44,907 bases of DNA from Flavobacteriales bacterium (GTDB lineage: Bacteria; Bacteroidota; Bacteroidia; Flavobacteriales_C; GCA-002722245): the NCBI GenBank assembly GCA_002720635.1, contig PBJD01000040.1, forward strand, positions 4,446 through 49,352. Reading direction: 5' to 3'. The notes beneath the pieces are model-generated. The model did not search any database, was not told the DNA's origin, and saw only the letters and a list, made by a program, of their open reading frames with translations. How positions within the stretch are numbered: position 1 is the first letter of the stretch; every line of letters begins with the position of its first letter. Both the position numbers and the translations under genes were made by a program. This document shows, one piece after another, positions 1 through 44,907 of this stretch.

Positions 1-2768
1 ATTTTTGTTGAAGGATAATCAGATTTAACAAATTCCATAACCTTTTTGAGGTCATGATAAGCATTACTCCACTCTTCCTTCACAAAAACATAATCTCTGG
101 TTCCTCTTCTATATTGATCCTGGGTCAAAGAAAAAGGAACCGGCTTCCCATCATAAGCTGCTCTTTTTGCTTGATCAATATACCAATCCGTATTTAATAA
201 ACTTAAATTAATTACTCTAACATCTGTTCTGTATCCCTCAACTTCTTGAACATACCACAACGGAAAAGTATCATTATCTCCATTGGTGAAAATTATTGCA
301 TTTTTATCACAACTATCCAGATAATTTTTGGCAAAATCCCTTGCAGTGTACTTATCACTTCTGTCATGATCATCCCAACCTTCAACAGCCATGATTACAG
401 GAACAAATCCTGTCAATAGAAGCGCAAAAATAGCTTTCGCCTTATTTTTACTAATTAGTTTACCAACAAATGCGGAAATTAAAACGTATACAAAAATTAT
501 GAGACCAATATAGACACAGGATAATCCAAAAGTTTCACCTCCATCCATTACCGCTGCAAAAAATCCTATTACAATAAAAAGTAAGGCAGTTATGGATATT
601 TCGTAAATACCCATCGATAATAATTTAGCCTCAATCCCTTTTTTTCCTTTTTCTTGAGTTATCTCCTCCTCCGTTTTATTTGTACCCAACATATAAGTGT
701 ACAGCGCCTGAACTCCTAGTCCTATCCATATGGCAAAAGCGTAAAAAGATCCTGCGTATGCATAATCACGTTCGCGAGGTTGGAAAGGAGTTTGATTTAA
801 ATATAGTATAATAGCAAATCCTGTCATTAAAAATAACAAAAGAACAATCCACGCATCTTGTCTATGCTTAACAAAATGATATATCATTCCAATTATTCCC
901 AAAATCAGTGGTAAAAAATAATATTCATTTCTTCCAGGATTTTCCTTGAGAGATTTCGGTATCGTTGATTGATCACCTAGGTGAGCATTATCAACAAACG
1001 GAACTCCAGACAACCAATTTCCTTTTAAAACAGCGTCCCCAGACAAGGCAACTCCATGACCCTGAATATCATTCTGACGGCCTGTAAAATTCCACATAAA
1101 ATAACGCCAATACATGAAGTTAAATTGATAATTAGCAAAAAATCTAAAGTTTTCACCCTGCGAGGGTTTTAGTAACGCAACCTTATCAGTTCTGCCGCCA
1201 CCAACAGGCTTTTTTACAGTAATCACCCTACCTTTAACATCTCTTTCAGGCTCTGGATCATAGTTAGACCAAATCTTATAAGCTTTCACATGGCGTCCTT
1301 GAGTGCTATACATCCTTGGAAAATACATACATGTTTTTTCGTTATATTGAGGAATACTTCTTTTTCTATCATCAGCAATAAAATATTGCATCAAATTAAT
1401 TTCCTTTAAAATAGTTGAACCTTTTCTCTCAAACTCAATCTCTAGATTATTTTCATCTTGAAAAGCACCCAATTCTATTAAATCTATTCTTTTATCAGAT
1501 GACTTAGAATTTATATTTTGGCCATTAATGGATTTAATTATATCGCCTCTTTTTAAAATTGGATACAATTTACTTTCCTCAACAACCACCCATTTTTCAT
1601 TCCTATTTTCAACTTTTACTTTAGTTAAGTAACCCGCCTTTGTTTTGTTTGGGCGATAATACACCGGGCTACCATCTGAGTATGGTTTTTTGCTGTCTTG
1701 AATGCTTTCAAAAGTTGGACCGAACATTAAAGGACGGTCTCCATATTGCTCTCTATTCAAATAAGGTAAAAGAGTTAAGATATTCTCGGGATTATTTTCG
1801 TCCATTGGAGGATTTGCTGCTGATCGAATAACAATCATGGCAAAAGATGAATATCCAATAAGGATAACCATTACACATAAAAAAGCTTTTTGAAGCTGAG
1901 GCAATCCCTTCTTTTTTGTTAGTAATATTCCACCGACTAAAAATGAACCTATTAAAACAAAATAAATCCACATTCCAGAATCAAAACTTAACCCTTTCTC
2001 ATTAACAAAGTATAATTCAAATTTAGTGGCAAATTCAACAGAATAAGAGATAACCACTTGTTGAATTACACCTAAAATTAGAACCCCCACTATTCCAGTG
2101 ATAAAAAATCCACGAACAGTTCCTTTATTTTTATTGAAATAATATATGTAAACAATTGCAGGAATAACCAATAAGTTCAAAATATGAACTCCTATTGACA
2201 ATCCCATCAAATAAGCAATTAGTATTAAATATCTGTCTGCATTAGCTTTTGATGCATTAGCATCCCATTTTAATGCTAACCAAAATACCGCTGCAGTATA
2301 TAATGATGAAGCAGCGTAAACCTCTGCTTCAACAGCTGAAAACCAAAAAGAATCAGAAAATGTAAATGCTAAAGCACCGACCAGTCCACTAAACATAATA
2401 CCCATTGTATGAGCTGCCGTTAACGTTCCATTTTTAATGGTAATTTTTTTTGCAAGTGCAGTTATACTCCAAAACAAAAATAAAATGCTAAACGAAGAAC
2501 AAAGTGCTGAAAAAACATTAACCGCAAATGCTATGTATTCTGTATTACCCGTAAACATCTCGGCTAAAACAGCAAACATTCTTGCTTTCATACTCCATAA
2601 TGGAGCACCTGGAGGATGACCAACTTGCAATTTTGTAGCAGATGCAATGAATTCCCCACAATCCCAAAAACTAGCTGTAGATTCAATTGTAAGTACATAA
2701 ACAATAGTCGAGAAAATCAGAATCGCCCAACCTGTTACGTTATTGATAAATGAATATTTCTTCTTCAT
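1..2768 (-). CDS. DUF2723 family integral membrane protein (partial, C-terminus beyond left edge), with PDZ-like insert
   Basis: Manual reverse-strand translation from ATG at 2768: MKKKYSFINNVTGWAILIFSTIVYVLTIESTASFWDCGEFIASATKLQVGHPPGAPLW..., open to the window edge; FWDCGEFI and HPPGAPL motifs are typical of DUF2723. Absent from the supplied ORF track because it is truncated. Confidence 0.93.
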   Translation of the reverse strand, partial: MKKKYSFINNVTGWAILIFSTIVYVLTIESTASFWDCGEFIASATKLQVGHPPGAPLWSMKARMFAVLAEMFTGNTEYIAFAVNVFSALCSSFSILFLFWSITALAKKITIKNGTLTAAHTMGIMFSGLVGALAFTFSDSFWFSAVEAEVYAASSLYTAAVFWLALKWDANASKANADRYLILIAYLMGLSIGVHILNLLVIPAIVYIYYFNKNKGTVRGFFITGIVGVLILGVIQQVVISYSVEFATKFELYFVNEKGLSFDSGMWIYFVLIGSFLVGGILLTKKKGLPQLQKAFLCVMVILIGYSSFAMIVIRSAANPPMDENNPENILTLLPYLNREQYGDRPLMFGPTFESIQDSKKPYSDGSPVYYRPNKTKAGYLTKVKVENRNEKWVVVEESKLYPILKRGDIIKSINGQNINSKSSDKRIDLIELGAFQDENNLEIEFERKGSTILKEINLMQYFIADDRKRSIPQYNEKTCMYFPRMYSTQGRHVKAYKIWSNYDPEPERDVKGRVITVKKPVGGGRTDKVALLKPSQGENFRFFANYQFNFMYWRYFMWNFTGRQNDIQGHGVALSGDAVLKGNWLSGVPFVDNAHLGDQSTIPKSLKENPGRNEYYFLPLILGIIGMIYHFVKHRQDAWIVLLLFLMTGFAIILYLNQTPFQPRERDYAYAGSFYAFAIWIGLGVQALYTYMLGTNKTEEEITQEKGKKGIEAKLLSMGIYEISITALLFIVIGFFAAVMDGGETFGLSCVYIGLIIFVYVLISAFVGKLISKNKAKAIFALLLTGFVPVIMAVEGWDDHDRSDKYTARDFAKNYLDSCDKNAIIFTNGDNDTFPLWYVQEVEGYRTDVRVINLSLLNTDWYIDQAKRAAYDGKPVPFSLTQDQYRRGTRDYVFVKEEWSNAYHDLKKVMEFVKSDYPSTK

Positions 2769-3183
2769 GTTCTAAAATTACTTGTATAATTTTATGTGCA
2801 ATTACTTTTTAAATCTTCTTAAGTTTATTTAACGCTTTAGATAGGTTAATAAACTTTAAAATTCAACGAACAAAAATAGCAAAAAGAATGGATAATATAG
2901 GGGACTTAAACTAAACCTTTAATTATTCAAATTATTAGTGAGAAATTAATCTGACATCAGTCATTTAAACAAATACAACAACAAATATTATTACATGCAA
3001 ACCTTTAATAATATCGGCTATACTCTAGCTAAGAAGCATTCTGTTTTCTTTACCATCAGACACAAAAATGGCCCAACATTCTTTGAGCTACATTGTTATC
3101 CCACAGAAATGATATTTAGAGGAGGATGTCATTTCGGACGTCAGGTATGATGCGTTTGTGCATCTTAGCTTTTGGAGGAACAA

Positions 3184-3210
3184 AAAAGCCAGTCAACAAA
3201 ACTGGCTTAA
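3184..3210 (-). terminator. Rho-independent-terminator-like hairpin
   Basis: Minus strand TTAAGCCAGTTTTGTTGACTGGCTTTTTTG: stem AGCCAGT/ACTGGCT followed by a T tract. Confidence 0.55.
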
Positions 3211-3301
3211 TGTTACCCGACAGGGATTATTCGAGGCAAACCTCTCATAATATCGGCTACAGCCTCGGTACGAACCTTTCTGTTCTCATCCCTCTCGGAC
3301 A

Positions 3302-3330
3302 CAAAAAAAGCCCAACTTAGGTTGAGCTAT
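3302..3330 (-). terminator. Intrinsic terminator downstream of tRNA-Gln
   Basis: Minus strand TAGCTCAACCTAAGTTGGGCTTTTTTT: stem AGCTCAAC/GTTGGGCT plus a T run, immediately 3' of the tRNA. Confidence 0.7.
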
Positions 3331-3334
3331 TTTG

Positions 3335-3405
3335 TTACCCGACAGGGATTCGAACCCCGACAGACAGTACCAAAAACTGTAGTGCTACCGTTACACCATC
3401 GGGCA
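3335..3405 (-). tRNA. tRNA-Gln (anticodon TTG)
   Basis: Minus strand TGCCCGATGGTGTAACGGTAGCACTACAGTTTTTGGTACTGTCTGTCGGGGTTCGAATCCCCGTCGGGTAA: acceptor stem, anticodon stem ACAGT/ACTGT with loop TTTTGGT, and T-arm GGTTCGAATCC are all present. Confidence 0.93.
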
Positions 3406-3419
3406 AAGTAATGCGGGCG

Positions 3420-3447
3420 CAAATTTAACATATATTTCTATGCCAAA
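3420..3447 (-). promoter_or_regulatory. Bacteroidota-type promoter for tRNA-Gln (TTTG ... TAAATTTG)
   Basis: Minus strand GTTTGGCATAGAAATATATGTTAAATTTGC; matches TAnnTTTG (-7) with TTTG about 16 nt upstream (-33-like). Confidence 0.5.
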
Positions 3448-3540
3448 CAAAAAAAATATTTTTATTGATAACTGTAGAATTGAGAATTTAAGGTAAATGT
3501 TCACAAAAAATAAAAAAGGCTGCAAATTAATTAGCTTTTT

Positions 3541-5094
3541 TTATTCTACCTCCAGTTCTTTCCCATCAGAATCATAAAAATGATACTCTAAAATTTCATT
3601 TTCGAACATCGGTAAAAATTCAATCTTTGCTCCTATTCTTTTCTGAATTTTTTTCTTTTCATTAAAAAAGATTCCTTTTGTTAAATAGGACTCCAAATAA
3701 GGATGAACTGATATCCTTAACTTATCCAGTCCTATATTTCTTACCAAGGAACTGGCTTGTCCTTCCAAATTTTGAACAATATTTATGCTGGCATCAACTT
3801 TTCCGGTTCCCATGCAACTTGGACAAACTTCTGTTGTAACTACTTTAGTAGCAGGCCGAACTCTTTGACGAGTAATTTCAATAAGTCCAAATTTGCTAGG
3901 AGGAGTTAAGCTATGTTTAGCTCGATCGTCTTTCATTGCTGCTTTCATATGATTAAAAAGCTGCTTTCTGTGGGCAGGCTTTCTCATATCTATAAAATCA
4001 ACAACAATAATACCTCCCATATCTCTCAATCTCAACTGACGAGCTACCTCGTCTGCAGCTTCAAGATTTACAGCTAAGGCATTCTCTTCTTGATTTGCAT
4101 TTTTATGAGAACGATTTCCAGAATTAACATCAATTACATGACAAGCCTCTGTGTGCTCAATGACTAAATAAACTCCACTTTTTGATGTTACTGTTTGTCC
4201 AAAAGATTGCTTTATTTCTCTAGAAATCTTAAACTGCTCAAATATTGGCAGATTGCCTTTATATAGATTAACGATAGCTTTCTTCTTTCTAAACCGCTCT
4301 CCGAGAAAGTCATTAACTTCATTAAACAATGTTTCATTATCAACATGAATTGCCTCAAAAGAATTATTAAATATATCTCTTAAAATAGAAGATGTTCTAC
4401 TTAATTCACCAAGGACTCTATCAGCTACCTTGGCTTTTTTAACATTAGTATGAATATCATCCCAACGAGATAACAAATCGTCTAAATCTTTATTTAGTTC
4501 AGCAACTTTTTTACCTTGGGCATTTGTCCTTACGATTACGCCAAAATTTTTCGGCTTTATACTCTTGATGAGCCTTTTTAATCTTTCTTTTTCCTTTCTA
4601 TTCCCTATCCTTTGAGAAACAGAAACTCTGTTTGAAAAAGGAACCAGGACCAAATATCTTCCAGGAATAGAAAGTTCTGAGCCAATTCTTGGCCCTTTGG
4701 TACTAATAGGTTCTTTAGCAACCTGAACAAGAAGCTCCTGTCCGGGCTGTAAAACTTCAGTCATAGCACCAGTTTTTTGAATATCCACTTCACTTTTAAA
4801 GTAAAGTAAATTGCTGGTTTTCTCCTTACCCTCTCTAGTTCTTTTAATAAACTTACTTAAGGATAATATTTGTGGTCCTAAATCGAAATAATGCAAAAAA
4901 GCATCTTTTTCGTAACCGACATCTACAAAAGCTGCATTTAAACTAGGAAGAACTTTTCGTACTTTACCTAAATAAATATCTCCAACCGCAAATTTTGTGT
5001 CTTTAGGTTCTTTATGCAGCTCCACCAGCTGCTTATCCTTAAGTAATGCTATTGTAACTTCTGAGAGTGTAGAACTTAATACTAATTCGTACAC
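3541..5094 (-). CDS. rng: Ribonuclease E/G family protein (RNase G-like)
   Basis: 517 aa; MYELVLSSTLSEVTIALLKDKQLVELHKE, S1-like GDIYLGKVRKVLPSLNAAFVDVG, VIDVNSG, GGIIVVDFIDM, and CPSCMGTG zinc motif. Confidence 0.95.
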   Translation of the reverse strand: MYELVLSSTLSEVTIALLKDKQLVELHKEPKDTKFAVGDIYLGKVRKVLPSLNAAFVDVGYEKDAFLHYFDLGPQILSLSKFIKRTREGKEKTSNLLYFKSEVDIQKTGAMTEVLQPGQELLVQVAKEPISTKGPRIGSELSIPGRYLVLVPFSNRVSVSQRIGNRKEKERLKRLIKSIKPKNFGVIVRTNAQGKKVAELNKDLDDLLSRWDDIHTNVKKAKVADRVLGELSRTSSILRDIFNNSFEAIHVDNETLFNEVNDFLGERFRKKKAIVNLYKGNLPIFEQFKISREIKQSFGQTVTSKSGVYLVIEHTEACHVIDVNSGNRSHKNANQEENALAVNLEAADEVARQLRLRDMGGIIVVDFIDMRKPAHRKQLFNHMKAAMKDDRAKHSLTPPSKFGLIEITRQRVRPATKVVTTEVCPSCMGTGKVDASINIVQNLEGQASSLVRNIGLDKLRISVHPYLESYLTKGIFFNEKKKIQKRIGAKIEFLPMFENEILEYHFYDSDGKELEVE

Positions 5095-5181
5095 AATAAT
5101 CAGATTTTTTTAAATGAAATTAGCCAACTCTAAAAACAGAATCAGCAATTATTAATTAAGGAAAGAATAAGAAGAAGTAGT

Positions 5182-5271
5182 TTACTTCTTCTTATGTCTA
5201 TTTTTTCTTAACCTTTTCTTTCTCTTATGAGTAGACATCTTATGTCTTTTCCTTTTTTTTCCACTTGGCAT
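5182..5271 (-). CDS. 29-aa highly basic small protein, AURKAIP1/COX24-domain-like (putative small ribosomal protein)
   Basis: Manual translation of minus strand 5271-5182: MPSGKKRKRHKMSTHKRKKRLRKNRHKKK*. Below the ORF track length cutoff; resembles the tiny conserved Bacteroidota proteins annotated with this domain. Confidence 0.8.
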   Translation of the reverse strand: MPSGKKRKRHKMSTHKRKKRLRKNRHKKK

Positions 5272-5305
5272 AATGCTTTATTTTTAACTTTAATAAATAT
5301 TTTAA

Positions 5306-5596
5306 TTACTTAACTATAGTTTCATTCTTTACTTTATCAACGAAAACCTTAGCTGGTTTAAAAGCTGGAACAAAGTGCTCTGGTATGATAATCGTTGTGT
5401 TTTTTGAGATATTTCTTCCGGTCTTTTGAGCTCTTTTCTTAACGATAAAACTTCCAAACCCTCTTAAGTAAACATTTTCTCCTTCGGTTAAAGAAGTCTT
5501 TACTGATTTCATAAACGCCTCCACTGTAGCTTGAACAGCCACCTTTTCAATTCCTGTCTTCTCTGAAATTTCATTAACGATATCCGCCTTAGTCAT
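5306..5596 (-). CDS. HU family DNA-binding protein
   Basis: 96 aa; MTKADIVNEISEKTGIEKVAVQATVEAFMKSVK..., GENVYLRGFGSF, RNISKNTTIIIPEHFVPAFKPAK. Confidence 0.95.
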   Translation of the reverse strand: MTKADIVNEISEKTGIEKVAVQATVEAFMKSVKTSLTEGENVYLRGFGSFIVKKRAQKTGRNISKNTTIIIPEHFVPAFKPAKVFVDKVKNETIVK

Positions 5597-5654
5597 CTCT
5601 TGTCTATTTTATTATTTATAATTTTGTTGAATCACCCATATTTTATTGGGGGTG

Positions 5655-5662
5655 CAAATTTA
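5655..5662 (-). promoter_or_regulatory. TAAATTTG -7-like box upstream of HU
   Basis: Minus strand TAAATTTG, identical to the box upstream of tRNA-Gln; no strong -33 element seen. Confidence 0.35.
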
Positions 5663-5726
5663 CATGATTTCTTTCGGTTATGGAAGAAAAAAAAGCATTT
5701 TTTTTAGTTAACTATTTCAAAACTAA

Positions 5727-6719
5727 TTGTTTGACTTGCAAGATTTCAGTAAAAACATACGCAACTGGTACAATAGTCATAAACGTGATTTACCATGGCG
5801 GAATACCAATGACCCTTTTAAAATATGGCTTTCTGAAATAATATTGCAACAAACCCGTGTATCGCAAGGGCTTAATTATTACATAAAATTCACGAATAGA
5901 TTTGAAAATGTTAAACATTTAGCGGAAGCATCAGAAGATGAGATCCTTTCCATGTGGCAGGGATTAGGCTATTATAGTCGAGGAAGAAACTTAAGAAAAG
6001 CTGCCATTCAGGTTATGGAAGAGTATAATGGGAAATTTCCCACTAACTCAAAAGAATTAAAAAAACTTAAAGGTATTGGTGATTACAGTTCAGCTGCTAT
6101 CGCAAGCTTCTCAAGTAATGAAAAAATAGCCGTTGTAGACGGAAATGTTTACAGAGTATTATCCAGATTATTTGGAATAAGCACACCTATCGACTCAACG
6201 AGTGGAAAAAAAGAATTTAATGATTTGGCCAACGCATTAATTTCCCCCAATTATCCAGCCGAACACAATCAAGCAATCATGGAGTTTGGTGCAAAACAAT
6301 GTACCCCCAAAAAACCATCGTGTGATAAATGTATATTCTCAGGTAGTTGCGAAGCACTCAATCTTAATTCTGTTTTTGAACTTCCGGTAAAATCAAAGAA
6401 AATAAAAAAGAAATCAAGGTATTTTTATTTTTTCCTGGACATAAAAGATGATAAAATTCTAATTGAAAAACGCTCAGATAAAGGTATATGGGCAAATTTA
6501 TATCAGTTACCTTTAATTGAATCTGAAATAGAATTAACACAAAAAACAAAGCCCATTTTTGAAACCAAACACCTACTTTCTCATCAAAAACTTCATTGCT
6601 CCTTTTACAGATCTCATAAAAGTGATGAACAGAATAAAATACGCGTAGCAATCAATGATCTTGAAAACTATGCCCTTCCTGTAGTTATTGATAATTTTTT
6701 AAAGCAATATTTCAATTAA
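5727..6719 (+). CDS. mutY: A/G-specific adenine glycosylase
   Basis: 330 aa, TTG start; DLPWRNTNDPFKIWLSEIILQQTRV, LKGIGDYSSAAIASF, 4Fe-4S cysteines CTPKKPSCDKCIFSGSC. Confidence 0.95.
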   Translation: MFDLQDFSKNIRNWYNSHKRDLPWRNTNDPFKIWLSEIILQQTRVSQGLNYYIKFTNRFENVKHLAEASEDEILSMWQGLGYYSRGRNLRKAAIQVMEEYNGKFPTNSKELKKLKGIGDYSSAAIASFSSNEKIAVVDGNVYRVLSRLFGISTPIDSTSGKKEFNDLANALISPNYPAEHNQAIMEFGAKQCTPKKPSCDKCIFSGSCEALNLNSVFELPVKSKKIKKKSRYFYFFLDIKDDKILIEKRSDKGIWANLYQLPLIESEIELTQKTKPIFETKHLLSHQKLHCSFYRSHKSDEQNKIRVAINDLENYALPVVIDNFLKQYFN

Positions 6720-6766
6720 GTAACAGCATTGTTTATATTAGTCAGGTAATTAAAACAGTCTAAAAA

Positions 6767-7192
6767 ATGGCAGGAGTGAATAAAGTAATTTTAGTTGGTA
6801 ATCTGGGAAAAGATCCTGAAGTAAGACACTTTGAAAACGGAACTGCTGTTGCTAATTTCACGATGGCTACATCAGAGAGTTACAAAAATAAAGAAGGAAC
6901 TCGAGTTGATCAAACCGAATGGCACAATGTTGTAGCCTGGAGAAAACTGGCTGAAATCGCTGAAAGTTACTTAAGGAAAGGGAGCCAAATATATCTGGAG
7001 GGAAAACTTAGAACTAAATCCTGGGAAGATCAACATGGGAACAAAAGATATAGTACTGAAATTGTTGCAGATACTTTTACTATCCTTGGAAAAAGGGAAG
7101 ATAACCAAAATGGTTCTGATCCATCGAATAAAAACACCTCCGAGACTTCTCAACCAGACAAAATAGCAGAAAAAGATAACATACCCTTTTAA
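6767..7192 (+). CDS. ssb: Single-stranded DNA-binding protein
   Basis: 141 aa; [44 protein letters not shown]..., acidic tail ending DNIPF. Confidence 0.96.
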
Positions 7193-7202
7193 TTTTTAAA
7201 AT

Positions 7203-8540
7203 TTGGGAGATTCAGAGAGTTTTAACTCAGGCATTTCTATTCTTTCTCAAATTGGTTCAATACCAATGTCGGATTGGTTATTAATTTTCGCTTTATTAGG
7301 TAGTATGCTTATTTTGCTTTTTGCTTCAGCATTTATCTCTGCCTCGGAAATTGCTTTTTTTTCATTAGAGAAATCCGACTTAAATGAAATACAAAGTCAA
7401 AACGAAACAAAAGCCAGGCAAATTAAAAGTATACTTAATCACCCAGACAGACTTCTTGCCACTATACTTATAGTAAACAATACTGTAAATATTGGAATGG
7501 TTCTGATTTCAACAATTGTTGTAGATCTGCTTCAAAAAAGAGTTGAATCGCCCGAATGGCTTACTTTTTTAATCCAGGTTGCCGGAATAACTGCATTAAT
7601 TTTACTATTTGGTGAAATTATTCCAAAAGTATATGCCACTCAAAAAAAGCAAAGTTTATCAAAAGTTATGATTGGACCTGTTAATTTTTTTGATAAAATC
7701 TTTTATTTACCATCAAAACTACTTGTGATTATCTCTAAAATATTTGACAAAAGGGTTCGAGCTGAAAACAGAAATTTAAGTGTTGATGAATTAACAGAAG
7801 TTCATGAAATAGTTCAAAACAAAACTAATAAACAAGAACAAAAAATGCTTAGCAGCATTTTAGAAATCGGGCAAACTGAAGCAAAACAAATAATGATTCC
7901 TCGAGTTGATATGATTGCTATTTCAAAACAGGCGAGTTATAAAGAAGTTTTAAAAATTATAAATAAAGAGGGAGTATCCCGAATCCCTGTTTATGACGAA
8001 GATATTGATAATATAAAGGGTGTTCTTTACACAAAAGATTTAATTCCGTCTTTAAATCATAATTCATTTGAAACAAGTTGGTTTGATCTAATTCGGAAAC
8101 CGTATTTTGTGCCTGAAACAAAAAAACTTGATGATTTATTAAAGGAGTTTCAAACAAAAAAAATTCATTTAGCCCTTGTAGTTGATGAATTTGGTGGAGT
8201 TGAAGGGCTCATTACACTGGAAGATATTATTGAGGAAATTGTTGGGGACATCAAAGATGAATTTGATGATGACGAAGAACTTGAGTACTCCATTTTAGGA
8301 AATGGAAGATATCTTTTCAGCGGGAAAATTCTTTTACTCGATGCATACCGAATTTTAGATGTGGAAGGTGAAAAGTTTGATGAGATTAAAGGTGAAGCGG
8401 AAACTCTTGCTGGACTTATTCTAGAAATTAAAGGTGGTTTTCCGAAAAAAGGTGAAGTAATAAAACTGGACAATTATGAATTCACAATTGAGCATATTGA
8501 TGAAAAAAGAATTCATCGCATTAAACTGGAGGTTAAATGA
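7203..8540 (+). CDS. gldE: Gliding motility-associated GldE, CNNM/CorC (CBS-domain) family
   Basis: 445 aa, TTG start; DUF21-like membrane domain (SASEIAFFSLEKSDL), CBS domains (IMIPRVDMIAI..., GVEGLITLEDIIEEIVGDI), overlaps gldD by 4 bp. Confidence 0.9.
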   Translation: MGDSESFNSGISILSQIGSIPMSDWLLIFALLGSMLILLFASAFISASEIAFFSLEKSDLNEIQSQNETKARQIKSILNHPDRLLATILIVNNTVNIGMVLISTIVVDLLQKRVESPEWLTFLIQVAGITALILLFGEIIPKVYATQKKQSLSKVMIGPVNFFDKIFYLPSKLLVIISKIFDKRVRAENRNLSVDELTEVHEIVQNKTNKQEQKMLSSILEIGQTEAKQIMIPRVDMIAISKQASYKEVLKIINKEGVSRIPVYDEDIDNIKGVLYTKDLIPSLNHNSFETSWFDLIRKPYFVPETKKLDDLLKEFQTKKIHLALVVDEFGGVEGLITLEDIIEEIVGDIKDEFDDDEELEYSILGNGRYLFSGKILLLDAYRILDVEGEKFDEIKGEAETLAGLILEIKGGFPKKGEVIKLDNYEFTIEHIDEKRIHRIKLEVK

Positions 8541-9100
8541 TTAAAAAAAGTTTTACTTTATTATTAATAACTTCAATTTTATCAAGTTGCAGCGATGCCC
8601 CATACCTAAAACCTTATGGTTATCCGAGATTAAGTTTGCCAAAAGCAGAGTATGAAAATTGGACAAATAAATGTAATGTTTTTTTTAAAAAACCGATTAG
8701 CACAAATATAGAAACGCATCAAAAAGATTCTTGTTTTTTTAATATTTCGTACCCTTCTTTAAACGCGAAAGTACATTGTTCATATATTCCTGTTAACGGA
8801 AATCTAAAGGAAATTATTGACCAGGAGTATAAGATTAGAGAAAAACACAATCAATTCTCAACAAAAGTAAAAGAAAAGGTTTTTCACAATGAAATAAAAA
8901 ATGTTCATGCTCTGTTATTTCACATATCTGGAACTCAAGCGGCCACTCCTTTGCAATTTTTCATAACAGATAGTATTAATCATTTTTTTCGAGGGACTTT
9001 ATATTTTAACACTTCTCCAAACAATGACTCATTGGCTACTGCAATAGATTTTATACGAACTGATATCGATACACTGGTGGAAAGCTTTCAATGGAAATAA
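8537..9100 (+). CDS. gldD: Gliding motility lipoprotein GldD
   Basis: 187 aa lipoprotein (SILSSCSDAPYLKPYGYPRLSLP) directly after gldE; CNVFFKKP and NISYPSLNAKVHCSY motifs. Confidence 0.9.
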   Translation: MIKKSFTLLLITSILSSCSDAPYLKPYGYPRLSLPKAEYENWTNKCNVFFKKPISTNIETHQKDSCFFNISYPSLNAKVHCSYIPVNGNLKEIIDQEYKIREKHNQFSTKVKEKVFHNEIKNVHALLFHISGTQAATPLQFFITDSINHFFRGTLYFNTSPNNDSLATAIDFIRTDIDTLVESFQWK

Positions 9101-9102
9101 GT

Positions 9103-10149
9103 TTATTCAACAAAAGGGTTGCTAAAATCAGGGTTATTAATAAATGATGTATCAGAAAGTGTTTTTAAAAATGAAATAAGCTGAAGCTTTTCAAGTTCAG
9201 TCCAGTGAAAACCGCCATTATCATTTGGCATCAATGGATCCACAGTAATTGATGTTTTTATACTATCACTGTAAAAATCAATAACATCCTCTAATGTTTC
9301 AAATCTTCCATCATGCATATAAGGAGCTGTAAATTCAATATTTCTTAGCGTAGGTGTTCGAAATTTCCCTTTATCATAAACATAAGAAGATACCTCAAAA
9401 TGACCTTTGTCGGGATTAATATCCAAACCATTATTATGTAATTCATCATCTGTAAACAAAGGTCTTACATGGCAATGGAAACATTCTGCTTTTTCGGAAA
9501 GAAATAAATTATATCCGGCCAGCTCTAAGGGTGTCAATTCAATTTCCCCATTCAAGAATTTATCAAATTTTGATTGGTTTGAAATTAAGCTTCGTTCAAA
9601 CTGAGCAAGAGCCTTTGTTACTAAATCCTTTGTTATATGAGTCGTTCCAAATGCTATTTGAAATTCGCCTGGATAATCATCATGCCTCTTTAATCGATCA
9701 ACGGCATCTTCCCAATTTAAATGCAGTTCTATTGGGTTTTCAACAGGTTCAACAGCCTGCTCTTCCAAACTGTTTGCTCTGCCATTCCAAAAAGCAGAAG
9801 ATTGCCAACCGGGGTTAATTATTGCTGAGGCATTTAATTTTCCGGCAATACCGTCTATTCCTACGCTAAATCTTTTATTATCCGAAAATGCTCTTGACTG
9901 TTGGTGGCAAGTAGCGCAAGACTGCGTTTCATTTCCGGATAAAATGGGATCATAAAATAATTTTCTACCGAGAGCAATACCCTCCTCAGTAGTTTCATTG
10001 TCAACAGGTATAGGCATTTCAGGAAATCCAGGCGTACCGAGATCAGTATGTGTATGGCGATGATTGTCAACAATATTCTCAATGGTAATTTTATCTCGAC
10101 AAGAAAAAGTCAACAACACAATAGCAATAAAACGTATTTTTCTTTTCAT
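9103..10149 (-). CDS. Di-heme cytochrome c peroxidase, MauG/MbnH-like
   Basis: 348 aa; two CxxCH heme motifs (SCATCHQQSRAFSD and CFHCHVRPLFTD), LGRKLFYDPILSGNETQ, FRTPTLRNIEFTAPYMHDGRFETLEDVIDFY. Confidence 0.93.
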   Translation of the reverse strand: MKRKIRFIAIVLLTFSCRDKITIENIVDNHRHTHTDLGTPGFPEMPIPVDNETTEEGIALGRKLFYDPILSGNETQSCATCHQQSRAFSDNKRFSVGIDGIAGKLNASAIINPGWQSSAFWNGRANSLEEQAVEPVENPIELHLNWEDAVDRLKRHDDYPGEFQIAFGTTHITKDLVTKALAQFERSLISNQSKFDKFLNGEIELTPLELAGYNLFLSEKAECFHCHVRPLFTDDELHNNGLDINPDKGHFEVSSYVYDKGKFRTPTLRNIEFTAPYMHDGRFETLEDVIDFYSDSIKTSITVDPLMPNDNGGFHWTELEKLQLISFLKTLSDTSFINNPDFSNPFVE

Positions 10150-10209
10150 ACAGGTATTACGTAAAGACCAAACGACCCTTAAGTATATATATTATTGATA
10201 ATAAATTGA

Positions 10210-10971
10210 TTAATCAACCGATATCGAAAAAACCGAGGAGCCATTTGCTCTTAATTGCATTTGTGCTGTCATATCCATCATAATCATATGACCATAATCA
10301 GCAAAATCATAGTTGTCAGGATTGGTGAACCATTCGTTAACATCCATAATGATTTTAAAACTTAACCCTTTCTCATTAACCGTGAAAGCTGAATTTTGAA
10401 AGGTTACATTAAAATCATGAGGATGTCCCATTATACCTCCAGTGTGTATGTTATAGTTTTTATTTATGGAATCAACCCCTAAAGAATCATAAGTACCCTC
10501 TAACTTCAGATAATGGTATCCACCTCCCATGTTACCATCTGGCCATGCCATAGAGACTTCCTCAACAGTGGTTAAGGTATCAGAAACATTCATTTCAGAA
10601 TCAATTCCAAAAGTTATACCTATGGATTCATAAGTTCCTGATGGTATTTCAATATTGCTGTAACTTAATGTTGATGAATCTTTAGCATTTATATAAACAG
10701 GTTTCTTGTATATTTCTTTGCTTCCATCAGATCTGGAAAATGTTATATTACTTATGAAATACTTCAGTGTTCTGACTTCATAATTATGACCTACCGCATT
10801 TGTATATTTCAGGGTATCAAATTCTAATACTTCAAGTCCGACCTTATGAATAAAAGACAAATTAACTTTTACTGTTTTTGACGTCTCTTTATCTTTTTTG
10901 CATGAAATCATTGTTATGCCGGAAATTATTACCAATGACAAAGTAATACTTTGAATTATTTTATATTTCAT
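10210..10971 (-). CDS. MbnP-like copper-associated lipoprotein
   Basis: 253 aa lipoprotein (ISCKKDKE) with VNLSFIHKVG...YTNAVGHNYEVRTLKYFISNI and MAWPDGNMGGGYHYLKLEG; sits immediately upstream of the MauG/MbnH-like gene on the same strand. Confidence 0.8.
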   Translation of the reverse strand: MKYKIIQSITLSLVIISGITMISCKKDKETSKTVKVNLSFIHKVGLEVLEFDTLKYTNAVGHNYEVRTLKYFISNITFSRSDGSKEIYKKPVYINAKDSSTLSYSNIEIPSGTYESIGITFGIDSEMNVSDTLTTVEEVSMAWPDGNMGGGYHYLKLEGTYDSLGVDSINKNYNIHTGGIMGHPHDFNVTFQNSAFTVNEKGLSFKIIMDVNEWFTNPDNYDFADYGHMIMMDMTAQMQLRANGSSVFSISVD

Positions 10972-11140
10972 ATCAGGTATGATTAATTAATATCGTGCAA
11001 AAATTCACAATTACCGTGAGAAAAAAATTGTAAAATTAAACACTTTGAATAAAAATGGATTAGATGCATAACAGTAGCAAATCTACTATAATATTTCCAA
11101 AAAAATGATCAACCTTATTTGTGAAATATTGGAGTTAAGA

Positions 11141-12244
11141 CTAAGCTCTTCCTAATTGCCTCAGCATTTTCATATGATACCATAATGCCGACCTGAAAGT
11201 GGGTTGAACATGATATGGCAAATTGAACTCTTCAGCAGTTGCTTTAACAATTTTACTTATTTTACTGTAATGCACATGACAAATACTTGGAAAAAGATGA
11301 TGTTCCACCTGATAATTTAAGCCTCCCACATACCAGGTAAGCAATTTATTTTTCGGGGCAAAATTAACAGTATTCATTACTTGATGACTCGCCCAGTCAT
11401 TTGGGATACTGTCTCCTCCTTTAGCATCAGAATAAGGTGAAGATTCCATTACATGAGCAGGTTGAAAGACGCAACTTAATATAAAACCTGCAACCCAATG
11501 CATTACTAAAAAGTTAATGATTACCGCCACAGCACCGAAATCAGTGAACAGTATTGGAACAACAATAGTGTACAAAAAATAACCAACTCTAAAAAAGATG
11601 ATTTTGAACAAATGGAATAAAAAAGAGCGACTCGACGCTGATCGGATAAGACCTCTTTTTTTATACCTTACCAATGCGCTAAAATCAGATACAGTTGCCC
11701 AGTTTAATGTTAAAAACCCGTAAAAAAACCATGCATACAGAAACTGGAACCTGTGTATAAAACGTCTCTCGGAATTTGGTGAAAATCTAAGAAAAGAAGG
11801 CGAATCAATATCTTCGTCGTACTCTTCGACATTCGTATAAGTATGATGTAAAACGTTATGCTGTATTTTCCAGTTAATTGATGCCCCGCCAACTAAATTA
11901 ATTACTTCTCCAACTATGTTATTTAACCTTTTATTTTTGGAATATGAACCATGAATAGCATCATGCATAACACTAAATCCTATCCCAGCCATAAAAACAC
12001 CCATCCAAATTGAGATACCAAAATAAATCCAAAGATTTTCAACATATCCAGACAACAGAGCAAAGTAAGGAGTCAGATAAGCTGTAATCATAAAGAAGGT
12101 TTTGAAATACATTCCAAAATTACCTTGTTTATCGATACCATTTACTTTAAAATACTCATCCGTCCTTAATTTTAAAGCTTTAAAAAAATCGGTAGACTTT
12201 GTATTATATTTTGGTGGAATAAAAACCATTACTAAAGATATCAA
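11141..12244 (-). CDS. Membrane fatty acid desaturase (acyl-CoA / linoleoyl-CoA desaturase-like)
   Basis: 367 aa; histidine boxes HDAIHGS, HNVLHHTY, QVEHHLFP. Confidence 0.92.
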   Translation of the reverse strand: MISLVMVFIPPKYNTKSTDFFKALKLRTDEYFKVNGIDKQGNFGMYFKTFFMITAYLTPYFALLSGYVENLWIYFGISIWMGVFMAGIGFSVMHDAIHGSYSKNKRLNNIVGEVINLVGGASINWKIQHNVLHHTYTNVEEYDEDIDSPSFLRFSPNSERRFIHRFQFLYAWFFYGFLTLNWATVSDFSALVRYKKRGLIRSASSRSFLFHLFKIIFFRVGYFLYTIVVPILFTDFGAVAVIINFLVMHWVAGFILSCVFQPAHVMESSPYSDAKGGDSIPNDWASHQVMNTVNFAPKNKLLTWYVGGLNYQVEHHLFPSICHVHYSKISKIVKATAEEFNLPYHVQPTFRSALWYHMKMLRQLGRA

Positions 12245-12385
12245 TGCAAGATAAGAATTAATAGGTGCTTACAAGCAATTAAATCATACAAATGGCTTTA
12301 TTTTTTATATGAACATGCATATTTTCTCCTTTAACGAAACTTTTAACAAAAAAAAAGGTAAAAAGTAACTCGACAAATCAAAATC

Positions 12386-14194
12386 ATGAAGCTAAAAATC
12401 ACAAATCTATTAGTATTAATATTTTTTAGTTTTGTATTAAATGCGCAGGAAAATCAAAAATGTGCAACAGATAATTTGCATAGAAAACAGATTGAAAATA
12501 ATCCTCAACTCAAAATCCAACTTCAAAAAAACGAAGCTATCCTTCAGAAATTCATCAATAATCAATATTTCAATTTTAAAAGTACAGAGGAAGTATTAAG
12601 AGTTCCTGTCGTAATTCATATTATGCATTTGGGCGAAGCAGAGGGAGAGGGAAACAACATCTCCAATGCACAAATCGAAAGTGGAATCCAACAACTCAAT
12701 GATGCCTTTAGGAATGTTAATGGAATGGGTGAGGATATTGGAATTGAATTTGCCTTAGCCATTCAAGCCCCCAATGGCGAAAGCACAACTGGAGTAGTAC
12801 GCTATAATGCCTCGGGAGAACCTGAATATGCATCCGACGGAATATCTACAGGTAGTGGAGATGGTTTAGCAGAAACGGACTTAAAAGCACTCAGTAAATG
12901 GCCAAAAGACCAATACTACAACATATGGATTGTTAGTGAAATAAATGGAAATGATGGAGGTTCTGGAATACAAGGATTTGCTTATTTGCCAGGTGCCGAA
13001 GCAGAATACGACGGAACCGTAATTCAGAATACTTCCTGGGGAGATCAAGGAACCGTAAATAACTGGAACAACCTCGGAACAACCATAATTCATGAATTAG
13101 GACATGGCTTGAATCTATATCACACTTTTCATACTGAAAATGAAGCTGATACAACACCTGATGGTTGCCCACTCAATACAAATTGTAAAGATCAAGGAGA
13201 CCGTTGCTGTGATACAGACCCTCATCTTGTAAGCTCAAGTCTTTCATGTGATACTGCTGAAATTAATCAATGTACGGGAAAACTTCTGGGTAATCTTGTC
13301 CGAAATTATATGGACTATTCAGAACAAGAATGCCAGGTTCTATTCACTGCTGATCAAAAAGCCAGAATGAGAGGAACACTTCTAACAACCCGAAAAAGTC
13401 TATTAGCTTCAAAGGCATTGACTCCTTCAGTGTCAGTGTGCGAAAATCCAATAGCAAATTCCTGTATACCTCAAACACAAAGTGATGGATTAGAAGGAAA
13501 TTATGCAGGTATTGGAACTTTTGAAATAGAGAAAAAGGTAGTCAGCAATAGTAAAACAGCTTATTTTGACAATGGTTACTTAGATAAAACCTCTGAATGT
13601 GAAGTTACTGCTTTTTTAACTCCAGATTCCTCCTACAAGGTAAAAATACTTCCCGCAGGTGGTATTAACACTTTAAACTCAAAAGTTTGGATTGATTACG
13701 ATAACAGCGGATATTTCACCAGTGAAGAGTTAATTTTTGAAGGAAACCATTCTGGAATAGTTGCCGACTCAACAAATTTTACAATTCCAAATACTGCAGT
13801 TCAAAATGAATTCATAAGGCTCAGAGCAGCAATAGATATACCAGCTATCACCGGGCCCTGCTATGAACCCCAATATGGTCAAATAGAGGACTACACTATA
13901 TATTTATATACACCAGAAGAAATTACTTCTCAAGAAAACATAAATTACCATAAACTCAGTGTTTATCCGAATCCTGTAGAGTCCAGTTTGTCGATTCAAT
14001 TTGATTATTCAGGATTATACAATGGCGATCTTATAATTCGAGACTTACAAGGCAGACTAATTAATAGCAAAGCAATAAACGGGAGGCTAAAGATCATCAC
14101 TAACGTTGATGTCTCCGGATTCCAAAAAGGAATTTATACATTAGCCCTTATAAATCAAGAGGGAACCATATCTCAAAATTTTGTCGTAAAGTAA
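12386..14194 (+). CDS. M43 (pappalysin)-like zinc metalloprotease with GEVED-like module and T9SS C-terminal sorting domain
   Basis: 602 aa; signal peptide, HELGHGLNLYHTFH, WIDYDNSGYFTSEELIFEG...PQYGQIEDYTIYL, C-term SVYPNPVESSLSIQF...GIYTLALINQEGTISQNFVVK. Confidence 0.9.
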   Translation: MKLKITNLLVLIFFSFVLNAQENQKCATDNLHRKQIENNPQLKIQLQKNEAILQKFINNQYFNFKSTEEVLRVPVVIHIMHLGEAEGEGNNISNAQIESGIQQLNDAFRNVNGMGEDIGIEFALAIQAPNGESTTGVVRYNASGEPEYASDGISTGSGDGLAETDLKALSKWPKDQYYNIWIVSEINGNDGGSGIQGFAYLPGAEAEYDGTVIQNTSWGDQGTVNNWNNLGTTIIHELGHGLNLYHTFHTENEADTTPDGCPLNTNCKDQGDRCCDTDPHLVSSSLSCDTAEINQCTGKLLGNLVRNYMDYSEQECQVLFTADQKARMRGTLLTTRKSLLASKALTPSVSVCENPIANSCIPQTQSDGLEGNYAGIGTFEIEKKVVSNSKTAYFDNGYLDKTSECEVTAFLTPDSSYKVKILPAGGINTLNSKVWIDYDNSGYFTSEELIFEGNHSGIVADSTNFTIPNTAVQNEFIRLRAAIDIPAITGPCYEPQYGQIEDYTIYLYTPEEITSQENINYHKLSVYPNPVESSLSIQFDYSGLYNGDLIIRDLQGRLINSKAINGRLKIITNVDVSGFQKGIYTLALINQEGTISQNFVVK

Positions 14195-14347
14195 AGATGT
14201 CCGTTTATAGTAACTCTTACTCTATTTAATCTCTCGAATTAATATTTTTTTTAAGTTAGGGCAACTTTTAAATATTTGCGATGTCTTCGTTGCATAATTT
14301 TTAAAGTGTAACTCTTTTACAGAGGCAATTCGTTTTTAAAAAATGCT

Positions 14348-15181
14348 ATGAAAAAAGTTGATTTTAAATCATTAATTAAATTCTTAATTATCTCAATATT
14401 TTTTACTTCTTGCTCTAAAGAAGAACCTAACTTAATATCAGTTCTAAACAATAACATTGCAGATGCTGCATTTCATCATATCAATTCAATAGTAGATATT
14501 GAATTAGGATATTTTGAAGACAACTCTGATTTAAATGGATTAAATAGTTTTTTAATTAAGGAACATGACACCTGCCCAGATATCACTTTAAGCTTCTCCA
14601 ACGATTCTTCTTATATTGATTCACTATGGATTGATTATGGGGAAGAAGGTTGTGAGTGGAAAGGAAGAACAAAAACGGGAAAGATATTAATCACCCAAAA
14701 TGGAAAAAGGAATCAAACAGGCACTATAACCAAGGTCGAATTAATTAATTTAATAATTGATGATTACGCCATTTTGGGAACTCAAATTATTGAAAGATCA
14801 GAAGTTGAAATAAATTCGGGAAACTGGATCGGAACAGATCATGTTCAGGTAAATGACGCCAGAATAAAGAATAACAAACAACTTTCCGAATTCATTTGGA
14901 ATTCAGACAGAGTTCGTCAAGGGAATATTGAAAACGGAGAACTCATTTTTTGTATTGAAGGAAATATGAACGGCATAAATAGTGAAGGTTTTAAGTATAC
15001 GATAACAACAAGAACACCTTTAAAACATAAATTGTATTGTCCGAGAATTATTTCTGGTGTTTTAAATGTTTTCGATGAATCGGGAATAAATCCTCAAACA
15101 ATTGATTATGGCAATGGAACATGCGATCTGGAGGCAATTATTTCTACTGAATATAATAACTTCGAAGTCAGCCTATGGTAA
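14348..15181 (+). CDS. Putative lipoprotein of unknown function
   Basis: 277 aa with lipobox-like IIISIFFTSCSKEEP; family not recognised. Confidence 0.75.
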   Translation: MKKVDFKSLIKFLIISIFFTSCSKEEPNLISVLNNNIADAAFHHINSIVDIELGYFEDNSDLNGLNSFLIKEHDTCPDITLSFSNDSSYIDSLWIDYGEEGCEWKGRTKTGKILITQNGKRNQTGTITKVELINLIIDDYAILGTQIIERSEVEINSGNWIGTDHVQVNDARIKNNKQLSEFIWNSDRVRQGNIENGELIFCIEGNMNGINSEGFKYTITTRTPLKHKLYCPRIISGVLNVFDESGINPQTIDYGNGTCDLEAIISTEYNNFEVSLW

Positions 15182-15199
15182 TTTTATTTCCTATTTATA

Positions 15200-15577
15200 T
15201 TATCCTACTAAAACCCTATACTCTTCTGCTGAAAGTAAAGAATCAAATTTTGAAACATCTGAAACCTTTATTTTAATCATCCACCCCTTTCCGTAAGCAT
15301 CTTCATTAACAATTTCAGGTTCGTCTTCAATATTATCATTAACCTCCAAAACTTCTCCGGCTAAAGGCATAAACAAATCTGAAACTGTTTTAACCGCCTC
15401 AATAGTTCCAAATACCTCTTCCGCATCCAGGGTTTCTCCCAAGGTCTCAACTTCAACATAAACGACATCACCTAACTCTCCCTGAGCAAAATCTGTAACA
15501 CCAACTGTTGCGATATCACCTTCTAATCTAACCCATTCATGATCTTTAGTATACTTTAACTCTTTAGGAATATCCAT
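15200..15577 (-). CDS. gcvH: Glycine cleavage system H protein
   Basis: 125 aa; [34 protein letters not shown], lipoyl-Lys motif [12 protein letters not shown]. Confidence 0.97.
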
Positions 15578-15701
15578 TTAATTTAATTTTAAAGGTCAAA
15601 GATAATAATTAGATTTATTCTTCTACTCTTAATTGAAAGCATGTTTAGAGAGGGAAAAAAATTATTAATCTAAGAAAGAAAAATTAATATCCAAAAGCCA
15701 T

Positions 15702-17084
15702 TTAATCAGAAGAATCAATTTCTTCCCAACATCCTGACTTCACTTCTTTTTCATCACTTGAAAGACCATTAACAACATCTTTTCCATTAGCGTAAACCAT
15801 AAGACTTAACAGTAGAACCATACCCGTAATTTGAGCATACTCCAAAAATTTATCTCCTGGCTTTCTTCTGAAAATTATTTCATAAAACAAGAACAACACA
15901 TGCCCTCCATCTAAAGCAGGAATTGGAAGTAAATTCATTATTGCTAAAACTACAGATAAAAGAGCTGTAATATTCCAGAATTTTTGCCAGTAATCATCAT
16001 CGGTAAAACTTTCCGGGAATAGATTCCCAATCGAACCAAAACCTCCAACCTGTTTAATACCTTCAGACGTAAACATATACTTGAGCTGTTTTACGTAGTT
16101 ACTGAGATTACCAGTCATTTCAATAAATCCTGCCGGTATACTCTCAAAAAATGAATAGACTTTTTTATCCATAACCATAAGGCTATCAAATTGTGTATTA
16201 TATAAGCCTATTTTTCCGTATTGATCAACCTTTACATTAACAACTAATGAATCTCCGTTCCTCATAACAGTTAATCCGACTTCCCGGCAAGAATCTTTAG
16301 CTAACTCCTTCGCGAAAAACTGAAAATAAGGAACACTTTTCCCGTTAATAGCTATTATTCTATCTCCTTTTTTAATCCCACAAGTTTTGTTTAGAGAATT
16401 TTCTGTAAATTTCTCAGCTATGAATTCAACAAGAGGACTAAACATCCTTGTCTTACTGGCTATTACATCTTTTGGTAGTTGACTGGGAATTGAAATTATA
16501 GTGTCTTCACCATTTCTATTCACCTTTACAGTCTCTGCATTATCCAGAAGAATCCCATTTTGGTAATCCGAAAATAAATAGGGCTGTTTTCCGTCAATTG
16601 AAATGAGTTTATCACCATCTTTGAAACCATATTTTTTCATTACATCACTGACCATTACCCCATTCTCAGCAACACTTGATGCAGGAAGAACATCCTTACC
16701 CCAGGTAAAAAGCATCATTGAATAAATTACAAATGCCAAAATGATATTAACAGTTACTCCTCCAATCATAATAATTAACCGCTGCCAGGCAGGCTTTGAA
16801 CGAAATTCCCATGGCTCTGGAGGTTTCTTCATCTGCTCCTTGTCCATCGACTCATCAACCATACCGGCGATTTTAACGTATCCTCCCAAAGGAAGCCAAC
16901 CTATGCCATAAACCGTATCCCCGACCTTCTTTTTAACCAAAGAAAACCATGGATCAAAAAACAAATAAAACTTCTCAACTTTTGTTTTAAATAATTTTGC
17001 CGGGATGTAGTGTCCCAACTCATGTAAAACCACAAGTATTGAGAGACTAAATATTAAACTTACTGCTTTTGTAAAAAACTCCAT
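15702..17084 (-). CDS. rseP: RIP metalloprotease RseP (site-2 protease, M50)
   Basis: 460 aa; HELGHYIPAKLF, PLGGYVKIAGM, PDZ-like segments, NLLPIPALDGGH; adjacent to dxr. Confidence 0.95.
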   Translation of the reverse strand: MEFFTKAVSLIFSLSILVVLHELGHYIPAKLFKTKVEKFYLFFDPWFSLVKKKVGDTVYGIGWLPLGGYVKIAGMVDESMDKEQMKKPPEPWEFRSKPAWQRLIIMIGGVTVNIILAFVIYSMMLFTWGKDVLPASSVAENGVMVSDVMKKYGFKDGDKLISIDGKQPYLFSDYQNGILLDNAETVKVNRNGEDTIISIPSQLPKDVIASKTRMFSPLVEFIAEKFTENSLNKTCGIKKGDRIIAINGKSVPYFQFFAKELAKDSCREVGLTVMRNGDSLVVNVKVDQYGKIGLYNTQFDSLMVMDKKVYSFFESIPAGFIEMTGNLSNYVKQLKYMFTSEGIKQVGGFGSIGNLFPESFTDDDYWQKFWNITALLSVVLAIMNLLPIPALDGGHVLFLFYEIIFRRKPGDKFLEYAQITGMVLLLSLMVYANGKDVVNGLSSDEKEVKSGCWEEIDSSD

Positions 17085-18256
17085 TATAATGAATCAATAA
17101 TTCTTTTTGTGATGATTCTCGCTTCTTTATCAGAACTTATATAATCCTCTAAAGTTGGTTTAGAAATAAATGTAGCTTTTAGCATACATTCCTCAATCAC
17201 TTCACTCATTTGTAAAAACCCAATTCTATCTTCTAAAAAGGCCCCTACAACTATTTCATTTGCTGCATTTAAGACACATGGAGCGTTCCCTCCTTTTTCC
17301 AGTGCTTCAAAAGCGAGTACAAGGTTACGAAAAGTTTTCTTATCCGGAGCGTCAAACGTTAATTGAGGATAACTTAAAAAGTTAAATCTTGTGAAATTAT
17401 TTTTCTGTCGTTTGGGAAAACCAATTGCATATTGAATTGGTAACTTCATATCGGGCAGACCAATTTGAGCTTTAACACTTCCATCCTCAAACTGTACCAG
17501 TGAATGAACAATACTTTGAGGATGCACAATTACTTCAATTTGTTCTGGTTTTAAATTAAAAAGCCATTTAGCTTCAATAACATCTAATCCTTTGTTCATC
17601 ATACTTGCAGAATCAATGGTGATTTTGGCCCCCATATCCCAGTTTGGGTGTTTTAGCGCCTGCTCCTTTGTTACCGATTGTAATTCATGACTTGACTTGC
17701 CCAAAAATGGTCCTCCGCTTGCAGTAAGAATAATCTTTTCTATAGGATTCATAAACTCACCAACCAGGCACTGAAAAATAGCCGAATGCTCACTGTCAAC
17801 AGGTAAAATATTCACTCCTTTTTCACGAGCTAAATTCATGACCAATTCACCTGCGACAACTAATGTCTCTTTATTTGCCAGAGCAATATCCTTCCCTGCA
17901 TTAATTGCAGCAATGGTTGGTTTTAAACCGGCATAACCTACTAAAGCAGTTAAAACAACATCTATTTCTTTGTACTCAACAACTTGTTCTAAAGCATCAA
18001 CACCAGAATAAACCGTAATATCTTGATCATACAATGCCTCATTAACTTGTGAATACTTGGTTTCATCAACAATAACGACAGCATTAGGCCGAAACTTTTT
18101 AGCCTGCTTAATTAACACCTCAGCATTTTTATATACTGTAAGTACCTCAACCTGAAAAAGATGCGACTGATCTTCGATAACTTCTAAAGCTTGTGTTCCA
18201 ATTGAACCAGAAGAGCCAAGAATGGCTATTCTTTTCTTTTTAATTTCTTCTGTCAT
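17084..18256 (-). CDS. dxr: 1-deoxy-D-xylulose-5-phosphate reductoisomerase
   Basis: 390 aa; RIAILGSSGSIGTQALEVI, DIALANKETLVVAGE, LPVDSEHSAIFQCL, MMNKGLDVIEAKWLF. Confidence 0.97.
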   Translation of the reverse strand: MTEEIKKKRIAILGSSGSIGTQALEVIEDQSHLFQVEVLTVYKNAEVLIKQAKKFRPNAVVIVDETKYSQVNEALYDQDITVYSGVDALEQVVEYKEIDVVLTALVGYAGLKPTIAAINAGKDIALANKETLVVAGELVMNLAREKGVNILPVDSEHSAIFQCLVGEFMNPIEKIILTASGGPFLGKSSHELQSVTKEQALKHPNWDMGAKITIDSASMMNKGLDVIEAKWLFNLKPEQIEVIVHPQSIVHSLVQFEDGSVKAQIGLPDMKLPIQYAIGFPKRQKNNFTRFNFLSYPQLTFDAPDKKTFRNLVLAFEALEKGGNAPCVLNAANEIVVGAFLEDRIGFLQMSEVIEECMLKATFISKPTLEDYISSDKEARIITKRIIDSL

Positions 18257-19753
18257 TTAAGCTTTAAAATTTGAAAGTTCATCCGCAATTTTTCTATCAT
18301 TGCTTAATCTGGGAACCTTATTTTGACCACCGAGTTTACCTATTGATTTCATATACTCAACGAAAGCGTCTCTTTTCAATTGTGAAAGAACAATAGGTCG
18401 AAGTATATTTCCTTGAATTAAATCCTGATAATATACGTTTTGACTCTGCATTTCATCATCAATAATTTTAGTGAAAACTTCCAGATCTTCAGGTTCTTTG
18501 GAAAACTCAACAAACCACTCATGATAAGGCAAGCTGTTTTCTCCTCCATCAACCTGAGGTGCTACAGTAAACTCAACAACATCGACCCCGCATTCTTTAC
18601 AGGCCTTTATCATTGATGCTTCAACCTCCTTTCCAATAACATGTTCTCCAAAAGCTGATATGAAGTGTTTAATTCTTCCCGTCACAATTATTCTGTATGG
18701 ATCAATTGAAACAAATTCAATGGTGTCTCCAATATTATACCCCCAAAGCCCGGCATTTGTGTTTAAGATAATTACATAATTAATGCCCAACTCCACATCT
18801 TTCAGGCTTAATCTGGGTGGATTGTCCTCAAAAAACGAATCTGCAGGAATAAATTCGAAAAAAATACCCGCATTTACATTTAAAAGCAACCCTTCTTTTA
18901 TTTGAGAATCCTGAAAAGCAATAAATCCTTCAGACGCAGGATAAACCTCAATAGTAGGAACTCTTTTTCCAACCAGCTTATCAAAAATAGGCTGATAAGG
19001 TTTATAATTCACACCTCCTTGAACAAAAAGAGAAAAATTTGGGAAAACATCTTTAATTTCTTTACCAGTCCTTGCCTCAATTCGCTCAAAATACATTTGA
19101 ACCCATGGAGGTATACCGGAAATCAATCTCATATCCTCATGAATAGTCTCATCGATTATTTTCTCCAACTTAATTTCCCAGTCTTCAATGCAATTCGTTT
19201 CCCATGAAGGCATTCTGTTTTTTTGCAAATAATTGGGGACATAATGAGCAACAATACCACTCAATCTACCAAAAGGAACTTTTCCTTTTTTGTCTAATTC
19301 CGGAGAACCTTGCAAAAAAATCATTTTGCCTTCAGTAAATTCTGCTCGCCCTGTTTCATGCATATACATCAACAGGGCATTCTTAGCTGCGTCAATGTGA
19401 TGTTGCATTGAATCTTTTGATATCGGAATATATTTAACTCCTGATGTAGTCCCTGATGTTTTACAAAAATATAATGGTAATCCAGGCCAAAGGATGTTCT
19501 CTTCACCTTCAACAACTTTTTCGACATAATGCTTTATGCCCTCATAATCCTGGACAGGAATATTTTTTTTAAATTCCTCATATGTCTTGATCGACGAGAA
19601 ATTATGGTCTTTTCCAAATTGAGTTTTTGAAGCTTTTGAAACAAGCTGTTTCATTGTTTTAGCCTGAACGGCTAAAGCATTATCCGTCCAATACTGAACT
19701 TTTTTTGCTTGTCGTTTTGCATATATTTTTGCGATTTTAGCCTTAAGTCCCAT
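18257..19753 (-). CDS. GH3 auxin-responsive-promoter family (acyl-adenylating) protein
   Basis: 498 aa; FCKTSGTTSGVKYIPIS, VYPASEGFIAFQ, YNIGDTIEFVS, VTGRIKHFISAFGEHV. Confidence 0.9.
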   Translation of the reverse strand: MGLKAKIAKIYAKRQAKKVQYWTDNALAVQAKTMKQLVSKASKTQFGKDHNFSSIKTYEEFKKNIPVQDYEGIKHYVEKVVEGEENILWPGLPLYFCKTSGTTSGVKYIPISKDSMQHHIDAAKNALLMYMHETGRAEFTEGKMIFLQGSPELDKKGKVPFGRLSGIVAHYVPNYLQKNRMPSWETNCIEDWEIKLEKIIDETIHEDMRLISGIPPWVQMYFERIEARTGKEIKDVFPNFSLFVQGGVNYKPYQPIFDKLVGKRVPTIEVYPASEGFIAFQDSQIKEGLLLNVNAGIFFEFIPADSFFEDNPPRLSLKDVELGINYVIILNTNAGLWGYNIGDTIEFVSIDPYRIIVTGRIKHFISAFGEHVIGKEVEASMIKACKECGVDVVEFTVAPQVDGGENSLPYHEWFVEFSKEPEDLEVFTKIIDDEMQSQNVYYQDLIQGNILRPIVLSQLKRDAFVEYMKSIGKLGGQNKVPRLSNDRKIADELSNFKA

Positions 19754-19866
19754 TCAAATTAGAATTTGGTTCAAAAATAACCAATTAAAAGTGGGCAAAA
19801 AAATGAAAATGCCGGGATTATTTCTTTAATGCAAAAGTATTTATCCCAATAACATCTTTAATCAAA

Positions 19867-20514
19867 TTATCCTGAAAATTCTTGTGACTCGTCGGAATTA
19901 TTAATTTCCGTCAAGTCCTGGACATCTTTCTTTTTCTTGTTAAAAAATTCAGTTTGGAACACATCTCTTTGAAAAAGAATTATCATACCCACACCTACTG
20001 AAATAGCAACATCTGCAAGGTTAAATATCGGGGGAAAGAAACTTAAACTAAACATATCCACAACTTTCCCTGTCAAAAAGCTGGCATAACCATCTCCAAA
20101 CGCAACTTGCTCAGCAACCATTGATAAGTGGTGAGGACTTTTACTAAAAATTAATCCATAAAACAAACTGTCAATAATATTGCCAAATGCTCCTGAAAAG
20201 ATTAACGAAATACTTATAATTAAACTTTTAGAAACTTTACGTTTAATTAATCCAAACAGGTAATACATGATTACTCCAACTGCAACAATTCTAAAAAGAC
20301 TTAATAAAACCTTTGCTCCGTCAGGTCCTAAGAAAGGAATTTCCCAACCAAATGCCATACCCGGATTTTCAACAAAATGCAAATCAAACCAATTTTCAAT
20401 TAAAGGAACCGTTTCCCCGTAATAAAAGTTCAATTTGATATAAACCTTTATCCATTGATCAAAAAATAATGTTAAAAATATTGTAGTAAATGCAATAATG
20501 TATCTATTTCTCAC
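19867..20514 (-). CDS. lspA: Lipoprotein signal peptidase (signal peptidase II)
   Basis: 215 aa; DQWIKVYIK, FVENPGMAFGW, GAFGNIIDSLFYG, KVVDMF, FNLADVAISVG. Confidence 0.95.
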   Translation of the reverse strand: MRNRYIIAFTTIFLTLFFDQWIKVYIKLNFYYGETVPLIENWFDLHFVENPGMAFGWEIPFLGPDGAKVLLSLFRIVAVGVIMYYLFGLIKRKVSKSLIISISLIFSGAFGNIIDSLFYGLIFSKSPHHLSMVAEQVAFGDGYASFLTGKVVDMFSLSFFPPIFNLADVAISVGVGMIILFQRDVFQTEFFNKKKKDVQDLTEINNSDESQEFSG

Positions 20515-20584
20515 AACAGCTGATTTAAGCCCTACAAATATAGAAATTAAAACGATTTGCTCTTTTAACCGTTAAGTAAATAGC

Positions 20585-21547
20585 ATGCTGAAAAGTAAGA
20601 AAATAAAATTTTTGAAAATCTCATCTGAACTAGGTGCCGGAACAAGAGGAGCATCCAAGGGTTTTGAAGGGCTGAAATCCGCAGCAGAAGCAGCAGGAAG
20701 TAAGCTTTTCAGTGATTATGAAATTATTTCAATTAAAGATGAAAACAACTCTCTTTTAAAAAACATCAATTTCCCAAGTGCCAAAAGGATTCAATCAATT
20801 TATGAAGTTTTAAATCGAGTAAAGAAAACTGTGAATGATGAAGTAAAGCAGAACCACTTTCCTCTTCTGATTTCTGGAGACCACTCAATTTCAATGGGAA
20901 CGATTTCAGGAATAAAATCTGCATTTCCAAATAAAAAAATTGGTGTTATCTGGATTGATGCCCATGCTGACATTCACACACCATTCACAACACCATCTGG
21001 AAATATGCACGGCATGCCAATCGCCGCTTCACTTGGGCTGGATAATTTTTCATGTGCTTCCAACACACCAAAAAAAGAGGTTATAGAGCTTTGGAATAAC
21101 ATTAAAATTCTAGGCGGTAACACCCCCAATTTAGAACCAAAGAATATTGTTTATGTTGGCGTTCGAGACACTGAATGGGAAGAAGACAAATTAATTACAA
21201 AATTGGGCATCCATAAATACAGCGTTGATTTTATCAGAAGAAACAGGGGAATTAAATCTGCTGAAACCATTTTAAAAAAACTCGAAAATGTTGATCTGAT
21301 TTATATCTCTTTTGATGTTGATGTATTGGACAATTCTTTAAGTACGGGAACCGGAACTCCTGTTCCCAACGGGTTGTTCTTAAATGAAGTAAAATCCTTA
21401 ATTTCCGAGCTTTCAAAAAGTAAAAAGCTATGCTGTTTTGAGATTGTTGAAATAAATCCCACAATTGATAATAAAGGGAATTTAATGGCAGAAATGGGCC
21501 TTGAAGTATTAGAAACTTTAATCCAATGCCTAAAGACTACCTCTTAA
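20585..21547 (+). CDS. Arginase/ureohydrolase family protein
   Basis: 320 aa; GDHSISMGT, WIDAHADIHTP, SGNMHGMPIA, ISFDVDVLD metal-binding motifs. Confidence 0.92.
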   Translation: MLKSKKIKFLKISSELGAGTRGASKGFEGLKSAAEAAGSKLFSDYEIISIKDENNSLLKNINFPSAKRIQSIYEVLNRVKKTVNDEVKQNHFPLLISGDHSISMGTISGIKSAFPNKKIGVIWIDAHADIHTPFTTPSGNMHGMPIAASLGLDNFSCASNTPKKEVIELWNNIKILGGNTPNLEPKNIVYVGVRDTEWEEDKLITKLGIHKYSVDFIRRNRGIKSAETILKKLENVDLIYISFDVDVLDNSLSTGTGTPVPNGLFLNEVKSLISELSKSKKLCCFEIVEINPTIDNKGNLMAEMGLEVLETLIQCLKTTS

Positions 21548-23180
21548 CCACATTCAAAGATTCGGGATTTTTTCCATCTACCAGAATGTTTAACGTGTAT
21601 ATACCCGATGATAAATTTGATAAATCCAATCGAATCATCCCATTATAATAATTGGCATTAATAATCGCTTTTACCAACTGTCCATTTTGACTAAACACTT
21701 TTATTGTCGCTTTCTCAATATCATCATCACTTCTCAAAGTGATATTATCAAAAAACGGATTAGGAGAGGCAAACCAATTTAATCCCTCATTTTCAGTATC
21801 CACCTCATCTTTTACACTATTAATACAACCTAAATCGATTTTATAGTTAGTCTTTATAATTTCTGAAACAGTAGAATCATTGAAACTATTCATATTGGTA
21901 TAATCAAAAAAAGTTTGATCAATCACCGATTCTCCACCACCCATCCATTCCTTGAGTACTGTACCAAAAACAGCTCTGTAATCATATTGTACGGTTTCAA
22001 CTTGCCAGTTGTTTTCTTGAGAAGCTTCGTTTAAATCCGGATTAATTCCCGAAACGCCACCCTCAACAGCTTTCCCAAAAACAAACATTGGGGCAACCTC
22101 TCCATGGTCAGTACCTAAATTGCCATTCTCAGCAACCTTTCTTCCGAATTCAGAGTACGTCATCGCCACAACATCATCATCTATTCCAAGCCCTTCAATA
22201 TCGGATATAAATGCACTAATTGCTCCATTTAGTTCTTTCAAAAGAACATCATGTCTCCCTAATATATCTCCATTGCCGGTTTCCAACTGATTTGCATGCG
22301 TATCAAAACCTTTAAGTCGAACCATATATATTTTAGACTGAAGCCCCCCTTTGATTAATCTGGCAACTGTTTTAAGCTGATCTGATAAATTAGTATCCGG
22401 GTAAATGACAGAATTACTACCAGCATTAAAAGCATTGGAAATAGAGCTTGCATATATATTTGCCAGCTTATCCGTTTCAATGATATAGTCAAGTTCAATT
22501 CCATAATCAGTTCCCGCAGGAATATTTTCAGGCGCCTCACCTCCCAGTCCATTAATCACAGAGTAAAATCCAGAAGCGTCCTGGTTGGTTATGTTCATGT
22601 TCATGCCATGTTCATGTAACCCATGGAAACCTAAAGAGTTTTTCACATTACCCATTTGAACAGCAAAAGGATATGAATTTCCAAGCTCATCCGAATACAT
22701 TTGCTCCATATACCTGCCGATCCAACCCGATGTTTTACCATTTCCCCATCCATTACCATCGTTTCCGGTCATGTAAATATCACTTGAAGCAAAGTGACTT
22801 TTATTTTGAGATGGATAACCAACCGATTGTAATAATCTCATTTTTCCGTTATCATAAAGATTTTTAAACTCGTTAAGAGAAGGATGTAATCCTAACTGTT
22901 TATTTTCAGCTAAACCCGAGTCTAATGGGATGTATTTATTAACGCCTGTATCTGGAACTTTTATAGTTGGTCTAAAATTACTGTAGAGATCATACTGATT
23001 TAAGGGAATAAGTGTATTTAAACCATCGTTACCCCCATCTAAATTTATCAAAACAAGTCGCCTTCCACTAAAATCACAATTTTTAATTTCCTGCATCTCC
23101 ATAATTCCCTTCATTTCAAAAGGAGTAAGAGCGATAGCAGAAGCGGTTGCACTTAATTTTATAAATTTTCTTCTTTCCAT
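21537..23180 (-). CDS. DUF1501 domain protein with T9SS C-terminal sorting tail
   Basis: 547 aa; N-term MERRKFIKLSATASAIAL, LVLINLDGGNDGLNTLIPL, GFDTHANQ, TYSEFGRKVAEN, GTDHGEVAP, C-term ASPNPFFDNITLRS...GIYTLNILVDGKNPESLNVVKR. Confidence 0.9.
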   Translation of the reverse strand: MERRKFIKLSATASAIALTPFEMKGIMEMQEIKNCDFSGRRLVLINLDGGNDGLNTLIPLNQYDLYSNFRPTIKVPDTGVNKYIPLDSGLAENKQLGLHPSLNEFKNLYDNGKMRLLQSVGYPSQNKSHFASSDIYMTGNDGNGWGNGKTSGWIGRYMEQMYSDELGNSYPFAVQMGNVKNSLGFHGLHEHGMNMNITNQDASGFYSVINGLGGEAPENIPAGTDYGIELDYIIETDKLANIYASSISNAFNAGSNSVIYPDTNLSDQLKTVARLIKGGLQSKIYMVRLKGFDTHANQLETGNGDILGRHDVLLKELNGAISAFISDIEGLGIDDDVVAMTYSEFGRKVAENGNLGTDHGEVAPMFVFGKAVEGGVSGINPDLNEASQENNWQVETVQYDYRAVFGTVLKEWMGGGESVIDQTFFDYTNMNSFNDSTVSEIIKTNYKIDLGCINSVKDEVDTENEGLNWFASPNPFFDNITLRSDDDIEKATIKVFSQNGQLVKAIINANYYNGMIRLDLSNLSSGIYTLNILVDGKNPESLNVVKR

Positions 23181-23186
23181 AAGCTT

Positions 23187-24830
23187 TTACATAATTTGAA
23201 ATTCAGCAGCATTTACCATCGCTGTTAATAATTCATTTAATCGGATACGAGCAGTCGTATCATCCCCCCCCACATAATCGGCCCATGCTCCAGTCCAGTA
23301 TACATCTCCCAATGTACCTGTTAGAATATCCTTGAAATAATCTACACGACTTTGATCGATATCTTCGGGATACAGGTATTGCGCTATTTCAGACACTATT
23401 GTGGTGGCATCATAAGGATTAGATATTGTTGACTGTACATATTCTATAGAATCAACAATTTATTCAAAACGACCTCCACCAGTAATTAAGTTCTTTCCCA
23501 TAAGAAAGGAGTCCATATATTTATATCTTGCAATAATACTTACTGAGGTAAACCATTGGCGATCATAATTTGGCTCCTGGTAATCAGCAGGATAACCCGC
23601 TACAGAATCGGGAGAAAACATATTGAACCCGGCAGCGGAAAAACAGGAATTGTGTGCGAAATTTTTGAAAAAATAATGATAATATTCCTCCCATTTATCT
23701 TGTTGATTTGCATTAACAAGATTTACCTTAAACGCTGAAATTATTTCAGTCCATAATTGCATTGGGTGTTTGATAATAGAGCCAATGATATTATCCGTAT
23801 TTTGGTTATCATCCTCATCATAAAAATGCTCACTTTCCAACAGTTTCTTTAGCACTGGTAACAATTGGAAACCATTATCTCTTAAATCTTGAGCCAATGG
23901 ATTTATGATATCTGTTTCTACAGAGGAATCCCATTCACTTTTAACAAAAAAACGATACAATTTTCTAACATAAGAAACCGCAGTGGCATCCTGTGAAAAT
24001 ATCATATTTACAAAATCCTCATGTTCTTGTAAAATAGAAGCAACATCTGAACCTCCTGTTATAGTGGTGTTTCCGAAGGCAGCGCTAAACGTTTTATCGT
24101 CTTGTACGTGATGATTAACTTTGATATATCCCATTGGCAACCCCGTCTCTGCATCAATAATACTTCGATCATTTTTATTCTTAAACCCTGAAAAAACCTG
24201 AGCAGCCATTTGAACGTCGTGTTCTGTGTAATTTGTATAATCACCATCCCCCTTTTGTTCTCCTTTAAGAATAGTAAACAACTCCAAAAATTCACGCGCA
24301 TAATTCTCATTTGGATTCCAACGATTGTTTACATTGTTATCTAAATAAAGTAGCATAGCATTATCGATGGTTATTTTATTTGCTAAGGTTTTTAAATCAC
24401 CAAAAGCATACTTTTGAAGAAGTCTTAAGTGATCATAAAAATGAGTTGACGTACCTGTCCCAGAATCCTTAGAAGTGGTAAAGCACGTGTGTAGAAATAA
24501 AGTTAACTTATGTTCTAATGTAATCTCATTAAAGGCGTTATACCACCACCAACCGGCAATACTAATTCTCTTAGCTCCCTGTCTTGTAAAATCAGCTGGG
24601 TCTTTTGTGGAACTGGTCCAGTGCATATCCTCCCAATCTTCTCCCTTCGGATCAATTGGCTCATACAGTTTACGAACCGATGGAGCACTTAAACTCCATA
24701 AAGCTTGAGAAGGAGTTAGATTGGCAAAATCATCTATCTTTTCAGGAGAAAAATTAAAACAAGTTCTGCGCAAAAGATGCTTTGCCTTACGCCTACCAAG
24801 AGGCTGACTGTAAGCTGTTAATGATGGCAT
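23187..24830 (-). pseudogene. DUF1800 family protein interrupted by one in-frame TAA (ORFs 23460-24830 and 23187-23396 are in the same frame)
   Basis: Codons across the gap: GGA GGT CGT TTT GAA TAA ATT GTT GAT TCT ATA GAA TAT GTA CAG ... ACC ACA ATA GTG TCT GAA ATA; same frame with no other stop. Downstream part ends with a DUF1800-like C-terminus (RIRLNELLTAMVNAAEFQIM). Pseudogene versus readthrough versus sequencing error is unresolved. Confidence 0.75.
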
Positions 24831-24950
24831 ATAAGATAAGTTTAACCGGTACCAACAATTTAATAAATTTTATACCAATATCAGAACTTTCAACCCATTC
24901 ATTGTAAAATAACTAAAAGTCTTGAACGATTTTTTCTCGAAAAGAACTCA

Positions 24951-26456
24951 CTACTTTTTTACAAACCGTTGTGCAGAGAACAATTTTAAACCATCTGAAA
25001 TCATAACAGTGTAAACACCTTTTGCCAGATCGTTAAAATCAATGGATACCATGTTTCCATTGGCGAAATTTATGCTTTTCTCTGATTTAACAACCGAACC
25101 ATCTATTGCAATTACCTCAGCATTATAGTTGGTCTCCAAAGAATTTTCACTCAAAATATTCAATTGATTTTCCACAGGATTAGGAAATAACTTAAGCTGA
25201 TTAGTTCCATCAGCATTATTTTTACTTACATAAATAACGTTGGAGAAATCAAATGAACCATTAAAATCAACTTGTTTTAATCGATAATATGTATGGGTAT
25301 CTTTTCCTAAATTTTCAACATAATCCAACTTAACCATTGAGTTACCTGCACCATCTACTACTCTTAAGACCTCCCAGTTTTGGCCATCGTATGAAGCCTG
25401 AATTTCAAAATAATCATTATTAATTTCTGACCCGGTAGTCCAGTTTAAATAAGTATATCCATCAATTTCTTTACCCTGGAAACGAACAAACTCAACGGGT
25501 AAAGTAGTAATGTATTCTGTTACAAAATATGAATGCTGATTTCTTAATTGACCTGTATTTCCAACATCATAACCATCCGCATAAAAATCCAAAATGCCAT
25601 TTGTTTGAGCAGCTCTATGATCAGGAATATATGATTCTCCACTCGGCATTTCATGAGTTCGTATAAATGTACTATTTCCTCGAGTTGAATTGTGTCTAGT
25701 CATTAAAAATCCTGGCTGAACCGATGTTGTTATTTTATCCGGACCTGAACCCCAACCTGGAGTAGCCGTTCCCAATGTTCCTTGAAAAGAAACATAATGA
25801 TAAACCCCGCCAGAAACAACCCCCGAACCAGAGGAAGTACTGGAATTAACAGTAAAACCAATAGGTGAAAAACCATTAAATATGTCTTCACCCCACCATG
25901 AACAACCATGACTAAATCGGTTTGTCCAGGTCGGATTACTACCCGTTGTCCATTTAACATAATCAGGACTACTCACGTTATCCGCCCAGACCCAAACCAT
26001 TGCGGGCTCATATCCTGTAGCAATATTTTGAGCTGATGTCGAACCTGTAAATGTTCCAGTTGTTATACTCCCATCATTATCACTAAAAGCAACATAGTAA
26101 TACTCAGTGCCCAATACATTAGACTTGGAATCAACTGTGAAGCCATCAGAATCAACAGACGACAAGTAACCTGTTTTAAATTCATTCGCTACCGGATCCC
26201 CTCCATTTGTAAATTTAACTTCATCTGAAACCATAGTAGACGAATGCAACCAGGTTTGAATCTCACCACTTGCAGCGCCTCCTGTTGAAGGAATCACCAA
26301 AAGCAAATCGGGTTGGGTACCTAAACCGGTGATTGACTGCGTTGAATTACCATCTCCGGTGTATTTTCCTGTTAATGCCTGAGCATTACAAACGCTGGAA
26401 ATAATTACAAAAAGTGCAATAATAAAGGAGGGGGTATTAAAGAAAGTACTAAGCAT
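24951..26456 (-). CDS. Secreted repeat protein with T9SS type A sorting domain
   Basis: 501 aa; signal peptide, three internal repeats, LPVEFVRFQGKEIDGYTYLNWTTGSEINNDYFEIQ, C-term KLFPNPVENQLNILS...GVYTVMISDGLKLFSAQRFVKK. Confidence 0.85.
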   Translation of the reverse strand: MLSTFFNTPSFIIALFVIISSVCNAQALTGKYTGDGNSTQSITGLGTQPDLLLVIPSTGGAASGEIQTWLHSSTMVSDEVKFTNGGDPVANEFKTGYLSSVDSDGFTVDSKSNVLGTEYYYVAFSDNDGSITTGTFTGSTSAQNIATGYEPAMVWVWADNVSSPDYVKWTTGSNPTWTNRFSHGCSWWGEDIFNGFSPIGFTVNSSTSSGSGVVSGGVYHYVSFQGTLGTATPGWGSGPDKITTSVQPGFLMTRHNSTRGNSTFIRTHEMPSGESYIPDHRAAQTNGILDFYADGYDVGNTGQLRNQHSYFVTEYITTLPVEFVRFQGKEIDGYTYLNWTTGSEINNDYFEIQASYDGQNWEVLRVVDGAGNSMVKLDYVENLGKDTHTYYRLKQVDFNGSFDFSNVIYVSKNNADGTNQLKLFPNPVENQLNILSENSLETNYNAEVIAIDGSVVKSEKSINFANGNMVSIDFNDLAKGVYTVMISDGLKLFSAQRFVKK

Positions 26457-26636
26457 AAAAAAGGGCTTTAAGGCGACACAAAGATGCTTAATAAGTTTTT
26501 ATGAGCAATTGTTATTCATAGATATAATGATACCGTTTATAGAAAAAATAAATTTCTTAATCACTGAACAAATAATTCTGATTTGAAAACATGAATTCAG
26601 CAGAAAATTAACCCCTCATAATCAAAAGCTTTATTT

Positions 26637-27470
26637 TTATGAAAACATTAAATTCCACGCTTCTGTAATTAAATTCTTTTTGATTAATTTTTTAACCTTT
26701 TTATAAACCTCAGGATCTTTAGATATTTTTTGTGTTGTGATTTTTAAAGGTATATCGTCAATATTTGAAAGCTTTGCAATCTCATTACCAGTCAGATATT
26801 TACTCTCCAAAATTTCTTTTGGCAATTTATCCCATCCTAAACCCAATTTACCGCTCAACTTTTCTACTTGAAAAAGAGAATCTCTGTTAACTACCGTATA
26901 ATAATCCTGCCCCAATCTACCCACTAAATTTGTATCACGAATATTAATTTGAAACTCATCATTTACCAATCCCTTTTTAAAATGGGCAGTCAAAACTTCG
27001 CAAATCACTAAATTACCCGCTCCACCTTTATCTCCCAGTGCTGTAACAGACAACACTTTACACTCAAAACTTGCCAAAGCTTCTTTTACTCTGGGAGGCT
27101 TAACAATATCTGAAGAAACTTCATTAAAACCTGATTTTACAAATTCATTAACATCTGAATCATAGTCATTTCCAGTTATAGAAACCTGTTCTACATGATT
27201 GTATCCCAGGATGTTTATAACAACTTCCTTATGTTCATGAACATTATTTAACGTATCCTTTTTCGTATTGGTCCTCAATCTCCTCAATGGTGAGAAAACC
27301 AGTACCGGAGGCTGAATACTCATTACATTAAAAAAACTAAATGGAGCCAGATTAATTTCTCCGTTTAAATCAGAAGAACTTACCAATGCAATTGGACGAG
27401 GCCCTATTATTCCAGATAACAATCTGTAAAACAATCTTGGTTCTATTTCACCAGGACTTATTTTATTCAT
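26637..27470 (-). CDS. Flavin reductase-like (FMN-binding split barrel) family protein
   Basis: 277 aa; YRLLSGIIGPRPIALVSSSDLNGEINLAPFSFFNVMSIQPPVLVFSP; overlaps the fumarylacetoacetase gene by 8 bp. Confidence 0.88.
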   Translation of the reverse strand: MNKISPGEIEPRLFYRLLSGIIGPRPIALVSSSDLNGEINLAPFSFFNVMSIQPPVLVFSPLRRLRTNTKKDTLNNVHEHKEVVINILGYNHVEQVSITGNDYDSDVNEFVKSGFNEVSSDIVKPPRVKEALASFECKVLSVTALGDKGGAGNLVICEVLTAHFKKGLVNDEFQINIRDTNLVGRLGQDYYTVVNRDSLFQVEKLSGKLGLGWDKLPKEILESKYLTGNEIAKLSNIDDIPLKITTQKISKDPEVYKKVKKLIKKNLITEAWNLMFS

Positions 27471-28674
27471 TCTTTTTCCTTTTTTTTAGTGTCCCAACAG
27501 CCTGGCCAAAACCAACTTTTACACCATTTTTTTCAGCATACCCACTTAATGAAACCGTATCTCCATTTTCAATAAATGTTCTTATTTCACCTTTAATCTT
27601 TAACGGCTTTTCTCCATTATAAGTTTGCTCAAGCAAACTTCCTTTTTCTTTTTCATCACTTATAGTTCCGGACCCCATAATATCACCTACTTTAAGATTA
27701 CATCCATTAACAGTATGACGGGCTATCTGCTGATGGACTGTCCAGTACATTTTAGAAAAATTTGTGTGTGTGATTTCCTGATTGTTCAAATGCACCTTTA
27801 AATTAATATCAAAAGATTCCGGCTGATGCATTTGTAAATAAGGCAAATCCTTCTTTTTTGGGTTAACTGAAACTCTAAATAAATTCAGCGCTTCAATAGT
27901 GACAATCCAGGGCGAAATAGTGGTAGCAAAGTTTTTACCTAAAAAAGGACCAAGGGGCTTGTATTCCCAACTCTGAATATCTCTTGCCGACCAATCATTC
28001 AGTAAACAAAAACCAAAAATATACTCCTCTGAATCAGATATCTCAACAGGATTTCCAAGTTGGCTAGATTTTCCGATTACAGTAGCAAATTCCAATTCAA
28101 AATCAACTTTTTCAGATGGTCCAAATACAACTTTATTTTGTTTTAGCAACTGGCCCTCCGGTCGAATAATTTCAGTCCCTGAAACTACAATTGAAGAAGC
28201 TCTTCCATGATAAGCAATAGGCATGTGTATCCAGTTTTCCGTTAAAGGGTTATCACCACCTCTAAACAATTCGCCTACATTTTCAGCATGATGTCTACTG
28301 GAATAAAAGTCTGTGTAATCTCCCACTTTTAAAGGCAAATGCATTGTCACTGATTTATCATCAAAAAAATACAAATCAAAATTTAACCTTAAAGAACTAT
28401 CCTTCAGAGTCAACTCCTCCTGGATAATCAATCTAATCTTATTGGTTACAGACTTACCAAGATGTATAAAATCATTTAAAAAGTTTTTTTCAAAAACATC
28501 TTCAACTACAATTCCCTCAAAAAAGCCGGCATCATACATTGATTTCAAATCAATAACATAGTCACCAATTCTGGAACCAATACGCTTCGTGTTGCCCCTT
28601 GAAAAGACACCAAAAGGTAAATTATAGATACTAAAATCCGTATTGGGTGATATATTTATCCAGGTTTCTATAAT
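27463..28674 (-). CDS. fahA: Fumarylacetoacetase (extended to a putative non-canonical start; ORF-track start 28548)
   Basis: GDYTDFYSSRHHAENVGELFRG, PIAYHGRASSIVVSG, LNDWSARDIQSWEYKPLGPFLGKNFATTISPWIV, CNLKVGDIMGSGTIS. Upstream in-frame codons encode (I)IETWINISPNTDFSIYNLPFGVFSRGNTKRIGSRIGDYVIDLKSM, matching the conserved N-terminal domain. Confidence 0.88.
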   Translation of the reverse strand: MIETWINISPNTDFSIYNLPFGVFSRGNTKRIGSRIGDYVIDLKSMYDAGFFEGIVVEDVFEKNFLNDFIHLGKSVTNKIRLIIQEELTLKDSSLRLNFDLYFFDDKSVTMHLPLKVGDYTDFYSSRHHAENVGELFRGGDNPLTENWIHMPIAYHGRASSIVVSGTEIIRPEGQLLKQNKVVFGPSEKVDFELEFATVIGKSSQLGNPVEISDSEEYIFGFCLLNDWSARDIQSWEYKPLGPFLGKNFATTISPWIVTIEALNLFRVSVNPKKKDLPYLQMHQPESFDINLKVHLNNQEITHTNFSKMYWTVHQQIARHTVNGCNLKVGDIMGSGTISDEKEKGSLLEQTYNGEKPLKIKGEIRTFIENGDTVSLSGYAEKNGVKVGFGQAVGTLKKRKKNE

Positions 28675-29765
28675 GTGCCTCGTTTAGCTTGTTCTAATTC
28701 AATTGCTTCAAATAATGCTTTGAAATTACCTTTTCCAAATGACTTCGCTCCCTTTCTTTGAATTATTTCATAAAAAACTGTTGGTCTGGGACCGACTGGT
28801 TTAGTGAAAATTTGCAACAAATACCCTTCATCATCTCGATCAATTAATATTTTCAACTCCTTCAGAGGTTCCAGATCTTCATCTATTTCCCCAACTCTTT
28901 CCATTACAGTATCGTAGTATTCATTCGGTACATGCAGAAACTCTACTCCTCTATTTTTTAGTTGAGTCACCGTTTCAATAATATTTTCTGTAGCCATTGC
29001 AATATGCTGAACTCCTGGCCCTTCGTAAAAATTTAAGTACTCTTCAATTTGAGAACTCTTTTTTCCTTCAGCAGGCTCATTGATAGGGAACTTTATTCTT
29101 CCATTATCATTGGACATTACCTTACTCATTAGTGCTGTATAATCCGTAGATATATCTTTATCATCAAAGGAAACCAGTTGAGAAAACCCCATTACCTTAC
29201 TATAAAACTTTGCCCAGATATTCATTTCATTCCACCCTACATTACCAACCATGTGATCAACAAATTTCAGGCCCACTTCCTCAGGGGTATATGTAGACTC
29301 CCATTTTTGATATCCAGGCAAAAAAACACCATTATATCCGGAGCGATTTATAAAATAGTGGACGGTTTCCCCATAAGATTTAATACCGCTAATTTCCAAA
29401 ATCCCATACTCATCCTCGACAGAAGTATAATCGCGTATACATTCCGCACCTCTTGAAACGGTTTCATTCAAAGCTTTTTTTGAATCCTCCACAAGCAATG
29501 CAATGACTTTAACTCCATCTCCATGTTTATCAATATGTTTTCCAATTTCAGAACCGCTATGTAATGGGGATGTGAAAACCAACCTGATTTTATCTTGCTG
29601 AACAACATAAGATTGAGATTTATCATTACCCGTTGATAAACCTGAGTATGCCAAAGGTTGAAAACCAAAAGAACTTTGATAAAATCTTGCTGCCTGCAAT
29701 GAATTACTAACATAGTATTCAATATAATCGGTCCCGTGCAGGGGTAAAAAATCTTTCTTCTTCAT
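28668..29765 (-). CDS. hppD: 4-hydroxyphenylpyruvate dioxygenase
   Basis: 365 aa; DYIEYYVSNSLQAARFYQSSFGFQPLAYSG, VDHMVGNV, GPGVQHIAMATENI, GYLLQIFTKPVGPRPTVFYEIIQR. Confidence 0.96.
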   Translation of the reverse strand: MKKKDFLPLHGTDYIEYYVSNSLQAARFYQSSFGFQPLAYSGLSTGNDKSQSYVVQQDKIRLVFTSPLHSGSEIGKHIDKHGDGVKVIALLVEDSKKALNETVSRGAECIRDYTSVEDEYGILEISGIKSYGETVHYFINRSGYNGVFLPGYQKWESTYTPEEVGLKFVDHMVGNVGWNEMNIWAKFYSKVMGFSQLVSFDDKDISTDYTALMSKVMSNDNGRIKFPINEPAEGKKSSQIEEYLNFYEGPGVQHIAMATENIIETVTQLKNRGVEFLHVPNEYYDTVMERVGEIDEDLEPLKELKILIDRDDEGYLLQIFTKPVGPRPTVFYEIIQRKGAKSFGKGNFKALFEAIELEQAKRGTL

Positions 29766-29770
29766 ATCTG

Positions 29771-30922
29771 TTATGTTAACCAGGATTTAAAGTAATTCTC
29801 ATCTTCCACACTAAGAGCGTCCTGGGTTATTTTTAAAGGATTAAAGGGGTCTACCATGACGGCTAACTCATCCGTTTTCGACTCTCCAATACTTTTTTCT
29901 ACTGTTCCCGGGTGGGGTCCATGCGGGATTCCTGACGGATGCAATGTTATGTCACCACATTCTATGCTGTCTCTACTCATAAAATCGCCCTCAACATAAT
30001 ACAAAACCTCATCTGAATCAATATTACTATGATTGTATGGAGCAGGTATTGATTTAGGATGATAATCGAATAATCTGGGGCAAAATGAACAAACCACAAA
30101 ATTATTTCCTTCAAAAATTTGATGTACTGGTGGCGGTTGATGAATCTTTCCTGTTATTGGCTCAAAATTGTGAATTGAGACCGCAAAGGGATAACAATAA
30201 CCATCCCATCCAACAACATCAAATGGATGACTGGCGTAAATCACCTCATGAATCTTATGATTTTTATTTATATGCAATTTAAAACGTCCTTTTTCATCAT
30301 TGGAATTCAACCCTTCAGGAAGCTTTATATCTCTTTCAGAAAGTGGAGCCCCCTCTAAAAACTGTCCTCTTTTACTCAAATACCTCTTCGGAAAGGATAT
30401 AGGACTATTTGATTCTATATATAATATTTTGTTTTTTTTAGATTCAAATTCGATTTGATAAATAATCCCTCTTGGAATAATCAAATAATCTCCATCACAA
30501 AAATCAATGTTCCCAAGAAACGTTTTCAAAAGTCCGTTACCTTTATGTACAAAAATCAACTCATCAAAAGATGCATTTTTGTAATATATATCTCTTAAAG
30601 AGCTTTGTGGATTTGAAACACCAATTGTTAAATCGTTATTAAAAAGTAAAGGCACTTTTCCTTCGTTATATGAAGAACCAGAAGGAAGTTTGTTCGCTTT
30701 TATTTTTCTGGAAGTAATATTTTCATTAACTGCAGCCTTCGGAGCAACATCTTTAAAACCTTTTACCTCACTCACCTGAGTGGGCGGATGAATGTGATAA
30801 ATCAAAGATGAATCACTTGAAAACCCTTCATTACCAAACAATTCTTCGTAATATAAACTTCCATCTTTTTTACGAAATTGAATGTGTCTTTTAGGTGGTA
30901 TTTTTCCGAGTTTATAATACAT
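29771..30922 (-). CDS. hmgA: Homogentisate 1,2-dioxygenase
   Basis: 383 aa; GDYLIIPRGIIYQIEF, PFDVVGWDGYCYPFAVSIHNFEPITGKIHQPPPVHQIFEG, YYVEGDFMSRDS, LHPSGIPHGPHPG. Confidence 0.95.
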   Translation of the reverse strand: MYYKLGKIPPKRHIQFRKKDGSLYYEELFGNEGFSSDSSLIYHIHPPTQVSEVKGFKDVAPKAAVNENITSRKIKANKLPSGSSYNEGKVPLLFNNDLTIGVSNPQSSLRDIYYKNASFDELIFVHKGNGLLKTFLGNIDFCDGDYLIIPRGIIYQIEFESKKNKILYIESNSPISFPKRYLSKRGQFLEGAPLSERDIKLPEGLNSNDEKGRFKLHINKNHKIHEVIYASHPFDVVGWDGYCYPFAVSIHNFEPITGKIHQPPPVHQIFEGNNFVVCSFCPRLFDYHPKSIPAPYNHSNIDSDEVLYYVEGDFMSRDSIECGDITLHPSGIPHGPHPGTVEKSIGESKTDELAVMVDPFNPLKITQDALSVEDENYFKSWLT

Positions 30923-30923
30923 A

Positions 30924-32156
30924 TCATAAAATTTTTTTAATTGCTATAGAAATTGCTTTTTGACTGATTTTCGTAGTATCACTACTAATTTTGTAGATGT
31001 TTTTTAATGATGTGCAAATGGTTTTAGAAACATCCTCAAATATAGCTTTAGAAGAAATTTCATTTTCCTTTTGCATACAATAACCAAATGTTCTGGCCAT
31101 ACCACAGTTTGCGATAAAATCAGGAATAACGGAAATTGTATTATCGGCATGCTCCATAACTTTTCCGTACAATATCTCCTCGTTATCAAAAGGAACATTG
31201 GCTCCTGAAGCAATTAACTGACATCCATTTTTTATCAAAGTATTCAAATTAGACTCACTCACTAATCTTGAACCGGCGCAAGGCAAAAAAATATCCGATC
31301 CATGATTCCAGAAAGTATGAAAATCATTATAAAATTTTTCTTTGGACTTAATTGTATTATTCTCTTTAGTTAAAAAAAATTTTACTACTTCCTCTTCAGA
31401 AAACCCGTCGTTTGATAAAACAAAGCCTTCTTTATCCATTATGCCCTTTATTTTAAATCCCGCTTTTGATAAAAAAAATCCTGCAGAGGCGCCTACATTT
31501 CCCCAACCTTGTATTAGAACGGATTTGTTTTTACAAACTCCATTTTTCCAAATAGCATAATAATGAATCACAGACTGTGCAACTCCATATCCGGTAATCA
31601 TATCTGAAACAGAATATTTTTTATTTATATCCGGACTAAATTCAGGATTTGCAATTACCATAGGAACTCCCAATCTTAGCTGGCCTATTTTTGATATCTT
31701 TTGCGATTTATCGGGGTTAAAATGTCCCTCAACTATTCCTTCCTGCGGGTGCCAAATCCCATAACTTTCAGTTATAGGAACAACATCCTGTGCTTCATTG
31801 ACATTCATGTCCCCTCCTGTTCCATAATAAGATTTTAAAAGCGGACTAACCGCCTTGAACCACCTTTTCAAAACCCCGGACTTCCTTTCATCTTTGGGGT
31901 CGAAATCAATGCCTGATTTAGCTCCACCAATTTGTGGCCCGCTTACTGTAAACTTAACTTCCATTGTTTTGGCCAGCGAAGTTACTTCATGTAAAGTCAG
32001 ACCTTTACGCATTCTTGTTCCTCCACCAGATGCTCCACCACGCAAGGAATTAATTACAATCCATCCTCTGGCATTGGTTTTGGAATCATTCCACTCAAAA
32101 ATAATTTCAGGAGAAGTAGATTCATATTGCGTTATTAACTCTTTTATCTCAGACAC
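30924..32156 (-). CDS. Glu/Leu/Phe/Val dehydrogenase family protein
   Basis: 410 aa; GGGTRMRKGLTLHEVTSLAKTMEVKFTVSGPQIGGAKSGIDFDP, GTGGDMNV, VLIQGWGNVGASAGFFL, DFIANCGMARTF. Confidence 0.9.
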   Translation of the reverse strand: MSEIKELITQYESTSPEIIFEWNDSKTNARGWIVINSLRGGASGGGTRMRKGLTLHEVTSLAKTMEVKFTVSGPQIGGAKSGIDFDPKDERKSGVLKRWFKAVSPLLKSYYGTGGDMNVNEAQDVVPITESYGIWHPQEGIVEGHFNPDKSQKISKIGQLRLGVPMVIANPEFSPDINKKYSVSDMITGYGVAQSVIHYYAIWKNGVCKNKSVLIQGWGNVGASAGFFLSKAGFKIKGIMDKEGFVLSNDGFSEEEVVKFFLTKENNTIKSKEKFYNDFHTFWNHGSDIFLPCAGSRLVSESNLNTLIKNGCQLIASGANVPFDNEEILYGKVMEHADNTISVIPDFIANCGMARTFGYCMQKENEISSKAIFEDVSKTICTSLKNIYKISSDTTKISQKAISIAIKKIL

Positions 32157-32390
32157 ATTTTAGATACGGCATAAATATTGAAACAGATACATGGTTGTAT
32201 ATCAATGCTATTTGAACCTTTACACTAAAGGCCTCGTTATATTAAATAGTTTAAAGAGAAACAACCGGACGTTATTCGTTTCAGAAAGAACAAACACTTC
32301 AAACTGAAACAGATTTAAAGATATCGTACTCTGAATTGTTGCTGGTGCAATACATGAACTAGGATAACTTCTTCAAAATCTTGATTTATT

Positions 32391-33110
32391 ATGAGGCAGG
32401 ATATGTCGAAATATACTGATACGGATTTAAAAACATGGAATTATTTATTTGAACACCAATATTCAAATATTCATGAAAAAGTATGTTGGGAATATCTGGA
32501 TTGCCTGCAACAATTATCGGAGGCCTTAAACCCGCATGAAATTCCGGATTTCAAAAAACTAAATTCACTTTTGTATTTGAAAACAGGTTGGACAATTCAC
32601 ATCGTGCCGGGTTTAATTGAAGCTGTAGATTTTTTCGATCATCTAAAAAACAAACGATTTTGTTCCTCTACCTGGTTAAGATCAGAAGATGAATTACACT
32701 ATATTGAAGAACCCGATATGTTTCACGATATATTTGGACACATTCCTTTATTTATGAATCAAGACTATGCTGATTTTGCTCAAAGAATAGGAGAACTGGC
32801 CATAAACTGGAGAAATGATGAACATAAAATCTCACAAATTCAGAGACTGTATTGGTTTACCATTGAATTTGGTGTAATTCGTCGTAAAGGAAAAATTAAA
32901 AGTTATGGAGCGGGTATTATTTCGTCGATTCAGGAAGTGAACAAAGTGAATAATAACATCGGAGATTTTAACAAATATGATATTACAGAAATTTTAAACA
33001 GACCTTTTAATATTGATACTGTACAACCCGCATACTACGTAATAAGCTCTTTTTCAGAACTTTACAAATCTCTTGATACAGTAGAACTCCTCTTTTCAAA
33101 AGCAGCTTAA
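32391..33110 (+). CDS. phhA: Phenylalanine 4-monooxygenase (aromatic amino acid hydroxylase)
   Basis: 239 aa; GWTIHIVPGLIEAVDFFDHLKNKRFCSSTWLR, EEPDMFHDIFGHIPLFM, YWFTIEFGVIR, YGAGIISS. Confidence 0.95.
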   Translation: MRQDMSKYTDTDLKTWNYLFEHQYSNIHEKVCWEYLDCLQQLSEALNPHEIPDFKKLNSLLYLKTGWTIHIVPGLIEAVDFFDHLKNKRFCSSTWLRSEDELHYIEEPDMFHDIFGHIPLFMNQDYADFAQRIGELAINWRNDEHKISQIQRLYWFTIEFGVIRRKGKIKSYGAGIISSIQEVNKVNNNIGDFNKYDITEILNRPFNIDTVQPAYYVISSFSELYKSLDTVELLFSKAA

Positions 33111-33257
33111 ATAATATTTATTTACTTTTTAGCATACCCGGTCAAAAAACATAACACATTAATATTTAACGAGTTATGAACACATTCTAAAGAATATAAT
33201 TGACAACTTATCGTCTTTTTAGTATATATTATAGATAACCTTTTAATAATTCCTTAA

Positions 33258-35336
33258 ATGGATAACGACATTAACAACCCGTTAAATAATAGTCTTCAGA
33301 AACACATAAGTGATGTGGTTTCTGGTGAAAAGAGGTTTGAAAACATATATCAGTCATTAACACGATTAATTTTAGGATCACCGGATAATTTAAAAAAAAT
33401 AAACATTAACGGTAAATCCACATTTGATTTTCTGGTTTTTAGAAACGGGAAAAGACATATTGTTGGAATGCATGATGAACTTAATAGTTTTGTATCCTAT
33501 GTTAAGGATGCTGCAGAAAATGGATCGTCGAAAGAAATGTCATTTGTATTGATTGGTGAGCCCGGTAACGGAAAAACATTTTTTGTAGATTATTTAAGTA
33601 CATTGTACAGAAATTTCATATCTCTTCCTGAAAACAATCGATTTACTTTCCAATTTAAAAACCTCAGCGAACTGGGAACATACGGCCAACTAAACAGGAT
33701 AGAATCACAAACTTTTGAAGATCCAATGATTTTAGCCATGAATTTATTTGATTCAAAAGATGAAAATATTGAATTTGTTCAAAAACTTGGTGCAACGGAT
33801 AAACAAATTGATGAATTTTATGAAAACTACAGGCCTCTGGGGGCATGTAGTGATTATATATTTCAGGAGTTAAAACAGCATACTGATTACAACATTGATA
33901 AACTGATGGAAAATCATATTGATATCGTTAAAATTCCCATCAGTGAATCCAGAGGTACATTAACGGGGAAATATGCTGCAAAAGACAAAATTACATCTTC
34001 CGCAGTTGATTTACTGGGAGAGGAATCTATTTCCAGGTTATTACACATTACCGATACCAATAACCCTTATCGATTTGACTTAAGAAGGGGGGCTTTAGCC
34101 AGAGTTGCCGGAGGAGGAATTCATTTTGCAGATGAAATATTCAAAAACAAAAAAGATCTGGTTCAGGTTTATTTAGGAGTAATTCAAAACAGGACAATTG
34201 AAATGGAGGGCTTTAAATGGCCTTTGGACACATTAATTGTTGCAACCAGTAATAACGCTGAGTTCGGTCGTTTTTTAGCTGAAAAGGAAGAAGCCCCTAT
34301 TGTTGACAGGTGTAGAATTACATATATGTCACACAACACCAATTATCTATTCCAAAAAAAATTAACCGACTATGCTTTGGGAAACAAAAACAAAACAAAC
34401 TTCTTAAATGAAAAAATGCATGTTGACCCAAATCTAAACTATGCTATTTCAACTGCAGTGGTACTGTCAAGAATGCCTAAATCAAATAAATTAAACCCTG
34501 TTGAAATGATGAAGTTAGCAGCAGGGGAAACCGCAGGAGAAAAAAGCATCAAAACATTAAGCGAAGTAATTAATGAATTGAATAAAGACCCGGATATAAC
34601 GAATAGATTCGGTCAAAAAGGACTTGGGCACAGAAACCTCGGGAGAACTTTACAAATATTGCTTGAGCGTTCAGAAACGCAGGAAGGAAAGTGTATGTAT
34701 GCCGGAGATGTTTTTATTGCTTTAGAAAGCGTAATACTGGATTATGTAACTGTTCCTGAAGACCGAACTAAATTTTTAAATGATTTAAAAATTGCAAGAG
34801 GTTTACACCGAAAAAATATTATGACTACGATTTTTAATGCTTACATGGATGAACCACATGCTATTGAAAAAGACGTTATCAATTATGTAAACATGGTTAT
34901 TGGTATTGACGCAAAAAACCTGGGTCCGGACAAAATATGGACCTACCACGACCCACAAACGGGAAAACTGGTACCCTTAAAAATTGACGAAGCTTTTATT
35001 GATAGCGTTGAGTCAAGATTGGGGTTAGGTAATAAAGAACAAAAGCAGAGCTTCAGAACCACTATATCCAAAATTTATGGACAGAAAATCGTTAAAGACC
35101 CGAATTATAATTTCATGGATAATAACGATTTAGTAAAAGCAGTAACTGAAGTTCGATTAAAATCAGATATTGCAGGCGCCGGAAGCTTAGTGGGAGCGCT
35201 TTCAAACCGAACCAACGAAGAGAATCAAAAACTATATAACAGGGTTTTAAACACCATGAGCAATAAACTTGGTTATTGCAAAACGTGTGCATTAAAAACA
35301 ATTGAATATTTCTGTACGCATGATGATGAAAACTAA
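33258..35336 (+). CDS. PrkA/YeaG-like AAA+ serine protein kinase family (paralog 1)
   Basis: 692 aa; VGMHDELNSFVSYVKDAAENGSSKEMSFVLIGEPGNGKTFFVDYL (Walker A), RRGALARVAGGGIHFADEIFKNKKDLVQVYLGVIQNRTIEMEGFKWPLDTLIVATSNNAEFGRF, C-terminal region like PrkA (IFNAYMDEPHAIEKDVINYV...YHDPQTGKLV). Confidence 0.85.
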   Translation: MDNDINNPLNNSLQKHISDVVSGEKRFENIYQSLTRLILGSPDNLKKININGKSTFDFLVFRNGKRHIVGMHDELNSFVSYVKDAAENGSSKEMSFVLIGEPGNGKTFFVDYLSTLYRNFISLPENNRFTFQFKNLSELGTYGQLNRIESQTFEDPMILAMNLFDSKDENIEFVQKLGATDKQIDEFYENYRPLGACSDYIFQELKQHTDYNIDKLMENHIDIVKIPISESRGTLTGKYAAKDKITSSAVDLLGEESISRLLHITDTNNPYRFDLRRGALARVAGGGIHFADEIFKNKKDLVQVYLGVIQNRTIEMEGFKWPLDTLIVATSNNAEFGRFLAEKEEAPIVDRCRITYMSHNTNYLFQKKLTDYALGNKNKTNFLNEKMHVDPNLNYAISTAVVLSRMPKSNKLNPVEMMKLAAGETAGEKSIKTLSEVINELNKDPDITNRFGQKGLGHRNLGRTLQILLERSETQEGKCMYAGDVFIALESVILDYVTVPEDRTKFLNDLKIARGLHRKNIMTTIFNAYMDEPHAIEKDVINYVNMVIGIDAKNLGPDKIWTYHDPQTGKLVPLKIDEAFIDSVESRLGLGNKEQKQSFRTTISKIYGQKIVKDPNYNFMDNNDLVKAVTEVRLKSDIAGAGSLVGALSNRTNEENQKLYNRVLNTMSNKLGYCKTCALKTIEYFCTHDDEN

Positions 35337-35344
35337 ACCCAGAA

Positions 35345-36604
35345 ATGAAAGGAGGTCGCAGGAAAAATATCGATCGCTTAGATGGAGAAAAAACCTATTT
35401 AAGAATAGAGGAATTATTTCTACATAATTCTTCAGAATCTTCTTATGTTTCTTTACAAACCCTTGATGAATTAATGGCTCGGGATAACCAGCGTGAAGAG
35501 GATGGATTTGAACGAAAAATTAAACTTGGTAAGATTGTCAGACCGGGTAAAAATGGATCTGATGAAATTATAATTGTTCCGAGTACAATTGAAACAAAAT
35601 TTTATCACGATAACGCTCCAAATAACGAGGAGGAGGAATTTGGTGGAACCGGAACGGAGGAAGAAGGCAGTGTTATAGGCGAAAAAAGCAACAATCCGAA
35701 AAATGAAGATGGATCGGGAAAAGGGCCAGGAGAAGGAAGTGAAAAAGGACATGACTTAAACTCAGACGCATACAATTTAGGAAAAGTTTTAACTGAATAC
35801 TTTAACCTTCCGAGGTTAAAGCAAAAAGGCATAAAAAAAAGCATATCCCAATACAATTATGAATTAACTGATTTGAATAAAGGTTTCGGTCAATTAATCG
35901 ATAAAAAACAAACTCTGAAACGAATCATTAAAACAAATATATTACTGAATAATATTCCGGAAAAAACAAAACCGGATTTATCATCATTGATTCACTCGCC
36001 TCAGGATACTGTTTATAAAATTTTATCACGAGAAATAAGTTATGAAACAGAGGCAATTGTATTTTTCGTAAGAGACTATTCCGGATCTATGCAGGGGTCA
36101 CCCTCGGAAGCCGTACTTACACAACATTTATTCTTGTACAGTTGGCTCATGTATCATTACGATAAAAGAGTAAAAACCCGATTCATTCTTCACGACACTC
36201 AAGCTATTGAGGCTGAAGACTTCAGTACCTACTACCGATCTAATGTGGCTGGAGGAACAAAAATATTCCCTGCCTTTGAACTGGTAAACTCAATTATTGA
36301 AAATGAACAATTGCATCTTTCAAAAAACATATATGTTTTTTATGGTTCAGATGGAGATGATTGGAAAGACAACAAAAATAATTTAGTAGGAGAAATTAAA
36401 AAACTGTCAAAATACGCAAACCGTATTGGAATATTCGTCGCAAGAAATTCTGGAAATGACAACCCCACAAGTCTTGAAAGCACAATTGAAGAATCAAATA
36501 TTTTAAGTGAATTAAACGACATCCTGAAAATCACTCAAATTAACTCCAGGGACTTCACTGAAAGTCAAATTATAGAATCCATAAAACTTTTTCTTAGGGT
36601 ATGA
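35345..36604 (+). CDS. DUF444 / YeaH-like protein with VWA-type MIDAS motif
   Basis: 419 aa; acidic/Gly-rich linker (NNEEEEFGGTGTEEEG...GKGPGEGSEKGHDLNSDAYNLGKVLTEYFNLPRLKQKG), FVRDYSGSMQGSPSEAVL, HDTQAIEAEDFSTYYRSNVAGGTKIFPAFELV. Confidence 0.85.
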   Translation: MKGGRRKNIDRLDGEKTYLRIEELFLHNSSESSYVSLQTLDELMARDNQREEDGFERKIKLGKIVRPGKNGSDEIIIVPSTIETKFYHDNAPNNEEEEFGGTGTEEEGSVIGEKSNNPKNEDGSGKGPGEGSEKGHDLNSDAYNLGKVLTEYFNLPRLKQKGIKKSISQYNYELTDLNKGFGQLIDKKQTLKRIIKTNILLNNIPEKTKPDLSSLIHSPQDTVYKILSREISYETEAIVFFVRDYSGSMQGSPSEAVLTQHLFLYSWLMYHYDKRVKTRFILHDTQAIEAEDFSTYYRSNVAGGTKIFPAFELVNSIIENEQLHLSKNIYVFYGSDGDDWKDNKNNLVGEIKKLSKYANRIGIFVARNSGNDNPTSLESTIEESNILSELNDILKITQINSRDFTESQIIESIKLFLRV

Positions 36605-38190
36605 AACTGGTTAATCAACATACAAAGAATATTATGGAGGGGTGCAAAGAAAGAGCTCAGGACGCCGGGTTAAAATTCGACCAGGAAAGTCTGGAATACA
36701 TAGTTACCAACTCTGACTTAATAGAACTTCAACCAAAAATAATGATTCCTACAATGTATGATTTTTGGGTAAATGACATTGAAATAATACAAGGAAAAGA
36801 GAAGTATAAAGTATTCCCTCATAACCCATATGAAACTGTTATAAATTCCAGGCCGGCGATTTCATTCTACAATGATAATAATCCTGACTGGCTAAATGTT
36901 ATGATTTTTTATCATGTCCTGGCTCACATCGATTTTTTTCAAAACAACCATTTGTTTTCAAATACCTGGAATGAAGATTTTGTTGGAAAAGCTTTGGCAG
37001 ACAAAAGACAAATTGCGTTTTTAAGAACAAAACATGGAAGATGGGTTGACTATGTCATTGAATTTTCAAGAAGCATTGATAATCTGGTTGGATTTTTTTC
37101 TGCTCTCAACGAAAAAGAAGCCCCTCCCATTGGAGCAGATATGGCTGGATATTACTTCAATATATTTTGTCAGGAAAAACTCAAGTTGAATGAGCACATT
37201 GTTTTCAAACAAATCGAACAATACAATAAATTAATCAGCAACAATCCACAAGTTGGAAAAGTTTTATTCTTTAATAACATTATGAAAAAACATCCTGAAT
37301 TTGAATTTGAATTCAAAAAACATATTGATACCAATAAATCCAACAAAACGGATGTAATTCAATTTATAAGAGATCATTCTCCATTTTTAAATAAGGATGA
37401 AAACAAATGGATGAAAACCATTGTAAATATTATTCGAGAATCATCCGTTTATTTCAGTCCCCAGATTCGAACAAAAATAATTAACGAGGGTTGGGCATCC
37501 TTTTGGCACGACAGATTATTCAGGATGGATGACAGAATAAGTGGCAACGAAGTTCAATATGCTAAAATAAATGCATCAGTTACCTCTATTAACAGAGCAG
37601 GACTTAACCCTTACGCGATTGGTTTGCGCCTGATACAGGAAGTTGAAGAATTAGGCGACAGAGGAATGCTGAGTCATGAATTTGAGAGGATTACCAGTAT
37701 TGATGAGCGATCAAAATACAATACACAAAATAGCAAAGGTTTAGATGCGATATTTCATTTAAGAAAGCACTTTTCCGATTTTACTTTAATAAACTCTTTT
37801 GTAAATCAGGACTTTGTTTCAAAACACGACCTGATGGTAATTGGAAAACGACAAAATGAAGAAAGAAACACAACAGAATATTATGTAAAAAGCAAAAAAG
37901 CAGAAGACTACAAAAACATGCTGCTTGATAGTTTATATCACCCACCATCCATATCAGTTGATGAGGTAAAAACGAATGATAAGTGCTTATACCTTATTCA
38001 TCAATTTGAAGGAAAACAATTGTTAAAAAGCCATATAAAAAGCACAATGATGGGAATTGGTTTTTTATGGGGAGGAAATGTTGAATTAATAACACAGGAA
38101 ATAAAGTTGAATAAGTCTGATGGAACGAAATGGAATAAGAAAGTCATCTATACCTATAAGAATAAAAAATTAACAAAAGAGGAACTTTAA
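36601..38190 (+). CDS. SpoVR/YcgB family protein
   Basis: 529 aa; ISFYNDNNPDWLNVMIFYHVLAHIDFFQNNHLFSNT, EKAPPIGAD-like segment (EKEAPPIGADMAGYY), EGWASFWHDRLFR, NPYAIGLRLIQEVEE. Start overlaps preceding stop (ATGA). Confidence 0.88.
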   Translation: MKLVNQHTKNIMEGCKERAQDAGLKFDQESLEYIVTNSDLIELQPKIMIPTMYDFWVNDIEIIQGKEKYKVFPHNPYETVINSRPAISFYNDNNPDWLNVMIFYHVLAHIDFFQNNHLFSNTWNEDFVGKALADKRQIAFLRTKHGRWVDYVIEFSRSIDNLVGFFSALNEKEAPPIGADMAGYYFNIFCQEKLKLNEHIVFKQIEQYNKLISNNPQVGKVLFFNNIMKKHPEFEFEFKKHIDTNKSNKTDVIQFIRDHSPFLNKDENKWMKTIVNIIRESSVYFSPQIRTKIINEGWASFWHDRLFRMDDRISGNEVQYAKINASVTSINRAGLNPYAIGLRLIQEVEELGDRGMLSHEFERITSIDERSKYNTQNSKGLDAIFHLRKHFSDFTLINSFVNQDFVSKHDLMVIGKRQNEERNTTEYYVKSKKAEDYKNMLLDSLYHPPSISVDEVKTNDKCLYLIHQFEGKQLLKSHIKSTMMGIGFLWGGNVELITQEIKLNKSDGTKWNKKVIYTYKNKKLTKEEL

Positions 38191-40445
38191 TGAGCGATGA
38201 ATTTGAACATAACGACTCAAAAAACCTATACGATGCTTTGGAAAAGCTTAGTGAGCATCTTATTGAAACGGAACGTCTCAAACCAATAAGTTTCTCAGAC
38301 TTCCTAGAGCTTTCTGTAAAAGACCCTTATGGAGTTTACAGAGATATTTTTCAAGTGTTTTACGACATGGTTCATTTTTATGTCAAAGAACGGAAGGAGA
38401 GAAAAAAAAATCTTTTTACCGAATCCTATTTTAAAAATTATGACTTTTTCAAATTATTGCAGGAAGGTTGTGACAACCCCTTTTTTGCCGATCGACTTTT
38501 CGCCAATCGTTTCATAAATCTGGTAAATGGATTTAAGGACGGGACCCGTACAAACCAAATTGTCTTATTTGAGGGCCCTCCGGGAAGTGGAAAAAGTACA
38601 TTTTTAAATAACTTACTACAAAAACTTGAAGAATACACTCTCACAAGTGACGGATCCATTTATTCAATTTACTGGAAAATTGACGTTGACAAACTTGGCG
38701 GTAGAAGTAATGTCAAAAACATTATTGATACCGTTGGTAGTGAAGGTTCCCAATCTTTTAACTCTAAAGAAAAACACCTGGAGTTTTTATGCCCCAGCCA
38801 TGACCATCCCATTTTATTGATTCCAAAAGAATACCGAAAAACATTTTTAAACAACCTTATAAAAGACAATAAATTCAAGAATAAACTCTTTCACGAGAAG
38901 CAATATGAGTGGATTTTCAATGAAGTTCCCTGTAGTATTTGTCAATCCTTATACACCTCTTTATTTGATAAGCTGGAAAACGCAGCAGCCGTTTACAGCA
39001 TGGTACATGCAAAGAAAATGCGTTTCAACCGACAATTTGGAGAAGGAATAAGCCTTTTTAATCCCGGGGATCAGATATATCAAAAAGCCATTACAAATAA
39101 AACATTGGAGCAAAAAATAAACAACCTTTTCAAAACAGAGCACATAGAATTCATTTATTCAATTCTGGCAAAAACAAATAATGGAGTATTTGCTCTAATG
39201 GACATAAAAGAAGAAAACATAAAGCGATTAATCCAGCTTCATGGTATAATCAGTGATGGAATACACAAAGTAGGTCTTATCGAAGAAAGCATTAAGTCTT
39301 TGTTTGTTGGCTTAGTAAATCCAGGAGACAAAGTTCATTACTCCGATATTCCATCTTTCCAGGACAGAGTTATTGAAGTTAAAATACCTTACGTCCTGGA
39401 TTATAATATTGAAGTCTCCATCTACAAGAATCAGTTTGGAGACGCAATAGAAAACTTATTTCTTCCGGGAGTACTTAGAAACCTCGCAAAAATAATGATC
39501 AGCTCAAGGTTGAACGGAGAATCAAAAACCATCAAAACATGGCTAAAAAAACCAAATGACTATAAAAACTATGTTGACAATAATTTTCATTTATTAAAAA
39601 TGGAACTATACACAGGTAAAATACCATTTTGGCTTAAAGAGGCCGACATAAAATCATTTGACTCAAGTATAAAAAGAGGTCTTTTAAGAGAATCTGATAC
39701 AGAAGGAAATTCAGGTTTTACGGGAAGACAAAGTATAAATATATTCAGAAACTTTCTTACTCAACATAAAAAACCGGATCATTTAATCACAATGTCAGAA
39801 GTAGAGACTTTCTTCTTAAAAAACAAAACAAAGCTTTTCAACGATTTTATCACTAAGGACTTTATCACGTTCATGAGAAGAATGTATGACTACAACCTGC
39901 TTCAGGAAGTTAAAGAATGTATTTACTATTACAATAAATCTCAAATTTCAAAGGATATACTTAACTACATCTACGCACTGAGTTTTGACAAGGGAGAGGA
40001 GGTTATTAATCCATATACCAATGATTATATAACTGTTGATGAAGATTTTTTCAACCTTTTTGAGTCCATAGTGCTAACTCCGGACTCAGATGAAGTAACA
40101 AGCTTCAGAAGAGATATACAAACCACTTATATTTCTCAAACACTGGCTCAGGAAATTCAAATTGAAGGTCTTGACATTACTGAAACAGCTCTTTACAAAA
40201 AAATACTCGACAAATACACCAGAAGCTTAAAGAAAAACGCATTAACCCCCTTTGTGGAAAATGAAAATTTTCGAAGAGCTTTGTTGGATTATGACTCGGA
40301 TTCCTTCGCAAAATATGATGCCCGTCTAAAGAAAAGCATAAAACATTTAATCAAAAATTTAATCAAAAAATATGGCTACACTCAAGAGGGCGCAATGCAA
40401 GTTGTTATATACCTGATTGACAACAAACTTTATTTGAAAAATTAA
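38190..40445 (+). CDS. PrkA-like AAA+ serine protein kinase family (paralog 2)
   Basis: 751 aa; TNQIVLFEGPPGSGKSTFLNNLL (Walker A), CPSHDHPILLIPKEYR, CSIC, GDKVHYSDIPSFQDRVIEVKIPYVLDYNIEVSIYKNQFG, TGRQSINIFRNF, C-term KKYGYTQEGAMQVVIYLIDN. Start overlaps preceding stop (TAATG). Confidence 0.82.
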   Translation: MSDEFEHNDSKNLYDALEKLSEHLIETERLKPISFSDFLELSVKDPYGVYRDIFQVFYDMVHFYVKERKERKKNLFTESYFKNYDFFKLLQEGCDNPFFADRLFANRFINLVNGFKDGTRTNQIVLFEGPPGSGKSTFLNNLLQKLEEYTLTSDGSIYSIYWKIDVDKLGGRSNVKNIIDTVGSEGSQSFNSKEKHLEFLCPSHDHPILLIPKEYRKTFLNNLIKDNKFKNKLFHEKQYEWIFNEVPCSICQSLYTSLFDKLENAAAVYSMVHAKKMRFNRQFGEGISLFNPGDQIYQKAITNKTLEQKINNLFKTEHIEFIYSILAKTNNGVFALMDIKEENIKRLIQLHGIISDGIHKVGLIEESIKSLFVGLVNPGDKVHYSDIPSFQDRVIEVKIPYVLDYNIEVSIYKNQFGDAIENLFLPGVLRNLAKIMISSRLNGESKTIKTWLKKPNDYKNYVDNNFHLLKMELYTGKIPFWLKEADIKSFDSSIKRGLLRESDTEGNSGFTGRQSINIFRNFLTQHKKPDHLITMSEVETFFLKNKTKLFNDFITKDFITFMRRMYDYNLLQEVKECIYYYNKSQISKDILNYIYALSFDKGEEVINPYTNDYITVDEDFFNLFESIVLTPDSDEVTSFRRDIQTTYISQTLAQEIQIEGLDITETALYKKILDKYTRSLKKNALTPFVENENFRRALLDYDSDSFAKYDARLKKSIKHLIKNLIKKYGYTQEGAMQVVIYLIDNKLYLKN

Positions 40446-41326
40446 AAATAAAGTGGTTTAAATCCAAAGCCATGGGGAACTGAATATTCCAGGGCGGGAA
40501 ATGGAATTTTCAACACCATAAGTGCATCTAAAGTCATTCTGATTAACTTATACTTCGTTCGAATTCTGGTCCAATCGACATCTAAAGAAAAATAGTACTG
40601 TCGATAGCGCTGGTAAGAAGCAAAATCCCCGATATTTTCAAAATCACTAAACATATTTTCACCACTGCACCCAACTGCAACATTGACCCAGTCCGGAATT
40701 TTTTTATTTCGAATAATTCTATTGAGATTAGCACTTAACCAGTATGTATGTCCGTTATAATCATAAAAAAAACTTTGCAATTGATTTTCTCCCAGATACC
40801 AAGGCTTCATATTTGCCATTTTTGAACGTTGATAGCTCATTTTAAGCTTTACAATCTGATCATCATAAGCCAGTTCCTGACCAACCAGCAAAACAGATCC
40901 CGCTGTATTTGCCCATATATCACCCCAGGAAAACCCCCATCCCTCATACAATCCATCAAAAACTTCAATAGGAGCCTGCAGGAAAAAACCTAATGGACCT
41001 CCGTAAATTAACGCGTTCTTCTTTTTTACACCTGCTCTTCTCAAACCATAATATCCCGTAAAACTTTCCTTATAGGCAGTCAGCGCATGTCCATACTTAT
41101 CCATTTGAAGCCATCCCTTATTATCATTGTAATAATGAAACGGGACCCTTTCTTTATCCGCATACCAGATGTATTGCAGGTAACTCAGTCCCCCAATATA
41201 AAAAGCACTCTCAACAGCTATCAAACTATTGACTTTTTTCCAGTTTACCGTATCCGGGAATTGTCGAATTTGAGAATGCACTAAAATCGGGAAAGTAAAA
41301 ATCAGAAGAAAAATTAGTTTTTTCAT
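40442..41326 (-). CDS. DUF2279 family exported protein
   Basis: ORF 40442-41362; the likely start is Met13 (MKKLIFLLIFTFPILVHSQ signal peptide). DKYGHALTAYKESFTGYYGLRRAGV, PIEVFDGLYEGWGFSWGDIWANTAGSVL are DUF2279-like. Confidence 0.8.
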   Translation of the reverse strand: MKKLIFLLIFTFPILVHSQIRQFPDTVNWKKVNSLIAVESAFYIGGLSYLQYIWYADKERVPFHYYNDNKGWLQMDKYGHALTAYKESFTGYYGLRRAGVKKKNALIYGGPLGFFLQAPIEVFDGLYEGWGFSWGDIWANTAGSVLLVGQELAYDDQIVKLKMSYQRSKMANMKPWYLGENQLQSFFYDYNGHTYWLSANLNRIIRNKKIPDWVNVAVGCSGENMFSDFENIGDFASYQRYRQYYFSLDVDWTRIRTKYKLIRMTLDALMVLKIPFPALEYSVPHGFGFKPLYF

Positions 41327-41431
41327 TTTCAATCCTGCAGCAGGTGCATAATATAACATCAATCAATTAGCCAATGTAAAAATAATTTTAAGACTTTTTA
41401 ACAATTGATGCAGGTTACCTTTCGTTACTAA

Positions 41432-43123
41432 TTGCATTACACTAATAAAAACATGAAAAAACTAACGATTTCCGCAGTTTTTGTTTCAGTATTGTTTTCA
41501 GGAACAATTGAAGCATCCGATAATTTTAATGAATTTGAGAAAGTTAACGTATACCAACTCAATGAACACAATTCCAATACTATAAAACTTAAAATGAATT
41601 ATGCAGGGAATAACTTCATTTCCAATTCCGATTTAAAGATTCTTGAAAACAATGAAATCCTGCAAGTTGACTTAGTATATACCCGCTTTAAAAGAGATGC
41701 TGATTTTGATCAATCAGCATTAAACAAAAAGCGTATTGCTCAATTAAAAAAAGCGTATGATATTTTCGAAAGTGAAAACATAAAATGGCATTTAATTGAA
41801 CAGGATGGAGCAACAAATTTTAAGCAGGCTAAAGACTATTTTCATGGTTTCGTAATCCATTACGGAAAGAGTCTGAATTACAAAACACTGAGTAATGCTT
41901 ATTCAGAAATTCAGAAAGAGTTTGACTCCTACCCAATGAAAAATTCAGGTGGCGTTATAAAATATGAATCCGGGACAAAAATTAAAATACAACCCAACTC
42001 AGTAACCTATGAAGACGGAACACCTGTTACAGGAGATTTTGAAATAAAATACAGAGAATTCAGAAACGCAGCAGAAATTGCTTTTTCAGGTATACCGATG
42101 ACATTTAATGATCAAAATTTCAATTCTGTCGGAATGTACGAAATTCGAGGAGAACAGGACGGCAAAACATTAAAACTGACAAAACCTGCCGTAGTAAATT
42201 TTCAATGCACAAAAGGAGATGCAGGTGTTGGATTTTATCAACTGGATGAGAACGCCAGTAAATGGAAAAAAGTCAAACAAATAACCAAAGCAGAAAGCAA
42301 AGAACTGAACCCTGAAGAAAATGATAAAGCAATAAAAAAAGAGGTTCCAATTGGTTCTTTTTCCGTTTCCGGTGGAGGGATTGGAACCGTAGACGGGAAA
42401 ATGAGAGCTGTGCCTTTTGGAAAAAATAAAAACTGGATTTCATCCGAATTGCTGGCGGAAAAAAAAGAAAGAGTCAGATTTGGGAATTACAGTTGGAAAT
42501 GCTACAACGAGGCACTAATACAGGTTAAAGACTCTGTAAGAGAATTAAACAGGGATGACAAGAAGCAAGAGGTTGTTTTAACAGGTAAAAGTATTGAATT
42601 AATTAATCAAAAAATCAAGGGAAATAAAATCCCCGGTCATTTTCCTGTCCAGGAATTCGCAATAGAAATGAAACAACACAAAGATGACGGCAACAGAACC
42701 AACGCAACATTACTGGCAGAAGGTGCTGATAAAGGACATACCTATCCTTCACTGGTAAAAGGGCTGAATTCCAGTTCATTTGGTGTTTACAACTGTGATC
42801 AGGTATACAGAATGGATAACCGAATAACCCTTCTTCCAGAATATGTAGATGAAAACGGAAATAAAATTACGAAACAACACGTACTTTGTGTGGTGGATCT
42901 CAATTACAATGGATCATTTAGCTACAATCCCAACTCAATTACAGTCGATAAAAAAGGGAAAAATGTTTTACTGTTGTTTACAGAAGACAAAAAACTATTT
43001 GTCCTTGGTGAAAATGAATATCAAAAACTGGACAAAAATTCCGCTCAACCTACAATTGTAATGACGGATATGACCAAGGAGCTATCCTCAACAAAAGCAC
43101 TCAAAGAATACTTAAACATTTAA
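41432..43123 (+). CDS. Exported protein of unknown function (likely start at 41453)
   Basis: 563 aa; second Met gives signal peptide MKKLTISAVFVSVLFSGTIEA; GGVIKYESGTKIKIQPNSVTYEDGTPVTGDFEIKYREFRNAAEIAFSGIPM, of a kind I associate with Bacteroidota surface proteins. Confidence 0.75.
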   Translation: MHYTNKNMKKLTISAVFVSVLFSGTIEASDNFNEFEKVNVYQLNEHNSNTIKLKMNYAGNNFISNSDLKILENNEILQVDLVYTRFKRDADFDQSALNKKRIAQLKKAYDIFESENIKWHLIEQDGATNFKQAKDYFHGFVIHYGKSLNYKTLSNAYSEIQKEFDSYPMKNSGGVIKYESGTKIKIQPNSVTYEDGTPVTGDFEIKYREFRNAAEIAFSGIPMTFNDQNFNSVGMYEIRGEQDGKTLKLTKPAVVNFQCTKGDAGVGFYQLDENASKWKKVKQITKAESKELNPEENDKAIKKEVPIGSFSVSGGGIGTVDGKMRAVPFGKNKNWISSELLAEKKERVRFGNYSWKCYNEALIQVKDSVRELNRDDKKQEVVLTGKSIELINQKIKGNKIPGHFPVQEFAIEMKQHKDDGNRTNATLLAEGADKGHTYPSLVKGLNSSSFGVYNCDQVYRMDNRITLLPEYVDENGNKITKQHVLCVVDLNYNGSFSYNPNSITVDKKGKNVLLLFTEDKKLFVLGENEYQKLDKNSAQPTIVMTDMTKELSSTKALKEYLNI

Positions 43124-43124
43124 C

Positions 43125-43156
43125 TAAAGCGGGCGGAAAAAATTCCGCCCGCTTTA
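43125..43156. terminator. Bidirectional intrinsic terminator, 14-bp perfect stem
   Basis: TAAAGCGGGCGGAA AAAA TTCCGCCCGCTTTA between convergent genes ending at 43123 and 43182. Confidence 0.9.
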
Positions 43157-43181
43157 AAATTTGTTCAGTCAAAAATCCATT

Positions 43182-43877
43182 TTACAAAAAAGGCTCCATC
43201 ACCTTCCAGATATTTTCCATAACCTGAAGAGTACCCTCTGCTGTTGGGTGAATACCGTCTTCCTGATTAAGCTCTGTTTCACCTGCCACGCCCCGCAATA
43301 AAAAGGGAATTAAGTGTACTGAATTCTCCTCTGCCAAAGTAGGAAAGATTGCTTGAAATTCCTGTGTGTACTTTTCTCCTAAATTGGGAGGTATTTGCAT
43401 ACCCGCCAGTATAATTTTAACGCCCGGGATTTTTACCTGTACCGTATCAATGATACTTTGTAAATTCCTTTTTGTTTCCTCTATGGGAATCCCTCTTAAG
43501 CCATCGTTGGCTCCCAGCTCCAGTACAAATATGTCTACTTTATTTTTGAGCACCCATCCCAATCTGCTTTTTCCACCTGCTGTTGTTTCTCCACTGATGC
43601 CAGCATTTACCACCCGGTAATTCAATCCGAGGGAATCGATTCTATTTTGAAGTAATGAAGGATAAGATTCCTCCGGTTTCAGGCCATATCCTTCGGTCAA
43701 ACTGTTCCCGAAACAAAGAATAACTTTTTCTTTAATTTTCAGTTGTTCTTTTTCAGGTGGTTGTGATTGTACTTCAGCAGGTTTTACCGGATCTCCACAA
43801 CCGAATAAAGTAAGAATAAGTACACACGCAATCAGCTTTACTACCGCTGGTGGAGAATAACTTTCGTTTCGATGCAT
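43182..43877 (-). CDS. SGNH/GDSL hydrolase (TesA-like arylesterase) lipoprotein
   Basis: 231 aa; LFGCGDP lipobox, ILCFGNSLTEGYGLKPEESYPSLLQ, VLELGANDGLRGI, EDGIHPTAEG. Confidence 0.92.
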   Translation of the reverse strand: MHRNESYSPPAVVKLIACVLILTLFGCGDPVKPAEVQSQPPEKEQLKIKEKVILCFGNSLTEGYGLKPEESYPSLLQNRIDSLGLNYRVVNAGISGETTAGGKSRLGWVLKNKVDIFVLELGANDGLRGIPIEETKRNLQSIIDTVQVKIPGVKIILAGMQIPPNLGEKYTQEFQAIFPTLAEENSVHLIPFLLRGVAGETELNQEDGIHPTAEGTLQVMENIWKVMEPFL

Positions 43878-43935
43878 AATACATTAACTTTAGCTATCGT
43901 ATAAAGTAACAAAACAGAAAGATAAACTGCAAAAT

Positions 43936-44637
43936 ATGTCACCGATACTTGCCATAACCAACTTAAGCAAAAGTTTTACAAACGGAGATAATGTATTGAC
44001 TATTCTTGAAGACATCAACATCACCATTGAGGAAAAGGAAACTTTTTCGATTGTTGGTCCTTCAGGAAGCGGCAAAACAACATTACTTGGATTGTGTGCC
44101 GGTTTGGACGATACGAGTAGTGGAAAGGTTGAATTGTGCGGTGTTGACCTGGGGCAACTTAACGAAGATGAACGTGCAATTTTAAGAAATAAAAAAGTAG
44201 GTTTCATTTTTCAGGATTTTCAATTGCTCCCATCGCTTACAGCTCTTGAGAATGTAATTGTGCCCCTGGAGTTAAAGGGAGAAAAAAATGCAGCTCAAAT
44301 CGGGAAAGATTTACTGGAAAAAGTCGGATTGGAAAACCGAATGAGTCACTACCCATCTCAACTTTCAGGCGGGGAGCAGCAAAGAGTGGCCATTGCCAGA
44401 GCTTTTTCGAACCAGCCCAACATTCTTTTTGCAGATGAGCCAACAGGTAATCTGGATGAAGAAAGCGGCGAAACAGTTGTTAATTTACTTTTGGACTTAA
44501 ACAAGGAAGCGGGAACGACGCTGGTTATTGTTACCCACGATTTGGAGCTTGCGCAAAAAACCCAGCGAAGAATTATCCTGAAAGGAGGTACCATTTATCA
44601 CGAAGAAACAGAAACGGCCGCAAATGAGCAAATTTGA
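43936..44637 (+). CDS. ABC transporter ATP-binding protein (YbbA/LolD-like)
   Basis: 233 aa; GPSGSGKTTLL, LSGGEQQRVAIARAF, ILFADEPTGNLD; next to tesA-like gene and FtsX-like permease. Confidence 0.95.
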   Translation: MSPILAITNLSKSFTNGDNVLTILEDINITIEEKETFSIVGPSGSGKTTLLGLCAGLDDTSSGKVELCGVDLGQLNEDERAILRNKKVGFIFQDFQLLPSLTALENVIVPLELKGEKNAAQIGKDLLEKVGLENRMSHYPSQLSGGEQQRVAIARAFSNQPNILFADEPTGNLDEESGETVVNLLLDLNKEAGTTLVIVTHDLELAQKTQRRIILKGGTIYHEETETAANEQI

Positions 44638-44907
44638 ACCGGAAACGAATACTAAATTTGGCTGGCTGATTAAAATGGCCTGGAGAGACTGGCGTGCCAG
44701 CCGTAAAAAGCTGTATCTGTTTATCGCCTCTATTGTTTTGGGCATCTCAGCAGTTGTTGCCATTCAATCCTTTGGCAACAATTTAAAAGTTAAAATAAAG
44801 GAAGATTCAAAAAGTTTAATGGGTGCGGATTATATCATAAACATCCGCAAAAAGCCAACTCAAAAAGTTCAACAAATTGCCGACTCATTAGGTTATAAAG
44901 CGCGTGA
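44624..44907 (+). CDS. FtsX-like ABC transporter permease (YbbP-like), partial at right edge
   Basis: Manual translation: MSKFEPETNTKFGWLIKMAWRDWRASRKKLYLFIASIVLGISAVVAIQSFGNNLKVKIKEDSKSLMGADYIINIRKKPTQKVQQIADSLGYKAR..., open to the edge; overlaps ATPase gene by 14 bp. Confidence 0.88.
   Translation, partial: MSKFEPETNTKFGWLIKMAWRDWRASRKKLYLFIASIVLGISAVVAIQSFGNNLKVKIKEDSKSLMGADYIINIRKKPTQKVQQIADSLGYKAR

Follow-up and report, generated by a model that had tools for sequence, protein, structure and literature searches.

A two-ATPase form of the PrkA-DUF444-SpoVR stress module, possibly an AAA+/VWA remodelling machine, in a Flavobacteriales bacterium

The window analysed here, a stretch of 44,907 nucleotides from a Flavobacteriales bacterium, carries at 33258-40445 on the forward strand, in this order, the genes of PrkA1, a DUF444 protein, a SpoVR protein and PrkA2. 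At roughly even odds (probability of about 0.5), we read this set as a two-ATPase form of the PrkA-DUF444-SpoVR (YeaG-YeaH-YcgB) stress module, which would act as an AAA+/VWA machine with an active PrkA1 and a weakened PrkA2, remodelling its targets in the manner of the MoxR/VWA pairs NorQ/NorD and RavA/ViaA. This module is widely conserved, its mechanism is poorly understood, and the nature of PrkA itself is contested, the candidates being kinase, protease and AAA+ remodeller.

Gene order and conservation of the locus

The four proteins belong to known families and their genes are tightly packed. PrkA1 (33258..35336, + strand, 692 aa) exceeds the Pfam cut-off of 25 bits for both the AAA_PrkA domain (PF08298, 46.6 bits) and the PrkA C-terminal domain (PF06798, 122.4 bits). 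It is followed, after a gap of 8 bp, by a DUF444 (YeaH-type) von Willebrand A protein (35345..36604, + strand, 419 aa), which is above the cut-offs of PF04285 (100.1 bits) and of NCBIfam NF003712 (497.9 bits, cut-off 421) and matches the VWA_CoxE model at E = 0.014 only. An ATGA overlap leads to the SpoVR (YcgB-type) protein (36601..38190, + strand, 529 aa; PF04293 at 194.6 bits, over cut-off), and a TAATG overlap to PrkA2 (38190..40445, + strand, 751 aa), with 41.2 bits for AAA_PrkA and 131.3 bits for the C-terminal domain at the same cut-off of 25. The open reading frames and our reading of the junctions confirm the coordinates, gap and overlaps given in a preliminary description of this DNA. 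Its view that the genes form one unit is supported by their spacing and by the conservation of their order, and the spacing suggests that they are co-transcribed. Scans for sigma-70 promoters and terminators returned no more sites than in shuffled sequences.

The gene-neighbourhood survey proposed in the preliminary description recovered the order PrkA1-DUF444-SpoVR-PrkA2 in other Bacteroidota, and also in Desulfobacterota and Acidobacteriota. Since the gene order and close packing recur in 20 linked loci of these three phyla, and since pN is far below pS for all four genes in comparisons with two genus-mates, the arrangement is not due to chance. Co-occurrence of the four proteins is obligatory, and PrkA2 is present in 25/25 genomes with PrkA1, even where the genes are scattered: they lie on four contigs in G396, and PrkA2 stands apart from the others in G436, all four being retained in both. 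Of 398 Bacteroidota genomes, 10 have PrkA; exactly these 10 also have DUF444, and SpoVR is present in 9 of them. The assembly studied here (78% complete) has PrkA1 and PrkA2 as its sole PrkA genes. The second PrkA is away from PrkA1 in G396, G408 and G436; an unlinked PrkA2 could also belong to a ring of its own.

Two other associations were considered and rejected. The phenylalanine-hydroxylase gene upstream adjoins the module within the genus only, and G003 has the same aromatic block without the module. A role in defence was dropped, the sole PADLOC result being a weak P-loop match between PrkA2 and mad8.

Two PrkA clades with different catalytic sites

Profile searches place both AAA+ proteins within the PrkA family and neither outside it, as expected from the earlier proposal of two divergent PrkA-family proteins. 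They form separate deep monophyletic clades (tree support 1.0 for each; 100/100), which split from canonical YeaG/PrkA at support 98.6/97. Against NF011999, the NCBIfam equivalog of canonical YeaG/PrkA, PrkA1 scores 35.7 bits, below the cut-off of 576, and PrkA2 has no match. The rate of evolution of PrkA2 is about 2.3 times that of PrkA1 (mean patristic distances of 1.33 and 0.57, respectively). The trees of the two proteins are nonetheless correlated (Mantel r 0.83, 0/2000 permutations), which, together with their systematic co-occurrence, upholds their co-evolution and implies that one depends on the other, though not that they mix physically.

The clades differ at the catalytic site. Motifs were compared in 25 PrkA1 and 26 PrkA2 sequences. 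Our PrkA1 has Walker A (GEPGNGKT), Walker B (HFADE), the sensor-1 Asn and sensor 2 (GLGHR), and an Asp-Arg that is a candidate for the arginine finger; by sequence, this PrkA-family AAA+ ATPase has the full set of catalytic motifs and is predicted to be active. Our PrkA2 retains an intact Walker A, the sensor-1 Asn, the Asp-Arg and the sensor-2 Arg, but its Walker-B Glu is replaced by Asp (ALMD). This asymmetry is invariant, with DE in 25/25 PrkA1 and D replacing the catalytic Glu in 26/26 PrkA2, and canonical PrkA has E in 45/48 (pattern [I/V]-E). The best reading is that PrkA2 would be a hydrolysis-impaired partner of an active PrkA1, although the change from Glu to Asp need not abolish hydrolysis. 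Asp at this position does not by itself imply a partner, because it is also found in the sole PrkA-like proteins of three genomes (G681, G706 and G717). PrkA2 further contains a zinc-like motif (CPSHDHP...CSIC), whose CxxH...CxxC pattern is found in 24/26 PrkA2 and 0/25 PrkA1. The AlphaFold models of PrkA2 and SpoVR, with mean pLDDT of 43 (7-row alignment) and 40.5 (5-row alignment), respectively, are of too low a quality for use.

The claim that the DUF444 protein is a VWA adaptor fits its intact MIDAS motif (D244xS246xS248 / T305 / D336), whose residues are kept in members of the module and in canonical ones. SpoVR has invariant residues at H105-x3-H109 and N295-E-G-W-A299.

Proposed mechanism and alternative explanations

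In the machine that we propose, PrkA1 would be the motor that hydrolyses ATP, and PrkA2 a non-redundant, catalytically weakened AAA+ partner, sharing the ring of PrkA1 or stacked on it, that would set the asymmetry of the ring or the choice of client. The DUF444 protein would dock on the ATPase and hold the client via its MIDAS site, and SpoVR would be the dedicated client or an effector on which the machine acts. We infer the physical hetero-assembly, the direction of action and that SpoVR is the client; by analogy with E. coli and R. etli, the module may serve under stress or starvation. In a more specific version, put forward tentatively and at somewhat less than even odds, a single hetero-oligomeric ring would need both PrkA1 and PrkA2 as unequal subunits (one competent, one Walker-B-weakened) and would act with the MIDAS adaptor on SpoVR.

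Alternatively, PrkA1 and PrkA2 could form two separate homo-oligomeric rings, never mixed, that share DUF444 and SpoVR and differ in step or client. This is less probable than the proposed machine: the genomes where the two genes lie apart, the near-exclusive zinc-like motif of PrkA2, and the fact that PrkA1 and PrkA2 hardly align (BLASTP E = 0.012) all argue for it, but their joint occurrence and correlated trees show dependence, though not physical mixing, and PrkA2 would still have to hydrolyse ATP with an Asp at the catalytic position. Nor is PrkA2 plausibly a paralogue of PrkA1 that is redundant or in decay, the least probable of these explanations, which its faster evolution might suggest: it is under purifying selection (pN 0.07 against pS 0.78, relative to L007), its Walker-B motif never varies, and it is missing from none of the genomes with PrkA1.

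The preliminary description had favoured a kinase pair, heteromeric or antagonistic, that works by way of DUF444 and SpoVR. That the two are serine/threonine protein kinases would agree with the historic naming of the family and with a report that YeaG has kinase activity in vitro and that its K426A mutant fails to complement (PMC4664914). We regard this as improbable, and the proteins do not qualify as Hanks-type kinases: no Pfam protein-kinase domain was matched among the families listed, the K426 position of the 'kinase' domain of YeaG is unconserved (Arg in all PrkA1, variable in PrkA2, mostly Asp or Asn in canonical PrkA), and kinase activity was undetectable in purified B. anthracis PrkA (PMC13001217). 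Antagonism between the two proteins found no support. That either PrkA, or both, should be an ATP-dependent protease is more improbable still. Such activity was claimed for the B. subtilis protein in work cited in PMC13001217, but the re-test with B. anthracis (PMC13001217) put it down to a contaminant, and no protease domain was matched in Pfam or NCBIfam.

Relation to known systems and significance

The E. coli and Bacillus versions of the module have one PrkA ATPase. The yeaGH and ycgB genes of E. coli and the prkA-yhbH/DUF444-spoVR genes of Rhizobium and Thermomicrobium share three families with our locus, in T. roseum and R. etli (PMC3188799) in the matching order PrkA-DUF444-SpoVR, and with the same MIDAS and SpoVR motifs; this three-gene module differs in having a single, canonical PrkA, which falls outside the PrkA1 and PrkA2 clades. 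The R. etli prkA-VWA-spoVR genes form one operon by RT-PCR (PMC3188799). A more divergent type-B pair (L135 in Desulfobacterota, L136 in Acidobacteriota) has the order PrkA-DUF444-SpoVR-PrkA and repeats the asymmetry, with E in the first PrkA and D in the second, but its first PrkA groups with canonical PrkA, unlike PrkA1. A signature cluster of haloarchaea, described in 2011, joins two neighbouring PrkA genes to DUF444 and SpoVR and is kept together in all ten haloarchaea studied (PMC3102087). Going by that description, the PrkA genes there lie side by side; ours stand on either side of DUF444-SpoVR. Our search of a plasmid collection gave no haloarchaeal PrkA match. The system can therefore fairly be called under-described, as it had been, but not new in layout; its spread over bacterial phyla and the conserved Walker-B asymmetry do look new.

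The MoxR AAA+/VWA pairs (NorQ/NorD, RavA/ViaA, CbbQ/CbbO) also join a hexameric AAA+ protein to a VWA/MIDAS partner and a dedicated client (PMC9976466), and in NorQ/NorD the VWA protein plugs the AAA+ ring while its MIDAS binds the target (PMC9976466). The parallel is one of analogy; these pairs have a single AAA+ subunit of another family and lack SpoVR, and in Pfam, the AAA+ proteins of our module are of the PrkA family, not MoxR.

A natural version with two AAA+ proteins that consistently differ at the catalytic residue speaks for an AAA+ machine, and offers a direct test of hydrolysis by PrkA1, of whether PrkA2 depends on it and of mixing between the two. If the mixed ring is real, it would be an asymmetric AAA+/VWA machine, distinct from single-PrkA systems, present across bacterial phyla and perhaps in haloarchaea.

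A four-gene locus with two PrkA-family ATPases

The module consists of four ORFs (33258–40445, plus strand) with profile matches to, in order, PrkA1 (33258-35336, 692 aa), the VWA protein DUF444 (35345-36604), SpoVR (36601-38190), and PrkA2 (38190-40445, 751 aa). Read directly from the sequence, the successive junctions are an 8-bp gap, ATGA, and TAATG, identical to those of the preliminary description, and its proposal of two PrkA-family AAA+ proteins also holds: a profile search placed neither outside the family, PrkA1 and PrkA2 alike passing the Pfam cut-offs for both PrkA domains. The two proteins show very remote similarity to each other (BLASTP E = 0.012), and both are equally remote in kind from the equivalog of canonical PrkA (the YeaG/PrkA of single-PrkA systems), with which PrkA1 scores 35.7 bits against a cut-off of 576 bits. 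By sequence, the closest solved structure for both is 9xip ('serine protein kinase', 692 aa; E = 8.9e-10 and 1.7e-19). Within the genus, all four module genes are under purifying selection (pN 0.03–0.19 vs a saturated pS of about 0.7–0.8).

Distribution and co-retention of the module

The source assembly, which is 78% complete, has these two PrkA genes only. The module is found at the same site in two of four genus-mates (G002, locus L007, and G004, locus L008) and in none of six family-mates. It is a cassette acquired or lost inside the genus, because G003, a 100% complete genome of this genus, lacks it and keeps both the upstream aromatic-catabolism block and the downstream DUF2279/lipase/ABC block, on separate contigs. 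The aromatic amino-acid catabolism block, which adjoins the module in the window (28668-33110), is conserved in the genus regardless of the presence of the latter, and encodes a phenylalanine 4-hydroxylase-like protein, an ELFV-family dehydrogenase, a homogentisate-dioxygenase-like protein (51.8 bits, cut-off 510.75), and a 4-hydroxyphenylpyruvate dioxygenase. An AraC-family regulator gene adjoins the hydroxylase gene in G003 (L153:8131-9267), in place of the PrkA module.

PrkA is above cut-off in 10 of 398 Bacteroidota genomes, the source genome counted; eight have two PrkAs and two a single canonical one. DUF444 is present in the identical 10 genomes and SpoVR in nine of them, the exception being G392, where DUF444 runs off a contig of 2.6 kb; the Fisher p-values for this co-occurrence (about 1e-17 to 1e-20) are descriptive, the genomes being non-independent. 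The PrkA1/PrkA2 pair, hereafter type A, occurs in 12 of 198 Desulfobacterota genomes, and Acidobacteriota provide a complete four-gene set (G652) and the last three module genes in an Aminicenantes locus (L012) whose contig ends within DUF444. Twenty linked loci keep the order PrkA1–DUF444–SpoVR–PrkA2, their genes overlapping or separated by short spacers.

All 25 genomes with PrkA1 also have PrkA2. A few of them were discovered via the PrkA2 query itself; the surveys of Bacteroidota, Desulfobacterota, and Acidobacteriota were run with the PrkA family profile, which avoids this bias. In some genomes the genes are dispersed: the four lie on contigs C2, C14, C20, and C19 in G396 and on C60, C10, C63, and C10 in G408, and G436 (Microscillaceae) has PrkA2 on another contig than PrkA1–DUF444–SpoVR. 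Genes that are unlinked yet retained are better support for function than adjacency. The PrkA1 and PrkA2 trees are also correlated (Mantel r = 0.83, with 0 of 2000 permutations as high), to which shared species history contributes.

Divergence of the two PrkAs and their relatives

PrkA1 (n=25) and PrkA2 (n=26) are both recovered as monophyletic groups, at support 1.0 in a FastTree phylogeny of 111 sequences and at 100/100 in IQ-TREE on a reduced set, where canonical PrkA is split from PrkA1, PrkA2, and some others at 98.6/97. A putative clade uniting PrkA1, PrkA2, and the second PrkA of the type-B set described below has a support of 51.9/62, leaving a sister relationship of PrkA1 and PrkA2 no more than possible. 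Both type-A clades share the Walker A Lys, the sensor-1 Asn, an Asp-Arg pair, and the sensor-2 Gly-x-x-x-Arg. They differ at the Walker-B position, which we take from the sequence as the sixth residue past the conserved Gly of the strand, counted ungapped from the last Gly (a gap in the MAFFT alignment displaces PrkA1 by one residue at this point): it is Glu in 45 of 48 canonical PrkAs, Glu preceded by Asp (the classical DE) in 25/25 PrkA1, and Asp in 26/26 PrkA2. A CxxH...CxxC zinc-like motif is found in 24/26 PrkA2, 27/48 canonical sequences, and no PrkA1.

A second, highly divergent PrkA-DUF444-SpoVR-PrkA set, type B, was identified in Desulfobacterota (L135:5031-12645) and Acidobacteriota (L136:4479-11927), repeating the gene order and the Glu/Asp Walker-B asymmetry of type A. 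The DUF444 protein of the module has a full MIDAS motif (D244xS246xS248, T305, D336), conserved in YeaH and type-B DUF444 as well. In SpoVR, H105-x3-H109 and NEGWA are kept in YcgB, Thermomicrobium, and both types; we would guess at a putative metal site at these invariants, and SpoVR had no match by sequence among solved structures. Acidobacteriota also encode solo PrkA-like proteins of 724-991 aa (L138:7250-9904, L139:7492-9666, L140:5179-7434, L141:4741-7716, and L142:5793-8009), which form their own clade, have the Walker-B Asp in five of five cases, are the only PrkA of the genome in three genomes, and have neither DUF444 nor SpoVR nearby within the stretches read; they caution against taking this Asp by itself as the sign of a partner PrkA. 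PrkA-like 'serine kinase' genes are present in Thermus phages; the one in phiYS40 (DQ997624.1, 49480-51006) encodes a product with 21% identity to PrkA2. The gene repertoire of a Ralstonia jumbo phage includes PrkA and SpoVR (PMC8504454).

Possible function of the module

In canonical systems, prkA–VWA–spoVR form a single operon in R. etli (PMC3188799), YcgB, YeaH, and YeaG co-occur in enterics and P. aeruginosa (PMC2375023), and yeaG and yeaH jointly serve as a brake under nitrogen starvation in E. coli (PMC4664914; PMC10954441). The preliminary description suggested that the two PrkAs are a pair of kinases, in line with a report of YeaG kinase activity in vitro (PMC4664914); protease activity was also reported for B. 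subtilis PrkA, as cited in PMC13001217. Contrary to these earlier reports, kinase and protease activity of B. anthracis PrkA were undetectable or negligible (PMC13001217), and the position of YeaG K426, the basis of the kinase argument, is not conserved among PrkA sequences. A kinase role is poorly supported, and for these reasons we prefer to take NorQ/NorD (PMC9976466) as an analogue and to regard the module as a possible AAA+/VWA remodelling machine. In such a machine PrkA1 would be the motor and PrkA2 a weakened partner. The sequences establish the families, the layout, the joint occurrence, and the asymmetry of the motif; we infer the hetero-assembly of the two PrkAs, as we do the client identity and the physiology of the module.

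An adjacent PrkA gene pair, always with DUF444 and SpoVR, was described in 2011 as a haloarchaeal signature (PMC3102087), and prkA2 is used as a gene name in Haloquadratum (PMC9684190). That cluster has two PrkAs, DUF444, and SpoVR as here, a likeness drawn from the published description; the haloarchaeal PrkAs may belong to the PrkA1 and PrkA2 clades or correspond to the type-B pair, itself a candidate for their relative in bacteria. Our search of the open-access literature (subscription journals lay outside its scope) found no paper on a bacterial two-PrkA module. As members of known families its components are ordinary; as a conserved asymmetric two-ATPase variant the module is moderately interesting.
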